Position numbers and translations under genes: made by a program. From assembly GCA_947491945.1 (NCBI GenBank), contig CANLLN010000003.1, positions 1 to 64,000 of the forward strand: a DNA stretch of 64,000 bases. Reading direction: 5' to 3'. Below the pieces are notes generated by a model, which was not told where the DNA came from, did not search any database, and saw only the letters and a list, made by a program, of their open reading frames with translations. Below are positions 1-64,000 of this stretch, in pieces. Position 1 is the first letter of the stretch, and each line of letters starts with the position of its first letter. Source of the stretch: an uncultured Carboxylicivirga sp. GTDB taxonomy: Bacteria > Bacteroidota > Bacteroidia > Bacteroidales > Marinilabiliaceae.

Positions 1-70
1 TTCCCGAAAAAATAATTTCCCTAACTGTTATAAACAACTGATTATCATGGGTGCTTTTTTATGAGCGGAA

Positions 71-412
71 TTACTGAAATAGCTCGAGTTGTTGCGGAGC
101 AGTTTCGGAAGCCATAATTTGTGCACCCCACACATTTACCATTCCTCCGTACTGCTTATCTGTTATTCGTAAGATAGATATTTGGCCTTTGTCGGGAAGG
201 AAGTTCAATACTCTTTTTTCATGTACATCTGCGCTTTCACGGCTGGCGCAATGGCGGGTATACACACTCCATTGCATCATGGTAAAGCCATCTTTTATTA
301 GGTCTTTACGAAAGCGCGTAGCTAATTTTCGCTGTTTTTTTGTGCCTACCGGTAAATCAAAAAATACAAAGAGCCACATAATTTTATAGGCGTTTAGTCG
401 GGTGTGTTGCAT
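71..412 (-). CDS. cas2: CRISPR-associated endonuclease Cas2 (type II-C)
   Basis: Small subunit of the Cas1-Cas2 spacer-integration complex, about 113 residues. The N-terminal strand MWLFVFFDLP has the Cas2 pattern of hydrophobic residues ending in a conserved Asp, and the C-terminus ends in QLELFQ, typical of type II Cas2. The open frame runs upstream into cas1, but that extension only translates the intergenic palindrome, so I chose the ATG at 410-412 (MQHTRLNAYK). It lies 50 bases after the cas1 stop and is probably cotranscribed with cas1 and cas9. It is the last cas gene before the left edge, so the array is expected just beyond it. Family assignment is firm; the exact start is an inference. 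Confidence 0.93.
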   Translation of the reverse strand: MQHTRLNAYKIMWLFVFFDLPVGTKKQRKLATRFRKDLIKDGFTMMQWSVYTRHCASRESADVHEKRVLNFLPDKGQISILRITDKQYGGMVNVWGAQIMASETAPQQLELFQ

Positions 413-427
413 GATTGTAAGGATGTA

Positions 428-460
428 ACCTTTTCCAAAGTTCAAAACTTTGGAAAAGGT
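428..460. repeat. REP-like palindrome, copy 1 (cas1/cas2 junction)
   Basis: Perfect inverted repeat with 15-bp arms (ACCTTTTCCAAAGTT / AACTTTGGAAAAGGT) and a 3-nt loop. It begins one base after the cas1 stop codon (read on the minus strand) and lies ahead of the cas2 start. It has no T-run, so it is not an obvious terminator. It is one of five copies in the first 7.3 kb. Confidence 0.9.
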
Positions 461-461
461 A

Positions 462-1349
462 TCAGAAATTGGGATAGGAGATTTTCTTTTCTTCACCATT
501 AAAGCAGCGCGCCATCGAGGCGGTGGTAATGGATAAGGCAACCATTAGTGGACGCTTAAGTTTTCCAATTTGTACATCGCAGCTGAGCGTTTTTAGCAGC
601 TGGGCTTTTGTTTGTTTTTCGAGAATCAATTCCTGTGTGCCCGACCGCCATAACCCATACACTACATCATCTACATAAGGGCGGTAGGGCTCCATGATAT
701 CATCGGCCAGGCAGTAGGCATTATAACGGTTGTGATGGTGGATGCCCAAGGTGGGAAGTAATCCGGAGCCAACCAAAGCGCGTGCTACAGCGGATCGCAA
801 TACGATGTAGCCGTAATTTAAGAAGGCATTAGGAGCATCGCCATAACGATCGCGAATAAAATCAGATCCAAACAAACGGCTCCAATATTCCCGGGCAGCT
901 ATACCCTCGCGCATGGTGCTATCGTTGCTTTTAACTGAACTTGCCAGGGAGGCCAGAGGACCGCTATCAATGCCCTTTGATTTTAGTAAGGAGGCCTGGT
1001 TTCTTATTTTGGCAATAACGGTTTGTTGCCATAGTTGTTTTTTAAGTGGTAGCGTACTATTGATCTGATTACGGAAAAGTTCGTTCTGCAGGTGGTGGCT
1101 ATCGAGGTTGAGAAGCATAGCTGATGGTAGGTGTTTTTCGTCGCAACATACAACCGCTACATTATGGGCATTAAGTTGTTGAAGGGCAGGCATAGTTATC
1201 GTTATCTGCGGATGCTCTAAAATAACCATTCCAATATCTTCGATGGGCACCGTGCGTGTAGTCTCCTTATCAGTAAGGTTAACCACAAGCTGATTGTGTT
1301 GTATCGACAGGTAGGCAGGGTTGGAAAAGAATAGGGTTCGTTTGAGCAT
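462..1349 (-). CDS. cas1: CRISPR-associated integrase Cas1 (type II)
   Basis: Metal-dependent integrase that inserts new spacers into the array together with Cas2. It has 295 residues, normal for type II Cas1. The catalytic glutamate is in REGIAAREYW (E148); the second half of the site is LGIHHHNRYNAYCLADDIME (H205 region, D216/D217, E220), followed by PYRP. It starts at an ATG at 1347-1349 with no competing upstream start. On the minus strand it follows a transposase gene instead of cas9 directly, and cas2 comes after it. No catalytic residue appears lost, so adaptation should be functional. Confidence 0.96.
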   Translation of the reverse strand: MLKRTLFFSNPAYLSIQHNQLVVNLTDKETTRTVPIEDIGMVILEHPQITITMPALQQLNAHNVAVVCCDEKHLPSAMLLNLDSHHLQNELFRNQINSTLPLKKQLWQQTVIAKIRNQASLLKSKGIDSGPLASLASSVKSNDSTMREGIAAREYWSRLFGSDFIRDRYGDAPNAFLNYGYIVLRSAVARALVGSGLLPTLGIHHHNRYNAYCLADDIMEPYRPYVDDVVYGLWRSGTQELILEKQTKAQLLKTLSCDVQIGKLKRPLMVALSITTASMARCFNGEEKKISYPNF

Positions 1350-1459
1350 GATAGAAAGTTTTTGGTCCTACCTCCTTATGCGATCCATGTATCTGATAGG
1401 TTGCTTTGTTTTGATAAAATACTGAAAAACAGCGATAAAAGGTAGATGGAGGGTGTTCA

Positions 1460-1492
1460 ACCTTTTCCAAAGTTTTAAACTTTAGAAAAGAT
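1460..1492. repeat. REP-like palindrome, copy 2 (degenerate, cas1 side of the transposase)
   Basis: Same palindrome as copy 1, with left arm ACCTTTTCCAAAGTT and a right arm carrying two changes (AACTTTAGAAAAGAT). It lies between the transposase stop (1508) and the cas1 start (1349). Confidence 0.8.
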
Positions 1493-1507
1493 GAAAAGCC
1501 GTGCTCG

Positions 1508-2050
1508 TTAATAATCGAATGAAAAGTCCATGGGGTGTTGATGCATATATCTGAAATTATTAATGTCATCAAACAGTTCAATTACCAGTGCGCAGTTGAT
1601 GGCGGTATTATGCTGTTTTAATATGGCATTGTATGATGAGTATTTCCATTGGCCGGGAGCATTTGTAAAACCATGGATTACCGGATTAAAATGAATGTAG
1701 TTAATAAGTTTCTTCAAGTATAATTCAGAGTCGACTCGTTTTCTTTTAAAGTTTTTCTGAAAAAGGCTGCCTGTGCGTTTATAAACTTTATTGTACGATT
1801 GGGTGTAGGCACTAAACATATTCGAAAATGATTTCGATAAACCTTGGGCTTGTTTATGATCACCGGTTGAAATCAATAAATGGAAATGATTTGGCATTAG
1901 ACAATAGGCGAGGGTACTGACTTGGGGGTGAATGTGTTGTTTGTATTTCTGCATGAAAAAATAGAAGTTTCGCTCTTCTTTAAAGAGTATTTCGGAGCCA
2001 TTGGCACGGTTGTATATGTGGTAAAAACGATGGGCTTCAAAAGGTATCAT
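1508..2050 (-). CDS. REP-associated tyrosine transposase (RAYT, IS200/IS605-like TnpA)
   Basis: Single-strand Y1 HUH transposase of the REP-associated family, 180 residues. The HUH motif is in CLMPNHFHLLI (H55-x-H57) and the likely nucleophile is Y86 in AYTQSYNKVY, followed by KRTGSLFQKNF, which is typical of RAYTs. I chose the ATG at 2048-2050 (MIPFEAHRFYHIYNRA); the open frame continues up to a TTG inside a palindrome, which is unlikely to be used. It interrupts cas9-cas1 and is bracketed by palindromes at 2079-2111 and 1460-1492, the expected arrangement for a RAYT and its REP substrates. The frame is intact, so it may be active. It could also be described as a domesticated transposase. 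Confidence 0.9.
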   Translation of the reverse strand: MIPFEAHRFYHIYNRANGSEILFKEERNFYFFMQKYKQHIHPQVSTLAYCLMPNHFHLLISTGDHKQAQGLSKSFSNMFSAYTQSYNKVYKRTGSLFQKNFKRKRVDSELYLKKLINYIHFNPVIHGFTNAPGQWKYSSYNAILKQHNTAINCALVIELFDDINNFRYMHQHPMDFSFDY

Positions 2051-2078
2051 GGCATTTTTTACTGTCTTAGTTGCCGAT

Positions 2079-2111
2079 ACCTTTTCCAAAGTTCTGAACT
2101 TTGGAAAAGGT
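2079..2111. repeat. REP-like palindrome, copy 3 (5' side of the transposase)
   Basis: Perfect 15-bp arms identical to copy 1 with the loop CTG. It lies 28 bases upstream of the transposase ATG. Confidence 0.9.
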
Positions 2112-2304
2112 AAAAATGAGTTGCTATAGGTTAGTATTTGTTAGGTAATTACCTCAGTATATCACTTTTGCTGTGGGGGTTAGGTGGGTATCCTGCATCA
2201 ATCGCTGTATGAGGCGATGGTGGCGTATCCGGGTTCATGTTAATCCATATTTGGTTTAAAAATGGAGTTGTATACGCTTGGTATAGAGCCGTGTCCAAAT
2301 GAAA

Positions 2305-2339
2305 ACCTTTTCCAAAGTTAAAAAAACTTTGGAAAAGGT
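2305..2339. repeat. REP-like palindrome, copy 4 (just after cas9)
   Basis: The same 15-bp arms with a 5-A loop, ending 8 bases from the cas9 stop codon. The 190 bases between copies 3 and 4 hold no gene; they include an imperfect stem around 2187-2240. Confidence 0.9.
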
Positions 2340-2347
2340 GGAAGAGG

Positions 2348-5300
2348 TTATTTTAGACGTTCTAGTTTGCCAAGAGGGGACAATTTTACCTTAATAGGAT
2401 TTGCTTCCTCCCAGGCTTTGAAACTTTGTATTCGCCATTCTTCATCATTATTTGCAATGGTTGATGCCAAATGATGTCTAAAAGTGTAGTCCATTGATGA
2501 AATTTTTTGAACGCGGTACAGGTTTTTACTTAGAAAGCTATAGGTGTCTCTGTTTGAATGGAATTCATCATCACTCAGGCCCAGAAGAAATATATCATTT
2601 GTTTCTATGGTTGTGACAATTTTAGCGCCATCCTCGGGTAACATGTAGTTTGGCATATTTTGCCGTTTACGCTCAACAACTGTCCAGAATTGCACTGCTT
2701 CTTCCTTGAGATTACCTTTGGTATCTTTATAAAGCAATACATGGTGATTGTTCCGGGGATTTACGTGTTGATTTAAATGGCCTTTTAAGTGGTTAGTATT
2801 TCCGAGAATTTCGCGAATTCTAACTTTTTTTATGGGTACGTTGTCTCCACCTTTTTTATTGGGTAGCAACAATTGCCACTGACCGTTACTGACAAATGCA
2901 TCTTTTGGTATTGAATATCCTTTGGGATTATCGGTATTGATACCGTGTTTTGCTTTTAAAAAGTTCTCGATGATATTCTTAATGGTAGTATCTGCAATTT
3001 TAGCAACATGTTTGTTGTTTTTTAATTCGGTAACTTTTGTCCTGCGATGGAAAGCTTTTTCTTTATTAGGGCTTTGTCTCAAACCAAATATATTTTCCTT
3101 GTGTAACTGCCCTCGTACGCTAAAGCCTTTCTTATTTTTAGTGAGTGTTTTATTATTTTGCTTTATTGAAACAAGTATGCCAGCAGCTTTTTCTTGCCCA
3201 TCTTTATTAAAACCTACCCATGGCTCTGGGAATTTTTCAGTACTGTTTTCCTTGCCTCGTTGTTTATCCTTACGTTTCGCATTTTCTGTACTTAAGCGTT
3301 GTAGATAGCTTTGTTCTGTTAAGGCGATGGTAATGGCATCGATTGCATGATGACGGTGATCATCACGATTTTTCTTCGGATCGAATTTTATTTCACCCGT
3401 ATACTTATCTACCCAAATAGATCCTTCTATCAGTTTTTGGCCTTTCTCTATTTTGGGTAATTCTTTTTCAATGGGATGCAATTCATCTGGTTTTGATTCA
3501 ATGCTTAAAGTAGCATAGTATTTTCCGGGTTGCTTCTCTGTTTTGTGTTTGTATTGAGGATCGCAATCGGCTACCATAAAGCCAGATTCATCTACAGTGG
3601 CAGAGATACACACTTCATTGTTGTGTGCTTGAGGTCGCGGATTGATTGCTTTAATAAACTCTATGTTGTCAGGCGAAACATCAACAATTAACCAGTACTT
3701 TCCGTCGGGCAAATTGGTTTGGCAATTGTAAATGTAGCAACTGAACTGGCAGTTGTGAACAGTACCAAACAACATTAGCTGGTTACGCTTGGCTTTGGGT
3801 AGTTTGTTCTTTTCGGGTGCTTTAAAATATGTGTTTGTTATCTCAAACTTAGCCCAATAGGTTCCGTCTTCTATCTCCGGTGTTTTATAATTACCTGAAG
3901 TGTCGTTTTTAAACACCCCTTTCTCCACTTTGCCTCGCAGCACAATGTTTTGCTCATTGCTTTCTGGTTTATCGGTAAATTGTGGCATTAGCTTGAGCGA
4001 ACTGTTTACCTGTAGCTTTGCCCAATAATGTCCGTCTTTAATATTCAGGTCTTTAAAATCAATTTTGAAAGATTTCGAGTCAAATTTGTTTTTAGTTACG
4101 TAGCCTGATAGAAGTAATTCGTCATCGTTTGTATGAGGCCGGTCATTGAATTTTTTATGTATGGCAACAGTTTCTCCTGCCTCGTTGGTAACTGCTAAAT
4201 AAGGAACTGGTTTATCATCGTCTAACTCGAACGTGTGATTGCCGATGTTTTGTGTGGGTTGTAATATGGAATTTAATCCCCAAAGATGACGGAGTTCAGC
4301 TGTTAACTGACCTGGCATTACACGCACATCATGACAAATATGAGATAATAGCTCCACTGCTTTTTTTGCGATGTAGCGGCTGTCGTTTAATTGACGTTCA
4401 ATAAAGGTTTCTTTCTCAAATTTCTTTTTCGATGTGAAACGTTTGGCCTTAGGGTATGGTAAAGTTCGAAATGCCCTAGCGGCAATTTCATCCCAGCTAT
4501 TGGCTCCCCATATTTTTGGGTCCGGATTCTCCGTGTAATATTCATAAGGCGTTTTTTCTCCTTTATCATTATTAAAATGTGCTTCGCAAAGTGTTTTATT
4601 TCCAAAACTATCCTCCAGCGAAATGCTGTATGGAATGATGTGTTCAATTTGAATGGTGTTTGCTCTGCCCAGAAGGTCATTCATGGAGATAGTTTTGCCG
4701 GTATATGGACAACTGCATTTACCGCTTCTGTCTACAATCTCTTTATACATTAGGTATTTCTGAATGTTGTTTCTGGAAGGTCGTAATCCATATTCGGCTA
4801 AACGCTCACGGGCTTCGTTGTTTTTAGCTTCGTTGGTGGATATGTTCTTTGTGATTTTTTCACGTTGTGATTTGTTATTTCTTAAATCCCTGCCCATTTC
4901 AATTTTAATCTGAGCAAATTCAAAATCTTCACCAAGTTCTTTCCTGTATTTTACTAAAAGTGCATTTACCAGGCGTCGCGTCTCGTGCAGAGCTTGTTGA
5001 ACTATAGGATTACGAAGGTTTTCAAGCTCCGGTACCCATAAAACCAGTTCATCCTTAACTTCAACCTCCTGGCTGTGATGATAGAGGTGGAAAAAGTGCG
5101 GGTCGTCTTTTACGAAACCATAGTGATTATCAGGGTTTGATAAGTAATCTTTTATTTTTGCAATGGCTTCACCTTCCTTGTTTTCTTCCTTGAGGATATT
5201 TAGAATGTCTCTTTTAAGTTCTTGTTCCGATTCTTCAAAATGGGCATAACGTTGTCCAAAGGCATTTTTTACGCCACCCAAAATTACGGCGCGATCAAAC

Positions 5301-6937
5301 TGCAAGCCCATATTCAGAAAATGTTGAATGTTTCTAATGGCTTTTAAGGAGATATTGCTGTACCCATCTTTAAGCTTTATTTTTTTTATTATATCAAGAC
5401 TTTTGGCGCAGTTATAGTCTTTCTTAAGCTTTTGGTAAAGTTTATCGTTATCCTCGTAGAAATAGAAACAATGCCAAATATCAAGCATATGTTTCTCCCA
5501 AACCTCAGCTTTAAAGAGTGGTTTTAAGAATTTAAAAGTGGTGTTCCCAGCTACTTTAAAATCATCTTCGTAGTTGAATTTTTCGTAGGTGAGTTTTAGG
5601 AGTTTCGGTATTTCGGAAAAATTGAAGTTTTTATCTTTCTTATTTATTAGTTGCAGTACCTGGTGTCTCTGCTCATCTGTTAGAGCCTGTTTTTTTCCGT
5701 AACGGATATTGTTTATAAATTGATAGGCGCGGAATAATTCAAATTCAGGGTGAGAAAGCGGGCAAGGCTTTTTGCTTCGCTTGATTTGCTTACCATTCTT
5801 GTCATGCACAAAATTACCTTCATTATTAATAACTGGTAGTTGATCTTCTAATCGGCAATTGGCTAGGAAACTTTTTTGCGAACGTAAAGGTCGTTGCCAG
5901 AAAAGCACACTTTCATTACTTTTAAACTGAAGTGTTTTTTCTCCGTCTTCCAAAGTAACTTCTTGTATGTTACCTGCCAGAAACGTTTTTAAGGGAATGT
6001 ATGACTTGGTAGTTACCTTGGTTATATGCCCATCCTTCTCTGGACCGATAACGACACTGTCAGAACCATAAATTTCTTTAAGGTGTTTTAATTTGTTTTG
6101 GTTTCGCTTGCTAGATGGTGAACCTTTTAATTCCCTGGTTCTTTTAAATTCAGCATTACGTTTATCCAACTGGAGGTGTCCGGCTTGTTGGTTCCAGATG
6201 GCTTCAAATTCTGCAATATACATATCGCGTGTCGTGTATCTGCCTCTGGCTCGTATGCATTGTCCGTTGTCATCAGTTATCGACTTATATGGTGTGCCTT
6301 CTTGTGGGATTAAAGAATGTAGGTAATCACCTAGGCTGGATTTTTTGGCTTTTTCCTTTGTTGCATTAACCGGTAGGATGTTTTCATCAGGCTTGCCTTT
6401 TTCAAATAATGTTTTTGGATCATCACTTCCTTTTCTTGAACTCAGAAAGCCTCTTCGTTGAATAATGTGATAGAAGATCCTTCCTAGCTCGTGCAAGCTA
6501 ATTGGTTCGGTAAGCGCTTTGCTACGAAGTTTATATGGATTGAGTCTTATCCATTCCTTAAATTCATCAGTATCAGGAAATTTTTTACTCTCTGATTTTA
6601 ATTTACGATCCCAATTCTTCCAGGTGTTTAATTCCTCATGGCTCAACGGGCACATACCTTGATCAATTAGAACTTGTAGGAGTTTTATTTTACGAAGGCG
6701 TTTGCGATAAAAATGGCGGCGCTTCTGACGGTTTTCAGTTCGTGTAGCATTGTTGGATTTTTCGCTTTCACCTTTACCAATGTCGCTTACAGCGGCAGGG
6801 AAGATTCTAACACCACAATCATCAATTTGATTGTAATGTCTGACGCGATGTTTTCCTTTACTATTTTCGAATGTTGCGTCAATGATTGCCCAGCCAATGC
6901 TGTTGGTGCCTAGGTCAAGTCCTAATATCTTGCTCAT
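2348..6937 (-). CDS. cas9: CRISPR-associated endonuclease Cas9 (large type II-C, with repeat insertion)
   Basis: RNA-guided DNA endonuclease, 1529 residues, which is long for II-C (about 1000-1100 in Neisseria and Campylobacter). RuvC-I is KILGLDLGTNSIGWAI (D8). The Arg-rich bridge helix covers about 66-88. RuvC-II is FAQIKIEMGRDL (E680). HNH is IQIEHIIPYS (E765, H766) with N780 and N789/N790. RuvC-III is DDHRHHAIDAIT (H1196/H1197, D1200). All nuclease residues are present. Between LRHLWGLNSIL (882-892) and RuvC-III lies an insertion of about 295 residues (893-1188, bases 3374-4261) with four clear tandem units, each closing with a (D/P)GxYW/YYAx strand: IKDGHYWAKLQV, IEDGTYWAKFEI, LPDGKYWLIVDV, QPGKYYATLSI. 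In Neisseria and Staphylococcus Cas9 (from memory) these flanks are nearly adjacent. It reads away from the tracrRNA toward the transposase, cas1 and cas2. Confidence 0.97.
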   Translation of the reverse strand: MSKILGLDLGTNSIGWAIIDATFENSKGKHRVRHYNQIDDCGVRIFPAAVSDIGKGESEKSNNATRTENRQKRRHFYRKRLRKIKLLQVLIDQGMCPLSHEELNTWKNWDRKLKSESKKFPDTDEFKEWIRLNPYKLRSKALTEPISLHELGRIFYHIIQRRGFLSSRKGSDDPKTLFEKGKPDENILPVNATKEKAKKSSLGDYLHSLIPQEGTPYKSITDDNGQCIRARGRYTTRDMYIAEFEAIWNQQAGHLQLDKRNAEFKRTRELKGSPSSKRNQNKLKHLKEIYGSDSVVIGPEKDGHITKVTTKSYIPLKTFLAGNIQEVTLEDGEKTLQFKSNESVLFWQRPLRSQKSFLANCRLEDQLPVINNEGNFVHDKNGKQIKRSKKPCPLSHPEFELFRAYQFINNIRYGKKQALTDEQRHQVLQLINKKDKNFNFSEIPKLLKLTYEKFNYEDDFKVAGNTTFKFLKPLFKAEVWEKHMLDIWHCFYFYEDNDKLYQKLKKDYNCAKSLDIIKKIKLKDGYSNISLKAIRNIQHFLNMGLQFDRAVILGGVKNAFGQRYAHFEESEQELKRDILNILKEENKEGEAIAKIKDYLSNPDNHYGFVKDDPHFFHLYHHSQEVEVKDELVLWVPELENLRNPIVQQALHETRRLVNALLVKYRKELGEDFEFAQIKIEMGRDLRNNKSQREKITKNISTNEAKNNEARERLAEYGLRPSRNNIQKYLMYKEIVDRSGKCSCPYTGKTISMNDLLGRANTIQIEHIIPYSISLEDSFGNKTLCEAHFNNDKGEKTPYEYYTENPDPKIWGANSWDEIAARAFRTLPYPKAKRFTSKKKFEKETFIERQLNDSRYIAKKAVELLSHICHDVRVMPGQLTAELRHLWGLNSILQPTQNIGNHTFELDDDKPVPYLAVTNEAGETVAIHKKFNDRPHTNDDELLLSGYVTKNKFDSKSFKIDFKDLNIKDGHYWAKLQVNSSLKLMPQFTDKPESNEQNIVLRGKVEKGVFKNDTSGNYKTPEIEDGTYWAKFEITNTYFKAPEKNKLPKAKRNQLMLFGTVHNCQFSCYIYNCQTNLPDGKYWLIVDVSPDNIEFIKAINPRPQAHNNEVCISATVDESGFMVADCDPQYKHKTEKQPGKYYATLSIESKPDELHPIEKELPKIEKGQKLIEGSIWVDKYTGEIKFDPKKNRDDHRHHAIDAITIALTEQSYLQRLSTENAKRKDKQRGKENSTEKFPEPWVGFNKDGQEKAAGILVSIKQNNKTLTKNKKGFSVRGQLHKENIFGLRQSPNKEKAFHRRTKVTELKNNKHVAKIADTTIKNIIENFLKAKHGINTDNPKGYSIPKDAFVSNGQWQLLLPNKKGGDNVPIKKVRIREILGNTNHLKGHLNQHVNPRNNHHVLLYKDTKGNLKEEAVQFWTVVERKRQNMPNYMLPEDGAKIVTTIETNDIFLLGLSDDEFHSNRDTYSFLSKNLYRVQKISSMDYTFRHHLASTIANNDEEWRIQSFKAWEEANPIKVKLSPLGKLERLK

Positions 6938-7089
6938 AAGTTAGGGAATTATTCTGTTTCAGGGTTTATTTCTGCTTTTCATATATATGTTTTTAAAATT
7001 AGTTAAAATTTATCGTTGAGCAAATTATGTATTTGTAGTTTATAGGCTTACAGTAAGCTTTTTAATAAAGGGAGAGAGATTCTTCTATG

Positions 7090-7119
7090 TCACAATAAAA
7101 AGATGTGATAAATTTTGTA
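7090..7119 (+). other. Degenerate repeat/anti-repeat-like sequence between cas9 and tracrRNA
   Basis: Bases 7077-7098 read AGATTCTT-N5-TCACAATAA, nearly duplicating the anti-repeat of the tracrRNA (7172-7189, AGATTCTT-A-TCACAATAA). Just after it, GATGTGATAAATTTTG resembles the predicted repeat start GTTGTGATAAGAATC. The rest of 6938-7113 holds no gene. A decayed repeat unit or a duplicated tracr segment would both explain it. Confidence 0.45.
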
Positions 7120-7144
7120 TGTTAATTAACTATTCCTATATTTG
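7114..7144 (+). promoter_or_regulatory. Bacteroidota-type promoter of the tracrRNA
   Basis: TTTG at 7114-7117, a 19-base spacer and TATATTTG at 7137-7144, an exact match to the Bacteroidota sigma consensus TTTG-N19-TAnnTTTG. It implies transcription starting near 7150. Confidence 0.8.
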
Positions 7145-7149
7145 AAACT

Positions 7150-7250
7150 AAGAATTTTAAAAATGCTTATTAGATTCTTATCACAATAAGGCTATATGCC
7201 GAAGGAAATTGATCCTATACTCCCGCCTCGGTGGGAGTTTCGTTTTTTGA
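7150..7250 (+). ncRNA. tracrRNA of the type II-C system
   Basis: Predicted trans-activating crRNA of about 100 nt, divergent from cas9. It has a perfect promoter at its 5' end, then an anti-repeat (about 7150-7187) ending ATTCTTATCACAATAAGG. The TCACAAT element matches the remembered Bacteroidota tracr consensus, where repeats begin GTTGTGAT and the first G pairs with U. Next comes a short nexus hairpin (GGCTATATGCC, 7190-7200) and a strong intrinsic terminator, ACTCCC..GGGAGT followed by TTTCGTTTTTT (about 7219-7246). The matching CRISPR repeat should begin GTTGTGATAAGAATC. Function is inferred from position and structure; the array is outside the window, so pairing cannot be tested. Confidence 0.82.
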
Positions 7251-7257
7251 TATATCT

Positions 7258-7290
7258 AACTTTTCCAAAGTTTTAAACTTTGGAAAAGTT
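7258..7290. repeat. REP-like palindrome, copy 5 (after the tracrRNA terminator)
   Basis: Perfect 15-bp arms AACTTTTCCAAAGTT / AACTTTGGAAAAGTT with a 3-nt loop; the outermost C/G pair is changed to A/T relative to copy 1, so the palindrome is conserved by compensatory change. It lies about 10 bases past the tracrRNA terminator. Confidence 0.88.
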
Positions 7291-7461
7291 ATCGCCAAGT
7301 TGTATGCCTTACCTATTCAATTCTGCCTCTGTGTTTAAGCAGTAGGTGTACGGTGGAACTTTTCAAACTGGCTACTAGTCGCCGGGTCAATGCGATGCCG
7401 TGTTTATAAAACAATTCATTCCCTTTATTTTTTATATAGCCACACATTAAGCGTTCTTACT

Positions 7462-9831
7462 ATGGCTAAAACCTGCTACCATTGCGGCAGTCCCTCACAA
7501 TCGTGGGTGCGGCACGACGATAGAGACTTTTGTTGCGAAGGCTGTGTGATGGTGTACGATATCCTGAAGGCCAATGATATGGGTACTTATTACGATATAG
7601 CTCAGGCACCCGGTATACGCGATAACAAAGCCAGTGCAGAGTACTACGACTACCTTGATCAGGAGGATATAAAACGTTCGGTGTTGGATTTCTATGATGG
7701 ATCGCTGGCCCGTATTAAGCTTTATATACCGGCTATTCATTGCAGTTCCTGTATTTGGCTCATTGAGAATCTACATCGTTTACATAAGGGCGTTATCGCG
7801 TCATCGGTTAATTTTAACCGGCGCGAGGCGGCCATCACCTTTAATGAGACAGAACTGAAGCTGAGTGAGCTAATGGCTTTGCTGGCCTCCATCAATTACA
7901 AACCGCATATTAAGACTGAGGCGCAGAAGAAGAGTGTGGCCCGCAGCAAGCGCTTGGTGATTAAGTTGGGGGTAGCCGGTTTTATCTTTGGTAATGTCAT
8001 GCTGCTGAGCTTTCCCGATTATTTGTCGGCCGATATTGCCCTTAATCCGGGTATCATCGCCTGGTTTAAGTGGATTAGTGTAATGTTGTCGGTGCCTTCC
8101 ATGTTGTATTCGGGTAATGAATATTTTATTACGGCATGGAAAAATATAAGGCGGGGCATTGTATCCATTGACATGCCCATTGCGTTGGGCATCATCGCCA
8201 TATTTACACGCAGTGTTTTCGAGATCATCACCAATAGTGGTTCGGGCTACCTTGATTCACTTACGGGACTGATCTTTTTCCTTCTGATCGGTAAGTGGTA
8301 TCAGGCCAAGACGTATGAGGCCTTGAGCTTCGACAACGACTATAGTGCTTATTTTCCGCTGGGCATCACACGCATTGATGATAAGAGTGAATCCATTGTA
8401 CCCATTGCCGATTTGGAGCCTGGTGATGTGATACAGGTGCGCAATGGGGAGATAATACCGGCCGATGCGCGATTGCTTTCGTCCGGGGCAGCCATCGACT
8501 ACAGTTTCATCACTGGTGAGTCGGTGCCGGTGCGTAAAGAAAAGGAAGAGTTGATATATGCAGGAGGTCGTGTTATTGGTAACGCCCTGATGCTGGCCGT
8601 GGAGAAAAAGGTGGAGACCGGCTATCTGGCTGAACTGTGGAAGGAGCGTAGTGAAGCCGGCGAGAAGGAATCCATGATATCGCATACCCTCAATGTGGTA
8701 AGTAAGTATTTTACCTTGGCCATCCTCATTATTAGCACGCTAACGGGGCTTTACTGGGCCTGGCACGATGGCAGTAAGGCCGTACTGGCTTTTACGGCTG
8801 TGCTTATCATTGCCTGTCCTTGTGCATTGGCGCTTTCAGTGCCTTTTGCCTTTGGGCATGCGGGGCGCATTATGGGCAAAAATCATCTTTACCTGAAGCT
8901 AAGCTCCCTTATTGAACAGCTAACAAGGGTGGATACCATTGTGTTTGATAAGACGGGTACTTTGACCGATCCCGAGCATTTCGATGTGCTTTTTGAGGGG
9001 GATAAAACCGATCGTTATACCCGATCGCTCATTAAATCATTGGCACATCAGTCGCGTCACCCCTTGAGTCGTGCCCTGTACAGGCACTTGGAAGCTGATG
9101 ATATTTTTGAGGTTTTTGACTTTGCGGAAGCAGAGGGTGATGGTGTTGAGGGGCATATCATGAACCGGCATGTCAAACTGGGTTCAGCAACTTATGTGGG
9201 AGCCGCTGAGGCTGACGATAAGCGTTCGGCACGCGTGTATGTGCGCATCGACGATGAACTGCCCGGTTATTACACTATCAAAAATTATTATCGTCCTGAC
9301 TGGCAAAATATGTTAGCCAGCGTGCAGCAGCATAGCGATGTGCATATACTGTCGGGCGATAACGATGCGGAGATGATGGCTTTGAGCGAGATTGTCCGGT
9401 CCAGGGAGAATATCCGTTTCTTCCAGAGTCCGAAAGATAAGCAGGATTATGTGGCTGCATTAAAAAAGAATGGTAGGGTGGTGATGATGCTGGGGGATGG
9501 ATTGAACGATGTGGGTGCCCTAAAAGAAGCTCAGGTAGGTATTGCTGTGGCCGATGATGTACATCAGTTTTCGCCATCCAGCGACGCGATAATTAGTGCT
9601 GATGCCTTAAAGGATTTGCCGCGTTTTATAAACTTCTCCAAAGCAGCCTTAAAGATTGTATACGCTTCTATTGTTATTTCCTTCCTTTATAATGTGGTGG
9701 GTTTGTCCTTTGCCGTTACAGGTCATTTAAGTCCGCTCTTTGCAGCTGTTCTTATGCCGCTCAGCAGTGTGTCGGTAGTGGTGTTTACCAGCGTAAGTGT
9801 TATGCTGGCCGGCAGGCGACGAAGACTCTAA
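7462..9831 (+). CDS. ccoI: Copper-translocating P1B-type ATPase of cbb3 oxidase assembly (CcoI/FixI)
   Basis: Inner-membrane heavy-metal ATPase that supplies copper during cbb3 oxidase maturation, about 789 residues. An N-terminal Cys-rich module (CYHCG... FCCEGC, residues 5-28) precedes a heavy-metal-associated domain with HCSSC (93-97). The membrane ion motif is ACPCALALS (CPC 452-454), the phosphorylated Asp is in DKTGTLT (D496), and the hinge motif GDGLND lies near the C-terminus. I chose the ATG at 7462 (MAKTCYHC); the 24-residue upstream extension looks non-coding. It begins the cco cluster, with a 250-base gap before ccoS. Substrate assignment rests on the N-terminal module and the neighbours. 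Confidence 0.92.
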   Translation: MAKTCYHCGSPSQSWVRHDDRDFCCEGCVMVYDILKANDMGTYYDIAQAPGIRDNKASAEYYDYLDQEDIKRSVLDFYDGSLARIKLYIPAIHCSSCIWLIENLHRLHKGVIASSVNFNRREAAITFNETELKLSELMALLASINYKPHIKTEAQKKSVARSKRLVIKLGVAGFIFGNVMLLSFPDYLSADIALNPGIIAWFKWISVMLSVPSMLYSGNEYFITAWKNIRRGIVSIDMPIALGIIAIFTRSVFEIITNSGSGYLDSLTGLIFFLLIGKWYQAKTYEALSFDNDYSAYFPLGITRIDDKSESIVPIADLEPGDVIQVRNGEIIPADARLLSSGAAIDYSFITGESVPVRKEKEELIYAGGRVIGNALMLAVEKKVETGYLAELWKERSEAGEKESMISHTLNVVSKYFTLAILIISTLTGLYWAWHDGSKAVLAFTAVLIIACPCALALSVPFAFGHAGRIMGKNHLYLKLSSLIEQLTRVDTIVFDKTGTLTDPEHFDVLFEGDKTDRYTRSLIKSLAHQSRHPLSRALYRHLEADDIFEVFDFAEAEGDGVEGHIMNRHVKLGSATYVGAAEADDKRSARVYVRIDDELPGYYTIKNYYRPDWQNMLASVQQHSDVHILSGDNDAEMMALSEIVRSRENIRFFQSPKDKQDYVAALKKNGRVVMMLGDGLNDVGALKEAQVGIAVADDVHQFSPSSDAIISADALKDLPRFINFSKAALKIVYASIVISFLYNVVGLSFAVTGHLSPLFAAVLMPLSSVSVVVFTSVSVMLAGRRRRL

Positions 9832-10053
9832 GGTTTTCAAGAGTGTTAAAGGGAGATATCAGTCCTATATTAATAGTGTATGATCAAAATCTATTTATTA
9901 GGCAGATGATGATAAGAAATGCGCAACGAATACAAGTATTGACTAAAAAAACTAAAAAGTGTTAAACAATCATATTGCGCTGATTGTCTATAAGGCGACC
10001 GAACAAGGTAGAATCAAAATAACAAATAAGATCTTAAAATCTTAAATTGTTAT

Positions 10054-10061
10054 TACATTTG
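10054..10061 (+). promoter_or_regulatory. Candidate -7 box ahead of ccoS/ccoN
   Basis: TACATTTG fits the TAnnTTTG box and would place the transcript start about 15 bases before the ccoS ATG. No good -33 TTTG is seen. A 7-bp inverted repeat, ACAATCA-N8-TGATTGT (9966-9987), lies upstream and could be an operator. Confidence 0.4.
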
Positions 10062-10081
10062 TTCGTAAAGCATCTGTGGAC

Positions 10082-10288
10082 ATGGAGATAATCATATTAC
10101 TTGTTGTAGCCAGCTTGTGTGTGGCCCTTATTTTTTTAGGCCTGTTTGTGTGGGCTGTTAAGTCGGGGCAGTACGATGATGATTACGCACCATCGGTTCG
10201 CATATTATTTGACCGGCAGGACGAGAAAAAAAAGACAGATAATAAAATTCACAATAACAGTAAGGTGGATGAGCAGACCAAGGCCTGA
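10082..10288 (+). CDS. ccoS: cbb3 oxidase maturation protein CcoS
   Basis: Short membrane protein of about 68 residues with one N-terminal transmembrane helix (MEIIILLVVASLCVALIFLG) and a polar tail with GQYDDDYAPSVRILFD, the usual CcoS layout (small residues, then the D/G-rich stretch after the helix). CcoS is required for cofactor insertion into cbb3 oxidase. I chose the ATG at 10082; a GTG two codons earlier is possible. It lies 36 bases before ccoNO in the same direction. Confidence 0.85.
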   Translation: MEIIILLVVASLCVALIFLGLFVWAVKSGQYDDDYAPSVRILFDRQDEKKKTDNKIHNNSKVDEQTKA

Positions 10289-10324
10289 CTAATGCTTTGC
10301 TGATGATTGTAAAATGTAGAACAG

Positions 10325-12469
10325 ATGAAGCAAGAGACCTTCTACTACGACAACAGGATTGTCAAATATTTTATGTATGCCACCGTCACGTGGGGATTAA
10401 TAGGCATGGCTGCCGGGGTGTTAGCCGCCCTGCAGATGGCCATGCCAATTTTTAACTTCGAGCTGGAGTACACCACATTTGGTAGGTTACGTCCGATACA
10501 CACCAATGCCGCTATTTTTGCCTTTGTAGGTAATGGTATTTTTACGGCCGTTTATCATTCCATGCAGCGCCTGCTGAAAACACGAATGTACAGTGATTTA
10601 CTCAGTTACGTACATTTCTGGCTGTGGCAACTTATAATAGTGTTAGGTGCCCTTAGCCTCGCCCTGGGCTTTACCACCGGTAAGGAATATGCAGAGCTGG
10701 AATGGCCCATTGATATACTTATTGCCGTGGTATGGCTCATGTTTGGATGGAACATGTTTGGCACCATTATCAAAAGGAGGGTGAAGCACTTGTATGTGGC
10801 CATTTGGTTTTACCTTGCTACTTTCATCACGGTTACATTATTGCATGTTGTTAATTCGGTGGAGCTGCCCGTTACTTTTATGAAGAGTTACTCGTGGTAT
10901 GCCGGTGTGCAGGATGCTTTGGTGCAGTGGTGGTATGGCCACAATGCCGTGGCCTTCTTCCTCACCACGCCCTATTTGGGGCTTATGTACTACTACATCC
11001 CCAAGGCCTCCAACCGTCCGGTGTATTCCTACAGATTATCCATTGTTCACTTTTGGTCTTTCCTTTTTATCTATATCTGGGCAGGGCCTCATCACCTTCT
11101 GTATACGGCATTGCCCGAATGGGCGCAGTCGCTGGGTACGGTATTCTCGCTGATGCTGTTGGCACCCTCATGGGGGGGTATGCTCAACGGTCTCTTAACA
11201 TTGAGAGGGGCCTGGGACAAGGTGCGCGAAAGTGCTACGCTGAAATTTTTGGTGGTGGCGGTTACGGCCTATGGAATGGCAACCTTTGAAGGACCCATGT
11301 TATCGCTTAAAAATGTGAATGCCATCAGTCACTTCACCGACTGGACCGTGGCTCATGTGCATGTGGGCACCTTGGGTTGGAATGGCTTCCTTACATTTGG
11401 AATGCTTTACTGGCTGGTACCCCAATTATTCAAAACCAAGCTTTACTCCGAGAAGCTGGCCAACGCACATTTCTGGATCGGAACGCTGGGTATTCTTTTC
11501 TATGCCATACCCATGTACTGGGCAGGCCTTACGCAGAGTCTGATGTGGAAAGAATTTACCGAGGAGGGCTTATTGGCATATCCTAACTTTTTGGAAACGG
11601 TAACTCAAATACGTCCCATGTATTATATGCGTGCCTTTGGTGGATTAATTTATCTGTTGGGTGCAGTGCTGATGGGTTTTAATCTTTGGAAGACAGCGGC
11701 GGGTGGCAAAATGGCAGCCAACGAAGAAGCAACGGCTGTTGTTGAAGATATTACCAAAGGGAGTAAAGGTGAGAAACCCCATGGATGGCTGGAGCGTAAA
11801 CCGGTGCAATTCATTATAATTTCGCTTATTACAGTACTCATCGGTACCTTTGTAGAGCTGATACCAACCTTCTTGATTAAAACCAATGTGCCTACCATTA
11901 GTAGTGTTAAGCCCTACACACCTTTAGAGCTGGAGGGACGCGATATTTATGTGCGCGAGGGTTGCTATAATTGTCACTCGCAGATGGTAAGGCCATTCCG
12001 GTCTGAGACCGAGCGTTACGGAGAATACTCCAAAGCTGGCGAGTTTGTTTATGATCATCCTTTCCAGTGGGGTTCCAAACGAACAGGTCCCGATCTGGCG
12101 CGCGAAGGGGTGATGACGGGTAAGATCTATAAGCCTGATGCCTGGCATTATAATCATATGCTGGATCCGCAAAAGCTGAATGAAAATTCCATTATGCCTA
12201 AATATCCCTGGCTGATTGATGATGATATAGACCTTTCGGTACTGCCTGCCAAGATACGCGCCATGCAAACGCTGGGGGTACCTTATCCCGAAGGTTATGA
12301 TGAAGAGGCTGTAGAGGCCTATTATCAGCAGGCTGATAAGATAGTGAACGGATTACAGGCTGCTGGCATCGAAACAACCCGTGATAAGGAAATCATTGCC
12401 TTAATTGCCTACCTGCAGCGCCTGGGTACCGACATATATAAAACGGCACCCGTAGAGAATGAACAATAA
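10325..12469 (+). CDS. ccoNO: cbb3-type cytochrome c oxidase, fused subunits I and II (CcoN-CcoO)
   Basis: Catalytic core of the high-affinity terminal oxidase, 714 residues. Residues ~1-490 are the multi-span haem-copper subunit, with histidine motifs RPIHTNAAIFAF, WYGHNAVAFF, GPHHLLYTALP and AHVHVGTLGWNGF. After a linker, residues ~505-714 are a membrane-anchored mono-haem cytochrome c with GCYNCHSQMVRPF (CxxCH) and a distal Met in NSIMPKYPW. In proteobacteria these are two proteins; a fusion occurs in Bacteroidota. No internal stop or frameshift marks the junction, so the fusion is genuine. It is followed by ccoQ and ccoP. It works in the inner membrane, reducing O2 at low oxygen. Confidence 0.95.
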   Translation: MKQETFYYDNRIVKYFMYATVTWGLIGMAAGVLAALQMAMPIFNFELEYTTFGRLRPIHTNAAIFAFVGNGIFTAVYHSMQRLLKTRMYSDLLSYVHFWLWQLIIVLGALSLALGFTTGKEYAELEWPIDILIAVVWLMFGWNMFGTIIKRRVKHLYVAIWFYLATFITVTLLHVVNSVELPVTFMKSYSWYAGVQDALVQWWYGHNAVAFFLTTPYLGLMYYYIPKASNRPVYSYRLSIVHFWSFLFIYIWAGPHHLLYTALPEWAQSLGTVFSLMLLAPSWGGMLNGLLTLRGAWDKVRESATLKFLVVAVTAYGMATFEGPMLSLKNVNAISHFTDWTVAHVHVGTLGWNGFLTFGMLYWLVPQLFKTKLYSEKLANAHFWIGTLGILFYAIPMYWAGLTQSLMWKEFTEEGLLAYPNFLETVTQIRPMYYMRAFGGLIYLLGAVLMGFNLWKTAAGGKMAANEEATAVVEDITKGSKGEKPHGWLERKPVQFIIISLITVLIGTFVELIPTFLIKTNVPTISSVKPYTPLELEGRDIYVREGCYNCHSQMVRPFRSETERYGEYSKAGEFVYDHPFQWGSKRTGPDLAREGVMTGKIYKPDAWHYNHMLDPQKLNENSIMPKYPWLIDDDIDLSVLPAKIRAMQTLGVPYPEGYDEEAVEAYYQQADKIVNGLQAAGIETTRDKEIIALIAYLQRLGTDIYKTAPVENEQ

Positions 12470-12523
12470 TAGTATCTCTTATCCTGTTTTGGCGGGATAT
12501 GGGGCGATTAAAAAACGATAGCG

Positions 12524-12727
12524 ATGAAACTGGTAAGACATTATTTGGAGTCCATAGCGGGGGTGGAGATCTATCCCATCATCTCCTTCTTTATCTTCTT
12601 CACCTTTTTTATAGTGGTGACAGTGATGGTCATTCGTATGAAAAAGGAGTACATTGATGAGGTGGCCAATTATGCAACTGATAAGGCAGATGAGCTTCCG
12701 CCCTTAATTGATAATCATGAGGTATAA
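12524..12727 (+). CDS. ccoQ: cbb3 oxidase small subunit CcoQ-like
   Basis: 67-residue single-span protein (helix about IYPIISFFIFFTFFIVVTVMV) between ccoNO and ccoP, the position and size of CcoQ/FixQ. The cytoplasmic tail is charged. Similarity is weak by nature in this family, so the name rests mainly on position and topology. Confidence 0.8.
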   Translation: MKLVRHYLESIAGVEIYPIISFFIFFTFFIVVTVMVIRMKKEYIDEVANYATDKADELPPLIDNHEV

Positions 12728-12744
12728 CCCACAGACTTTCTTTT

Positions 12745-13362
12745 ATGGATATAAATAAAAAACAGCAGGATACACCTGAAATAGATCCCTTAACCAACGA
12801 TAAATTTGTGCCGCATCATGAGTTCGACGGGATTCGTGAGCTAGCCAATAATCCGCCTTGGTGGCTCACCTTCATTTTTATATTTTCAATATTGTTTGGT
12901 TATGTTTATCTGGCCAAGTACCATTTTTATGGGGATGGCGATTTGCAGATTGAAGAATACGAGAAGGAGATGCTGGCTGCCAATCCAGTTGAAGAAGAAG
13001 CTAGTGAAGGAGGCATCACAATTGCTATGGAGGACATTGACTTTACGGTGCCCCTGGCCGATGCTGCCGGACTGGATAAAGGAGCCAAGATTTATAAGAC
13101 TAACTGCGCCGTGTGCCACCTGGCTGAGGGGCAAGGACTTGTAGGGCCTAATCTCACCGATGAGTACTGGATACATGGGGGCAGCTTTGAGGATATTGTA
13201 CGAATTATTAACAACGGAGTGGTGGAAAAAGGTATGATAGCATGGAAAGGCCAGTTGTCAGATAAGCAGATTCATCAGGTAGCCAGTTACTTAACCACCT
13301 TGGTCGGCACTAATCCGCCCAACCCTAAGGATCCGGAAGGGGAGAAGTACATCCCCGAATGA
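12745..13362 (+). CDS. ccoP: cbb3 oxidase cytochrome c subunit CcoP, mono-haem form
   Basis: Membrane-anchored cytochrome c feeding electrons to the oxidase, 205 residues. The N-terminal FixP domain contains FDGIRELANNPPWWL before a single transmembrane helix (~38-54). A single haem-binding site, CAVCH, lies at about residue 118, with the distal Met in GMIAWKGQLS. Canonical CcoP has two haem domains in about 300 residues; only one is present here. The reading frame is clean, so this is a short version, not a truncation. It starts 17 bases after ccoQ. Confidence 0.92.
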   Translation: MDINKKQQDTPEIDPLTNDKFVPHHEFDGIRELANNPPWWLTFIFIFSILFGYVYLAKYHFYGDGDLQIEEYEKEMLAANPVEEEASEGGITIAMEDIDFTVPLADAAGLDKGAKIYKTNCAVCHLAEGQGLVGPNLTDEYWIHGGSFEDIVRIINNGVVEKGMIAWKGQLSDKQIHQVASYLTTLVGTNPPNPKDPEGEKYIPE

Positions 13363-13376
13363 TAAATCGAAAAAGC

Positions 13377-13407
13377 GGTGAACTGAAAAACTGGTTAAAG
13401 GATAAAC
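13377..13407. repeat. Left imperfect inverted repeat flanking the four-helix-bundle gene
   Basis: The reverse complement of 13377-13407 matches 13823-13853 at about 24 of 31 positions (GTTTATC..TTAACCA.TTT.TCA core). It lies between the ccoP stop and the inserted gene. Confidence 0.5.
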
Positions 13408-13424
13408 CTGCAAAAAAATGATGT

Positions 13425-13787
13425 ATGTATACTTATGGTTTTGAGAAATTGGAGGTTTGGCAATTGGCACGGAGACTTGTTAAAGATATTTATGTCACTA
13501 CGCATTCTTTTCCGGAGAGCGAAAGATATGGTTTAACAAATCAGTTGAGGCGAGCTTCTGTTTCTATCTCTTCAAATATTGCCGAAGGTAATAGCCGTTC
13601 ATCATCGAAAGACAGAGCCAGATTCATCGAGATAAGTTATTCAAGTCTCACGGAAGTACTTAATCAGCTAATATTAGCAAATGATCTATCTTTTATCGCC
13701 GAACAGGAGATTCTTGATTATCGACGTAAAATTGACGAACTGGCTAATAAGATAAATTCGTTCCACAAATCAATAGTTGCTATTTAA
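13425..13787 (+). CDS. Four-helix bundle protein (S23 / 23S rRNA intervening-sequence family)
   Basis: 120-residue helical protein of the family first seen in 23S rRNA intervening sequences. Family signs: the start YGFEKLEVWQLARRLV, then RASVSISSNIAEGNSR near the middle and FIEISYSSLTEVLNQL after it. No biochemical role is established for the family. It sits between ccoP and ccoG, where a respiratory gene would be expected, and its flanks are imperfect inverted repeats. This suggests later insertion into the operon. It starts at the ATG at 13425 and ends just before a pyrimidine-rich, repeat-like spacer ahead of ccoG. Confidence 0.9.
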   Translation: MYTYGFEKLEVWQLARRLVKDIYVTTHSFPESERYGLTNQLRRASVSISSNIAEGNSRSSSKDRARFIEISYSSLTEVLNQLILANDLSFIAEQEILDYRRKIDELANKINSFHKSIVAI

Positions 13788-13866
13788 TCAGTTCATCGAT
13801 TCTCCAGCTTACCAATTCATCAGTTTATCAATTAACCAATTTCTCAACTCTCCAACCCAAAATAAA
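13788..13866 (+). repeat. Right flank: degenerate pyrimidine-rich direct repeats
   Basis: About 80 bases made of loose repeats of the CCAATTcATCAgTTTATCAATT type, with no purine-rich element other than at the end. It includes the right half of the inverted repeat (13823-13853). It separates the inserted gene from the ccoG ATG. Confidence 0.5.
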
Positions 13867-15288
13867 ATGACGAACCACCCAGATAAAGACTTTCGCGATC
13901 GCATTGTCACTATGAACCAGGAGGGGCGGCGCAATTGGGTGTACGCCAATCAGCCCAAGGGTAAGTACTATACGGCGCGTACGATTGTGGGGCTCGTATT
14001 GCTGGTTTTTCTGTTTGCTGCACCGCATATACGCGTGGCCAATGGTGAGCCTTTACTGCTCTTTAACATCCTGGAGCGTAAGTTTGTACTCTTCGGTGTG
14101 GTCTTCTGGCCGCAGGATTTTCACCTCTTTGTCATAGGGCTTATCACCATCATTATCTCCATCGTTACCTTTACGGTGGTGTATGGGCGTATCTGGTGCG
14201 GGTGGACCTGTCCGCAGACTGTTTTTATGGAGATCGTATTCCGGCGTATCGAATATTGGATAGAGGGTAGTGGTGATCAGCAACGCATACGTGCCAAAGG
14301 AGAAGATACTTTCGATCGGGTATGGCGCTCTTTCTTAAAGCATTTTATTTTTATTATTATATCGTGGGCCATAACACATACCATGCTGGCCTATATTGTA
14401 GGAGCCGATACAGTGCATGACTACATTATTGGTTCGCCCGGCGAAAACCTGAGTGTATTCATTGCCATCATGGTTTTTACGGGGGCTTTTTACTTCGTCT
14501 TCGCTTACTTTCGCGAGCAGGTATGTTCTTTGGTATGTCCTTACGGGCGTTTGCAGGGCGCTTTGCTGGATAACAACACCCTGATGGTAACCTACGATTT
14601 TAAACGCGGCGAGCAAAGGGCACCCATGCGTAAAGGTGAGGATCGACAGGCATCCGGAAAAGGTGATTGCGTAAACTGTCATAAGTGTGTGGCAGTGTGT
14701 CCTGCGGGTATTGATATACGCAATGGTATTCAGTTGGAGTGCATTAACTGCACCGCCTGCATGGATGCCTGTGACAGTACTATGCGGCGTTATCAACTGC
14801 CCGAGGGACTCATTCGTATCACCTCGCAGAATAATATTACCAATGGTACTTCCTTTAAATGGACGCCCCGTATTATCGCGTATACAAGCCTTACAGTGGC
14901 ACTTATAGGGGTGCTGGTTGTGCTTTTTACCCTGCGTTCCAGCTACGAAACCACTATACTTCGCGTGCAGGGTTCCTTGTACCAGAAGCTCGATGAGGGG
15001 CATTATTCCAATATCTATAATTATAAGATTGTGAATAAAACTGATAACGAAGGAGACCTGAGTATTCGACTGATTTCACCCAAGGGTAGTGTAGAGTTGG
15101 CAGGCAACAATATGCAGGTTAAGAAACAGGAGAAAATACAGGGAGCCTTCCTGATTAAATTGCATGAAGAAGAACTGGAGGGTAGCAGTACCGGGGTGGT
15201 ACTGGGGGTATACAATGGTAATGAGTTGATCGAAACCATTCATACCACCTTTGTGGGGCCCAATAGAATCAATAATAAGCGTAATTAA
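13867..15288 (+). CDS. ccoG: cbb3 oxidase accessory ferredoxin-like protein CcoG (FixG/RdxA)
   Basis: Membrane-bound iron-sulfur protein that supports copper delivery during cbb3 assembly, 473 residues. Several transmembrane helices surround GRIWCGWTCPQTVF and EQVCSLVCPYGRLQG, and two ferredoxin-type clusters are given by CVNCHKCVAVCPAGIDI and CINCTACMDACD. A periplasmic Ig-like C-terminal domain follows the last helix. I chose the ATG at 13867 (MTNHPDKDFR); the 30-residue upstream extension translates the repeat-like spacer. It is followed by ccoH after 12 bases. Confidence 0.95.
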   Translation: MTNHPDKDFRDRIVTMNQEGRRNWVYANQPKGKYYTARTIVGLVLLVFLFAAPHIRVANGEPLLLFNILERKFVLFGVVFWPQDFHLFVIGLITIIISIVTFTVVYGRIWCGWTCPQTVFMEIVFRRIEYWIEGSGDQQRIRAKGEDTFDRVWRSFLKHFIFIIISWAITHTMLAYIVGADTVHDYIIGSPGENLSVFIAIMVFTGAFYFVFAYFREQVCSLVCPYGRLQGALLDNNTLMVTYDFKRGEQRAPMRKGEDRQASGKGDCVNCHKCVAVCPAGIDIRNGIQLECINCTACMDACDSTMRRYQLPEGLIRITSQNNITNGTSFKWTPRIIAYTSLTVALIGVLVVLFTLRSSYETTILRVQGSLYQKLDEGHYSNIYNYKIVNKTDNEGDLSIRLISPKGSVELAGNNMQVKKQEKIQGAFLIKLHEEELEGSSTGVVLGVYNGNELIETIHTTFVGPNRINNKRN

Positions 15289-15300
15289 AAAGAACAGACC

Positions 15301-15744
15301 ATGAAATTTAACTGGGGACATGGAATTGTAGTCGTTATTGTGGCTGGAGTGCTGGGGTTACTTAGCCTGATGTTTATCACGACACGCCAGCGCATTGATA
15401 TGGTAACAGACGACTACTACCCGAAGGAGTTGAAATATGAAGATCAGATAAGCAAGATAAAAAATTACAAGGCCTTGGCGAAAAAGGTGACAGTAGAGCA
15501 GAAGGGTGGCGTGCTGATCACCTTTCCTGATAATATCGCCGATGCAGATGATATCAAAGGGAGTGTGCATTTATACCGTCCATCGGATAAGAGCCTGGAC
15601 ATTGAAATGCCTGTGAAGCTCAACGAGGCTTATCGCATGCTTTTGCCGCTTGAAGCCTTTAAAAAGGGTAAGTACGAAGTAATTATAGAATGGCAGGCCA
15701 ATGGGCAGCCTTATCTCACCAGGCAAGTCTTATATATCGATTAA
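15301..15744 (+). CDS. ccoH: FixH-family protein (CcoH)
   Basis: 147 residues with one N-terminal membrane helix (GIVVVIVAGVLGLLSLMFIT), then DDYYPKELKYEDQI, the FixH signature of a helix followed by a YY-containing segment and a beta-rich periplasmic domain. FixH/CcoH is needed for stable assembly of the cbb3 complex. It lies between ccoG and the TauE-like gene with gaps of 12 and 5 bases, so it is cotranscribed. Confidence 0.9.
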   Translation: MKFNWGHGIVVVIVAGVLGLLSLMFITTRQRIDMVTDDYYPKELKYEDQISKIKNYKALAKKVTVEQKGGVLITFPDNIADADDIKGSVHLYRPSDKSLDIEMPVKLNEAYRMLLPLEAFKKGKYEVIIEWQANGQPYLTRQVLYID

Positions 15745-15749
15745 GCATT

Positions 15750-16451
15750 ATGTACATATTGGAAGGTTTTATTTTCGGATTTTTGGGAAGCCTGCATTGT
15801 GTAGGTATGTGTGGCCCTTTAGCCCTGGCCTTGCCTTTGCCTGTCAACACGGCTCTGCGAAAGGTTGTAGGAGCGCTACTTTATAATGTTGGCCGTGCTT
15901 TCACCTACGGCCTTTTGGGACTTATCTTCGGCATTTTAGGGGCCGGACTTAAGCTTTCCGGTATTCAACAGTGGGTATCTATCGCCTGTGGTGTGATCAT
16001 GATCCTGTCGGTGATATTGCCGGGGGTGATTAAGATGCCCAAATCAGGAAATAAGCTGTCGTCAACCATCTATACCAAGCTTAAAAACAAAATTGGCGCC
16101 TCCCTCAATCGCAAACGCTTAAGCAACCTGCTGGTAATTGGTGTATTAAATGGATTTCTACCCTGCGGACTGGTTTATGTGGCCATATCACGAGCCCTTA
16201 CCTCGGCTTCGATAAGCGATAGTATATTATTTATGGTGGCCTTTGGGCTGGGTACACTGCCGCTGATGTTTGCCGTGGCGTATTTTGCCAATATTATCAA
16301 AAGTCGCTTTTTACACCGATTGCGGCGTACCATACCCGTTTTTATCATCCTGCTGGGCATCTTATTCATCCTGCGTGGCATGAATCTGGGTATTCCAAAT
16401 ATTAGCCCGGCTTTTAGTGATAAAACACAGGAAGTTGAGTGTTGTCACTAA
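15750..16451 (+). CDS. TauE/SafE-like membrane protein of the cbb3 cluster
   Basis: 233-residue polytopic protein beginning YILEGFIFGFLGSLHCVGMCGPLALALP, with a Cys-containing GSLHCxGMCGP motif in helix 1 and a second Gly/Pro/Cys motif LNGFLPCGLVYVAI. This is the short DsbD/TauE-like family usually found at the end of Bacteroidota cco operons; a role in copper or thiol handling is often supposed but unproven. I chose the ATG at 15750; the upstream extension overlaps ccoH. The tail ends ECCH, possibly metal-binding. Confidence 0.85.
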   Translation: MYILEGFIFGFLGSLHCVGMCGPLALALPLPVNTALRKVVGALLYNVGRAFTYGLLGLIFGILGAGLKLSGIQQWVSIACGVIMILSVILPGVIKMPKSGNKLSSTIYTKLKNKIGASLNRKRLSNLLVIGVLNGFLPCGLVYVAISRALTSASISDSILFMVAFGLGTLPLMFAVAYFANIIKSRFLHRLRRTIPVFIILLGILFILRGMNLGIPNISPAFSDKTQEVECCH

Positions 16452-16514
16452 TCCAATATGTGGTTTTTGATATCTTTTTTTACCTAATATTGCTTTCTGC
16501 TTTAACAAATCACT

Positions 16515-16522
16515 TACCTTTG
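16515..16522 (+). promoter_or_regulatory. Candidate -7 box of the B12 locus
   Basis: TACCTTTG fits TAnnTTTG and would start transcription near 16529, at the 5' edge of the riboswitch. The -33 region has TTTC rather than TTTG, at non-ideal spacing. Confidence 0.5.
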
Positions 16523-16529
16523 TTGCGAT

Positions 16530-16735
16530 TTGGTTCATAAGGCACCTACCGGTGTTATATGATGAAAATGGGAATGCCGTGACCTGTCAGTAGACAGGAA
16601 TTCGGCAACAGTTTCCGCTGCTGTGATTTCCGATGGGTAATAGTAAACCATCAACTGCAATCAACAAGGCCACTGTCAAAAAAAATGATGGGAAGGCGAT
16701 TGCAGGGAATAAGTCAGAAGACCTGCCAAAGATTA
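16530..16735 (+). promoter_or_regulatory. Cobalamin (adenosylcobalamin/B12) riboswitch
   Basis: RNA switch in the leader of the B12 receptor gene. Visible core elements in order: GGCACC...GGTG, AAAATGGGAATGCCGTGA, CAGGAATTCGGCAACAG, CCGCTGCTGTGAT, CCGATGG..CCATC, GGCCACTG (16668-16675), GATGGGAAGGCG, and AAGTCAGAAGACCTGCC at the 3' end (16712-16728). This matches the consensus order of the cobalamin aptamer. Bound cobalamin is expected to lower expression of the downstream uptake genes. The short open frame inside it (16633-16824) is not a gene. Confidence 0.93.
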
Positions 16736-16832
16736 TTCAATTGTTCGTGCCATTCGGAATAAATGCAGGACGATACTACCTTGGTGTATTGCCGCTTCTT
16801 TTCCTTTTGTCAGAGCAGTGTTAACAAGCTGA

Positions 16833-18887
16833 ATGTGTGAGATGAGGTGTCAACTGTTACTATGGTTTTTTGTTTGGTCGTTGCCGTTACTGGCCGATGA
16901 CGAAGTGCGCGATTCGGTTAAAGTACAAGAGGTGGAAATTACAGCTTCGCGTTTAAAACATTTTGCCGTAACCGACAAAGTTGAGCAAGTGGATATCCTT
17001 GCTATTCAGCGATATGCTGCGCAAGATATCGGTGCGCTCTTGCAAAAAACTTCCTTAATTAATATTCAATCCAATGGTGGCGCTGGTGCTTTAACAACAG
17101 CTAGTATTCGCGGGGCAGCATCTAACCAAACATTGGTAACCTGGAATGGATTACCCTTGAATTCGCTTACGACAGGTGCCAGCGATTTATCAACGATATC
17201 GGCTGGCGGTTTTAACGATGTAAGGCTTACCTATGGCGCAGCAGGTTCACTTTATGGGAGTGGCACCATGGGGGGTGTTATTGAGCTTTCGAATCAGCCA
17301 CGTTGGCAAGAAGGCCTAAAAATATCGGTTTCCAACGAGTTGGGAAGTTATTTAGACCATTCCTATGCTAGGGAGATGAATTCAAGTACCACCAGTAAGG
17401 GCGATTTTAAATGGTTATCTAGTTACAAAGGAAATCTTCGGGTACAAGCATCCAATCGTACATTATCCTATGCGGGGCAAGTCTTTTATCAGGATGCAAA
17501 GAACAACTTTAATTACATTGATGACTTCGATCATGGCCAACCTACAGAAACTTCACAGCATAACAGGAGTGAGGTGTTTGGTACGCTGCATAGCTTGTAT
17601 TGGCAAGCCGGTAAAAACCTATTTGATTTTGGTGCCTGGTACCAGGTCAAAGAAAAAGAGTTACCAGGATTGATGGGTGTTGGGGCTCCCATTAGTCATC
17701 AAACTCAAAAAGATTCAACCCTTAAACTATATGTAGGTTGGAAAAGGTTAATACGTAATTTCCGACTAGAGGGCAAGGCTGCATATATTTACGATTTTAT
17801 CCGTTATACCGATAAGGATAATGCCGATAGTGAGTCTTTCAAAATTTTCTCAGAAATAGCTGCCAAGTCTTGGTTTGCCGATCTAAGTACACGTTGGTAT
17901 GTCAATGATAATTTGAGTGTTGATGTAAATGGTCGCTATAGTTATTTAAAGGCCATCACTGCTAATTATGCCAGCAATATTGTGGAACATGAAGGACGGC
18001 TGAATGCCGCAATCAAGTATTCGCCCGAGATTGGTGTCTTTATTGCGACCGTTGGTAAAGACTGGTGTAGCTCAGAATCTGATGAGGTTAAACAGCCAAT
18101 TTATGAAAATGGAGAAATAGCAGAATATGAAATAATTGAGAACAGTCTACCCAATCCACCCCTCATGTTTTCACTAAGTGGTAAAATTATAATTTCTCCG
18201 CAATGGCTGGCTGCTCGAGGAAAGGTGGCAACCCATTTTCGTCGCCCTACCTTTAATGATCGTTATTGGAAGCCGGGGGGTAATCTGTCACTGAAACCGG
18301 AAGAAGGCTTTAATTATGAGGTGGGATTTGAAATGTTTGAGCAGAAGACCAACTGGGGTAGTATTGGTGCGGATTTAGCCTTTTATCGGGCAAGCAACAA
18401 TGAATCAATCGCCTGGAAACCGAGCAGCAATGGTCTGTGGATGCCGATTAATACAAACGCTATCATTTCACAAGGTTTTGATGTCAGCGCAAGCCATCGT
18501 TTGCAGATCGGAAATCACCAAGTAAGGAATAGGATCATATACGGATACAACGACGCCTATGATAATAACTCAGAAAGTGCTGGCTATAAAGAAACGCTTG
18601 GTTATCGACCCAAGCACACTTTTAAGTTTATTTCTGATTTTATTGCTTCTCAATGGAATGTGGGTGCCATGTTGTATTCTCGTTCCCAATGTAATACGTG
18701 GGAAGGACGAGAAGTAGAAGCCTACGCGCTGGTTGATGTAAACACCGCTTATACCATAGACCGAGCCGTAATTGATATTGGGTTAATGGCTCGCGTCGAA
18801 AATATTTTCGATACGTCTTATCAATTGGTATGGGCTTACCCAATGCCGGGCAGGGCATATTATTTGACTGTAAATTTTATTTTCTAA
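16833..18887 (+). CDS. btuB: TonB-dependent cobalamin receptor (BtuB-like)
   Basis: Outer-membrane receptor of 684 residues. After a signal peptide (LLLWFFVWSLPLLA), a TonB-box-like segment VQEVEITASRL leads into the plug, with ASIRGAASNQTLVTWNGLPL and YGAAGSLYGSGTMGGVIEL, and then a 22-strand barrel ending in aromatic residues (YYLTVNFIF). It has no SusC-type N-terminal extension. The cobalamin riboswitch upstream and the BtuG-like lipoprotein 9 bases downstream support B12 as substrate; another corrinoid is possible. It could start at 16833 or at the ATG at 16842. Confidence 0.88.
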   Translation: MCEMRCQLLLWFFVWSLPLLADDEVRDSVKVQEVEITASRLKHFAVTDKVEQVDILAIQRYAAQDIGALLQKTSLINIQSNGGAGALTTASIRGAASNQTLVTWNGLPLNSLTTGASDLSTISAGGFNDVRLTYGAAGSLYGSGTMGGVIELSNQPRWQEGLKISVSNELGSYLDHSYAREMNSSTTSKGDFKWLSSYKGNLRVQASNRTLSYAGQVFYQDAKNNFNYIDDFDHGQPTETSQHNRSEVFGTLHSLYWQAGKNLFDFGAWYQVKEKELPGLMGVGAPISHQTQKDSTLKLYVGWKRLIRNFRLEGKAAYIYDFIRYTDKDNADSESFKIFSEIAAKSWFADLSTRWYVNDNLSVDVNGRYSYLKAITANYASNIVEHEGRLNAAIKYSPEIGVFIATVGKDWCSSESDEVKQPIYENGEIAEYEIIENSLPNPPLMFSLSGKIIISPQWLAARGKVATHFRRPTFNDRYWKPGGNLSLKPEEGFNYEVGFEMFEQKTNWGSIGADLAFYRASNNESIAWKPSSNGLWMPINTNAIISQGFDVSASHRLQIGNHQVRNRIIYGYNDAYDNNSESAGYKETLGYRPKHTFKFISDFIASQWNVGAMLYSRSQCNTWEGREVEAYALVDVNTAYTIDRAVIDIGLMARVENIFDTSYQLVWAYPMPGRAYYLTVNFIF

Positions 18888-18896
18888 ATTTTATAC

Positions 18897-19973
18897 ATGA
18901 TGAAAAAGGTTTTGAGACTTTTACCATTTTTCCTGATGGCAGTAATGTTTTTTTCTGCCTGTTCAGATGATGATGATGTAGTGACTCCGAAAGTAAGCAG
19001 TATTTATGTGCTTAACGAAGGAAATGACAATGGTTCCATCTCAATCATTGATGAGAACAATGAAGTAACCAACAACTATTTTGAAGAGGTGAATGGATTG
19101 CCCCTAGGGAAAATGCCGCAGTCAATGGCTGCCAATGATACGCATGTTTTCATCGTTGTAACTACCCAATCAGGGGCAGGATATGTGGAAGTTCTAGATA
19201 AGGAAACATTTAAACATGTTGCCCTTATAGAAGGCTTCTCTTATCCTCGTGAAATTGTTTTGATGGATGGAAAGGCTTATGTATCAAACGGAACAGGTGC
19301 TGATGGGAATTATGCCCGAAAAGCTAATGAAATCTATCCGATTAACCTGATGACTTTTGAAAAAGGTGAAAAGATTAACGTTGGTGCAGGACCAGAAAAA
19401 ATGGTTGTTGTTAAAGGGAAATTGTATGTGGCCAACAGCGGAGGTTGGTCAAACGATGATAATACAGTAACCGTTGTAGATACATCCAATGATCAAGTCA
19501 TCGAAACCCTAACAGTGAAGTCGTGCCCCAAGGATATGGTGGTGGATGCAAATGGTGATATTTGGGTTTATTGTGGTGGAGTACCTAATTATGCAAACTG
19601 GCCAGATGTAAGCTATACCAATGCGGGTGTTTCTAAAATTAATGTTGTATCCAGTGAAGTCACCTCATGGGATCTTGCTGCATCAAATGGTGCCGTTAAA
19701 ACCATTGCCGCAAGTAAAAATGGAACAACTATCTACTATGTTTCCGATGCCCTCTATGCCATGGACATTACTGATACCGAGTTGCCAAGTGTTAAATTTA
19801 TTGATGAAACATATTATGGCATTGACGTTCACCCCATAACGGATGACCTATGGCTGTGTAAAGAAGTTGATGCGACAACTCCCGGAACGGTGTTTGTCTA
19901 TTCCAATTCAGGCGAAAAGAAAAATGAGTATGTAGTGGGGGCAATGCCTAACTCAACTTTATTTGCGTATTAA
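18897..19973 (+). CDS. btuG: BtuG-like surface lipoprotein (YncE/DUF5074 beta-propeller)
   Basis: Probable surface cobalamin-binding partner of BtuB, 358 residues. The lipoprotein signal ends MVMFFSAC (C22) followed by SDDDD, an acidic start like a Bacteroidota surface-export signal. The body has propeller repeats: SSIYVLNEGNDNGSISIID, DMVVDANGDIWVYCGG and KTIAASKNGTTIYYVSDALY. BtuG lipoproteins of Bacteroides cap BtuB and bind B12 very tightly (established for that genus). The gene overlaps the BtuB transcript (9-base gap) and so shares the riboswitch. Binding here is inferred from context. Confidence 0.82.
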   Translation: MMKKVLRLLPFFLMAVMFFSACSDDDDVVTPKVSSIYVLNEGNDNGSISIIDENNEVTNNYFEEVNGLPLGKMPQSMAANDTHVFIVVTTQSGAGYVEVLDKETFKHVALIEGFSYPREIVLMDGKAYVSNGTGADGNYARKANEIYPINLMTFEKGEKINVGAGPEKMVVVKGKLYVANSGGWSNDDNTVTVVDTSNDQVIETLTVKSCPKDMVVDANGDIWVYCGGVPNYANWPDVSYTNAGVSKINVVSSEVTSWDLAASNGAVKTIAASKNGTTIYYVSDALYAMDITDTELPSVKFIDETYYGIDVHPITDDLWLCKEVDATTPGTVFVYSNSGEKKNEYVVGAMPNSTLFAY

Positions 19974-20017
19974 AACATTGATCTCACTCACGATGATTAG
20001 TGTGTAAGCAATTTTTC

Positions 20018-20043
20018 AAAGGTCGGCATTAGCCGGCCTTTTT
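20018..20043 (+). terminator. Intrinsic terminator after btuB-btuG
   Basis: Stem AAAGGTCGGC / GCCGGCCTTT with a 4-nt loop (20018-20041), running into T bases. It ends the riboswitch-controlled transcript and separates it from the second propeller gene. Confidence 0.85.
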
Positions 20044-20162
20044 CAATGCTGTTAATTTGTAAGTCTATGATTATAATACTGATATAGGGGAGAGGGCAAG
20101 TCTTCTTTGCCCTAAGTCTAAAAATCTAAGTGTCTATTGAATAATATTTAAAAAAGGAATAA

Positions 20163-20170
20163 TATCTTTG
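20163..20170 (+). promoter_or_regulatory. Candidate -7 box of the second propeller gene
   Basis: TATCTTTG (TAnnTTTG) 52 bases before the ATG, after the terminator of the btuB unit. The -33 element is weak. Confidence 0.5.
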
Positions 20171-20222
20171 GTAGCTTTAATTACACGTTAATATTTTGTA
20201 AGGCATAAAATAAATTAGATAT

Positions 20223-21287
20223 ATGAAGAATTTAATTGCAGCTGCAGGGCTGGCTCTTGGTTTGGGGCTAACAGGTTGTGGCGATGTGAATATTTACAAG
20301 CTGGAAGAGCATCAGGGTGCTTTTATTGTTAATGAAGGCAATGAAAAAAGTTCGATAAGCTATTATAATTACGAGCGCGAGGAGTGTAGCAATAATATTT
20401 ATCAGGAGCGTAACAACGGTGCCGACATTGGCGCTGGTGCTACTCAGATTGCCATACGTCGAAATGCTGATTTCCCAGAAGGACTGGCTTTTGTGACCCT
20501 GCCGGCTGACAATAGTATTGCTAAAATTGATCTGAACGGTTATTTAAATGCTGGTAGTATTACTGATTTTACCGCGCCGCGAGATATTCTGGTAGTCAAC
20601 GAATCACAAATGTTCGTGGCACACAATGCAGCAAGTGTAAGTCTTTACGACTACACCAACAATACGGTGGAGGGTACTTTTGACGTAGCTGCTCATCCGC
20701 AGAAGCTCATCTCAGCGGGTAAGTACCTATATGTTGCCTGTTCTGGCGACGAAACCGGTGCCAAAGTGGTAGTTATCGACATGAGTAATGCCATGGTCGT
20801 GTCTACCATTGACCTGAATTATAACAACCCCATTGATATGGTGGTGGACATCGATCGTAACGTGTGGGTGTATTGCTCAGGCGATGAGCAGGCGCTGGTT
20901 AAGTTGGAGCGTACCCTTATTAATGAGGAACCTTATGTAGCTCACGAAGCGCATGACTTTATGTTGGGTGTGAAGAAGAATGAGCTGGATAATCCTTTGA
21001 CCATTTCGCGGGATGGACGCACGCTTTATTATGTATATGATTACCTTGTCTCCAAGTCAGTTTACATTGAAGCTGGTGAGGACATGACGCCCGAGAACTC
21101 AGCTGTAGTGGGTGATTACAGCGCTGAGGCTTTTAACGGCATTGACTGGGATTCGCGTACCGGACGCATTATGGCACTTACTGCTGATGGTCACTTGGTT
21201 ATCTTAAAAAAGCAGGATGAAGGCTGGAATAACCAAGAGGAATATCCTGTGGGAGATCAACCGCGCATGAGTGCCTTTAATTTTTAA
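20223..21287 (+). CDS. Second BtuG-like lipoprotein (YncE/DUF5074 beta-propeller)
   Basis: 354-residue lipoprotein (LALGLGLTGCG, C19), distantly related to the preceding protein. Shared features: an opening of the form GAFIVNEGNEKSSISYYNY, and DMVVDIDRNVWVYCSGDE matching DMVVDANGDIWVYCGG in its neighbour. The propeller repeats run to the end. It has its own candidate promoter after a terminator, so it may be expressed without riboswitch control. It could bind B12, another corrinoid, or a different ligand. Confidence 0.75.
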   Translation: MKNLIAAAGLALGLGLTGCGDVNIYKLEEHQGAFIVNEGNEKSSISYYNYEREECSNNIYQERNNGADIGAGATQIAIRRNADFPEGLAFVTLPADNSIAKIDLNGYLNAGSITDFTAPRDILVVNESQMFVAHNAASVSLYDYTNNTVEGTFDVAAHPQKLISAGKYLYVACSGDETGAKVVVIDMSNAMVVSTIDLNYNNPIDMVVDIDRNVWVYCSGDEQALVKLERTLINEEPYVAHEAHDFMLGVKKNELDNPLTISRDGRTLYYVYDYLVSKSVYIEAGEDMTPENSAVVGDYSAEAFNGIDWDSRTGRIMALTADGHLVILKKQDEGWNNQEEYPVGDQPRMSAFNF

Positions 21288-21395
21288 TGGATAACTTATC
21301 AATTGTCGGGTGACAAGGGTAAATAATTGTTAATTTCATCCTCCTTCACTACGGGGTACTCCTCTTTTGAAAGGAAGAGAGTGTTATAAACCCTT

Positions 21396-21440
21396 CCCCT
21401 CCTGAATTTTAGGAGGGGTGCCGATAGGCGGGGAGGTTTT
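21396..21440. repeat. GC-rich hairpin element (possible interspersed repeat)
   Basis: CCCCTCCT-N7-AGGAGGGG (21396-21418) followed by TGCCGATAGGCGGGGAGG. I recall this kind of sequence as a common interspersed element in Bacteroidota genomes. It lies between two convergent genes, where it may also act as a terminator. Confidence 0.5.
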
Positions 21441-21451
21441 AAAAAAATGAT

Positions 21452-21883
21452 CTAGCCTTTGTGTTTTTCTACAAATGATTTGTGGCAGACGATATAGCGC
21501 TCATGGGCTCCAATGCCTATGGATTCACCTTTCTTATTGAGCATGGCCACATCAAAAAATAGCTTTTTATCTTCCAGAAATTTAAGGTGAGCGCGACAAA
21601 TAAGTGTCTCCCCGGCTTGTGCCGGATGTAAGTGCCGTACATTCATTTCAGTGCTTACCGTATCGTAACCAATGGGCAAGCTTGGATGAATAAGCTCAAC
21701 GCAGCACTGCTCCATATACACAATTATGGCAGCCGTGGAAATAAAAGGCACCTGACCTGTTTTTAACGACGTGGCCAAATCACTCTTTTGTACTATAATA
21801 TCTTTCTCTATCTGGCTACCTACGGATAAGTTATAATTAACAGGATGCCCTCCTTTATGTTTCTTGTCGCAGTCTGATTTCAT
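21452..21883 (-). CDS. Hot-dog fold acyl-CoA thioesterase (FlK-like)
   Basis: 143-residue thioesterase of the fluoroacetyl-CoA thioesterase-like group. T50, E58 and H84 (in FISTAAIIVYMEQ and MNVRHLHPA) have exactly the spacing of the FlK catalytic Thr/Glu/His, as I remember it (42, 50, 76). The substrate is probably a short-chain acyl-CoA, unknown here. It reads on the minus strand 120 bases after prfC, separated by a terminator, so it is its own unit. Confidence 0.75.
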   Translation of the reverse strand: MKSDCDKKHKGGHPVNYNLSVGSQIEKDIIVQKSDLATSLKTGQVPFISTAAIIVYMEQCCVELIHPSLPIGYDTVSTEMNVRHLHPAQAGETLICRAHLKFLEDKKLFFDVAMLNKKGESIGIGAHERYIVCHKSFVEKHKG

Positions 21884-21945
21884 GGCTTTTGGGTCTTTGC
21901 ATTCAATTTACTTCATTTTTTAAAGTAAATAAAGGGGTGCTTTCA

Positions 21946-21978
21946 AAAAAAAGCGAACCCTCGTATCGAAGGTTCGCC
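21946..21978 (-). terminator. Terminator of prfC
   Basis: On the minus strand GCGAACC (written GGTTCGC on plus) forms a 7-bp stem with an 11-nt loop (21954-21978), then eight T bases (21946-21953 on plus are A). Confidence 0.8.
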
Positions 21979-22003
21979 AGCGTATCTTGTGGATTTTTTT
22001 TAT

Positions 22004-23581
22004 TTAAAATTCAGAGGTGAAGTGAAACTTAATATTTTTAAAATTACTCTCCGCCATTTGCAGCATGTAGGCAGAATCGGCCATAAACACATCGCGTCCA
22101 AACTTATCCTTCGCCATGTATTGCAGCTTACGCTTCTTAAAATCATTCAGCTGCTCTTTGTCATCACTCTCCAGCCAACATGCTTTGTACAGATTAATGG
22201 GCTCGTAGCGACATTTGGCACCGTATTCGTGAAGCAAGCGGTATTCAATCACTTCAAACTGTAGTGCACCCACCGTTCCAATCACCTTGCGTCCGTTGAA
22301 CTGACTGACAAAAAGCTGAGCCACACCTTCATCCATCAGTTGGTCGATGCCTTTTGCCAACTGTTTTGATTTCATGGGGTCGGCATTCTCAATGTATCGG
22401 AAGAGCTCAGGTGAGAAGCTGGGCAGTCCCTTATAATGAAGTTTCTCGCCGGAAGTGAGTGTATCGCCAATCTTGAAGTTACCACTGTCGGGAATACCCA
22501 CAATATCACCCGGATAGGCTTCTTCAATAATGGATTTCTTCTCGGCCATAAAGGCGGTAGGGCTCGAGAATTTCATGTTCTTACCCTGTCGTACATGCAG
22601 ATAGTTGGTGTTACGCATGAATTTTCCCGAGCATACTTTAAGGAAGGCCAAGCGGTTACGGTGGTTAGGATCCATGTTGGCATGTATCTTAAACACAAAA
22701 CCGGTCATCTTTTCTTCACGCGACGCAACCATGCGCTCCTCGGCCTGTGAGGGCTGTGGTGAAGGGGCTATCTCCAGAAAACAGTGCAGTAGTTCGCGTA
22801 CACCAAAGTTATTCAGGGCGCTACCAAAAAATACGGGTGCCACCTGGGCATTGAGGTAGGTTTCAGATTCAAATTCGGGATACACGCCGTTAACCAGCTC
22901 CAGCTCCTCACGAATTAAAGCGGCTGAGTCATCTCCAATTTGAGCCTCCAGAGCCGAATCGTTAAGGTCTTTTATGGCAATGCCTTCTTCCAGTACCTGC
23001 TTATTGGGCTCAAACAAGTAAAGACTCTCATCAAATAAGTTATACACACCTTTAAAGTCAGGGCCATTGCCGATGGGCCAGCTTAGGGGGCGCACCTTAA
23101 TTTTTAACTCTTCCTCAACCTCGTCCAGCAGGTCGTAAGGATCTTTACTGGGACGATCCATTTTATTGATAAACACAATTACCGGTGTATTACGCATGCG
23201 ACACACCTCCATTAGTTTACGTGTTTGGGCCTCAACACCTTTAGCCGCATCTACCACAATAATTACGCTGTCAACCGCCGTTAGTGTGCGAAAGGTATCT
23301 TCGGCAAAATCCTGGTGACCCGGCGTATCCAGGATGTTCACTTTGTAACCATTGTATTCAAAACCCATTACGGAGGTAGCCACCGAGATACCGCGCTGTT
23401 TTTCAATTTCCATAAAATCGGAGGTGGCTGTTTTCTTTATCTTGTTGGATTTGACGGCACCTGCCACGTGAATAGCGCCACCAAATAGCAGCAACTTCTC
23501 TGTTAAAGTAGTCTTACCGGCATCGGGGTGACTGATGATGGCAAAGGTACGTCGTCTGTTTACTTCTTCAATAAAACCCAT
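22004..23581 (-). CDS. prfC: Peptide chain release factor 3
   Basis: Translational GTPase that recycles RF1/RF2 after termination, 525 residues, full length. P-loop [13 protein letters not shown] (17-29), G3 DTPGHQDF, G4 [16 protein letters not shown]. The RF3-specific region continues with [12 protein letters not shown]. It starts at the ATG at 23579-23581. A -7 box on the minus strand (CAAAGTTA on plus at 23603-23610) may drive it. It is a monocistronic gene bounded by a terminator. Confidence 0.97.
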
Positions 23582-23765
23582 TTGCTATATTTTTGCGAGC
23601 TGCAAAGTTAAACATTCGAGGCAAAAACGTGTTTACCCAATAAAAATTTGTGTAATTAAAATTAAAGGTCTTTTTTGCGTTAGTTTGATCGTTATTTTTA
23701 TTTTTTACTTCCGGATCAATGTCGGAAAGCGACAGAATTATAAACACTTATAAGAAGAATACAGT

Positions 23766-24638
23766 ATGGGATGGACGAATTATCATGGACATTGTGAATA
23801 TTGCGACGGACAAGGCAAGATAGAGGACTATATTACCACGGCCATCGATCTAAAGATGCACGCCCTTGGCATATCGTCACACGCCCCGCTGCCCTTCCCA
23901 ACGGATTGGAATATGCCGGGGTACCGCCTATCTTCTTACCTCAAAGAGGTAGATTACCTGCGGGAAAAGTACAGCGAAGAGATTACCGTTTATAAGTCGC
24001 TCGAGGTTGATTATATTCCCGGGTTAGCATCGCCCTCATCTAAAATGGTGCAGGACGCCAAACTCGATTACACAGTGGGATCGGTGCATTTTGTCGGTCA
24101 GCTGCACAATGGTGATTACTGGTCGGTGGATGCGCCGGTAAACGAATTTGAGCAGGGACTGGAGGAGACTTTTGTGGGCGATATTAAGGCGGCTGTCTGT
24201 CGTTATTATGCCTTACAGCGTGAGATGCTGCAGGAAGGAACGCCTGATATAATTGGCCATATGGATAAGGTGAAGATGCACAATAAGGCGCTGCATCTGT
24301 TTGATGAGCAAGCAGCCTGGTATATTGATGAAGTGCACAAAACGCTGGAGCTGGCCAAAGAGAAAAATGTTATTGTGGAGATTAATACTAAGGCCTATTA
24401 CCGCGATGGTCAATTGTTTCCGGGTCCTGAACATTTTGCTGCCATTAAGGCGATGGATATTCCGATTACTATTAACAGTGATGCCCATCGAGCCAATAAG
24501 TTGGATAACGCTTTTGCTGATGTTGCCACTCTGCTGCTTGAGGCCGGTTTCACGCATTTGCGCGAACTTATCGACGGTCAGTGGTGCGATGTAGCTTTTA
24601 GTACCGAGGGTATTGAAATGCCCGTAAGCATACAGTAG
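23766..24638 (+). CDS. PHP-domain phosphatase, histidinol-phosphatase family (HisJ/HisK-like)
   Basis: 290-residue metal-dependent phosphoesterase with PHP motifs: HGHCEYCDGQG (H7, H9), EVDYIPG, DIIGHMDKVK and NSDAHRAN. Similar proteins are histidinol-phosphate phosphatases, but there is no his gene nearby, so the substrate is only inferred. It starts at the ATG at 23766 and ends near a hairpin shared with the convergent lipoprotein gene. Confidence 0.8.
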   Translation: MGWTNYHGHCEYCDGQGKIEDYITTAIDLKMHALGISSHAPLPFPTDWNMPGYRLSSYLKEVDYLREKYSEEITVYKSLEVDYIPGLASPSSKMVQDAKLDYTVGSVHFVGQLHNGDYWSVDAPVNEFEQGLEETFVGDIKAAVCRYYALQREMLQEGTPDIIGHMDKVKMHNKALHLFDEQAAWYIDEVHKTLELAKEKNVIVEINTKAYYRDGQLFPGPEHFAAIKAMDIPITINSDAHRANKLDNAFADVATLLLEAGFTHLRELIDGQWCDVAFSTEGIEMPVSIQ

Positions 24639-24673
24639 GCTGAAACTGTATGCTTGAATAAAAGGGCTTTTAT

Positions 24674-24726
24674 AAGTCATCAGATGGCTTAATAATGAAT
24701 AAATTCATTTGGTCATCCGATGACTT
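24674..24726. terminator. Bidirectional hairpin, CATCCG family copy A
   Basis: Arms AAGTCATCAGATG / CATCCGATGACTT (one mismatch), enclosing an inner palindrome AATGAAT-AA-ATTCATT. It lies between two convergent genes and can serve both. The core resembles hairpins at 45337-45386 and 57016-57062. Confidence 0.65.
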
Positions 24727-24730
24727 GTGT

Positions 24731-26158
24731 TTATGATCTACTTGTGAGTGTTTGATGCTCAAACTCTTGAAATTCCTTTTCAAGCTGCTCCAGGAGATCT
24801 TTTTTTTCTGTTTCATCCAGGAAAGAATATCCAATGGTGTTAAATACTATTTCCTTTACTTGAGTATATTTTATATCTGGCACATAGCTTACCAGCATCA
24901 TGTATTGATTAATTAGATTGGTGCGCAGCACGCCCTCATCGTCCGTGGCGATGCATACAGGTATTCCGTGTTTAAGGTATTCTCCCACCGGATGGTTATG
25001 AGCTGTTGTTTCAAGGATCACCGCATTACTTTCCAGATTAATTTCTATGGCACAGTTGTTTTCCTTCATAAAATCCAGGATGCCAAGGTAGTCGTTCTCT
25101 GACTTGAGATCTACACCATGACCGATTCTGGAGGCGCGTGCTGTTTTCAAGGCATCATTAATATGATAGGTAAGGTCCTCTGCCTGAGTATCGCCCTTGC
25201 CCAATACTAATTCGCCGGCATGAAGCGCAATTTTTACATTAGGATATTTATCGCTTAGGTAGCGAAACATGGCCATGTGTGTTTTGTAATTACGCAGTGC
25301 ATTAATATTGTCTTCCGGTGCCACAAAGTTAACGCCTACCAGCTGATCGCTAAGTGCGGCTGCCTCAAAGGCCAGGATAAGATGACCAAAAATCTTGGCC
25401 TGATTGGAAGAAACGCGCACGCCATAGGTTTGAAATTTAAGTGCCACCCCATGTTTATCCGTGCGACCGTGGTAGCTGTCAATTGAATCGGCATAGGCCT
25501 GTGCCCATTTATCCATGTCTTTATTAATAAAATACTGGTAGTAATCATCGAGCTTCAGGTGTAAAGCGCGTGTGTCGTCAATCCAGGCCTGCTTGTCGGC
25601 AAATTGTGCCACACTGTCTTGAATATTGGGCACACGTATCATGCTCTCGATATAGGCAATGTTATCCTTTGCCGCTCGTTTGCATATGGCCGACAGTAGC
25701 AGGGCTTCGTTGCCCACAAAGGCCGCTTTAAACTTAGAGAAGGTGCTGAAAAACTGTTCCCGACCGTCCTTATTGTGTGCCTTATGATTGCGCACTGACC
25801 AGTTGTCGATAATGGAATCTTTATAGTTGGGATTTTGCTGCAGGAGGGCATTAATTAGCAATGCATCATTATCATGGGCAGCCTCCTTTTTATTGGCATA
25901 TAGCTGATAATCGTGGGGGTTGATGTAACAGCTGTCGCGCAGGGCAAGTAATATGTACTCCTCGGCATAGGGGGTGCCACTGGCATGGTGATGTATGTCA
26001 CCACCCTTGGGCATTAGCGTAAAAAATGACTGAAGGGCGTCTGCATCAGTTTTGATGTTTTCAAAGTGCTTGTTGAGATCGTTTTCAAACTGCTTTTTAT
26101 TTCCAAAGGAGCATGATGTAAGCAATAAAACAATGAGGGTAGAGGATAGGATTCTCAT
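24731..26158 (-). CDS. Adenosine deaminase-like metallohydrolase, exported lipoprotein
   Basis: About 475-residue exported enzyme of the adenosine/AMP deaminase fold. Metal site HxH in KGGDIHHHASG (H56-H58), then KIALHAGE, SRIGHGVDLK, CAIEINLESN and CIATDDEGVLR, the ADA order of His, Glu, His and Asp motifs. I chose the ATG at 26158, giving the lipoprotein signal MRILSSTLIVLLLTSC (C16); an upstream ATG adds 9 residues. Extracellular or periplasmic location suggests nucleoside salvage. It is not a close match to cytoplasmic Add. Confidence 0.8.
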   Translation of the reverse strand: MRILSSTLIVLLLTSCSFGNKKQFENDLNKHFENIKTDADALQSFFTLMPKGGDIHHHASGTPYAEEYILLALRDSCYINPHDYQLYANKKEAAHDNDALLINALLQQNPNYKDSIIDNWSVRNHKAHNKDGREQFFSTFSKFKAAFVGNEALLLSAICKRAAKDNIAYIESMIRVPNIQDSVAQFADKQAWIDDTRALHLKLDDYYQYFINKDMDKWAQAYADSIDSYHGRTDKHGVALKFQTYGVRVSSNQAKIFGHLILAFEAAALSDQLVGVNFVAPEDNINALRNYKTHMAMFRYLSDKYPNVKIALHAGELVLGKGDTQAEDLTYHINDALKTARASRIGHGVDLKSENDYLGILDFMKENNCAIEINLESNAVILETTAHNHPVGEYLKHGIPVCIATDDEGVLRTNLINQYMMLVSYVPDIKYTQVKEIVFNTIGYSFLDETEKKDLLEQLEKEFQEFEHQTLTSRS

Positions 26159-26185
26159 AAAATTAAATTTACTTTTTTGCGTCAA

Positions 26186-26602
26186 TTGTTACACATTTAA
26201 CATTATGGTGTAAATATAGTTAACTTTATTTGTTTGGGATAGTAACACCCAAGTGAAGTAAATGTTTACGAAGGCTGCTTGGCTAGGCTCTCGCAATAAT
26301 AAAGCTTTTAATAAGTTGAAGTCTTGAATAGGTGAATTGTGAAATTCGTAGAAAAGAAGAAGAGGATTTCTATGATGGTTTATCGCTACTCGTAATGCGG
26401 AACTGATGCGCTTATTAAAGGTTTAGATATGAGGAGTAACAAGTAGTAAGTTCTGAAAGATCCGTTTAATTAAGTATATAGGGAACGGTTCTTTATACGC
26501 ACCTTACAAAAGAGAACCGTTCCCAAGAACTTATTGTATTTATAGGCCTTAGTATTCCCTGCTTAGTATTGCCAATTAAAATGCTTTTTGCTATAAATAT
26601 TC
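26186..26602. other. Gene-free stretch with one inverted repeat
   Basis: About 420 AT-rich bases between the deaminase lipoprotein and the sigma factor. No convincing frame, tRNA or riboswitch is seen. The only strong element is the inverted repeat at 26481-26524. Confidence 0.6.
26481..26524 (+). promoter_or_regulatory. 12-bp perfect inverted repeat upstream of the sigma factor
   Basis: GGGAACGGTTCT / AGAACCGTTCCC separated by 20 bases, about 100 bases before the sigma-factor start. It has no T-run, so it looks more like an operator or a structured RNA leader than a terminator. The protein that would bind it is unknown. Confidence 0.5.
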
Positions 26603-26610
26603 TAAATTTG
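26603..26610 (+). promoter_or_regulatory. Candidate -7 box of the ECF sigma gene
   Basis: TAAATTTG fits TAnnTTTG and predicts a start near 26617, very close to the first possible start codons (TTG 26626, GTG 26635). Confidence 0.45.
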
Positions 26611-26625
26611 TTTTTTTTATAAAAA

Positions 26626-27213
26626 TTGGCATTCGTGAAACATTTAGAATTAGAAGAAGTATTAATTAAGTTGGCTAAAGATAATGAGGCCTCATTGGAG
26701 GAACTCTTTAACTATTATTATCCCAGATTATATAGTTTCTCAAAATCCTTTCTAAAGTTTGACGAGGGTATTGATGACATCTTACAAGAAGTTTTCGTGA
26801 AAATATGGCAAAAAAGGAAGAGCATCAATTCTGCAAATACTTTTAATTCGTACATCTTTACCATTACGCGAAACTTGCTCTTGAATGAATTGAGGACGCG
26901 TCTTAATAATGAAAACTTAAAAGAGGAAGTTAAAAGACTGTCCCTTGCATCGGAATATTCTTCTGTTGACCAAATTGAGTACAGCGAATTAAGGAAAAAA
27001 ACAAATCAATTAATTGAAGAACTACCAGAGCGGCAAAAAGAAATATTTGTTTTAAGTCGTACCGAAGGTTTAACACATAAAGAGATTGCAGAAAAATTAG
27101 GGATAACAACCAAAACTGTTGAATATCACATATCCCTTGCTATTAGATATATAAAAGAAAATCTTAAAAGCTACGGGGTGGTGGCAATGCTTTATTTTTA
27201 TCTTTTTTTCTAA
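26626..27213 (+). CDS. ECF-type RNA polymerase sigma factor (sigma-70 family, Bacteroidota SusC/D type)
   Basis: About 195-residue alternative sigma factor. Region 2 includes FDEGIDDILQEVFVKIWQKR; region 4 includes LPERQKEIFVLSRTEGLTHKEIAEKLGITTKTVEYHI, a helix-turn-helix. It starts from TTG (26626) or GTG (26635); no ATG fits. The FecR gene follows after 65 bases, then susC/susD, the classic trans-envelope switch in which substrate binding by the SusC STN domain releases the sigma factor. It should control the downstream glycerophosphodiester genes. Confidence 0.93.
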   Translation: MAFVKHLELEEVLIKLAKDNEASLEELFNYYYPRLYSFSKSFLKFDEGIDDILQEVFVKIWQKRKSINSANTFNSYIFTITRNLLLNELRTRLNNENLKEEVKRLSLASEYSSVDQIEYSELRKKTNQLIEELPERQKEIFVLSRTEGLTHKEIAEKLGITTKTVEYHISLAIRYIKENLKSYGVVAMLYFYLFF

Positions 27214-27278
27214 TTTTTTCAATTTCTCACTAGGGATAGACTTTTTTGCTGTGTATTAAGTACAGACGAGCATAAAGT

Positions 27279-28274
27279 ATGAAAAGTTTATTCAAGAAAT
27301 ATTATCATTCAACACTACGACCCGATGAATTTTCTGAACTGTCAGAATTACTAACTGATAAACAGAAAGAGTTGTCCATTTCAGGTTTAATGAAAGGTTT
27401 CTGGGACAATGAAATGAATGATGTAGATGTACCACCTCGAAAAAATCCATTACTTTTTAATAGAATTAAGGAAGCCATATGGATAGAGCGGAATAAAATT
27501 GCGCAAAGAAAAATACGAATTTATAGTTGGACTGTAAGTGTAGCTGCTGTTGTGGTTGTAGCTTTATTTATTAGTAACATTATCTTCTATCAGCAGGTTG
27601 ATCCCCACAAATATGCTTCACAGCTGCAAATACTATCGACACCTTTTGGAGCCAAAACAAATGTTGATTTACCCGATGGCTCACGAGTCTGGCTTAATTC
27701 TGGTTCAACCATCACTTATCCAGTGAAGTTTGGCAAAAGCAGATCATTATCTTTGTCAGGGGAAGCCTTCTTTGACGTAAAAAAAAGTAATAGCCCTTTT
27801 ATTGTTTCTACCCCAGATGGAGATGTGGTTGTTAAAGGAACATCATTTAACGTGAAAGCATACCCTGAAGACGGGATTTATGAAACTACCCTTATTGAGG
27901 GAGCCGTAGACTTCAAACCTAAAGATGAAACAGGCGTGTTATCACTAAAGCCTGGCGATCAGCTTAGGAAAACACAGGAAGGGTTTTCTATTAGGGAAGT
28001 TGATGTCAAATTGTCAACATGCTGGATGGAAGGCAAATTAATCTTTAATCGTGAACCATTTCCAACTTTAATCACAAAACTGGAGCGATGGTATAATGTG
28101 AAAATAGAATATGCGGATTCTGAACTGGATAAATTATGGTATTCAGGTGTCATTGAAATGGAGAGTATCAGTGAAGTTATGAATATGATTAGTTTATCGG
28201 CGCCAGTTACTTATAACTTCGATAAGGAAGAAAGAATTTATACACTAAAATATAAAAAGGATGCAACAAAATAA
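27279..28274 (+). CDS. FecR-family anti-sigma factor
   Basis: 331-residue inner-membrane regulator. A cytoplasmic N-terminal region precedes a transmembrane helix (WTVSVAAVVVVALFISNIIF, about 85-106). The periplasmic FecR domain has LSTPFGAKTNVDLPDGSRVW, LSGEAFFDVKK and GTSFNVKAYP, then a DUF4974-type C-terminus (FPTLITKLERWYNVKIEY). It passes the signal from SusC to the sigma factor. Confidence 0.94.
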   Translation: MKSLFKKYYHSTLRPDEFSELSELLTDKQKELSISGLMKGFWDNEMNDVDVPPRKNPLLFNRIKEAIWIERNKIAQRKIRIYSWTVSVAAVVVVALFISNIIFYQQVDPHKYASQLQILSTPFGAKTNVDLPDGSRVWLNSGSTITYPVKFGKSRSLSLSGEAFFDVKKSNSPFIVSTPDGDVVVKGTSFNVKAYPEDGIYETTLIEGAVDFKPKDETGVLSLKPGDQLRKTQEGFSIREVDVKLSTCWMEGKLIFNREPFPTLITKLERWYNVKIEYADSELDKLWYSGVIEMESISEVMNMISLSAPVTYNFDKEERIYTLKYKKDATK

Positions 28275-28324
28275 TTTGCAGTACAATTTTCTATTCATGA
28301 AATGAAACACATCAACTGTAACAA

Positions 28325-28357
28325 AAAGAAGTGAGAACTGGAACTTCTCACTTCTTT
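28325..28357 (+). terminator. Hairpin between fecR and susC
   Basis: Stem AAAGAAGTGAGA / TCTCACTTCTTT (28325-28336 and 28346-28357) with a 9-nt loop. It would limit read-through from the regulators into susC, a common arrangement. Confidence 0.65.
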
Positions 28358-28406
28358 ACTCGGTTGATAAATAATCGTATTACTTATCATTTAACACTTC
28401 AAAATT

Positions 28407-31400
28407 ATGAAAAAAATCCGATGTACGCATGGGTTGAGTCCGTGTGTCGCAAAAATGCTTAGAATTATGAAGCTCTCAGTATTGCTCATGTTACTATTCA
28501 TTACAAGTGCTCTTGCTTCTGAAATCTATTCGCAAAGCACCAGCTTATCAATTAAGGTGAATAATATGAGCCTTGAAGATTTTCTGAACAAAATTGAGGA
28601 ACAGAGTGAGTTTAGCTTCTTTTATAGTGGAATTATTAATGTTGAACAAAAAGTAAGTGGAGAGTATCGTGCTAAAAAAATCACTGAGATATTAGATGAT
28701 GTCACAAGTGATTTAGGATTAAGGTATAAGATAATTGACAAACAGGTTATACTTTTTCCATTAAAAAGTGAGTCTGAAGCGGAAGTTCAACAAAATCAAC
28801 TCATTAGAAAAGTTACAGGAAGAGTTGAGGATATTTATGGAGATCCAATACCAGGTGTTAATATTTATGAAGCAGGTAATCCGCAAAATGGAGTAATTAG
28901 TGGTATTGATGGGTCATATTCGATAGACATATCTTCTGAACTGGCAGTTGTAAGCTTTTCATTTATTGGGTTTGTAACACAAGAAATCGAAGTTGCAGGA
29001 CGTAATCAGATAAATATTACCCTTGTTGAAGAAAGCATTGGATTGGATGAAGTGGTTGCTATAGGCTATGGCTATCAAAAGAAAGTTAACCTCTCGGGAG
29101 CAGTTGGTCAGCTGGATGCCAAACAAATTGAAAAGAATTTGGGAGCCAATACCAGCCAGGTGCTTCAAGGAATGATACCCAATGTTAATGTAACCTTTAG
29201 CAATGGAGGAATTAATGAGAAAGGTAATATTAATGTTCGCGGTGTCGGTTCAATAAACGGAAGTCAGCCTTTAGTTTTAATAGATGGTGTTGAGGGTGAC
29301 ATGAACATGATTAACCCGAAGGATATTCAATCCATTTCTGTTTTAAAGGACGCAGCATCAGCATCAATATATGGTGCGCGTGCAGCATTTGGCGTGGTAT
29401 TAATTACCACAAAAACAGGTAAGCCAGGGGATGTGAAAGTTAACTATAACGCTAACTTTGGATGGAGTTCGCCTACGATCAGAACGGATAATTTTATAAC
29501 CGATGGTTTGGAGTGGGCACGGCTAAGTGATAAACTTAGTTTGTTAGAAAACACAAGTACATACCTTGGATATGGAGAAGACGATTATGCCTATTTGGAA
29601 GCCAGGAAACAGGATCCGACACTTCCTTCTGTACTGATAAAGAATGTAGATGGTGTTGAGAAATACATACACTACGGAAATACCGATTGGTGGAGCTATA
29701 TTTATAGTGATTCGCAACCGTCACAGGAACACACCTTTAGTATTTCAGGAGGAGCAGACAGAGTAAAGTATTATCTTTCAGGTAGGTATTATAATAGAAA
29801 AGGAATATATCGTATTAATCCAGATGTCCTAGAGTCGTATACATTAAGGTCAAAAGTAAGTGTAGACTTATCAGATGCGATAACGATTAGCAATGCAACC
29901 AATATTCATCTAAGTGAATATGATAGTCCGGCAACTAATACACGCAACATAAGTGGCAGTTCAAACCATGAAGACTGGCGAAAATACACTTTTCATGCAT
30001 CACCTTTATTTAATCCAACAAATCCGGATGGTTCAATAATTATACAAGGAGCATATACCCCGAATCGTGATATTGCAGATGGAACATTTGCTGATTTGAT
30101 TTATGGAAAGAGTAGGTCGCTTGAAAAGGATTATGATGTAACTAATACAACTTCGTTAAGTATAGATATTACTAAAGGCTTAACAATAAACAGTGATTAT
30201 TCTTTTAGGAAAGGAAGTCCATCGAGCTGGGTAAGACTAATATCCACACCTCATACCAATCAACCTGGAGGTGAGGGAGTGACATTATATAAAGAAAACA
30301 AGCAGATCTATAAAGAATGGCAGTGGGAAAGAATGTATCAGGCTTTCAACGCCTATGCAAACTATGAGTTAAAAGCATCTGATAAGCATAGTTTCTCAGG
30401 AGTTATTGGCTTTAACCAAGAATGGCGTACCTGGAAAAGGAATATTGCAAGTAGGAATGGAAACTTGTCAGAAGATCTCAATTCTTTTAATCTTGCTACG
30501 GGTGAGAATATTACCCTTGAATCAGATGCTAACGAATGGGCTATTCGAGCTGCTTTTTATCGACTTAATTATAGTTTCGAGGATAAGTACCTGATTGAAT
30601 TTAATGGGCGATTTGATCTTTCTTCTAAATTTCCGAAAAATGATCGATTGGGAGTTTTTCCATCCGCTTCGGCAGCTTGGAGGATTAGTGAAGAAAACTT
30701 CTTTGAAGGAGCAAAAAGTTACATTGATAATCTAAAGCTAAGAGCTTCTTATGGTACACTGGGAAATCAAAATGTAGGTCCCTATGATTATATTTCAACC
30801 ATGGGTGTTAACCAGGGTAATTATATTTCCAATGGTGTTAAACAGAATTACTTGACAACCCCGAATCCAATATCTTCAAATTTCACATGGGAAACTTCTG
30901 AAACAATTGATTTTGGTGTTGATATTACAGCCCTAAATAATCGTTTTTCCGTGACGTATGACTGGTACCAACGCAATACTTACGATATGCTGACGCAGGG
31001 AAAGAAATTGCCATCAGTATTTGGAGCTAAAGAGCCGGATGAAAACGCTGCCGATTTGCGCACACGAGGATTTGAGTTATCACTCAACTGGAATAGTCGT
31101 TTTGCAGTTGGTAGCAGTGACTTAAATTACAGCATAGGACTGGTGTTAGCAGATTACACAACTGTTATTACAAAGTTTGATAATCCTAATGGCGATATTG
31201 AACAATTTTATGTAGGTCAGGAGGTTGGTGAAGTATGGGGTTATACTTTTGATGGCTTCTTTCAAAGCGATGATGAGTATCTGACTCACGCAGATCAGTT
31301 ACGTGTTAACCGACGAATTCACGAGAATTACCTTATTAATCATCCGGTAGCAGGCGATATTAAATTTGCCGACCTTAATAGCGATGGTATCATTAGCGCA

Positions 31401-31979
31401 GGGGAGCGCACACTTAATGATCATGGTGATTTAAAGAGAATTGGTAATACAACTCCACGTTATACCTATGGAATTAACCTTGGAGCTGATTATGTTGGAT
31501 TTGATTTCCAGGCTTTCTTTCAGGGCGTTTGGAGTCAGGATTGGTGGCCGGGGAAAGATAATGGTTACTTTTTCGGGCCTTTTTCACGTCAATATCAAAA
31601 CTTCTACCCTGAAAGCATCGAGGCGAACTCATGGACCCCTGATAATAGAGATGCCTATTTCCCAAGGTTAGCTGTCTATTCTACGATAAACCAAGGGCTT
31701 GAAGGTTCACAACTTGGAGTTCCCTCCGATAGATACTTGCAGGATGTTGGATATATCCGCTTAAAAAACATAACCCTTGGATATACACTTCCAAAAAGTT
31801 GGACAAGTAAAGTAAAGCTTGAGAAAGTACGCATTTATTCTTCCGGCTCTAATCTACTAACTTTTTCCAAGTTATTTAAAAACAACCCTGATCGCACTGT
31901 TGATCCGGAGCAATTAGGCAATGGCAATGCTTATCCATTTAGTAAAACAATCGTTTTTGGTATTGACATTAACTTTTAA
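28407..31979 (+). CDS. SusC-family TonB-dependent receptor with STN signalling domain
   Basis: Outer-membrane transporter of 1190 residues. After the signal peptide (SVLLMLLFITSALASEIYSQ) comes an STN signalling domain (~48-118: MSLEDFLNKIEEQSEFSFFY), then a carboxypeptidase-regulatory-like domain (GRVEDIYGDPIPGVNIYEAG). The plug has VAIGYGYQKKVNLSGAVGQL and VLIDGVEGDMNMINPKDIQS, followed by SISVLKDAASASIYGARAAFG. The long barrel ends FGIDINF. The STN domain fits the upstream sigma/FecR pair. It is paired with susD 11 bases later. Substrate is inferred from downstream enzymes to be a glycerophosphodiester-bearing molecule. Confidence 0.95.
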   Translation: MKKIRCTHGLSPCVAKMLRIMKLSVLLMLLFITSALASEIYSQSTSLSIKVNNMSLEDFLNKIEEQSEFSFFYSGIINVEQKVSGEYRAKKITEILDDVTSDLGLRYKIIDKQVILFPLKSESEAEVQQNQLIRKVTGRVEDIYGDPIPGVNIYEAGNPQNGVISGIDGSYSIDISSELAVVSFSFIGFVTQEIEVAGRNQINITLVEESIGLDEVVAIGYGYQKKVNLSGAVGQLDAKQIEKNLGANTSQVLQGMIPNVNVTFSNGGINEKGNINVRGVGSINGSQPLVLIDGVEGDMNMINPKDIQSISVLKDAASASIYGARAAFGVVLITTKTGKPGDVKVNYNANFGWSSPTIRTDNFITDGLEWARLSDKLSLLENTSTYLGYGEDDYAYLEARKQDPTLPSVLIKNVDGVEKYIHYGNTDWWSYIYSDSQPSQEHTFSISGGADRVKYYLSGRYYNRKGIYRINPDVLESYTLRSKVSVDLSDAITISNATNIHLSEYDSPATNTRNISGSSNHEDWRKYTFHASPLFNPTNPDGSIIIQGAYTPNRDIADGTFADLIYGKSRSLEKDYDVTNTTSLSIDITKGLTINSDYSFRKGSPSSWVRLISTPHTNQPGGEGVTLYKENKQIYKEWQWERMYQAFNAYANYELKASDKHSFSGVIGFNQEWRTWKRNIASRNGNLSEDLNSFNLATGENITLESDANEWAIRAAFYRLNYSFEDKYLIEFNGRFDLSSKFPKNDRLGVFPSASAAWRISEENFFEGAKSYIDNLKLRASYGTLGNQNVGPYDYISTMGVNQGNYISNGVKQNYLTTPNPISSNFTWETSETIDFGVDITALNNRFSVTYDWYQRNTYDMLTQGKKLPSVFGAKEPDENAADLRTRGFELSLNWNSRFAVGSSDLNYSIGLVLADYTTVITKFDNPNGDIEQFYVGQEVGEVWGYTFDGFFQSDDEYLTHADQLRVNRRIHENYLINHPVAGDIKFADLNSDGIISAGERTLNDHGDLKRIGNTTPRYTYGINLGADYVGFDFQAFFQGVWSQDWWPGKDNGYFFGPFSRQYQNFYPESIEANSWTPDNRDAYFPRLAVYSTINQGLEGSQLGVPSDRYLQDVGYIRLKNITLGYTLPKSWTSKVKLEKVRIYSSGSNLLTFSKLFKNNPDRTVDPEQLGNGNAYPFSKTIVFGIDINF

Positions 31980-31990
31980 AACGTAGGAAC

Positions 31991-33739
31991 ATGAAAAGAG
32001 TAATATATATGTTAATAGTGGCAGTAGGGTTTATTTCTTGTAACGATAATTTCTTAGATCGTTACCCTATTGCTGAAATCGCTCCAGAAAATTCATTTAA
32101 GACGGAGCAAGATTTAAAGCTTTATACCAATAGCTTTTATAATGATTTACCATCTATTAATGATATCGTAAAAAGTGATAATATATCTGATAATGTATTA
32201 TACAATGGGGTTCCGGGCGAACAGTCAGGACTTAGAATTGTACCTTCAGAAGCTGGCAGTGGTGGATGGAGTTGGAGCGACTTGCGAAAAATTAATACCT
32301 TTTTTAAGTATTATGAGCAGTGCGATAGTGAAGTAGCAAAAAGAGAATATAGTGGCGTAGCATATTTTTTCAGGGCCTGGTTTTACTTCGAAAAAGTAAA
32401 ACGTTTTGGTGATGTGCCATGGTATACAGAAGTAGTAGGTAGTGGTGATACGGAACTGCTGACTAAGCCAAGAGATTCAAGAGTGCTCGTAATTGATAAT
32501 ATCATTGCTGATCTCGATGCTGCTATTGAAAATTTAAATGATGATAAAGCATCCGATAAAGTCACTAAGTGGGCAGCTTTGGCATTAAAGTCACGCGTGT
32601 GTCTTTTCGAGGGTACTTTTAGGAAATATCATTCTGATTTGAACTTGCCGGATTCAGACAAGCTGTTAGAACTTAGCTGGCAGGCTGCGCAAGAAGTTAT
32701 TGATAAGAGTCCCTATTCATTGTATGAAACCGGTAATCCGCATCTCGACTACAGAGATTTATTTGCATCAAACGACCTCAAAGAAACCGAAGTCATTCTG
32801 GGAAGACGATACAGTAGTGATTTAGATGTAATCCATAGTATCAATTATTATTTCACTTCCGCTACTCAGCAGGATGTTGGTTTGAGTAAAACACTCATAA
32901 ATAGTTACCTGATGAGTAATGGAAGTGCCTTTACAGATCAGGCTGGTTATGAGTTAATAGAGTTTGTTAATGAAACCAAGAACAGGGACAGGCGCTTAGA
33001 GCAAACCATCCGAACGCCAGGCTATATGCGTATTGGAGGAGATATGGAGTTATTACCCGATTTCTCTGCATCGATGACTGGTTACCAGGTCGTTAAATTT
33101 GTTTCCGATGAGCGTCAGGATGGAAACCAGTCGAGTTACCAGGATGTACCTATCATTCGTTTTGCAGAAGTGTTGCTGAACTATGCAGAAGCGCGAGCTG
33201 AGTTAGGGATAATTGATCAGGCTGATGTAGATAAATCTATTCGTTTGATACGAAATCGTGTTGGCATGCCAAACCTTGATGTTGCAAATGCTAATAGTAA
33301 TCCTGACTCCTATCTTGCTAATCAATATCCAAATGTAATAGGAGATAATAAAGGCATTGTGCTTGAGGTGAGAAGAGAACGTCGCATAGAGTTAGCCATG
33401 GAAGGATTCCGCTATAATGACCTAATGAGATGGAAGGCTGGTAAAATATTGGAAGAATATATTGTAGGTATGTATTTCCCTTCATTGGGAGAGTTTGACC
33501 TGGATGGAGATGGTACCATGGATGTACTGCTTTACGAAGGTGATGAGCCTCCATCAACAGCTACTCAAAAGATAAAATTAGGCGATGTGTTTACACTTAC
33601 AAATGGTGATGGTGGTAACCTGGTTGCCTTCACAGATCGTGAAAAAAGCTTTGATGAGTCAAGAGATTATCTCTATCCTATACCGTCGGGTGATATTTTA
33701 TTAAATCCGGCTTTAGAACAAAATCGAAATTGGAAATAA
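31991..33739 (+). CDS. SusD/RagB-family surface substrate-binding lipoprotein
   Basis: 582-residue lipoprotein (IVAVGFISC, C17) with the SusD opening NFLDRYPIAEIAPENSFKT and the TPR-like body motif YFFRAWFYFEKVKRFGDVPW; RFAEVLLNYAEARAELG and VRRERRIELAMEGFRYNDL are in the C-terminal half. It forms the lid of the SusC channel and binds the ligand. It is the second gene of the SusCD pair. Confidence 0.95.
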   Translation: MKRVIYMLIVAVGFISCNDNFLDRYPIAEIAPENSFKTEQDLKLYTNSFYNDLPSINDIVKSDNISDNVLYNGVPGEQSGLRIVPSEAGSGGWSWSDLRKINTFFKYYEQCDSEVAKREYSGVAYFFRAWFYFEKVKRFGDVPWYTEVVGSGDTELLTKPRDSRVLVIDNIIADLDAAIENLNDDKASDKVTKWAALALKSRVCLFEGTFRKYHSDLNLPDSDKLLELSWQAAQEVIDKSPYSLYETGNPHLDYRDLFASNDLKETEVILGRRYSSDLDVIHSINYYFTSATQQDVGLSKTLINSYLMSNGSAFTDQAGYELIEFVNETKNRDRRLEQTIRTPGYMRIGGDMELLPDFSASMTGYQVVKFVSDERQDGNQSSYQDVPIIRFAEVLLNYAEARAELGIIDQADVDKSIRLIRNRVGMPNLDVANANSNPDSYLANQYPNVIGDNKGIVLEVRRERRIELAMEGFRYNDLMRWKAGKILEEYIVGMYFPSLGEFDLDGDGTMDVLLYEGDEPPSTATQKIKLGDVFTLTNGDGGNLVAFTDREKSFDESRDYLYPIPSGDILLNPALEQNRNWK

Positions 33740-33761
33740 TCAATTATGCTAAATCTCAACC

Positions 33762-34913
33762 ATGAATCGATCACTGACAAAATTCTGTTTCCTAGCTTTA
33801 TCATCACTTGCAATGATGTTAAGCATAATCCTTTGTAATAGTTGTTCAAAGGCGGATAGTGGGGTACAAATAAAACCTCAGGCAGAATTTAGTTACCTGA
33901 ATACTAAACTGCTGGTTGGTGAACCTGTACAATTTGCTAACGAATCTTTAAACACTAATGAGTCAACAACTTTTTATTGGGAGTTTGGCGATGGAAATAC
34001 TTCTTTAGAAGAGACTCCAACTCATGTTTATGATGAATTAGGAAAGTACATGGTATCTTTGACCGTTACTAACAATGGCATTGAGCCTGTTCGCAAATCC
34101 CTTGAGATAATGGTGTGCTTATCAAACACTATTCCGGGCAGAACGGGGTTGAGGTCGCGTCTAAATAATCTGGATAGTAAAATTATGGTTTGCGCACATC
34201 GCGCAAACCATTACACTACACCGGAGAATTCGATTGCTGCCCTTGAAGCCTCCATCAGTGAAGGCATTGCTTTTGCCGAAATTGACATCAAGCAAAGTAA
34301 GGATGGAAAACTGGTGTTGATGCACGATAATACCATCGATCGTACGACAAGTGGAAGTGGAGGTGTGAATGAATACACCTTTGATGAGTTAAAACAGTTT
34401 AATCTGGAACATAATGGCAATCTTACATCACAACAAATTCCTTCTTTTGCTGAGATTTTAGAAGCAGCAAGAGGGAAAATCTATCTTGATTTAGATGTGA
34501 AGATTGAAAATTTCATCAAGGTATACAACGAGGTTAAACTTTATGGTATGGTCGATCAGGTAATGTTTACTGTCGATAATATTTCTACGGCCAAAAGTCT
34601 TGTCGATAATGATGAGCGAGTGATAGTGATGCCAATTATTAATAACCAGCAGGATATTCAAAAGTATAATATGGCAGGATTGAACCTGGCCGTGTTGCAT
34701 TATACATCCAGTTCTTTTAATAACGAGCTTATTACTGTTGCTCACAATAAAAACCTTCAGGTTTTCAGGTTAGTATATGTGAATTCAAACACAACACCAG
34801 AGTCTGATTCTTACAGGCAGATGGATAAGTTTGTTGAGTTAAAAGGTAACATCGTACAAACGGATTACCCGGTTGAAGTAAAGGCGTTTTTACAAAGTAA
34901 CAATGTGAATTAA
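33762..34913 (+). CDS. PKD-domain glycerophosphodiester phosphodiesterase lipoprotein
   Basis: 383 residues. Lipoprotein signal ending CNSC (C28), a PKD domain (~36-120: FYWEFGDGNTSLEETPTHVY), then a glycerophosphodiester phosphodiesterase domain with AHRANHYTTPENSIAALE, AEIDIKQSKDGKLVLMHDNT and IDRTTSGSG. It hydrolyses glycerophosphodiesters to glycerol 3-phosphate and an alcohol in the known family. A surface or periplasmic location is expected. In the usual HRG motif the Gly is Ala here (AHRA), worth noting but probably tolerated. It follows susD by 22 bases. Confidence 0.9.
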   Translation: MNRSLTKFCFLALSSLAMMLSIILCNSCSKADSGVQIKPQAEFSYLNTKLLVGEPVQFANESLNTNESTTFYWEFGDGNTSLEETPTHVYDELGKYMVSLTVTNNGIEPVRKSLEIMVCLSNTIPGRTGLRSRLNNLDSKIMVCAHRANHYTTPENSIAALEASISEGIAFAEIDIKQSKDGKLVLMHDNTIDRTTSGSGGVNEYTFDELKQFNLEHNGNLTSQQIPSFAEILEAARGKIYLDLDVKIENFIKVYNEVKLYGMVDQVMFTVDNISTAKSLVDNDERVIVMPIINNQQDIQKYNMAGLNLAVLHYTSSSFNNELITVAHNKNLQVFRLVYVNSNTTPESDSYRQMDKFVELKGNIVQTDYPVEVKAFLQSNNVN

Positions 34914-34925
34914 AAAAGACAAGTA

Positions 34926-36380
34926 ATGAAAAATCATATTATTAATATAATCATATTGGCTTCATTTTTTGCACTCTTTTCGTGCGAAGATGATGAAGTA
35001 ATTGACACCAAACCTGTTGCTGCATTTAAAATGAGCGAACAAGTTGTTGTTGAGGGAGAAGCAGTGATATTTACCGATTTATCATTTGATGAAAATGGTT
35101 CTGTCGAGACGTGGAACTGGAATTTTGGTGATGGTCAAACGTCAACTGAACAATCTCCTGTTTATACATACCAAGCCATAGGTGAATATACAGTCACATT
35201 AACTGTTATTGATAATACCGGGCAAAGCAATTTTAATGAGTGCTCCAAGGTTGTAACAATGATGGAGGAGTCAACAGCAACTAAAAATCCAGAAATTGTT
35301 TGGGCGTATGCTGTACCATACAAAACGAATCAATCATCATTAGCTGTGGCCAACGACGGAACAGTTTATTTCGGGACTGATGGAAAATCGAGTGACCCTA
35401 CAAGAGGCGATTACAATATTTTTGCTGTTCAGAATGGGAGCTTGAAATGGGGGCATTTAAGCGATGAAGTAGTGCGTTCTTCACCTTCAATTGCTGATGA
35501 TGGTTCAATTTATATCGGTGATTATAATGGCGATTTATTTGCTTTTAATCCGGATGGAAGTCAGAAATGGAAAGCGACCTATAAGCGCTTTAAATATGCT
35601 TCTCCAGCCATTGGTGCCGATGGTACTATATACATTGGAGGAGGCGATAAGGATAATTATTTCAGGGCAATTAGCCCAATCGATGGTAATTTGAAATGGG
35701 AATTTGAAGCGGTTGGTAAAGTACGCTCCACACCAGCAATCGATAGCGACGGTATAATCTATTTCTCTGATTACAATACGCTGTATGCGCTAAATGAAGA
35801 TGGAACTGAGAAGTGGAGAACTGTATATGGTGATTACACAGCTTGTGCAACGGTTTTAATTGAGAGTGCTAAAACCATTTATGTAGCCGATAAAACGGAT
35901 CATTTAGTGGCATTTAACATGGAAGATGGAACCATTAAATGGAAAAATAATTATTCGGCCACTGATAAAACGGAGAATGGTGGTCCTGCAGTTGCATCGG
36001 ATGGTACTGTTTATCTTGGTGGTGAGGATGGCAAAATGATAGCCTATAATCCTGAAGACGGCACGCCTAAATGGGAGTTTGAAGCCAAAGGAAAAATTAA
36101 AGCTGTGCCGGCCATTGATAATTATGGTAATCTTTATTTTGGTGATGAGGCCGGTTTCTTTTATGTAATTGATGATGAAGGTAACACCAAATGGAAGGCC
36201 ACACAACTAGATGGAGCTATAAGTACTTCGGCTGCCATCGGTAAGGATGGAACCATTTATGTATTAACAGCAAATTCTGATAGCAAAGGTACACTGTATG
36301 CTTTAAGAACGAAAGCTACAGGATTAGCTGAAGAAGGCTGGCCAATGCGTTCAAAAAATGCAGCCCATTCAGGTCGATAA
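34926..36380 (+). CDS. PKD-domain lipoprotein with PQQ-like beta-propeller
   Basis: 484-residue lipoprotein (FFALFSC, C20, then EDDE, a surface-export-like acidic tail). A PKD domain (~28-110: WNWNFGDGQTSTEQSPVYTY) precedes a propeller of PQQ-type repeats, each with a Lys-Trp at the end of a strand (GSQKWKATY, GNLKWEFEAVG, GTEKWRTVYG, GTIKWKNNY, GTPKWEFEAKG, GNTKWKATQ). No catalytic residues are recognised. It is probably a surface binding or scaffold protein that works with the neighbouring phosphodiesterases; its role is unproven. Confidence 0.85.
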   Translation: MKNHIINIIILASFFALFSCEDDEVIDTKPVAAFKMSEQVVVEGEAVIFTDLSFDENGSVETWNWNFGDGQTSTEQSPVYTYQAIGEYTVTLTVIDNTGQSNFNECSKVVTMMEESTATKNPEIVWAYAVPYKTNQSSLAVANDGTVYFGTDGKSSDPTRGDYNIFAVQNGSLKWGHLSDEVVRSSPSIADDGSIYIGDYNGDLFAFNPDGSQKWKATYKRFKYASPAIGADGTIYIGGGDKDNYFRAISPIDGNLKWEFEAVGKVRSTPAIDSDGIIYFSDYNTLYALNEDGTEKWRTVYGDYTACATVLIESAKTIYVADKTDHLVAFNMEDGTIKWKNNYSATDKTENGGPAVASDGTVYLGGEDGKMIAYNPEDGTPKWEFEAKGKIKAVPAIDNYGNLYFGDEAGFFYVIDDEGNTKWKATQLDGAISTSAAIGKDGTIYVLTANSDSKGTLYALRTKATGLAEEGWPMRSKNAAHSGR

Positions 36381-36407
36381 AAAAAACTTCATATTATATA
36401 ACTAAGT

Positions 36408-36441
36408 TACCGGGTCTATTTCATTTTAGACCCGGTAGTTT
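36408..36441 (+). terminator. Terminator inside the glycerophosphodiester locus
   Basis: Stem TACCGGGTCTA / TAGACCCGGTA (36408-36437) with an 8-nt loop, followed by GTTTT. It sits between the propeller gene and the second phosphodiesterase, so the last two genes may be expressed at a different level. Confidence 0.75.
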
Positions 36442-36464
36442 TAAACACCATAAAACTTTCTATT

Positions 36465-37394
36465 ATGATCAGAATTAGATTGATTTTCCTGACAATTATT
36501 TTGTTTTCATTTCAATTTCTGTCAGGTTCAAATATAGTATCCGGTTCATCAGAGTGCCATCTACGCGTTAAAAAAATATTGTCCGATCTATATAATCCAA
36601 CTGACTTATGTGTACTTGTAGTTGCTCATCGCGGTGATTGGCGCAATGCGCCGGAGAACTCAATTCAGGCGATAAAGAACTGTATTGAAATGGGCGTTGA
36701 TATAGTAGAGATTGATGTGCGAATGACCAAGGATTCTGTGTTGGTATTAATGCATGATAATACTATTGATCGCACAACAACTGGCACAGGCAAAATATCG
36801 GATATGACATTGACTGAGCTAAAATCTGTACAATTACTAAACGGATGTGATAGAGCAACCAAACATAGAATTCCAACTTTGGAAGAAGCAATGCAAGTTG
36901 CCAAAGGAAACATCATGGTCAATCTAGATAAGTGTTCTAACTATATGGATAAGGCTTTTGAGGTGATTGACAAAACACACACTATAGAACAAGTTATTTT
37001 CAAAGGCAGTAAATCTATTGATCAGGTGAAGGAGAAGTATGGAAGTATACTGGAAGAGATCATTTATATGCCAGTTATTAAAGAGAGTACATCTCATTTA
37101 AGAGGATTTGTTGATGATTTTATTTTTGAATTAGGACCTGTGGCTTTTGAAGTAATTTATAAGAGCGATGACTCACCTATGTTTGATGTAATACAAACCA
37201 TTAAAAAGCAGGAATGTCGCATTTGGGTGAATACGCTCTGGGAGTCGCTCTGTGGTGAACATACGGACGACCTGGCTGTGGATGACCCTGATGCAGCATG
37301 GGGCTGGGTGATTGACAATGGGGCAAATATCATCCAAACTGACCGTCCTGAGTTGCTTTTGAAATACTTGCGCAAAAAAGGATTACACGATTAA
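36465..37394 (+). CDS. Glycerophosphodiester phosphodiesterase, exported
   Basis: 309-residue GDPD with signal peptide LIFLTIILFSFQFLSGSN and no lipobox. Motifs: VVAHRGDWRNAPENSIQAI (HRG intact), EIDVRMTKDSVLVLMHDNTI and DRTTTGTGKISDMTLTELK. It is likely periplasmic and converts glycerophosphodiesters to glycerol 3-phosphate. It precedes the transporter gene by 110 bases. A second, lipid-anchored GDPD lies upstream, so the two would act on different sides of the outer membrane. Confidence 0.92.
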   Translation: MIRIRLIFLTIILFSFQFLSGSNIVSGSSECHLRVKKILSDLYNPTDLCVLVVAHRGDWRNAPENSIQAIKNCIEMGVDIVEIDVRMTKDSVLVLMHDNTIDRTTTGTGKISDMTLTELKSVQLLNGCDRATKHRIPTLEEAMQVAKGNIMVNLDKCSNYMDKAFEVIDKTHTIEQVIFKGSKSIDQVKEKYGSILEEIIYMPVIKESTSHLRGFVDDFIFELGPVAFEVIYKSDDSPMFDVIQTIKKQECRIWVNTLWESLCGEHTDDLAVDDPDAAWGWVIDNGANIIQTDRPELLLKYLRKKGLHD

Positions 37395-37504
37395 ATTCAG
37401 TTAAAAGTTTACTTCGTTAGATTTGGTAGTGTTAGCTGCGGGTTACTCCTAAAAAGCATCCAGTTAGAGGAGTTGCGGACTATGCTATTAATAAAGCTAT
37501 AATA

Positions 37505-38848
37505 ATGATTAGGAAAATATTCAATTTTTATACCATCTCTCCATCAATACCTAGTTTGAAAAATTCAAAATTAGTAAAGGGGATGTATGATCAATATCGT
37601 TGGTCAGTATTTTTATCTGCCACCATTGCGTATAGCCTCTTTTATGTGTGCCGATTGAGTTTGAGTGTGATTAAAAAACCAATTGTAGATGCAGGCTTTT
37701 TAAATGAGTCGCAGTTAGGCATGGTAGGTTCAGCATTATTTTTTACTTATGCAGTTGGTAAATTAACGAACGGATTTCTGGCTGACAGGAGTAATATTAA
37801 ACGCTTTATGGCAACCGGTTTGTTTTTAACTGCTCTCATAAATTTGGCCTTAGGGCTAACTACATTATTTGCCGCTTTTATTTTTTTGTGGGGCTTAAAT
37901 GGCTGGTTCCAATCTATGGGGGCAGCTCCTAGTGTTGTTGCTCTATCCAGATGGTTTAGTAATCGGGAACGAGGCACTTATTATGGTATATGGAGTGCTA
38001 GTCATAGTATTGGAAAAGCAATGACTTTTATCGGAATTGCCTTTATTGTAAGTATGTTTGGTTGGCGATGGGGCTTTTACAGTGCCGGTATTTCGGGTTT
38101 AATTGGTGCTGCTATTGTTTACTTTTTTCTGCATGATACCCCAGAAAGTAAGGGACTACCTCCTATTGCTGATTACAAAAATGATTATGCAGAGGTTTCA
38201 ACAAAAGATAAGACGTTAGCAGAAGTTCAGAAGCAAGTTTTGAAAAACCCATTCATTTGGATTTTGGCCGGTTCTAGTGCGATGATGTACATCAGTCGTT
38301 ATGCCATTGAGAGCTGGGGAATTTTTTATCTCGAAGCACAAAAGGGTTATTCAAATATGGAAGCCAGTTCCATTATTTCTGTCAGTGCGATTAGCGGTAT
38401 TGCTGGGACTGTTATTGCCGGCTTTATTTCTGATAAACTGTTTAAAAGCAGTAGAAATGTTCCAGCGCTAATCGCCGGTTTGCTTAATGTATTTTCAATG
38501 TCACTTTTCCTGTTTTATCCCAATGGGAGTGTATGGATAGATAGCCTGAGTATGATTTTATCAGGGTTTGCTTTTGGAATACTGATTACCTTTATTGGAG
38601 GCCTGATGGCTGTTGATATTGCATCAAAGAAAGCTTCTGGTGCAGCTTTAGGTCTTATAGGAATTGCCAGCTATATTGGTGCGGGAATGCAGGATTTGGT
38701 GAGTGGTATTTTAATCGCCAATGGAAAATCTACTATTGAAAATGTTTCATCTTACGACTTTACCATCGCTAAATGGTTCTGGCTAGGGGCCGCAGTTATA
38801 TCGGTATTTATGGCTTTAATGGTGTGGAATGCCAAGCACGAGGATTAA
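37505..38848 (+). CDS. MFS transporter of the organophosphate:phosphate antiporter family (GlpT/UhpT-like)
   Basis: 447 residues, 12 predicted transmembrane helices, with the OPA-type start DQYRWSVFLSATIAYSLFYVCRLSLSVIKKPI and the internal motif AVGKLTNGFLADRSNIKRF. GlpT-type proteins exchange glycerol 3-phosphate or hexose phosphate for inorganic phosphate. Placed after two GDPD genes, glycerol 3-phosphate uptake is the most economical reading. It is the last gene of the cluster. Confidence 0.9.
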   Translation: MIRKIFNFYTISPSIPSLKNSKLVKGMYDQYRWSVFLSATIAYSLFYVCRLSLSVIKKPIVDAGFLNESQLGMVGSALFFTYAVGKLTNGFLADRSNIKRFMATGLFLTALINLALGLTTLFAAFIFLWGLNGWFQSMGAAPSVVALSRWFSNRERGTYYGIWSASHSIGKAMTFIGIAFIVSMFGWRWGFYSAGISGLIGAAIVYFFLHDTPESKGLPPIADYKNDYAEVSTKDKTLAEVQKQVLKNPFIWILAGSSAMMYISRYAIESWGIFYLEAQKGYSNMEASSIISVSAISGIAGTVIAGFISDKLFKSSRNVPALIAGLLNVFSMSLFLFYPNGSVWIDSLSMILSGFAFGILITFIGGLMAVDIASKKASGAALGLIGIASYIGAGMQDLVSGILIANGKSTIENVSSYDFTIAKWFWLGAAVISVFMALMVWNAKHED

Positions 38849-38958
38849 CAGATTTTCAATTGCCCATATTTGATAGGATGATTAGCCAAAATTCTGTTTA
38901 AATTAGAAAATATAATGCAAATGATATTGGTTTTTTTAAACTAAAATGATAAAAATGT

Positions 38959-39000
38959 CTCCTTATTCTTATTAATCTAAAGCTTAATAAGAATAAGGAG
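38959..39000 (+). terminator. Long hairpin after the transporter gene
   Basis: Perfect 17-bp arms (38959-38975 and 38984-39000) with an 8-nt loop, no T-run directly after. A second inverted repeat, TGTTTCACCTA / TAGGTGAAACA (39018-39028 and 39057-39067), follows. The 316 bases between the transporter and tmRNA hold no gene. The first is probably a transcript end-structure. Confidence 0.6.
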
Positions 39001-39109
39001 TAACGGGTAAGTTAAAATGTTTCACCTAATCTGAATATCAACCTAAGGGTGAAGAGTAGGTGAAACAAATGTAGAAAAAAGCTGAAAAAATAAAAATGAA
39101 TGAAAAACA

Positions 39110-39134
39110 AAACCCCTTTGTGGTAAAGGGGTTT
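39110..39134 (-). terminator. Terminator of tmRNA
   Basis: Minus-strand stem AAACCCCTTT / AAAGGGGTTT with a 5-nt loop, followed by TTGTTTTT, 30 bases past the CCA end of ssrA. Confidence 0.8.
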
Positions 39135-39164
39135 GAAGTGTTTTGAAAAACTCTGAAATCTTTC

Positions 39165-39566
39165 TGGTGGAGCTGGAGGGGATCGAACCCTCGTCCAGAC
39201 AAGGAAGCTATATGCTTTCTACATGTTTAGCTTTGACTTAATTTTCGAGTAACAGCTGGATCAAAGCCACCGACTGTTACCTTATCCTCTTAAGGTTTCG
39301 GAAAAAGCCCGAGGCTTACTTCTTCCTAGTTTCGATTTTCCAGCATCTCTGATTCGAACCGCCTCAAAACGTTAGCATTCGAGAGATGTCTTGTTCTGGC
39401 ATCTAATGCCTGAATAAAGCTTATCTACTATACTTCGATTAAGCTGCAAGAGCGTAATTATTTTCGCCAATTAAAAAGTTTGAGATCCGGGATTAACGAG
39501 CCGGTACCACAACGCTCGACATGCTTACACACCACTTTGCCAAGCTGTCAATTCCACGTCAGCCCC
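39165..39566 (-). ncRNA. ssrA: Transfer-messenger RNA (tmRNA)
   Basis: Rescues stalled ribosomes and tags truncated proteins for proteolysis; about 402 nt on the minus strand. The 5' end GGGGCTG pairs with the 3' end CAGCTCCACCA to form the acceptor stem. The T-arm reads GAGGGTTCGATCCCCTC. The tag frame (39439-39468) encodes GENNYALAA followed by TAA, the Bacteroidota-type tag (with the resume Ala before it). It is easily miscalled as a tRNA because of its 3' half. A terminator follows. Confidence 0.97.
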
Positions 39567-39688
39567 ATGAAGTAATGCACAGCAAAAGTAATAAATATTG
39601 TTGGACTTGGGAATACTTTCATGAAATCGTTTAAAAATAGCCGAACAATTGCTTGTTCGGCTTATGAAGGAGGAAGGGGTACTGATGA

Positions 39689-40498
39689 TTAATGATTACT
39701 TGTTAGCCAGGTTGAAGTGTCAAGCATCCAGTCTTCTACTCTCAGTGGGTTTTCAACAAACTGCTCGTCATTCAATACGGATGGCCATGTTTCCAGGTTC
39801 AGCATCCATGCTTCAATGCTTAGGTGTTCTTCTGCGTTCGTGCTTGTCTGGTCAACCTGGTTAAGCAGTGCCCACTCGCTGGTGTTCAACATCCAGCTTT
39901 CGATGGTCATATGTGGCTCTTCGTAACTATCAGTAAGGGGCAGTGTGCTGTAGGCGTTCAGGTCGAGCATCCACTCCTCAATGTTCATTTGTTCAGTGGC
40001 AAAATCATTATCGGCGTAAAGGCTATTGGTATTTAATATGTTCCATTCACTTGCATCCAGCATCCAGCTTTCAATGCTTAAGGCTGCTTCTTCCATCTCG
40101 TTCGCCGGAAGCAGGGTATAGGTATTCAGGTCAGTCATCCATTCCTCCACTATGATGGCTTCTTCAGCATAGCTGGTGGTGTTCGCAGGTGCACTTACAG
40201 TAAAGGGTTCTGTCATCCATGGTTCAACGCTTAATGGTGCTTCTGCAACGTCGCTCATCATCTCCTTTAGATTGATGGCATATGTTTCGGTGATGGTGCT
40301 TGTAGCCAGTGGCTTATTTAATCGGCTGGTGGCTTTGTGTGTAAAGTCTTCACTAATTGTAAAGGGGAGATTGCTATGGTAAACGGCAAAAAATATGCTG
40401 AGTGTAAAAATACTGGCGGCAATTCCGAAAAACAAGTAGTTAATAAGGGTTTGTCTGTGGCTGTGGTCAACTGTCGTTTTCATCTTTCTATCCTCCAT
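39689..40498 (-). CDS. Acidic Trp-Met repeat membrane protein, function unknown
   Basis: Unrecognised 269-residue protein. The start is an ATG at 40498 (a GTG upstream and an ATG five codons later are possible). One N-terminal transmembrane helix (about 20-40), then a linker, then seven repeats of 25-31 residues, each with a core E-x-W-M(L/T)(D/N/E): W94, W120, W145, W176, W202, W231, W257. Examples: LSIESWMLDASEW, MNIEEWMLDLNAY, LRVEDWMLDTSTW. From residue 80 there is no Lys and only one Arg (R253), so the outer part is very acidic. It reads toward tmRNA and is separated from mdh by mdh's terminator. No function can be assigned. Orientation suggests the repeats are periplasmic or extracellular. 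Confidence 0.75.
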   Translation of the reverse strand: MEDRKMKTTVDHSHRQTLINYLFFGIAASIFTLSIFFAVYHSNLPFTISEDFTHKATSRLNKPLATSTITETYAINLKEMMSDVAEAPLSVEPWMTEPFTVSAPANTTSYAEEAIIVEEWMTDLNTYTLLPANEMEEAALSIESWMLDASEWNILNTNSLYADNDFATEQMNIEEWMLDLNAYSTLPLTDSYEEPHMTIESWMLNTSEWALLNQVDQTSTNAEEHLSIEAWMLNLETWPSVLNDEQFVENPLRVEDWMLDTSTWLTSNH

Positions 40499-40645
40499 TG
40501 TTTGATTTGTCAATGAAGGATCAGAATTTGTGCCACTATTCACAAGTAGCTGGTAATGTGGATCTTGCGACTATGGGGTTAATCGATAGACGGTTTTTGT
40601 TGAACGGTATTGCAACAACTCTATGTTCGGATACGAACAAAAGAA

Positions 40646-40670
40646 AACCCTGCCGGGTTAGGGCAGGGTA
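40646..40670 (-). terminator. Terminator of mdh
   Basis: Stem ACCCTGCC / GGCAGGGT with a 7-nt loop (40647-40669) on the minus strand, followed by TTTTCTTTTG. Confidence 0.8.
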
Positions 40671-40703
40671 GTATTAATATTTTTGATATAAAAACCCGGA
40701 TAA

Positions 40704-41633
40704 TTAGGCTTTTTTATCCAATACGCTCATTACTTCAAGCACGTGTTTACGACTTGTTTCCAGCAAGGCTTTCTCATCGTCGTTTAGATCCAGTTCAATT
40801 ACTCTTTCCACACCATTTTTACCCAATACAACAGGAACGCCCAGGTAGCAGTCATCGATACCGTATTCGCCTTCCAGCTTTATGCACACAGGGAATACAC
40901 GTTTTTGGTCTTTTACAATAGCCTCTACCATTTGTGCAGCAGCCGATCCTGGAGCATACCAGGCTGAGGTGCCCATTAGCTTCACCAGCTCACCGCCACC
41001 AAACTTAGTACGCTCAATAATAGCATCCAGTTTTTTGGCATCAATGAGTTCAGTAACCGGAATACCGCCTACCGTAGTATATCGTGGAAGGGGAACCATC
41101 GTATCGCCATGGCCACCCATCAATACGGCCTGGATATCCTTCGGAGAAACATTTAGTTCCTCAGCAAGGAAAGCGCGGTAGCGGGCAGTGTCAAGAATAC
41201 CGGCCATACCCATTACTTTAGTACGTGGGAATTTAGAGCTGATATGCGCCTGATAGGTCATTACATCCAATGGGTTAGACACAATAATGATGATGGCTTC
41301 GGGCGAGTGCTTAACAACTTGCTCGGTTACTGACTTTACAATACCTGCGTTGGTTGAAATAAGGTCATCACGCGTCATTCCGGGTTTACGTGGTAAGCCC
41401 GATGTGATGACAACCACATCAGAGCCGGCGGTTTTTTCATAATCGTTGGTTGAACCGCTTGTGCGTGTGTCATACAAGTTAATGGGTGCCTTTTGCCAAA
41501 TGTCAAGGGCTTTACCTTCGGCAACACCTTCTTTAATATCAACCAGTACCACTTCGTTAGCAATCTCTCTATAGGCGAGTACATCAGCACAGGTTGCACC
41601 TACATTACCTGCTCCAACCACTGTTACTTTCAT
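40704..41633 (-). CDS. mdh: Malate dehydrogenase (LDH-like type)
   Basis: 309-residue NAD-dependent malate dehydrogenase of the central metabolism: malate + NAD+ to oxaloacetate + NADH. Rossmann motif VTVVGAGNVGATCADVLA at the N-terminus; substrate Arg in GLPRKPGMTRDDL (R82, R88); catalytic His in LMGGHGDTMVPL (H175). It is the size and motif set of the LDH-like MDHs of Bacteroidota. A -7 box (minus TATATTTG, plus 41737-41744) lies about 105 bases upstream of the start codon. Confidence 0.95.
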   Translation of the reverse strand: MKVTVVGAGNVGATCADVLAYREIANEVVLVDIKEGVAEGKALDIWQKAPINLYDTRTSGSTNDYEKTAGSDVVVITSGLPRKPGMTRDDLISTNAGIVKSVTEQVVKHSPEAIIIIVSNPLDVMTYQAHISSKFPRTKVMGMAGILDTARYRAFLAEELNVSPKDIQAVLMGGHGDTMVPLPRYTTVGGIPVTELIDAKKLDAIIERTKFGGGELVKLMGTSAWYAPGSAAAQMVEAIVKDQKRVFPVCIKLEGEYGIDDCYLGVPVVLGKNGVERVIELDLNDDEKALLETSRKHVLEVMSVLDKKA

Positions 41634-42002
41634 AATAATCGGTATTAATTAGTGTGTTATTTGTTTAAAACTTTGATAGTGTGTTATTTATAGAATATTG
41701 AATCTGTTCGTTAACAGGTCTCTTTTTTCACTAAGACAAATATAAAACTTTATTTACACGCTCCTTAAGATTTTACCTGTTTAACGTTTGTTAGCATAAA
41801 AATATCCCGGGCTATCACTTGTCTAGTGAGGCGAATGCGTGTTTTTTTATTTAATGAAAAAAATCTGTAATGTAATGGAATAACCATCAATTTTACTGTT
41901 TAACTGACTTTGTATTTTGTTTGATGCAGAGCCAATATTTTCTATTAGCTTTGTAAGAAAAATTAAGCGTTTACGATTCATCGCATTTTCAAAGCCAATA
42001 TT
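41634..42002. other. Divergent intergenic region between mdh and folP
   Basis: About 370 bases with no gene. It holds a minus-strand -7 box (41737-41744) for mdh and a plus-strand box TAGCTTTG (41946-41953) for folP. The -33 spacing is not ideal for either. No RNA gene or repeat is seen. Confidence 0.5.
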
Positions 42003-42836
42003 ATGCATACTATAAATTTGAAGGGAAAGTTGGTGGACTTGGACAGTCCCTGGACAATGGGTATACTCAATATAACACCAGATTCATTTTTTGATGGGGG
42101 TAAATATCAGTTGCAGAAGGATATTGAAGCGCGATGTGCGCAGATACTAAGCGAAGGCGGCGACATAATTGATGTAGGAGCCTATTCCTCTCGTCCGGGT
42201 GCTGTGCATGTCAGTGAGGAGGAAGAATTGCATCGTTTGCGCCAGGCACTCACCTGGATACGAAAGGCGCATCCTACAGCCGTGCTATCCGTCGACACTT
42301 TTCGGGCTTCGGTAAGTGAAGTGTTGGTGCGCGAGTTTGAGGTGGATATAATAAACGATATATCCGGGGGAATGATGGATGAGCAGATGTTTGAGGTAAT
42401 TGGTCGTTTGGGCGTACCCTATATTCTTATGCATATGCAGGGGACGCCGCAAAATATGCAGATGAATCCTCAATATAAGGATCTGATGGGTGATATCAGC
42501 CTGTATTTTGCTCAGCAGATTAACAAAGCCAGGGCCAAAGGAGTGAAGGATATTATTTTGGATCCGGGATTTGGTTTCGGAAAAACCCTTGAGCAGAATT
42601 ATGAACTTTTGCGCGAAATGAAGCAATTCGATTTATTTGGTTTGCCCATGCTTGTAGGTGTTTCTCGTAAGTCGATGATATACAAATTGCTTGATGTGCT
42701 GCCACAAGAGGCATTGAATGGAACCACAGCTTTAAATACCGTGGCTTTATTGAACGGCGCCAATATTTTAAGGGTGCATGATGTAAAAGAAGCCGCAGAA
42801 TGTATTAAATTAGTGCGTCAACTTAATAAAGCCTGA
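42003..42836 (+). CDS. folP: Dihydropteroate synthase
   Basis: Folate pathway enzyme joining pterin pyrophosphate and p-aminobenzoate, 277 residues, full length. Motifs in order: MGILNITPDSFFDGG, GGDIIDVGAYSSRPGA, LSVDTFRA, DIINDISGGMMD, LMHMQGTPQNMQ, DIILDPGFGFGKTLEQN and GVSRKSMIY. It starts at the ATG at 42003 and is followed by cdaA after 7 bases, an order often seen in Bacteroidota. Confidence 0.97.
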   Translation: MHTINLKGKLVDLDSPWTMGILNITPDSFFDGGKYQLQKDIEARCAQILSEGGDIIDVGAYSSRPGAVHVSEEEELHRLRQALTWIRKAHPTAVLSVDTFRASVSEVLVREFEVDIINDISGGMMDEQMFEVIGRLGVPYILMHMQGTPQNMQMNPQYKDLMGDISLYFAQQINKARAKGVKDIILDPGFGFGKTLEQNYELLREMKQFDLFGLPMLVGVSRKSMIYKLLDVLPQEALNGTTALNTVALLNGANILRVHDVKEAAECIKLVRQLNKA

Positions 42837-42843
42837 TTACTGC

Positions 42844-43611
42844 ATGACTTTTCTGGATATCCGTTTTATTGATTTAGTCGATATTGTATTGGTGGCGTAT
42901 CTGATGTTCCGCATCTATAAGCTCATTAAAGGCACTGTGGCCCTGTATATTATGTTGGGGATTTTTGCCTTTATCGTGTTCTGGATCTTGATTAAGACCT
43001 TTGGCATGGAGCTCTCATCTACCATTCTCGATAATATTGTAAATGTAGGTGTGCTGGCTTTTATCGTTGTTTTTCAGCAGGAAATACGTCGCTTTCTACT
43101 CTTGCTGGGCTCGCGTTATAATGTGTCCACCCGTTTTTCCATGGACAAAGTATTCATGTCGAAGGAAAAGGGAATGATGTCGATTTATAACAAACCGGTG
43201 GTGCGTGCATGTAGTTCACTGGCCAAATCCAAAACCGGCGCCCTAATTGTGATCACCAAGAATTCGGAGTTACTCGATTATGTGCAGACAGGGGAGTTGA
43301 TTAACGGTGTGATATCCTCCCGCTTACTGGAGAATATATTTTTTAACAACAGTCCCTTGCACGATGGTGCGGTAATTATTACAGGCAATAAAATTAAAGC
43401 GGCCGGATGCATTTTGCCCGTGTCGCAAAATACTGAATTACCCAAACGTGTTGGACTAAGGCATCGTGCTGCTATGGGTATTACTGAATCAACTGATGCG
43501 CAGGCTATTGTGGTATCCGAAGAGACGGGGCGGATCTCCTTCTTTAGTAAGGGACAAATGGAGATGGGCGTGAGTGATGAAGAGTTGCAGGAGTTGTTAA
43601 ATAAGTCCTGA
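42844..43611 (+). CDS. cdaA: Diadenylate cyclase (CdaA-type, DisA_N domain)
   Basis: Membrane-bound enzyme making cyclic di-AMP from two ATP, 255 residues. N-terminal membrane helices (about 10-65), then the DAC domain with the catalytic HDGAVIITG and GLRHRAAMGITE motifs. c-di-AMP controls potassium and cell wall homeostasis in the known systems. It is translated directly after folP. Confidence 0.95.
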   Translation: MTFLDIRFIDLVDIVLVAYLMFRIYKLIKGTVALYIMLGIFAFIVFWILIKTFGMELSSTILDNIVNVGVLAFIVVFQQEIRRFLLLLGSRYNVSTRFSMDKVFMSKEKGMMSIYNKPVVRACSSLAKSKTGALIVITKNSELLDYVQTGELINGVISSRLLENIFFNNSPLHDGAVIITGNKIKAAGCILPVSQNTELPKRVGLRHRAAMGITESTDAQAIVVSEETGRISFFSKGQMEMGVSDEELQELLNKS

Positions 43612-43647
43612 TAATAATTGTTAAATAAAAAAACAGAGTTATACATT

Positions 43648-44532
43648 ATGCCGCAAGGACGATTAAACAAAAAGGTAGTCATTAGTGGATCTACCGGATT
43701 TATAGGGACTGCCCTCAGTACTTTTTTGGAGAGCAATGGCTATGAAGTGGTCCGTTTAAGGCGTCATCATTTTAACACTCAAAATGGGCAGCTTGCCAAT
43801 TTGTTAAGCGGTAGTTCTGTGGTTATTAATCTGGCAGGTGCCCCCATTGCAGCCCGAAAGTGGACGGCCCGCTATAAGAAAGAAATTCGTGACAGTCGGA
43901 TTCAAACAACTAAAATGCTGGTAGAAACCATGCGTGCCATGCCTTTGAAGCCTGAGTTGTTTATTTCTACGTCAGCCGTTGGTATCTATGATCGTTATGA
44001 GGTTCACGATGAGTTTTCTACTAATTATGCGGGCAATTTTCTGGGTACTGTTTGTAAACAGTGGGAAGCTGCGGCCTGTCAGGTGCAGCGATGGAAAGAT
44101 GTGCGCTTATGTGTAGTGCGACTGGGTGTTGTGCTAGGCAATGAGGGCGGGGCATTTCCGCGAATGCTGGCTCCTTTTAAGTGGGGCATGGGTGCTCCCT
44201 TGGGCGAAGGCTATCAGGTTTTCCCTTTTATTCATCTTAATGACTTGCTGAGTGCCTTTTGGTATCTGATCTGTCGTGTTGATTCCCGTGGAATCTTTAA
44301 CATGGTGGCTCCGCAGATGATTTCTAATCTGGAGATTACCAAGGTGCTCCAGCAGCGTATTCATAGATCGCTGCTGCCAGCGGTACCGGCTAGTGTGCTT
44401 AAAGTACTGATGGGCGAGGGGGCATCGATGCTACTGGAAGGCCAGAAGGTTGTACCGCGCCGCCTCCAGGACACCGGTTTTCATTTTCAGTTTCCTACTT
44501 TTGATGATGTACTTGATGATTTGTTGTATTAG
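43648..44532 (+). CDS. TIGR01777-family NAD(P)-binding epimerase-like protein
   Basis: 294-residue extended SDR-type protein. GSTGFIGTALSTFLESNGYEV is the cofactor site at the N-terminus, then NLAGAPIAARKWTARYKKEI and STSAVGIYDR, both typical of this family (YfcH-like). Its substrate is unknown in general. I chose the ATG at 43648 (MPQGRLNKK); an in-frame TTG at 43618 directly after cdaA is less likely. It may be cotranscribed with folP-cdaA. Confidence 0.88.
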   Translation: MPQGRLNKKVVISGSTGFIGTALSTFLESNGYEVVRLRRHHFNTQNGQLANLLSGSSVVINLAGAPIAARKWTARYKKEIRDSRIQTTKMLVETMRAMPLKPELFISTSAVGIYDRYEVHDEFSTNYAGNFLGTVCKQWEAAACQVQRWKDVRLCVVRLGVVLGNEGGAFPRMLAPFKWGMGAPLGEGYQVFPFIHLNDLLSAFWYLICRVDSRGIFNMVAPQMISNLEITKVLQQRIHRSLLPAVPASVLKVLMGEGASMLLEGQKVVPRRLQDTGFHFQFPTFDDVLDDLLY

Positions 44533-44632
44533 CCAAAATCGATTAAGTTAAAAAAGGATGGTAGTTGGCTCAATGCAAAGCAAGCTGTGAATAGGCTTAC
44601 TATTATTCATCTTTTCAGGTTTCTAGTTGATT

Positions 44633-45256
44633 TTACAGATGCCAGTAAATGCCATGAAAGTGAGCGTAGGCACCCGCCAACACAAAAAAATGAAAGATGG
44701 CATGGTTGTAGGGTATCTGTTTGATTTGATAGAGTATAGCACCCACTGTGTAAAACAGGCCACCCACACCCAGCCATAGTAAGGCGCCACCCGGCAGCTG
44801 TTCACTAAGTGGTTTAATGGCAATAACCACAACCCAGCCAAGTAATACGTAGCTAATGGTGGAGACCAGCTTAAAACGGCCGGTAAAAAATAGTTTAAGT
44901 ATGACACCTGCAATGGCCAGTAACCACACACCTCCCAGTAGCAGGTAAGCCCAGTTAGTACCCACCCCAATGCTGAGAAATGGCACATAAGAGCCGGCGA
45001 TCATCAAGTAAATGGCACAGTGATCGAAAACCTTGAGCCTATGTCTTCGCACCATATCTTTTTCGGCATGATACAAGGTGGAGGCGCCGAACAAGGATAT
45101 TATGCATATCCCGTAAACCAGGTATGCAATGAATGTCTCTAAATCCTTGGCTTTGAATAGTAAAAAAAAGAGCGCCACCACGCCCAGTAAGAAACCAGCC
45201 AGGTGACTGCTTATGTTGAGTCGTTCTTCAGACGGAGTATATGTGTTTATTTGCAC
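44633..45256 (-). CDS. Hemolysin III family / PAQR-like membrane protein
   Basis: 207 residues with seven predicted helices. Family motifs: GASTLYHAEK (His), FDHCAIYLMIAGSYVPF and HFFVLAGAYAHFHGI with two His near the end, the predicted metal site of YqfA/PAQR-type proteins. Hydrolase activity is supposed in the superfamily. It has no clear operon partner; the amylase gene follows on the same strand but ends before a hairpin. Confidence 0.88.
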   Translation of the reverse strand: MQINTYTPSEERLNISSHLAGFLLGVVALFFLLFKAKDLETFIAYLVYGICIISLFGASTLYHAEKDMVRRHRLKVFDHCAIYLMIAGSYVPFLSIGVGTNWAYLLLGGVWLLAIAGVILKLFFTGRFKLVSTISYVLLGWVVVIAIKPLSEQLPGGALLWLGVGGLFYTVGAILYQIKQIPYNHAIFHFFVLAGAYAHFHGIYWHL

Positions 45257-45336
45257 GTTTATTCTTTTGGGCTAAAGTTAGGGTATTCTGCCTTTTTATA
45301 CTATTCATACTTGAATGAACTTAATGGCTTATCCAC

Positions 45337-45386
45337 ACTCATCGGATGACTGAAGGAGCCGTATAGCGTATGCTCATCCGATGAGT
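45337..45386 (-). terminator. Hairpin after the amylase gene, CATCCG family copy B
   Basis: Arms ACTCATCGGATGA / TCATCCGATGAGT (45337-45349 and 45374-45386). On the minus strand it lies directly after the amylase stop. The core CATCGGATGA / TCATCCGATG is shared with copies at 24674 and 57016. Confidence 0.7.
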
Positions 45387-45390
45387 TTTA

Positions 45391-47256
45391 TTATTGGCTT
45401 GTAAGCTGATAAACATAAGATGCCAGGGGCGGAATAGTACACACTACGGTTGCAGTGCCTGCTTTTACCTGCAGGGTGTTACTGCTTCCGTACAGAACGT
45501 CTTCAAGATGGTAGTGGCCATCTGTCAGCTCCCATGCAGTGATGATTTCGGCAGGTAGCTGATAAGTAAAGCTCTGGTTCTTATTGTCTGAGAAGTTGGA
45601 CAAGATGATCAGCTTTTCATTGTCGCACCAGCGCACAAAGCTGTAGGTTTTATCATCGTAGTCCTCTGTAACGGAACGGTTCCATAAATGTGTGTCGGCA
45701 TAATTACCCATTAGTGCTGTGCTTTGCTTTGAAAAGCTTAGTAGTCGCTGATAGAAATCGCGTAGTTTTTTTTCTTCGGTAGTTAGCTGGCCTCCGTCAA
45801 AGGCTCCCTCATTCATCCAGCGTTGATGATGTGGAACACCAATATAGTCAAAAATACTGGTGCGGCTGGGGCTGCCAAAGCCCGCGTTCTCGGCGCCCGG
45901 TTCGCCTACTTCCTGTCCAAAATAGATCATGGTAGGAGCTGTGCTGATGGTAGTGGATACCACCATGGCCGGCATTCCTTTTTTAGCATCGCCTGCAAAT
46001 TCCGGACTTGCAATACGCTGTTCATCGTGGTTTTCCAGAAAGTGCAACATGTGGTGTTCTATATCCTTTAAACCTTCTTGTATGGCCGGCAGGTTATCGG
46101 TTAAGCCGTGACCCTGCATGATGTGTTTCAGCGTATCGTATAGTTCTACCTTATCATACAGGTAATCCATTTTACCCATATGGATGTAATCGCGATACAG
46201 AGCCGGGTTATACACTTCGGCCAGCAGGAAGGCATCCTCATTAGCCATTTTGATGGATGAATTCATAAAGCTCCAGAACTCAACAGGCACCATTTCAGCC
46301 ATGTCAAAGCGAAAACCATCCACCCCAAGTTGGGTCCAGTATAGTGCAATATCACGAAATTTGAGCCATGAATCGGGTAAGGTTTTGTTTTGCCAGAAGG
46401 CATAGTGGGCAGTATAGTCCTTTTGCGCGTATTCTTCAGGTAAGGCAGGGAAATCTTTCGTTCCATCAGGGCGTACTCCATAGTTGATTTTAACTGTTTC
46501 ATACCAATCATGAAAACCTGGTTGTGCCAGTCTGGATCCATTTCCTGTCCACTTCGCCGGATTTTCATCAAATCGCCCATCAGCCAATGGGTGGTTTTCT
46601 CCACCAAGTGCCTGGTAGCCATTGTCCGGGTTGGGCACTTTAAATGACTCACCGGGTATGTAGTAAAAGTTGTTATTGACCGCATAGACCACTGAAGTGT
46701 CATCCTGAGCACCAAAATCCAATACGCCATCCGGGTTATTTCTGCCTTCGTAGTGTCGGGCCACATGATTGGGAACAATATCAATAAGCACTTTCATGCC
46801 ATGTTGATGGGTACGGTCGATTAAGGCTTTGAACTCTTGCAGGCGATTTGCCGGATTATCGGCCAGGTCGGGATTAACATTATAATAGTCCTTAACGGCA
46901 TAGGGCGACCCAGCCCGACCTTTTACCACATCAGGGTCGTCATTGGAAATGCCATAAGCCGTATAGTCTCTTATCACGGCATGGTGGGGTACGCCCGTGT
47001 ACCATATGTGCGTAATCCCAAGCTTTTTTAGTTCAGAGAGGGCCTCGTTATTGAAATCACTGAATTTGCCAACCCCATTTTCTTCTATGGTGCCCCAAGG
47101 CTTATTGGTAGTATTAGTATTGCCAAAAAGGCGTGTGAATAACTGATAAACAACTGTTTTGCCATTTGTTGTGTCCTGTTCTTTCTTTGGTGGTTTGGAT
47201 TGGCAGGCCATCAATATCAGGCACAGGAAGGCAATTGTTATCTTCGGGTGTATCAT
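45391..47256 (-). CDS. Alpha-amylase family glycoside hydrolase (GH13), lipoprotein
   Basis: 621-residue exported glycosidase. Lipoprotein signal FLCLILMAC (C18). GH13 conserved regions: DIVPNHVAR, GFRFDMAE (nucleophile D318), LLAEVYNP (acid/base E347) and FLENHDEQR (D411). A beta-sandwich C-terminal domain follows. It acts on alpha-1,4-glucans, probably maltodextrins. It is an isolated gene on the minus strand, not part of a susCD locus here. Confidence 0.93.
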   Translation of the reverse strand: MIHPKITIAFLCLILMACQSKPPKKEQDTTNGKTVVYQLFTRLFGNTNTTNKPWGTIEENGVGKFSDFNNEALSELKKLGITHIWYTGVPHHAVIRDYTAYGISNDDPDVVKGRAGSPYAVKDYYNVNPDLADNPANRLQEFKALIDRTHQHGMKVLIDIVPNHVARHYEGRNNPDGVLDFGAQDDTSVVYAVNNNFYYIPGESFKVPNPDNGYQALGGENHPLADGRFDENPAKWTGNGSRLAQPGFHDWYETVKINYGVRPDGTKDFPALPEEYAQKDYTAHYAFWQNKTLPDSWLKFRDIALYWTQLGVDGFRFDMAEMVPVEFWSFMNSSIKMANEDAFLLAEVYNPALYRDYIHMGKMDYLYDKVELYDTLKHIMQGHGLTDNLPAIQEGLKDIEHHMLHFLENHDEQRIASPEFAGDAKKGMPAMVVSTTISTAPTMIYFGQEVGEPGAENAGFGSPSRTSIFDYIGVPHHQRWMNEGAFDGGQLTTEEKKLRDFYQRLLSFSKQSTALMGNYADTHLWNRSVTEDYDDKTYSFVRWCDNEKLIILSNFSDNKNQSFTYQLPAEIITAWELTDGHYHLEDVLYGSSNTLQVKAGTATVVCTIPPLASYVYQLTSQ

Positions 47257-47587
47257 TGTATGTGAATTTAGTTTGCGTTAATTATAATGGCATGGGCAAG
47301 TTACAAAACACCTGGCTGTTGAGAATCTTTTTTTTGGCAACGGCGTAGGTTATTGTGCTGAGTTTTTGTGCATGAAAATTAGTTAAATCCAATATAATTA
47401 GGTTCTTGGGATGTTTGTTGTTGGATTTTTGGCATTGCGCTCATCGCATAAATAAGGTTGAATTTGTTCCCTTTAATATTGTGCAAACGTTTTCGGTTGT
47501 AACTGTTTTTAGGGCTTGCACAATCAAATAGTGTGGCATTGGCCGAATTATTTTATCTTAGCGCCTTCAAATAATAAAATAAAGACA
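47257..47587. other. Intergenic region between amylase and MaoC-like genes
   Basis: About 330 bases between divergent genes, containing their promoters. I see no RNA gene, repeat or frame of its own. A TATCTTAG sequence (about 47555) is near the expected -7 position for the right gene. Confidence 0.5.
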
Positions 47588-48055
47588 ATGAGTAAGGTAG
47601 TTATTAAGAGTTTTGAGGAATTGGAAAAGTTAATTGGAAGTGACCTTGGTATTTCTGATTACCATGAATTTACTCAAGAACAAATTAACTTATTTGCCGA
47701 TGCTACTTTGGATCATCAGTGGATTCATACCGATGTGGAAAAGGCAAAGACGGAGTCGCCATTTGGCAATACTATTGCACACGGCTATTTAACTCTCTCT
47801 ATTTTGCCCCACCTGTGGAATCAGATTGTGGATGTGCAAAACCTTAAGATGCAGGTGAATTACGGTATCGAAAAGCTGAAATTTAATGCTCCTGTTTTGG
47901 TAAATAGCAAAGTGCGCCTGCATGCCAAGGTGAATAATGCTGTTAACTTAAGGGGTGTAACGCGCGCCAATATTGGGATAAAGCTAGAGATTGAAGGAAG
48001 CAAAAAGCCGGCTTACGAAGGCGAGATTGTTTTTCTATACCACTTCGATGCGTAG
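47588..48055 (+). CDS. MaoC-family dehydratase (R-specific enoyl-CoA hydratase-like)
   Basis: 155-residue hot-dog protein. Hydratase-2 motif FADATLDHQWIHTDVEKAK followed by SPFGNTIAHGYLTLSILP, with the conserved Asp and His. Likely acts on short-chain enoyl-CoA. I chose the ATG at 47588 (MSKVVIKSFE); the longer frame starts in the promoter region. A terminator follows. Confidence 0.88.
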   Translation: MSKVVIKSFEELEKLIGSDLGISDYHEFTQEQINLFADATLDHQWIHTDVEKAKTESPFGNTIAHGYLTLSILPHLWNQIVDVQNLKMQVNYGIEKLKFNAPVLVNSKVRLHAKVNNAVNLRGVTRANIGIKLEIEGSKKPAYEGEIVFLYHFDA

Positions 48056-48080
48056 GTGCGTATATAATTTTAAGATATGG

Positions 48081-48109
48081 AAGAGGCTGTTACAGGCCTC
48101 TTTTTTTTG
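48081..48109 (+). terminator. Terminator of the MaoC-like gene
   Basis: Stem AAGAGGC / GCCTCTT (48081-48102) with an 8-nt loop, then a T-run. Confidence 0.8.
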
Positions 48110-48119
48110 ATCTGATTGG

Positions 48120-48149
48120 AAAAAAAAAGAGGACAGCCATGCTGCCCTC
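48120..48149 (-). terminator. Terminator of rubrerythrin
   Basis: Minus-strand stem GAGGGCAGC / GCTGTCCTC with a 3-nt loop (48129-48149), followed by eight or more T bases (A-run on plus, 48119-48128). Confidence 0.82.
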
Positions 48150-48178
48150 CGGGAATGCCATTACTTAAACTCTGCGGT

Positions 48179-48751
48179 CTAGAAATTGCATTCGTGTACT
48201 TCAAAGTAGGCTTGTGAGTGTAGGCAGGCAGGGCAGTTCTTAGGTGCCTTAGTGCCTTCGTGAATAAAGCCACAGTTACGACACATCCAGGTTACCTTAC
48301 CGTCCTTTTCAAATACCTTACCTTCTTCCAGGTTTTTATACAGCTTGCGGTAGCGGGCTTCATGGTGTGCTTCTACCTTAGCAATCATTTTAAAGGCAAC
48401 AGCCACTTCTTTAAAACCTTCTTCTTCCGCTATTCGGGCAAATTCAGGATACAATTCAGCCCACTCTTCGTTTTCGCCATCGGCAGCTGCCTGTAGGTTG
48501 GCCTTGGTGTCGCTAATAATACCGGCCGGGTAGGTGGCAGTTATTTCTACCATGCCTCCTTCTAAAAATTTAAAAAATCTTTTGGCATGTTCACGCTCCT
48601 GCTCAGCTGTCTCCATAAAAATCGCCGCAATCTGCTCCAGACCTTCTTTTTTTGCCTGCTTGGCAAAATAGGTGTAGCGGTTTCTTGCTTGCGACTCACC
48701 GGCAAAGGCTTTCAATAGGTTTTGTTCTGTTTGGGTTCCTTTTAAGCTCAT
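48179..48751 (-). CDS. rbr: Rubrerythrin
   Basis: 190-residue non-haem diiron peroxidase protecting against H2O2. Ferritin-like domain with ExxH-type ligands (TAEQEREHAKRFF and KVEAHHEARYRK), and a C-terminal rubredoxin-like domain with CRNCGFIHEG and CPAC. I chose the ATG at 48751 (MSLKGTQTEQN); the upstream extension lies in the promoter, where TATATTTG (minus strand; plus 48791-48798) fits the -7 box. Confidence 0.95.
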   Translation of the reverse strand: MSLKGTQTEQNLLKAFAGESQARNRYTYFAKQAKKEGLEQIAAIFMETAEQEREHAKRFFKFLEGGMVEITATYPAGIISDTKANLQAAADGENEEWAELYPEFARIAEEEGFKEVAVAFKMIAKVEAHHEARYRKLYKNLEEGKVFEKDGKVTWMCRNCGFIHEGTKAPKNCPACLHSQAYFEVHECNF

Positions 48752-48790
48752 GTTGTTCTCTTTATCTATTTGTAATTTTATCCTTACAAA

Positions 48791-48798
48791 CAAATATA
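48791..48798 (-). promoter_or_regulatory. Candidate -7 box of rubrerythrin
   Basis: Reads TATATTTG on the minus strand, about 40 bases before the rubrerythrin ATG. No clear -33 element. Confidence 0.45.
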
Positions 48799-48875
48799 AG
48801 CTTTCATCATATTATTGCTTCTTATTTACTATTAATAATGTATAATTTAGGTCGTTTCTAAATATTATTCCGTAT

Positions 48876-49580
48876 TTACAATGCTTCAAACATCTCTTTT
48901 GGAGAGCCACAGGTAGGGCAAAGCCAGTCATCTGGTAGATCTTCAAATGGAGTCCCTGGTTTTATGCCGTTCTCGGGGTCACCTTTCTGAGGATCATAAA
49001 TATAACCGCAAGCCATACATTTATACTTTTTATGTTTGGATTCAGACTTGTCTTTTGGAGGCTTAATTTTTGCAGGATCAATATAGGTGGGGGCATTTTT
49101 AGGTGCCAGCCCTTTCTTCACCTCATGATAATAGGCGTAGGTGAGAGGCTGTTCGTTCGGTTCAAGTAGGTCATTGTCTTCAATGGAAGCGATAAATAAA
49201 ATATGAGAGCCCACATCTACTTGTTGATTTACCTTACAGTCGAACCAGGCAATACAGTCTTCTGTGATAATGGGCGCCCCCGTGCTTGCTGTTTTATATT
49301 TTACCGATGCAAACTTGTCAATATCTTTACCGCTATTGTAGCCAAATAAGCCCAGTGTTTCCGGTTTGGCCTCTTGTTTCAGTATAGAAATTGAGAAAAT
49401 ACCGCTTTGCTGAATCATGGCGCAGCTGTGGTTGTTTTTACTACAGCTAATGGCAATTTGCGGAGGATTGGCCGTTACCTGAAAAGCTGTATTGGCCACA
49501 TAGGCATTTCGCTGATGAGCGTTCTGGGTAGCTACGATATACAGTCCGTAACTGAGTTTGAAAAAAGCTTCGTAATTCAT
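48876..49580 (-). CDS. Flavin reductase domain with C-terminal rubredoxin (Hrb-like)
   Basis: 234 residues. Residues ~1-160 are a flavin-binding reductase-like domain ([30 protein letters not shown]), and residues ~182-234 a rubredoxin with [10 protein letters not shown] and CPTCGSPKE. Similar fusions (high-molecular-weight rubredoxin) pass electrons to oxygen- or NO-reducing proteins in anaerobes. I chose the ATG at 49580 ([10 protein letters not shown]). It lies directly upstream of rubrerythrin on the same strand, which suggests a shared oxidative-stress role. Confidence 0.9.
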
Positions 49581-49837
49581 ATTTAGACTTTTAGTGTGTG
49601 TCGAATTCAATTTAGTAATAAGAAGGAGGGAATAAAAGTATCGAATAGTAAAATAAGGAGTGCGGGGGTGTATAATATGCAATTTAGAAACGGTTTAAAT
49701 ACCTGAGCGACTTATTTATTATGCGATTTGGCCGACTGGCGGTTTTGCTCAAATCTTTGCATATTTGTATTGGAGGCATCTGTCTCAATGATTTTACAAC
49801 GTAGGCGACTACTTGGCTTGTAATAATACCGCAGGAT

Positions 49838-50674
49838 ATGGCTGTTGAAAATATACCCGAAATTTATACTGATAATTACACGGAGTACAAAGACCTTTTT
49901 ATCTATGATTTTAGGGTGGCGCATAATGTGGTTAAGAGCAAGGTTAATCTGAGCATGAATATGTTTAGCTTCTTACAGGAGGGGAGTAAGTATGTACATA
50001 TTGCCGATGCTACAGTTGCTGTGAATACCCATCAATCTTTGCTAATTCCCAAAGGTAACTGCCTGTGGACTGAGTTGCTGAATCAGGACGCGGTTTATTA
50101 TTGCAAGCTTTTGTTTTTTTCCGGGCAGCGACTTGTTCGTTTTCTCAATAATCAGCAGGTTGAGCAGCAGGCTGGTTTGGAAGCCGATTCTTATTTTATA
50201 ATCGAAAACGATGCCTACATGGCATTGTTTTTAAAATCGCTATCGATATTCAAACACCCGCTTACCCAAGTGCATAAGCAATTGCTTTCGGCGAAGTTTG
50301 AGGAGTTGCTGCTGTATTTGATTGCTAAATATGGCGAACGATTTATTCGCTATTTATTTTCCATGGTATCCAGCGAACAATCGCCTTTTAAAACCATTGT
50401 GGAGCAGCATATGTATTCAAACCTTAAGCTGGAAGAAATTGCCTTTTTGTGCAATATGAGTTTGTCCACCTTTAAGCGTCATTTTTTAATGGAATATAAT
50501 GAGCCGCCGGGAAGGTGGTTGCAGGATAAACGACTCACAAAGGCGAAAGAGGTTTTGCAGCAAGGAGCCGTCAAAGCTTCGGATATTTATGAAGATTATG
50601 GTTACAGTAACCTTTCTAACTTTAGCAGTGCTTTCAAAAATAAATTTGGAATTAGTCCAACTGATATCGCTTAA
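49838..50674 (+). CDS. AraC-family transcriptional regulator
   Basis: 278 residues: an N-terminal sensor-like domain and a C-terminal double helix-turn-helix (about 180-278), with LKLEEIAFLCNMSLSTFKRHF and DIYEDYGYSNLSNFSSAFKN followed by KFGISPTDIA. It precedes an alcohol dehydrogenase gene by about 250 bases in the same direction and may regulate it. Its effector is unknown. Confidence 0.92.
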   Translation: MAVENIPEIYTDNYTEYKDLFIYDFRVAHNVVKSKVNLSMNMFSFLQEGSKYVHIADATVAVNTHQSLLIPKGNCLWTELLNQDAVYYCKLLFFSGQRLVRFLNNQQVEQQAGLEADSYFIIENDAYMALFLKSLSIFKHPLTQVHKQLLSAKFEELLLYLIAKYGERFIRYLFSMVSSEQSPFKTIVEQHMYSNLKLEEIAFLCNMSLSTFKRHFLMEYNEPPGRWLQDKRLTKAKEVLQQGAVKASDIYEDYGYSNLSNFSSAFKNKFGISPTDIA

Positions 50675-50926
50675 GGAATTAATAATTGGCTTATTCTTAT
50701 CAACATCCTGATAGATAGCAGTCTGTGACGTCGATTTTAGTGAGTTTGATACTGAAAAGGCAATAGTTTTTAGTATTTGAGCTAATTTCATAAGTTATTG
50801 AACGAAAAGGATAAGCGCCGCCTTGTTCACTTGCCATACTTTTGTCAACGAAATCAATAAGTAATTTCTGAAATGAATATCAGGCTTATTGGTGAGGCAA
50901 AGAAATAACATTAATACAAAAAGAGA

Positions 50927-52078
50927 ATGGCAAAGTTTATTGTACCGAAGGAGATTTTTCATGGATTGGGAAGTCTTGAAAATTTAAAAGGATTAAAAGG
51001 AAAAAAGGCAGTGATTGTAATTGGCGGTAATTCAGTTAAAGCCAATGGATCTTTAGAAAGAACAGTTAATTACCTGAATGAAGCAGGTATCGATTCTGCT
51101 GTTTTTTCGGGAGTCGAGGCCGATCCATCGATTGATACAGTGAAAAGAGGAGCTGCATTTTTTGCACAGGAGCAACCCGATGTGATTGTGGGTTTGGGAG
51201 GCTGCTCAGCCATTGATGTTGCTAAAGCTATGTGGGTATATTACGAGTATCCCGACTCAACGTTAGAAGCCTTAGCTGCTCCATTTGCTGTAAAAGCTTT
51301 ACGCAATAAGGCCTATTTTGTAGCCATACCTTCAACCAGTGGTACGGGAACCGAAATAACCGGACTTTCGGTAATTACGGATAAGGAAAAAGGTACTAAG
51401 TACCCCATCGTATCTCACGAGCTTACACCGGATGTAGCCATTGTTGATGGAGAGCTTTGTGCCAGCATGCCTGCACACGTTACGGCCAATACAGGTCTGG
51501 ATGCTTTAAGTCACGGTGTAGAAGCCTATGTATCTAATATCGCTGACCGCTACAACGACGCCCTGGCCAAAGAGGCTGTTGATTTGGTGTTTAAGAATTT
51601 GCCGGTAACATATACCGATCCTGAGAATATGGAGGCGCGTCAGGCTATGCACGATGCATCGTCCATGGCAGGTATGGCTTTTACAAATGTATGGTTGGGT
51701 ATTGTGCACGCTATGTCGCACCAGCTAGGTGGCACTTTTGGTATTCCACACGGATGTGCCAACGCAATTCTAATGCCTAATGTGACACGTTTTAATGCGA
51801 AGGTAACCGATAAATACAACGATTTGGCCGGCTTGTTTGGAAAGACTACTGCGGAAGAGTTTGCCATTGAAATTGAAAAGCTAAGGGCAAGTGTTGGCGT
51901 AGTGGATTCCATTAAGGCCTGCGGGATTAGTCAGGAAGAGTGGGATGCTAAGCTGGATACCCTAACGGCAAACGCCTTGAAAGATCCTTGTACGCTTTTT
52001 AATCCCCGTAAACCTGAATTCGACGAGATTAAGGCGATTTATCAGGCATGTTATGAGGGTGTAGCAGTGAATTGCTAA
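50927..52078 (+). CDS. Iron-containing alcohol dehydrogenase
   Basis: 383-residue group III dehydrogenase. The NAD(P) site is in IVGLGGCSAIDVAKAMWV, and the metal ligands in GLDALSHGVEAYVS and IVHAMSHQLGGTFGIPHG. It interconverts an alcohol and an aldehyde; the actual substrate is not clear. A terminator follows. Confidence 0.93.
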   Translation: MAKFIVPKEIFHGLGSLENLKGLKGKKAVIVIGGNSVKANGSLERTVNYLNEAGIDSAVFSGVEADPSIDTVKRGAAFFAQEQPDVIVGLGGCSAIDVAKAMWVYYEYPDSTLEALAAPFAVKALRNKAYFVAIPSTSGTGTEITGLSVITDKEKGTKYPIVSHELTPDVAIVDGELCASMPAHVTANTGLDALSHGVEAYVSNIADRYNDALAKEAVDLVFKNLPVTYTDPENMEARQAMHDASSMAGMAFTNVWLGIVHAMSHQLGGTFGIPHGCANAILMPNVTRFNAKVTDKYNDLAGLFGKTTAEEFAIEIEKLRASVGVVDSIKACGISQEEWDAKLDTLTANALKDPCTLFNPRKPEFDEIKAIYQACYEGVAVNC

Positions 52079-52096
52079 TCGTAGAAATATGTCATT

Positions 52097-52129
52097 AAGG
52101 CCTTGGGTAATTATGCCCGGGCCTTTTTT
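52097..52129 (+). terminator. Terminator of the alcohol dehydrogenase
   Basis: Imperfect stem AAGGCCTTGGG / CCCGGGCCTT with an 8-nt loop, running into TTTTTTG. Confidence 0.75.
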
Positions 52130-52356
52130 GCATTTTAACAGCCGGTGCATTGTTTTATCTTCTCGATTTTGGCTTAGTGAAGAAGTCGGAATGGCTTGTT
52201 TAGAATTTATATAAATTATTGTGCGATAATCAATGTCATTAATTCAGGATTATTCAAACGCTATTTTTACCTTTGGAAATTCAACAATAGTGCCGACTCA
52301 GTTAGTGTTTGCGGCCTATTGATCTCGTAGACTGTAATTTAGTTATTAATATTGTA

Positions 52357-53187
52357 ATGAACAGAATTGTTGAAAAGGAGTATTTCTCAGAGAATGTTGT
52401 TCGTCTGGAAATTGAAGCTCCGCGAATTGCAAAAGCTCGTCGTGCAGGGCATTTTGTAATAGTTAAAGTAGGGGAGCGTGGCGAGCGTATTCCGCTGACT
52501 ATTGCTGCAGCTGATGCAAAGCGGGGCACCATTACGCTGGTGATACAACGAGTGGGGGTGTCATCACGACGTATTACCGATTTGAATGTGGGTGATGAGC
52601 TCACGGATTTGGTGGGTCCGCTGGGTGAAGCAACCCACATTGAGAAGGTAGGAACTGTACTTGCTTGTGGAGGCGGTGTTGGAGTGGCTCCATTACTGCC
52701 CATTGTAGAGGCCCTGAAAAAAGCCGGTAATAAAGTGATTACAATATTGGCAGCGCGAAGCAAAGACCTGATTATTCTTGAAGACCAGATAGCGCAATAC
52801 TCTGATGAGGTAATAGTGATGACTGATGATGGTTCTTATGGTACTAAAGGCCTTGTAACCGATGGTATGAAGGCCGTGATGAATCGTGAGAAAGTGGATC
52901 AGGCCGTGATTATTGGTCCTGCTATTATGATGAAATTTGCTGCCTTAACCACCAAGGAGTATAATGTTCCTACCGTTGCCAGTTTAAATACCATTATGGT
53001 GGATGGTACCGGTATGTGTGGTGCCTGCCGCATAACTGTGGGTGGCAAAACAAAGTTTGTGTGTATTGACGGGCCGGAGTTTGATGCCCATCAGGTGGAT
53101 TTTGATGAGATGCTACTTCGCCTGAACGGCTATAAAGACATTGAAAAAGGTGCCGATCAAAAATACCTAAATTCGAAAGAGGAATAA
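52357..53187 (+). CDS. nfnA: NADH-dependent ferredoxin:NADP+ oxidoreductase small subunit (NfnA/sulfide dehydrogenase-like)
   Basis: 276 residues: FAD-binding and NAD(P)-binding domains (VLACGGGVGVAPLLPIVEAL) and a C-terminal [2Fe-2S] site (GTGMCGACRITVGG, then VCIDG). With the next gene it forms an electron-bifurcating complex in anaerobes. I chose the ATG at 52357 (MNRIVEKEYF). It ends 2 bases before the large-subunit gene. Confidence 0.92.
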   Translation: MNRIVEKEYFSENVVRLEIEAPRIAKARRAGHFVIVKVGERGERIPLTIAAADAKRGTITLVIQRVGVSSRRITDLNVGDELTDLVGPLGEATHIEKVGTVLACGGGVGVAPLLPIVEALKKAGNKVITILAARSKDLIILEDQIAQYSDEVIVMTDDGSYGTKGLVTDGMKAVMNREKVDQAVIIGPAIMMKFAALTTKEYNVPTVASLNTIMVDGTGMCGACRITVGGKTKFVCIDGPEFDAHQVDFDEMLLRLNGYKDIEKGADQKYLNSKEE

Positions 53188-53189
53188 TT

Positions 53190-54674
53190 ATGGCCGTTAG
53201 CAAAGCATATTTAAAAGAAGAAAGAGAGCAGGAATGGCGCGTGGAGGTGCGTAAGCTGCTTAAAAATAAAGAGCGCACAGCACTTCCTCGTGTTAAGATG
53301 GGAGAGGTAGAGGCCCGTGAGCGCATATGCTCAAATATTGAGGTTAACAAAGGGTTGAGTGCCGACGAGGCGGTGAATGAAGCGCGTCGCTGTCTCGATT
53401 GTCCCGATCCTACTTGCATTAGTGGTTGCCCGGTAGAAATTAATATTCCTAAGTTTATTAAGCGCATTGAGCAGGGCGATTTTTTAAAGGCTGCCAGGGT
53501 TTTGAAGGAGACCAGTACCTTGCCTGCAGTTTGTGGTCGTGTGTGTCCGCAGGAGAAGCAATGCGAAGCAAAGTGTTTCTACCAGTTGAAGCTTAAGAAT
53601 GAGCCGGTAGCCATTGGTTATCTCGAGCGTTTTGCCGCTGACTATGAGCGCGAATCAGGACAGATATCAGTGCCCGAAGTGGCACCGGCCAATGGTATTA
53701 AAATAGCGGTGATTGGCAGTGGCCCGGCCGGGCTTACTTTCGCCGGCGACATGGCCAAGCAAGGCTATGATGTTACCGTTTTTGAGGCGCTTCATGAGAT
53801 TGGAGGTGTTTTAAAATATGGAATACCTGAGTTTCGACTGCCCAACAGCATTGTGGATGTTGAGATTGACAACTTGAAGCGCATGGGCGTGAAGTTCGAA
53901 AATAATTTTATTGTGGGACGCACCGCAAGTATCGAAGATCTCAAAGAAGAAGGTTTTGCCGGCTTCTTTACTGGCAGTGGTGCTGGTTTGCCACGTTTCA
54001 TGAATATACCGGGCGAGAATTACATAGGCATTCTAAGCTCCAATGAATACCTTACGCGGGTAAACCTGATGGATGCAGCCAATCCCGATACTGATACACC
54101 CGTAATTAGTGGGAAGCAGGTGGCAGTAATCGGCGGTGGTAACACAGCCATGGACTCAGTGCGAACAGCGCGTCGCTTGGGTGCCGAACGTGCCATGATT
54201 ATCTATCGTCGTTCCATGGAGGAGATGCCTGCACGTGTGGAAGAGATAAAACATGCGCAGGAAGAGGGAATTGAATTTCTGACCCTGACCAACCCGGTGG
54301 CTTATTTTGCCGATGAGAAGGGCCGTGTGAATAAAGTGCGTGTGCAGAAGATGGAGCTGGGAGAGCCCGATGCTTCCGGACGACGTCGTCCGATGCCGGT
54401 GGAAGGTTCGGAGTATGATATTGATGTGGATACCGTTGTGGTAAGTGTGGGGGTTTCACCCAATCCACTTATTCCAAGTTCGTTGCCACAGTTAGAAACC
54501 ACGCGCTGGGGAACCATTGTGGTGGATGAGGATAAGTTACAGACTTCCATACCGGAAATGTTTGCCGGCGGCGATATCGTAAGGGGCGGTGCTACCGTTA
54601 TTTTGGCCATGGGTGATGGACGAAATGCCGCAGCAGCCATGCATAAGTATTTACAGGATAAACGAAACGCTTAA
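53190..54674 (+). CDS. nfnB: NADPH-dependent oxidoreductase large subunit (NfnB / glutamate synthase small-chain-like)
   Basis: 494 residues. N-terminal iron-sulfur Cys motifs (CLDCPDPTCISGCPVEINIP, then VCGRVCPQEKQCEAKC), an FAD site (IAVIGSGPAGLTFAGDMAKQ) and an NADPH site (VAVIGGGNTAMDSVRTARRL). Homologous to the GltD subunit, but paired here with nfnA and no large glutamate synthase, so Nfn is the better call. It couples NADPH, NADH and ferredoxin. Confidence 0.93.
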   Translation: MAVSKAYLKEEREQEWRVEVRKLLKNKERTALPRVKMGEVEARERICSNIEVNKGLSADEAVNEARRCLDCPDPTCISGCPVEINIPKFIKRIEQGDFLKAARVLKETSTLPAVCGRVCPQEKQCEAKCFYQLKLKNEPVAIGYLERFAADYERESGQISVPEVAPANGIKIAVIGSGPAGLTFAGDMAKQGYDVTVFEALHEIGGVLKYGIPEFRLPNSIVDVEIDNLKRMGVKFENNFIVGRTASIEDLKEEGFAGFFTGSGAGLPRFMNIPGENYIGILSSNEYLTRVNLMDAANPDTDTPVISGKQVAVIGGGNTAMDSVRTARRLGAERAMIIYRRSMEEMPARVEEIKHAQEEGIEFLTLTNPVAYFADEKGRVNKVRVQKMELGEPDASGRRRPMPVEGSEYDIDVDTVVVSVGVSPNPLIPSSLPQLETTRWGTIVVDEDKLQTSIPEMFAGGDIVRGGATVILAMGDGRNAAAAMHKYLQDKRNA

Positions 54675-54678
54675 ATCC

Positions 54679-55671
54679 ATGAGTAATTTGCAAACAACAT
54701 ATTTAGGAATTCCCATCAAAAATCCAATTGTGGTGGGTAGCTCTGGTTTATCATCGACCATTGACGGTATAAAGGCACTGGCGAAGGCCGGGGTGGCCGC
54801 CATAGTGCTCAAGTCTGTTTTTGAAGAGGAAATTAAGGCGGAAGCGGAACAAACAATAGGACAGCAATTGGGGCAGGACGATAATAACCTGGAGTTCTAC
54901 GATTACTATGATTATCAGGTTAAAAACGAGGTACTGGATCGTTATGTGTCGCTCATTCGCGAGGCCAAGGCAGCCGTTGATATACCCATTATTGCCAGTA
55001 TTAACTGCTCAAGTTACAGTGAATGGGTATCCTTTGCCCATAAGATTGAAGAGGCGGGAGCCGATGGTATTGAGCTTAATATCTTTAAGCTTCCCTTTGG
55101 TGTGAAGGATGAGGCCGCTGCCATTGAAAAAATATATTTCGATATTGTGGATAAAGTAAAGACGAGCCTGCGCATACCCTTCGGTATAAAACTGGCACCT
55201 TACTTTACCAACCTGGGAAATGTTATTCATCGCCTGTCGCACAGCGGCGCGCAGGGTTTGGTGCTTTTTAATCGTTTCACCTCAGTTGATTACGATATTG
55301 AGAATGATCAGGTGGTGGTAGGCAAAGTATACTCCAATGCCGATGAGTATGTGAATTCATTGCGTTGGATATCCATTGCTGCACCAAATGCAGGTTGTGA
55401 CCTGATTGCCTCAACAGGCATACATGATTATCGCACGCTTGTAAAGATGTTAATGGCAGGTGCTTCATCGGTTGAGCTGGTGTCGGCTATTTATAAAGAA
55501 GGAGCTGAGGTAGTGGGTGCCATGCTGAGCGAGTTGGAGCAGTGGATGAGCCGTCGAGGTTTCCAGTCCATTGCCGATTTTAAAGGGCGCCTGAGTCAGG
55601 GAGAGGCCTCCAATCCCGAGGTGTTTGAGCGCGTTCAGTTTATGCGTTACTTCTCAGGGCATAAACAATAG
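54679..55671 (+). CDS. Dihydroorotate dehydrogenase-like protein (PyrD/PreA-type TIM barrel)
   Basis: 330 residues: a flavin TIM barrel with TYLGIPIKNPIVVGSSGLSS and IIASINCSSYSEWVSFAHKI, and GADGIELNIFKLP. It belongs to the class-I DHOD-like proteins lacking a clear match to true PyrD. Substrate is unknown. The start ATG at 54679 lies 4 bases after nfnB's stop, so it is in the nfn operon and may accept electrons from it. Confidence 0.83.
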   Translation: MSNLQTTYLGIPIKNPIVVGSSGLSSTIDGIKALAKAGVAAIVLKSVFEEEIKAEAEQTIGQQLGQDDNNLEFYDYYDYQVKNEVLDRYVSLIREAKAAVDIPIIASINCSSYSEWVSFAHKIEEAGADGIELNIFKLPFGVKDEAAAIEKIYFDIVDKVKTSLRIPFGIKLAPYFTNLGNVIHRLSHSGAQGLVLFNRFTSVDYDIENDQVVVGKVYSNADEYVNSLRWISIAAPNAGCDLIASTGIHDYRTLVKMLMAGASSVELVSAIYKEGAEVVGAMLSELEQWMSRRGFQSIADFKGRLSQGEASNPEVFERVQFMRYFSGHKQ

Positions 55672-55690
55672 CAATAGCAGAAAGAAAAGA

Positions 55691-55742
55691 TAGGGAGAAG
55701 GCAGGGGTGAATTTGTTTCAACTTCTGCCTTCTCCCTATCAA
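55691..55742 (+). terminator. Long hairpin after the nfn operon
   Basis: Perfect 16-bp arms GATAGGGAGAAGGCAG / CTGCCTTCTCCCTATC (55691-55706 and 55727-55742) with a 20-nt loop, no T-run. It insulates the ribosomal operon. Confidence 0.7.
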
Positions 55743-55764
55743 CTAATTCCCTTATTTACTGCTT

Positions 55765-55795
55765 TGTTTCTTACTTTTTTATTTCTATCTTTGCG
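55765..55795 (+). promoter_or_regulatory. Promoter of the rpsF operon
   Basis: TTTG at 55765-55768, a 19-base spacer, TATCTTTG at 55788-55795; exact Bacteroidota consensus with a start near 55802, about 30 bases before rpsF. Confidence 0.8.
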
Positions 55796-55830
55796 CCCTG
55801 ATTATTTAAACCTTCTAAAATTAAGAAGAT

Positions 55831-56178
55831 ATGTTAAATCGTTATGAAACCGTTTTCATTTTAACTCCCGTTTTGTCTGATGTTCAGATGAAGGAAGCGG
55901 TCGACAAATTCAAAGGTTTGATTGTTGAGGCCGGAGGTAAAATGGTAAATGAAGAAAATTGGGGACTTCGTAAGCTTGCTTACCCAATTCAAAAGAAGTC
56001 AACAGGATTTTACCAGTTGTTCGAATTCGAAGCTAATGGTGATTTTATTGCCAAGTTCGAAACTGCGTTCCGTCGCGACGAGCGCGTGTTACGCTTCTTG
56101 TCATTCAGATTAGACAAGTACGCAATGGCGTATGCAGAGAAAAGAAGATCAACTAAAAAAGAAAAAAAGGAGAACTAG
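55831..56178 (+). CDS. rpsF: Ribosomal protein bS6
   Basis: 115 residues, small-subunit protein bS6 ([40 protein letters not shown]). First gene of the operon with rpsR and rplI; no ssb gene lies between them. Confidence 0.97.
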
Positions 56179-56181
56179 ACC

Positions 56182-56451
56182 ATGGCACAGAATCAATCAG
56201 AAATCAGGTATTTGACTCCTCCGTCAGTAGAAATTAAAAAGAAGAAGTACTGTCGTTTCAAAAAGAACAAGATCAAGTATATCGATTACAAAGATCCTGA
56301 GTTCTTAAAGAAATTCCTGAACGAGCAGGGTAAGATTTTACCTCGTCGTCTCACCGGTACATCTTTAAAGTATCAGCGCAAAGTTGCGCAAGCAGTGAAG
56401 CGTGCACGTCACTTGGCCTTGTTGCCATACGTAACCGATTTGATGAAATAA
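56182..56451 (+). CDS. rpsR: Ribosomal protein bS18
   Basis: 89 residues, bS18 ([40 protein letters not shown]). It starts 3 bases after rpsF and binds next to bS6 in the ribosome. Confidence 0.97.
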
Positions 56452-56469
56452 GAAAAAGGAGGATTTACG

Positions 56470-56913
56470 ATGGAAATTATTTTAAGAGAAGATATTCAGA
56501 ATCTTGGCCATAAGAACGACATTGTGACGGTAAAGAATGGTTACGGACGTAATTATTTGATTCCACAAGGCCTTGCTGTGTTGGCAACGCCGTCGGCTAA
56601 GAAAGTACACGCAGAAAACCTGCGTCAGAGAGCTCATAAAGAAGAGAAAATCAAAAATGAAGCACTCGAAGTAGCTAAAACACTGGAAGGTAAGTCATTT
56701 ACTATTGGTGCAAAAGCTTCGTCAACGGGTAAGATTTTCGGTTCTGTAAATACCATTCAAATTGCAGAGGCATTAACTAAAGAAGGTTTCAGCGTTGAGC
56801 GTAAGAGCATTTCGATGAAAGACGATGCCAAAGAATTGGGTACTTACACGGCTACTGTTAAGCTACACCGTGAAGTTAAGGTTGACATCTCAATTGAGGT
56901 GGTTGCCGAATAA
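56470..56913 (+). CDS. rplI: Ribosomal protein bL9
   Basis: 147 residues, bL9 (MEIILREDIQNLGHKNDIVT, VKNGYGRNYLIPQGLA) with the typical long connecting helix between N- and C-terminal domains. Third gene of the operon. Confidence 0.97.
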   Translation: MEIILREDIQNLGHKNDIVTVKNGYGRNYLIPQGLAVLATPSAKKVHAENLRQRAHKEEKIKNEALEVAKTLEGKSFTIGAKASSTGKIFGSVNTIQIAEALTKEGFSVERKSISMKDDAKELGTYTATVKLHREVKVDISIEVVAE

Positions 56914-56962
56914 CAATTTTATTAATCTCGGATAGATTAAAAAGCATTTTTCAAACAGACAT

Positions 56963-56992
56963 AAACCACCATGGGGACATGGTGGTTTTTTT
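56963..56992 (+). terminator. Terminator of the rpsF-rpsR-rplI operon
   Basis: Stem AAACCACCAT / ATGGTGGTTT with a 6-nt loop (56963-56988), followed by T bases. Confidence 0.88.
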
Positions 56993-57015
56993 GTGTCTTT
57001 TGGTTAAGGTAAAAA

Positions 57016-57062
57016 AATAAGCGGATGACTAAATGCCAGGAGCATCGAGTCATCCGCTTATT
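57016..57062. terminator. Hairpin between rplI and ridA, CATCCG family copy C
   Basis: Arms AATAAGCGGATGACT / AGTCATCCGCTTATT with a 17-nt loop. It lies after the operon terminator and before the ridA stop, on the minus side likely ending ridA transcription. Confidence 0.7.
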
Positions 57063-57082
57063 CAGTGCAGTTTTGTAGTATA

Positions 57083-57460
57083 TTATTTTACTGCAATAGT
57101 CTCAATTTCTACCATTACGCCCAGGGGTAACTCCTTAACAGCAAAGGCGGCACGCGCCGGCGGGTTTTCTTTATAGCGAGCACCATATACTTCGTTCATG
57201 GCGGCAAAATTGGCCATGTCGCTCAGTAGGCAGGTAGATTTTACCACATCTGCAAAAGAGTAGCCGGCCTCTTCAAGAATTGCAGCAATATTTTTCATCA
57301 CCTGTTCGGTCTGCTCTTTTATACCGCCTTCTACTACCTTGCCTGTGGCGGGATCAACCGGCACCTGGCCCGATATATAAAGGGTTCCGTTGGCCTCAAT
57401 AGCCTGGCTGTAGGGGCCAATAGCTCCCGGTGCCTTGCTTGTTGAAATCACTTTTTTCAT
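57083..57460 (-). CDS. ridA: RidA family enamine/imine deaminase
   Basis: 125 residues. Signature PPARAAFAVKELPLGVMVEI (Arg and Glu of the active site) and ISTSKAPGAIGPYSQAIEAN at the N-terminus. It hydrolyses reactive enamines from PLP enzymes. It follows lptD on the minus strand by about 35 bases. Confidence 0.95.
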   Translation of the reverse strand: MKKVISTSKAPGAIGPYSQAIEANGTLYISGQVPVDPATGKVVEGGIKEQTEQVMKNIAAILEEAGYSFADVVKSTCLLSDMANFAAMNEVYGARYKENPPARAAFAVKELPLGVMVEIETIAVK

Positions 57461-57494
57461 ATTTGCTATTTTATCGGTTGTGTTTGTCTGTGGA

Positions 57495-60230
57495 TTAATA
57501 GAAGTTGGCGTTGTCGCGCGGGTGGTTGCGTTTTTCGTACTTTAGGTCTTGCAGCATGCTTGAATTTACACGTATGGTAAAGAAATAAGACTTATAACGC
57601 CCCACGGGTACCAGGTTAAAGCTCATGCTCCAGCAGTGAAGATCGCGGCTTATACCAACGTTAGTGTGCGCAATTTCTTTGCGGTCGAAGCTGTAGCCCG
57701 AAGCAAAGTTAATGCGCCATTTGGGTGTTAACGACAGGTTGCCATTAAGATTCACGTCTGATGTAACTTTAAAGTCATAGTCCATTTTGTCCTTGTTGAA
57801 CTTACCCCGGCTCAAACGGAATGAGTAATTAAGCGATATATTCCAGGGTATCTCAAATTTGGCGTAGCCATCGTCATCGGTGGTGAAGCTGGCATTGCTA
57901 CCCTGGAATGCTGCCTGAGGATCAAATTCTTGATTATTGAGCGGATCAGGCGGTAGTGCATTGGGGTCTTCATCGCTACCATTCGCCTCGTTGTTATTTT
58001 TTTTGTCTTTTTTCTTAAAGGTATCCGAACCAAAATTAAGTCCAAAGCTCAGGTTGGCGCTTTCCAGTCGCAGCAGCTTGCGGCGTTGTGACCATACTGA
58101 TTCATTTATGCGTCTGCCTAATGAGTCGAGTGCGTAGGGGTCGAAGCGGGCGCCAAAATTCACATTGGTGCCAAATAGCTTGGTACGACCCGTCATGTTA
58201 ATGGGTTGCCACTTCAAGGAGTCGGCCAAAAAGTTATAGCTGGAACTGAAGTTTAAGCTCTCCAGTATTTTTATCTTCTTAAAACCGGTAGTGTCACGGT
58301 CGCTCTTTACTTTCATCTCCAGGGTATTGCCCAGACTCAGGCTCATGGATCCTGATTTACCACGCCCTGGTACACCGTATATGGCACCCTCGTAGTAAGA
58401 GTAGTCATGACGAACCACTTCATCGCGTTTCTCGTCGTAATATTCAAACCAGTCGTAATATCCATATTTCGATTCGCCAAAGTCAGGTCGGTACGACATC
58501 GATACCGAAGGGGTGGCTACATGACGGATGGCATCTACCTTATTGCCAAAAAGTTTGCGCCAGGGACGAAAGAATGTATAAATTTTGGTTGATGTACCTG
58601 CGCTAAAGCTATAGTCGTACACGCGGTTGAAGCCTGATGTAGTATCTTTATTAATGATGGTTTGTGATTGTTCATCATAGCCCTTCGTAACTTTGTTCAG
58701 ATACCAGCGCTCGGTGTAGTTGAACGATGGCGATACGGTGAAGTGCTTGAGGAATTTAATGTTCATGGCCACCGGTATACTGTGCTTTACACCATTCTTC
58801 CACTGGTTGGCAAAATCATCACCCGTAAAACCCAGCTCCGATTCCTTGGCATGGACGTAATTTTTCATGTTACCGGTGTAAGATAAGCTCACTTTCTCCA
58901 ATATGTTTTCTTTGGTACCCACTTTATTCTTCTTCTTAAAGGGGTAGAAGCGATTGACGGTAAAAGTCAGATCTGGTATGGTTAGGTCGATGGTGGTATC
59001 CCGACTGTTTTGCGAGTGCAGCAGGTTGGCTGAGAAATTAAAGGGTTTACCGGCCCAGCGTCTGCTGTAAGATATGCTGGAGCGCTTTGTATTTGTAGAA
59101 ATATCGTTATTGGCCGGATTGTACAGGCTGTTTACATTATTTTGGTCAAAGGAGCTGGTTGAGTAGTTTACGCTGGCTGAGAAAGATTGAAATGGATTGG
59201 ATTTGGCATCTTGTCGGTGCGACCATGTGATGGCCATATCTTTTGTTTTACGATAGTCAGGAAGATCTTTCTCGCTATATATATTGGTGATATATTGAAA
59301 GTTAAAACGACCGTTAAATTTGTAACGCAGTTTGTAGTTCGAGCCGGTGCGTATGGCCCACGAGCCGTTGGTGAAAATATCACCTTTCAGGGTCAGGTCA
59401 AAATAGTCGTTGGCAGCCCAGTAATAGCCTCCATCGCTTAGTCCAAAGCCCCGTTGCTGCTCATCGCGATAGGATGGAAAGAGGAAACCCGAGCTGTAAG
59501 AGCTGGTGGTGGGTATCATGGCAAAGGGTACAACGATGGGCAGTTTTACATCTTCCACTACCAGGTAGGCCGGTCCGGTAATGGTTTTTTTCCCGGGTAT
59601 TACTTTGGCTTTGGTTAGGTTCAGGTAAAAGTGTGGATGGTCGTGATGATCGCAGGTTGTGTATTTGGCATTGCGCATGCAATAGGAATTATCCTCTATT
59701 TTTTTTGCTTTACTACCCACCACATAACCTTCGCCCTGTTCTGTAACGATGTGCTCAATAATGGCTTTCTCGGTCTCAAAGTTATACTTCATCCTGCGCA
59801 TGGTGTATTCACCGCTGGGATCGGTAAAGACCGGCAGCCCAATCTCGTTGCCCAATGAATCTACCGTGCCGTATGCTAAGGCGGTACTGCTGTCCATGTC
59901 CAGCACAATAGTATGTGCCTTTAAAAGAACATCCTGATAGCTTACTTCGGCATTGCCGTATAAATATGTTTTTTGAGTCTGAAGATTAAAATCAATGGAA
60001 TCGCTGGCCTTATAATTTACTTCGGCGTCGATAATGAACGAACCAGACTGTGCTTCGGTGGTGTCATTGGCAGCATGAGTTTCATTATGCGAAATATTTT
60101 TAAGAGGTTCCTGTGCGTTAATCTGCACAGAAAGCAGAGGCAGCCCCAATGCAATAAGCGCTAATGCAATTGTGCTGAGTAGTTTATATGTTATTGATGT
60201 AAGTTGTGTCAAAATGATATGTTTTTTCAA
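57495..60230 (-). CDS. lptD: LPS-assembly outer-membrane protein LptD-like
   Basis: 911 residues. After a signal peptide, an OstA-type N-terminal domain (YLYGNAEVSYQDVLLKAHTI, IVLDMDSSTALAYGTVDS) precedes a large barrel rich in aromatic strands (SFSASVNYSTSSFD, WRINFASGYSFDR). It inserts LPS into the outer leaflet. Cys-rich spots (YCMRNAKYTTCDHHDH) lie at the domain junction. It starts at the ATG at 60228-60230, divergent from the amidase. A -7-like box (minus TATTTTTG, plus 60238-60245) is so close to the start that a leaderless or later start is possible. Confidence 0.9.
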   Translation of the reverse strand: MKKHIILTQLTSITYKLLSTIALALIALGLPLLSVQINAQEPLKNISHNETHAANDTTEAQSGSFIIDAEVNYKASDSIDFNLQTQKTYLYGNAEVSYQDVLLKAHTIVLDMDSSTALAYGTVDSLGNEIGLPVFTDPSGEYTMRRMKYNFETEKAIIEHIVTEQGEGYVVGSKAKKIEDNSYCMRNAKYTTCDHHDHPHFYLNLTKAKVIPGKKTITGPAYLVVEDVKLPIVVPFAMIPTTSSYSSGFLFPSYRDEQQRGFGLSDGGYYWAANDYFDLTLKGDIFTNGSWAIRTGSNYKLRYKFNGRFNFQYITNIYSEKDLPDYRKTKDMAITWSHRQDAKSNPFQSFSASVNYSTSSFDQNNVNSLYNPANNDISTNTKRSSISYSRRWAGKPFNFSANLLHSQNSRDTTIDLTIPDLTFTVNRFYPFKKKNKVGTKENILEKVSLSYTGNMKNYVHAKESELGFTGDDFANQWKNGVKHSIPVAMNIKFLKHFTVSPSFNYTERWYLNKVTKGYDEQSQTIINKDTTSGFNRVYDYSFSAGTSTKIYTFFRPWRKLFGNKVDAIRHVATPSVSMSYRPDFGESKYGYYDWFEYYDEKRDEVVRHDYSYYEGAIYGVPGRGKSGSMSLSLGNTLEMKVKSDRDTTGFKKIKILESLNFSSSYNFLADSLKWQPINMTGRTKLFGTNVNFGARFDPYALDSLGRRINESVWSQRRKLLRLESANLSFGLNFGSDTFKKKDKKNNNEANGSDEDPNALPPDPLNNQEFDPQAAFQGSNASFTTDDDGYAKFEIPWNISLNYSFRLSRGKFNKDKMDYDFKVTSDVNLNGNLSLTPKWRINFASGYSFDRKEIAHTNVGISRDLHCWSMSFNLVPVGRYKSYFFTIRVNSSMLQDLKYEKRNHPRDNANFY

Positions 60231-60350
60231 GCGGATACAAAAATAATTAAAAATTACGCACTACTTAGCCTACGCGGTAAATAATGCCGTGCCTTGCTTT
60301 TTTAAGTGCGTATAATTTTTCTATTTTTGAACATTAATTTTTGCAGAAGT

Positions 60351-61451
60351 ATGACAACTTATATATTCAAAACACGTGTTCTGCTAAACCTTTTGATCGG
60401 TGTTTTATTATTTTTTAATGATTTACAGCTGTCCGCGCAGGAGACTATACGCTTTAAAACGGTAGTGATAGATGCGGGCCACGGTGGTCGCGATTCAGGT
60501 GCCTTGGGTAAATTTTCTAAAGAAAAGGATATTGTCCTTGATGTGGCGCTTCAGGTAGGTGCTTACATTAAGAAATATATGCCTGACATTAATGTGGTGT
60601 ATACCCGCAAGTCCGATGTGTTTGTTCCACTGAGTAAAAGGGCTGACATTGCCAATGAGCACGACGCCGATCTTTTCTTGTCCATTCACGCCAATGCCAT
60701 CTCTACTTCTAAGATTTATGGTGCCGAAACTTTCGTTTTGGGTCTGCATCGCACCGACGAGAACCTTGAGGTGGCGAAGCTTGAAAACTCGGTGATTACC
60801 CTTGAGGAGGATTATACGACCACTTATGAGGGGTTTGACCCTAATTCTGCCGAGTCATATATCATCTTTGAGTTAATGCAAAATATACACATCGACCAAA
60901 GTATACAGATGGCTTCTTTGGTGCAGTCTCAGTTTAAAGAGCGGGTAGGACGCAAGGATCGCGGCGTTAAGCAGGCCGGGTTTTTGGTGCTGCGTCGGGC
61001 ATCCATGCCCAGCGTGTTGATAGAGCTTGGGTTTCTGACCAATCACAATGAAGAAAAATTCATTGCCTCGGAAAAGGGAAAGACTTACATGGCCTCTGCT
61101 ATCTTTCGGGCCGTACGTGCCTATAAAGAAGAGTTCGATTCAAAAAGCCGAATGGAAGAGTTTGCAAGCCTTGCCCAATCGGCCGAAGCGACAAAAATTA
61201 GTTACCGCATACAAGTGGCCTCATCGAAAAAGGCCATACGTAAAAGTGCTAACATTTATGAACGCTTCACTGATGTGTGGGAATTCGAACAGGGTGGGCG
61301 TTATAAATACACCACTCAATACCATACCAACTATGAGAAAGCTCAAGCTGCCCTGAGTCAAATACGCGAAGAGGTAAAGGATGCTTTTTTGGTGGCTTTC
61401 AAAGGCGACCAGCCAATTCCCTTAAAGGAGGCAGTGGCCTTACAGCAATAG
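60351..61451 (+). CDS. N-acetylmuramoyl-L-alanine amidase (Amidase_3) with SPOR-like C-terminus
   Basis: 366 residues. Signal peptide LLNLLIGVLLFFNDLQLSAQ, zinc amidase domain with VVIDAGHGGRDSGALG, FLSIHANAIS and VLIELGFLTNHNE, then a C-terminal SPOR-like domain (about 283-366, ISYRIQVASSKKAIRKSAN). It cleaves peptide stems from glycan strands in the periplasm during cell division. The next gene encodes a protein with a related tail. I chose the ATG at 60351; -7 box TATTTTTG (60322-60329). Confidence 0.92.
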   Translation: MTTYIFKTRVLLNLLIGVLLFFNDLQLSAQETIRFKTVVIDAGHGGRDSGALGKFSKEKDIVLDVALQVGAYIKKYMPDINVVYTRKSDVFVPLSKRADIANEHDADLFLSIHANAISTSKIYGAETFVLGLHRTDENLEVAKLENSVITLEEDYTTTYEGFDPNSAESYIIFELMQNIHIDQSIQMASLVQSQFKERVGRKDRGVKQAGFLVLRRASMPSVLIELGFLTNHNEEKFIASEKGKTYMASAIFRAVRAYKEEFDSKSRMEEFASLAQSAEATKISYRIQVASSKKAIRKSANIYERFTDVWEFEQGGRYKYTTQYHTNYEKAQAALSQIREEVKDAFLVAFKGDQPIPLKEAVALQQ

Positions 61452-61538
61452 GTGATGTTTATGGTATTTGCAATTATTTTGCTTAAATTGAGTTGCTTGT
61501 GCCACATCAGCGATTAGGATATAAACAAACTACATAGT

Positions 61539-62777
61539 ATGAAGAAAGAAGTTAAGATCGGCATTACAGTTTTCGTTGCATTTTTAATGGTGTTGTGGGG
61601 GGTGAATTTTCTCAAAGGGCGTAACCTTATTAAAATTGGCAATTCATATTATGGTGTTTACGATAGGATAGATGGTCTAACCGAGGCGAGTCCCGTTTTT
61701 TTTCGGGGATTTAAAATTGGTTCAGTGCGTCAAATAGAATTTCATCCGTATCAGCCCAATCGGTTTTTGGTTACTTTTACACTTTTTGATGAGATTACTA
61801 TACCCCGCGATTCCAAGGCTCAAATTTACAGTTTGGATTTAATGGGCTCAAAGGGGGTGCAGTTTGTGCAGGGTAAGAGTGAGACGATGCTGGCCGTTGG
61901 CGACACGATGAACACCTCGGTTGTTGGTGATTTGGCCGATAAGATGAGTATGGAAGTGCTACCATTGAAAGACAAGACGGAGCGTTTGATTGTTAAGCTC
62001 GATACCGTGCTTACGAATATTGGTGCCATGTTTAGTGAAGAAAAGGGTAGCTTTCACTCGAGTATGCGTAATCTGGATCGTTCCTTGCAGCATTTTGAGT
62101 CCATCAGTCGTAATCTGGCCCGGAAGATGGAGCAGGATGGTGACCTATCGCTGATGATTCAACGTACTGACTCACTGATTGCCATGATGACTGCTCAACG
62201 ACCCTACGTAGATTCTACCTTCGCCAACATGGCGCGTTTTACCGGGCAACTCAAAGAAACCAATATTGATGCTACGGTGGAACAGTTGCGTTCTACCATG
62301 GCCAGTGCGAATTTATTGCTCGATAGTATGAACAATGGTAAAGGATCGCTGGGTATGCTCATGTCCGACGAAGAGCTTTACCACTCACTAAATGCTGTAA
62401 GTGATAATTTAAATCGTTTATTGATTGATTTTCGTCATAACCCGGATCGCTATGTGTCTTTTTCGGCAGTTAACTTTGGTCGTAAATTTGTAGTTACTGA
62501 TCAGGCTTACGGTGTTGGCGGCATTGTGTTTGAAATACAGTTAATGAATTCGCGTACACCTGTTGCTTTTGATAAGACTATTTTGGACGGAAAATATATT
62601 GTTTATGAGGATTATCGTAAGTCTACTTATGTGTACTCGGTGGGGCAAACGCGTAATTTTGATGAAGCTAACAAAATCTTGGACGAAGTAATCGATCAGT
62701 ATGGTGAGTCTCAAATAGTGGCCTTGGAGAATGGAGTGCCTATCAGCCTGAAAAAGGCCCTGCGCAAACTCAATTAA
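61539..62777 (+). CDS. MCE/MlaD-family protein with SPOR-like tail
   Basis: 412 residues. One N-terminal membrane helix (IGITVFVAFLMVLWGVNFLK), an MCE domain (SPVFFRGFKIGSVRQIEF and DLMGSKGVQFVQG) and a helical region (about 125-300). The last 83 residues (330-412, VFEIQLMNSRTPVAFDKTIL ... VPISLKKALRKLN) resemble the SPOR-like end of the preceding amidase. MCE proteins carry phospholipids between membranes. A fusion with a SPOR-like tail is unusual. It follows the amidase by 87 bases. Confidence 0.88.
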   Translation: MKKEVKIGITVFVAFLMVLWGVNFLKGRNLIKIGNSYYGVYDRIDGLTEASPVFFRGFKIGSVRQIEFHPYQPNRFLVTFTLFDEITIPRDSKAQIYSLDLMGSKGVQFVQGKSETMLAVGDTMNTSVVGDLADKMSMEVLPLKDKTERLIVKLDTVLTNIGAMFSEEKGSFHSSMRNLDRSLQHFESISRNLARKMEQDGDLSLMIQRTDSLIAMMTAQRPYVDSTFANMARFTGQLKETNIDATVEQLRSTMASANLLLDSMNNGKGSLGMLMSDEELYHSLNAVSDNLNRLLIDFRHNPDRYVSFSAVNFGRKFVVTDQAYGVGGIVFEIQLMNSRTPVAFDKTILDGKYIVYEDYRKSTYVYSVGQTRNFDEANKILDEVIDQYGESQIVALENGVPISLKKALRKLN

Positions 62778-63089
62778 AATATGTTTATATTGTTCAGTTT
62801 CAGGACGAAAAATAAATTTTAAACATTTTTCGACTAATTAGTCTATAATTTCCAAATCCTTTGATTACAGCTGCTTTGGTGTGTTAACTGAAAGTTACGC
62901 ATATTATATAAGTTGCGGCTGGTCAGGCGGTTACACCTTTTACTTATAATGAACTGATTATTAGGTATACAATAGTTTTTTTGTATTTGTCAAGCGTTTG
63001 GACGTTTTTTTTTCATTTATTTTTTCACAATTTTTGTTTTCGCATTAAAGATAGTTAACAAACATAATTCTATAAAGGAAACAGAAAGA
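62778..63089. other. AT-rich region before dnaA, no clear origin
   Basis: About 310 AT-rich bases. One DnaA-box-like TTTTTCACA occurs at 63021-63029, but there is no cluster of boxes, so I do not call oriC. No gene is visible. Confidence 0.5.
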
Positions 63090-64000
63090 ATGGAAGTCGA
63101 TTGCAGAGAAATTTGGGGTAATTGCCTAAGAGTCATAAAGGATAATATACCACAGATTAGTTATCAGACCTGGTTTGAGCCGATTGTGCCGGTAAAAATC
63201 GAAAAGGATGTACTGACGATTCAAGTACCCAGTCTGTTTTTTTACGAGTATTTGGAAGAGCAGTTCATTGACCTTTTGAGTAAGACCCTTCGAAAAGAGC
63301 TTGGTGTGAATGCCAAATTGGAGTATAACGTTGTGATGGATAATGCCCACATGGTGAATCAGCGCCCTTATACACTTAATTTTCCAACCAGCAATAAAGC
63401 AGATTTGCGCAATCGACCTGTTAATGTTGCCCATCAGGAAAAGCCAAATATCCGCAATCCTTTTGTTATACCGGGCATTAAGCGTTTGAATGTAGATCCT
63501 CAGCTTAATGGTGAGTATAACTTTGAGAATTTTGTAGAAGGGGAATGCAATCGTTTGGCGCGAAGTGCCAGTCTGGCGGTTGCAAAGAACCCTGGTAAAA
63601 CAGCCTTCAATCCCTTATTTTTATACGGAAATTCTGGCTTGGGGAAAACGCATCTTGCCCAATCGATTGGTATTGATGTGAAGCGTGAGTTACCGGAAAA
63701 AACGGTGTTGTATGTGAATGCCAATAAGTTTATGACTCAGTTTACTGACTCGGTGCGTAATAATTCACAAAACGATTTTCTGAATTTCTATCAGATGATT
63801 GATGTGCTGATTATTGATGACGTGCAAGAGTTTGCCGGTAAGACCAAAACACAAAACACTTTTTTCCATATTTTTAACCATCTCCACCAGTCTGGTAAGC
63901 AGCTGATTCTTACCTGTGATAAGGCTCCGGTTGAACTGAAAGGTATGGAGGACCGTTTGTTGTCACGCTTTAAGTGGGGCTTGTCTGCCGATTTGCAAAT
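63090..64000 (+). CDS. dnaA: Chromosomal replication initiator protein DnaA, 5' part
   Basis: Replication initiator, 303 residues visible; the C-terminus lies beyond the window. N-terminal domain I (WGNCLRVIKDNIPQISYQTW), variable domain II, and AAA+ domain with Walker A LYGNSGLGKTHLAQ (178-191) and Walker B VLIIDDVQ (239-246). The sensor motif LILTCDKAP and DRLLSRFKWG are also present. The ATG at 63090 is the first Met of the conserved start. It is truncated only by the window edge. Confidence 0.96.
   Translation, partial: MEVDCREIWGNCLRVIKDNIPQISYQTWFEPIVPVKIEKDVLTIQVPSLFFYEYLEEQFIDLLSKTLRKELGVNAKLEYNVVMDNAHMVNQRPYTLNFPTSNKADLRNRPVNVAHQEKPNIRNPFVIPGIKRLNVDPQLNGEYNFENFVEGECNRLARSASLAVAKNPGKTAFNPLFLYGNSGLGKTHLAQSIGIDVKRELPEKTVLYVNANKFMTQFTDSVRNNSQNDFLNFYQMIDVLIIDDVQEFAGKTKTQNTFFHIFNHLHQSGKQLILTCDKAPVELKGMEDRLLSRFKWGLSADLQ

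Follow-up and report, generated by a model that had tools for sequence, protein, structure and literature searches.

The known proteins closest to the Cas9 studied here are compact type II-C Cas9s (the 1136-aa frames of genomes G566 and G594, the 1054-aa frame of G496 and the Nme-type proteins in the PDB), which fall near it in the tree and share with it the RuvC-II/HNH/RuvC-III order and the flanking motifs. Between those motifs, however, they hold 12-13 residues, whereas our protein, in which an array of repeat units occupies this site, holds ~303. CbCas9 (PDB 8iyq), from Chryseobacterium, was the best PDB sequence match (2.1e-36) and is of similar size (1442 aa), but it has 44 residues between the flanks, compared with about 290 inserted here. 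Another large II-C Cas9, the 1548-aa Fp2Cas9 of Flavobacterium psychrophilum, is reported to cut and has its HNH glutamate at residue 868 (PMC12609912), versus 765 in the array Cas9; judging from this position, the extra length of Fp2Cas9 probably lies before HNH. The array itself is not mentioned in the available portions of PMC10309648, PMC12609912 and PMC12669027, and no description of it turned up among the titles and abstract openings of the open-access literature, a scope that leaves aside preprints and most subscription papers. As far as we found, this repeat domain of a II-C Cas9 is previously undescribed, and the searches gave it no convincing relative or known fold. Few enzymes have been studied as thoroughly as Cas9; even so, one of its branches has, beside an active site, a ~280-residue repeat domain that is absent from the family models and fold libraries searched.

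The window, that is, the whole 64,000-nucleotide stretch analysed, contains the cas9 gene and the neighboring features listed in Table 1. Identification as Cas9 relied on TIGR01865 (cas_Csn1), which scored 490 bits against a cut-off of 100, and on HNH_4 and RuvC_III, both above their cut-offs. From the contig end to cas9 the scanned frames are cas2, cas1, a REP-type transposase and cas9, with no csn2 or cas4, which is the II-C gene set; because the window starts at contig base 1, the sequence past cas2 is unassembled, which limits this test. By the defining features testable here (CRISPR array and tracrRNA apart) the array-bearing protein is a II-C Cas9. No CRISPR array was found within the 64-kb window, whose contig starts at the cas2 end, an exact CRISPR-repeat pattern taken from relatives had 0 matches in the same assembly, and a loose pattern derived from a tracr-like stretch gave only chance-level matches there. 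That candidate stretch, upstream of cas9, includes a strong terminator-like hairpin; the fold z-score of the surrounding 7150-7255 was -3.07, and no Rfam family reached its cut-off at this place, the nearest being Magnesium-II with 22.5 bits versus 40. A palindrome (ACCTTTTCCAAAGTT..AACTTTGGAAAAGGT) recurs in the surroundings of cas9, the transposase and cas1, with copies at 428, 1460, 2079, 2305 and 7258.

Table 1. Features of the cas9 locus and of the inserted array (positions in the window).
Feature	Position	Strand	Basis
cas2 (listed start probably too far upstream)	71..541	-	Pfam CRISPR_Cas2, E 1.7e-17, match to residues 55-132 of 156
cas1, type II	462..1349	-	NCBIfam cas1_NMENI, E 6.1e-90
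REP-associated tyrosine transposase, between cas9 and cas1	1508-2089	-	69 bits, just below model cut-off of 80
cas9, type II-C, 1529 aa	2348..6937	-	Cas9 family models and motif positions
RuvC/HNH motifs of cas9, intact	GLDLGTNSIGW residue 6, KIEMGRD 678, EHIIPYS 765, DHRHHAIDA 1193		
RuvC_III match, second piece (model 77-177), containing DHRHHAIDA	3149..3409	-	66.6 bits
Array unit D5, residues 1137-1191	3365..3529	-	leave-one-out HMM
Array unit D4, residues 1078-1136	3530..3706	-	leave-one-out HMM
Array unit D3, residues 1024-1077	3707..3868	-	leave-one-out HMM
Array unit D2, residues 968-1023	3869..4036	-	leave-one-out HMM
Array unit D1, residues 906-967	4037..4222	-	leave-one-out HMM
RuvC_III match, first piece (model 3-58), before array	4259..4414	-	56.8 bits
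HNH domain, residues 743-798	4544..4711	-	Pfam HNH_4, E 9.3e-20
Candidate tracrRNA-like stretch	7173-7245	+	picked by eye and fold

Pfam RuvC_III matched the protein in two pieces, so that ~290 residues are inserted within the domain. The insertion lies in the loop that joins the LRHLWGLN segment to the RuvC-III catalytic motif, and its flanks are clean; in the solved 1082-aa Cas9 9ar4 the same flanks adjoin (chain 711 and 710). This is the place, directly before RuvC-III, that a preliminary description of the sequence had given for the insertion. Its further proposal that the insertion explains most of the extra length also stood, as the Cas9 minus the array would measure ~1243 aa versus open frames of 1029-1179 aa in 12 relatives with linkers of 12-18 residues. 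The last unit, D5, runs directly into the RuvC-III motif and is strongly conserved, reading EGxIWVDKxTGEIxFDPKKNRDDHRHH as it leads into the catalytic motif.

The array spans residues 906-1191 (window 3365-4222) and is made of five units of 54-62 residues (~57), parsed as permuted units that each start at the GxYW strand. Leave-one-out HMMs recovered every omitted position (D1 3e-8, D2 9e-13, D3 3e-6, D4 3e-9 and D5 1e-8), with E-values that refer to the search of one protein and with D1 recovered over residues 925-955 only (31 residues). Where four units and perhaps a partial fifth had been read earlier, there are thus five full ones. A first parse had divided the region into four central units (U1-U4), a leading segment (U0) and a trailing segment (U5). 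When each pair of these was compared with 500 shuffles, none scored as well for U1-U2 and U2-U4, 1 did for U1-U3 and 2 for U3-U4; the counts for further pairs were 3 (U0-U3), 5 (U2-U3), 14 (U0-U1) and 38 (U1-U4), and at least 58 shuffles were as good for U0-U2, U0-U4 and all five U5 pairs. Profile-profile comparison of 32 aligned rows found all six U1-U4 pairs mutually homologous (E 7e-9 to 2e-16) and matched U0 to U1, U3 and U4 at 4e-7 to 1e-5 (the two alignments displayed run over the unit's second half), while U0-U2 and every U5 pair failed. The array is five homologous units in the RuvC-III loop. They would have arisen through duplication within that loop. A search for the units elsewhere in their own genome returned just two other matches, at E 0.39 and 0.42.

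AlphaFold2, from which we used confidence and secondary structure only, modeled residues 876-1215 from 32 rows with a pLDDT of 84.4 and a pTM of 0.67, with the strand order alike in each unit, and residues 1022-1138 (D3-D4) with a pLDDT of 93.1, a pTM of 0.61 and repeated strands. The array is therefore predicted with good confidence to be a regular all-beta repeat, and the relative placing of its units is unsure because pTM reaches only 0.67 and 0.61. Between a repeated fold and none, both models (pLDDT 84 and 93) predict the repeated strand pattern, in line with the tandem small beta units proposed beforehand beside RuvC-III. Each unit is predicted to form two tight beta hairpins, beta3-beta4 followed by beta1-beta2, and the D3-D4 model suggests a pairing across units, beta1-beta2 packing with beta3-beta4 of the unit that follows. 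Four modules would then stand in line, closed at the base by a fifth consisting of the first and last hairpins, a parse based on the strand lengths of a single two-unit model.

The array resembles a beta-propeller in that each of its five ~57-residue units has several short strands and in that the first and last hairpins may close it, and our initial reading was a propeller of half, four and half. The order fits, but Foldseek searches of PDB and BFVD returned no match to anything at E<=0.001 among the 50 listed from each (best E 0.18, 0.07 and 2.5), with totals of 319 and 74 at E<=10 and 0 at E<=0.001; for this reason the propeller was dropped, and what was retained is the less specific notion of a closing module. 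Among the same 50 matches of each list the one recognizable propeller was clathrin heavy chain (6qnn), at E 0.98 and TMq 0.08, a weak test given pTM values of 0.61-0.67. Searches of Pfam, PHROGs and PDB sequences gave stray weak matches only, and no model among those searched covers the array.

The array was found mostly in Bacteroidales and Flavobacteriales and characterizes one Cas9 branch. Among the 393 genomes sampled from the order, the insertion query matched 15, comprising 11 whole arrays (this genome included), one array truncated where its contig stops (G067), the short-linker genomes G035 and G057, and a chance match in a protein of a different kind that has five stops (G050). RuvC_III was matched in 148 of the 393, and 12 of these 148 have the array, again counting the contig-cut G067. 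Both pieces of the split RuvC_III were listed in this census for 9 of the 11 array genomes and one of the two for G094, and for G277 a separate listing contains both; RuvC_III also appears in pieces in G047 and G310, for other reasons. The suggestion that large Bacteroidota Cas9s share the insertion in general did not survive this census, since 136 of the 148 genomes have neither a whole nor a contig-cut array and since, of the two cas9 genes in the genome itself (contigs C3 and C34), one encodes the 1529-aa protein with the array and the other a 1405-aa frame that is devoid of it. At the level of the phylum (395 genomes, queried with RuvC-II+HNH, loci kept for 30 matches) at least one further array appeared, in G686, and of the 71 genomes in the family 4 carry the array, a fifth match being due to chance.

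A scan of genome contigs yielded 33 loci, namely 31 further whole arrays and two cut by contig ends (L049 and L052); the 31, together with this Cas9, make up the 32-row alignment, from which the two cut loci were left out. As the scan required the conserved D5 motif, divergent arrays would escape it. The host titles name members of Bacteroidales and Flavobacteriales or Bacteroidetes, including Flavobacterium soyae (L038) and Bizionia saleffrena (L040), besides metagenome-assembled genomes filed under Chlorobiota (L044 and L052) and Caldisericaceae (L049, perhaps mis-binned). Phages contained no match to the array at E<=0.1, the three IMG/VR matches were all Cas9s with short linkers, an IMG/VR scan with the Cas9 of the short-linker locus L020 returned nothing, and 0 of 56 plasmid records covered 80% of Cas9. 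CRISPR arrays are present in 23 of the 33 fetched array-cas9 loci, many of which are cut by contig ends. One very divergent array lies within the branch (L017/L098, G277), with a 329-residue linker and unit HMM matches of only 4-10 bits.

The tree was built on RuvC-II+HNH only, which kept the array from influencing it; 152 matches gave 136 distinct rows, and after 25 were dropped for a weak E-value or an unreadable linker 111 remained. The 33 array rows form one side of a branch with support of 94/83 in this tree, and locus L018 comes next to them with 99/95, while support for the array rows by themselves is only 69/54 in a tree of 38 rows, where a single origin is weakly supported. Linkers measure 300-329 residues in the 33 array rows versus 12-14 in their nearest compact relatives, and in all 33 the number of units is near five, the length near-constant and the site the same. 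L018 (G035, a 1213-aa frame), inside or next to the array branch, has a 71-residue linker that looks by eye like one unit, and a linker length of 13+58n fits n = 0, 1 and 5. The origin of the array is testable because its relatives include proteins with zero units, with a single unit-like linker and with five units.

As a single-unit ancestor, the L018 linker would have weak and mixed support from HMM homology. Against the unit HMMs it scored 4.4 bits with D3 and 2.9 bits with D2, scores that 0 of 100 shuffles equaled; some shuffles did as well for D1 (2/100), all units together (2/100), D4 (7/100), D5 (26/100), the base module (60/200) and the two base-module hairpins (98/200 and 47/200). L020 (G057) matched the first hairpin of D1 with 17.0 bits and 0 of 200 shuffles as good, but failed to match the last hairpin of D5 (24 of 200 as good). 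The place of L020 in the tree is unsure, as its branch measures 1.55-1.75; in the 111-row tree it joins other compact rows (82/81), and a clade of L020, L018 and the array rows obtained an AU p of 0.355 in the 38-row analysis. Since L018 adjoins the array rows in the larger tree and is unresolved in the smaller one, the trees do not distinguish a gain of four units from a loss of four.

Across 9 of the 32 species, units at the same position are 31-52% identical, versus 20-30% between different positions, which indicates that the expansion is old; each unit may have a role of its own. In the nearest pair (G794) the array has a dN of 0.11 with dS saturated (3.3), its changes being mostly silent, and is 80% identical versus 91% for RuvC-II+HNH. 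This low dN is as expected under purifying selection, with the reservation that dS was not computable in 5 of 8 other region comparisons and that the comparisons were overall saturated or not computable.

The net charge of the array is -4, compared with +56 for the rest of Cas9, and it is negative in 29 of the 32 rows (0 to +8 in the other three); D3 alone is +4, and net charge is a crude guide. An acidic array on a protein that is otherwise +56 argues against a simple grip on DNA or RNA, the first of the roles suggested in the preliminary description. Together with the near-constant number of units, the position-specific conservation and the conserved D5, the acidic charge favors a rigid, protein-contacting lobe that tunes RuvC. 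The best explanation, which we put forward tentatively and at somewhat less than an even chance, is that such a lobe sits at the mouth of RuvC and modulates cleavage. The array would be a rigid accessory lobe anchored against RuvC via D5 and, by its place, would stand where the RuvC site takes in the non-target strand; work on SpCas9 would put this place near the non-target-strand groove. Being acidic, it would contact protein (the basic lobes of Cas9 itself or a partner) more than nucleic acid, and through these contacts the timing of RuvC cutting may be tuned. Should the array prove to tune when RuvC acts, or to bring in a partner, it would amount to a natural layer of control over Cas9 and could serve as an engineering part.

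Two other roles are each rather unlikely. One is that the array binds nucleic acid, its small OB- or barrel-like units holding either the guide/tracr RNA or DNA, the latter as target duplex or as displaced non-target strand. The array does adjoin the RuvC motif, and the sole high-probability Foldseek row among the 50 listed was the ABC ATPase ModC (3d31_A; prob 0.82, TMq 0.20, E 0.40), whose end carries OB-like domains; another such ATPase, CysA (1z47_B), recurred weakly (prob 0.07) in a further search, and Pfam tRNA-synt_1c_C scored in 1 of 25 units (2.8e-4) and 1 of 32 whole segments (0.0059). Opposed to this are the acidity seen in 29 of 32 rows, Foldseek E-values that fall no lower than those given above, and a per-unit Pfam match restricted to one unit. 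The other, which we rate no higher, is a platform on which Cas1-Cas2 or a host factor would dock; it would serve the acquisition of spacers, not cutting, and might take over the role of Csn2, which II-C systems lack. An acidic surface and a near-constant number of units would suit it, and a cas1-like family and the cas2 family of the window accompany cas9 in 23 and 22 of 34 loci, respectively (window included, many cut by contig ends); compact II-C Cas9s, however, sit with cas1-cas2 in the same way without an array, and no conserved partner gene was found at the 34 array-cas9 loci. The other families present in at least 3 of these loci were frames antisense to cas9 or derived from CRISPR repeats, a REP-type transposase (8/34) and one further family (4).

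Less probable is a passive spacer or stability element, in which a beta repeat grown by unequal duplication is retained for folding only. Repeats generally expand, and no evidence at hand indicates an active role, but the roughly five units in all 33 rows, the position-specific conservation and the low dN speak against a passive element. We also regard as quite doubtful the more elaborate idea that five beta modules derived from one ancestral hairpin module close into a ring of new fold, which would serve as an acidic autoinhibitory gate occupying the basic DNA path of Cas9 until the correct target is met. An intein or another self-removing or mobile insert, which an in-frame insertion at a conserved site beside an active-site motif might bring to mind, is extremely improbable, as the families listed in the Pfam and NCBIfam scans (25 of 30 in one of them) include no Hint or homing domain and the insertion is built of internal repeats, while all 33 rows have it at one and the same site with little change in length.

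Linkers of 38-88 residues and different make-up are common at the pre-RuvC-III site. Most of the loci read in another branch of large Bacteroidales Cas9s (L054-L082) share a different element, PRFERLNELT..., at this site. Finally, three genomes of the same order have Cas9-like open frames of 1806-1894 aa, far above the usual length (G033, L114; G264, L136; and G267, L115).
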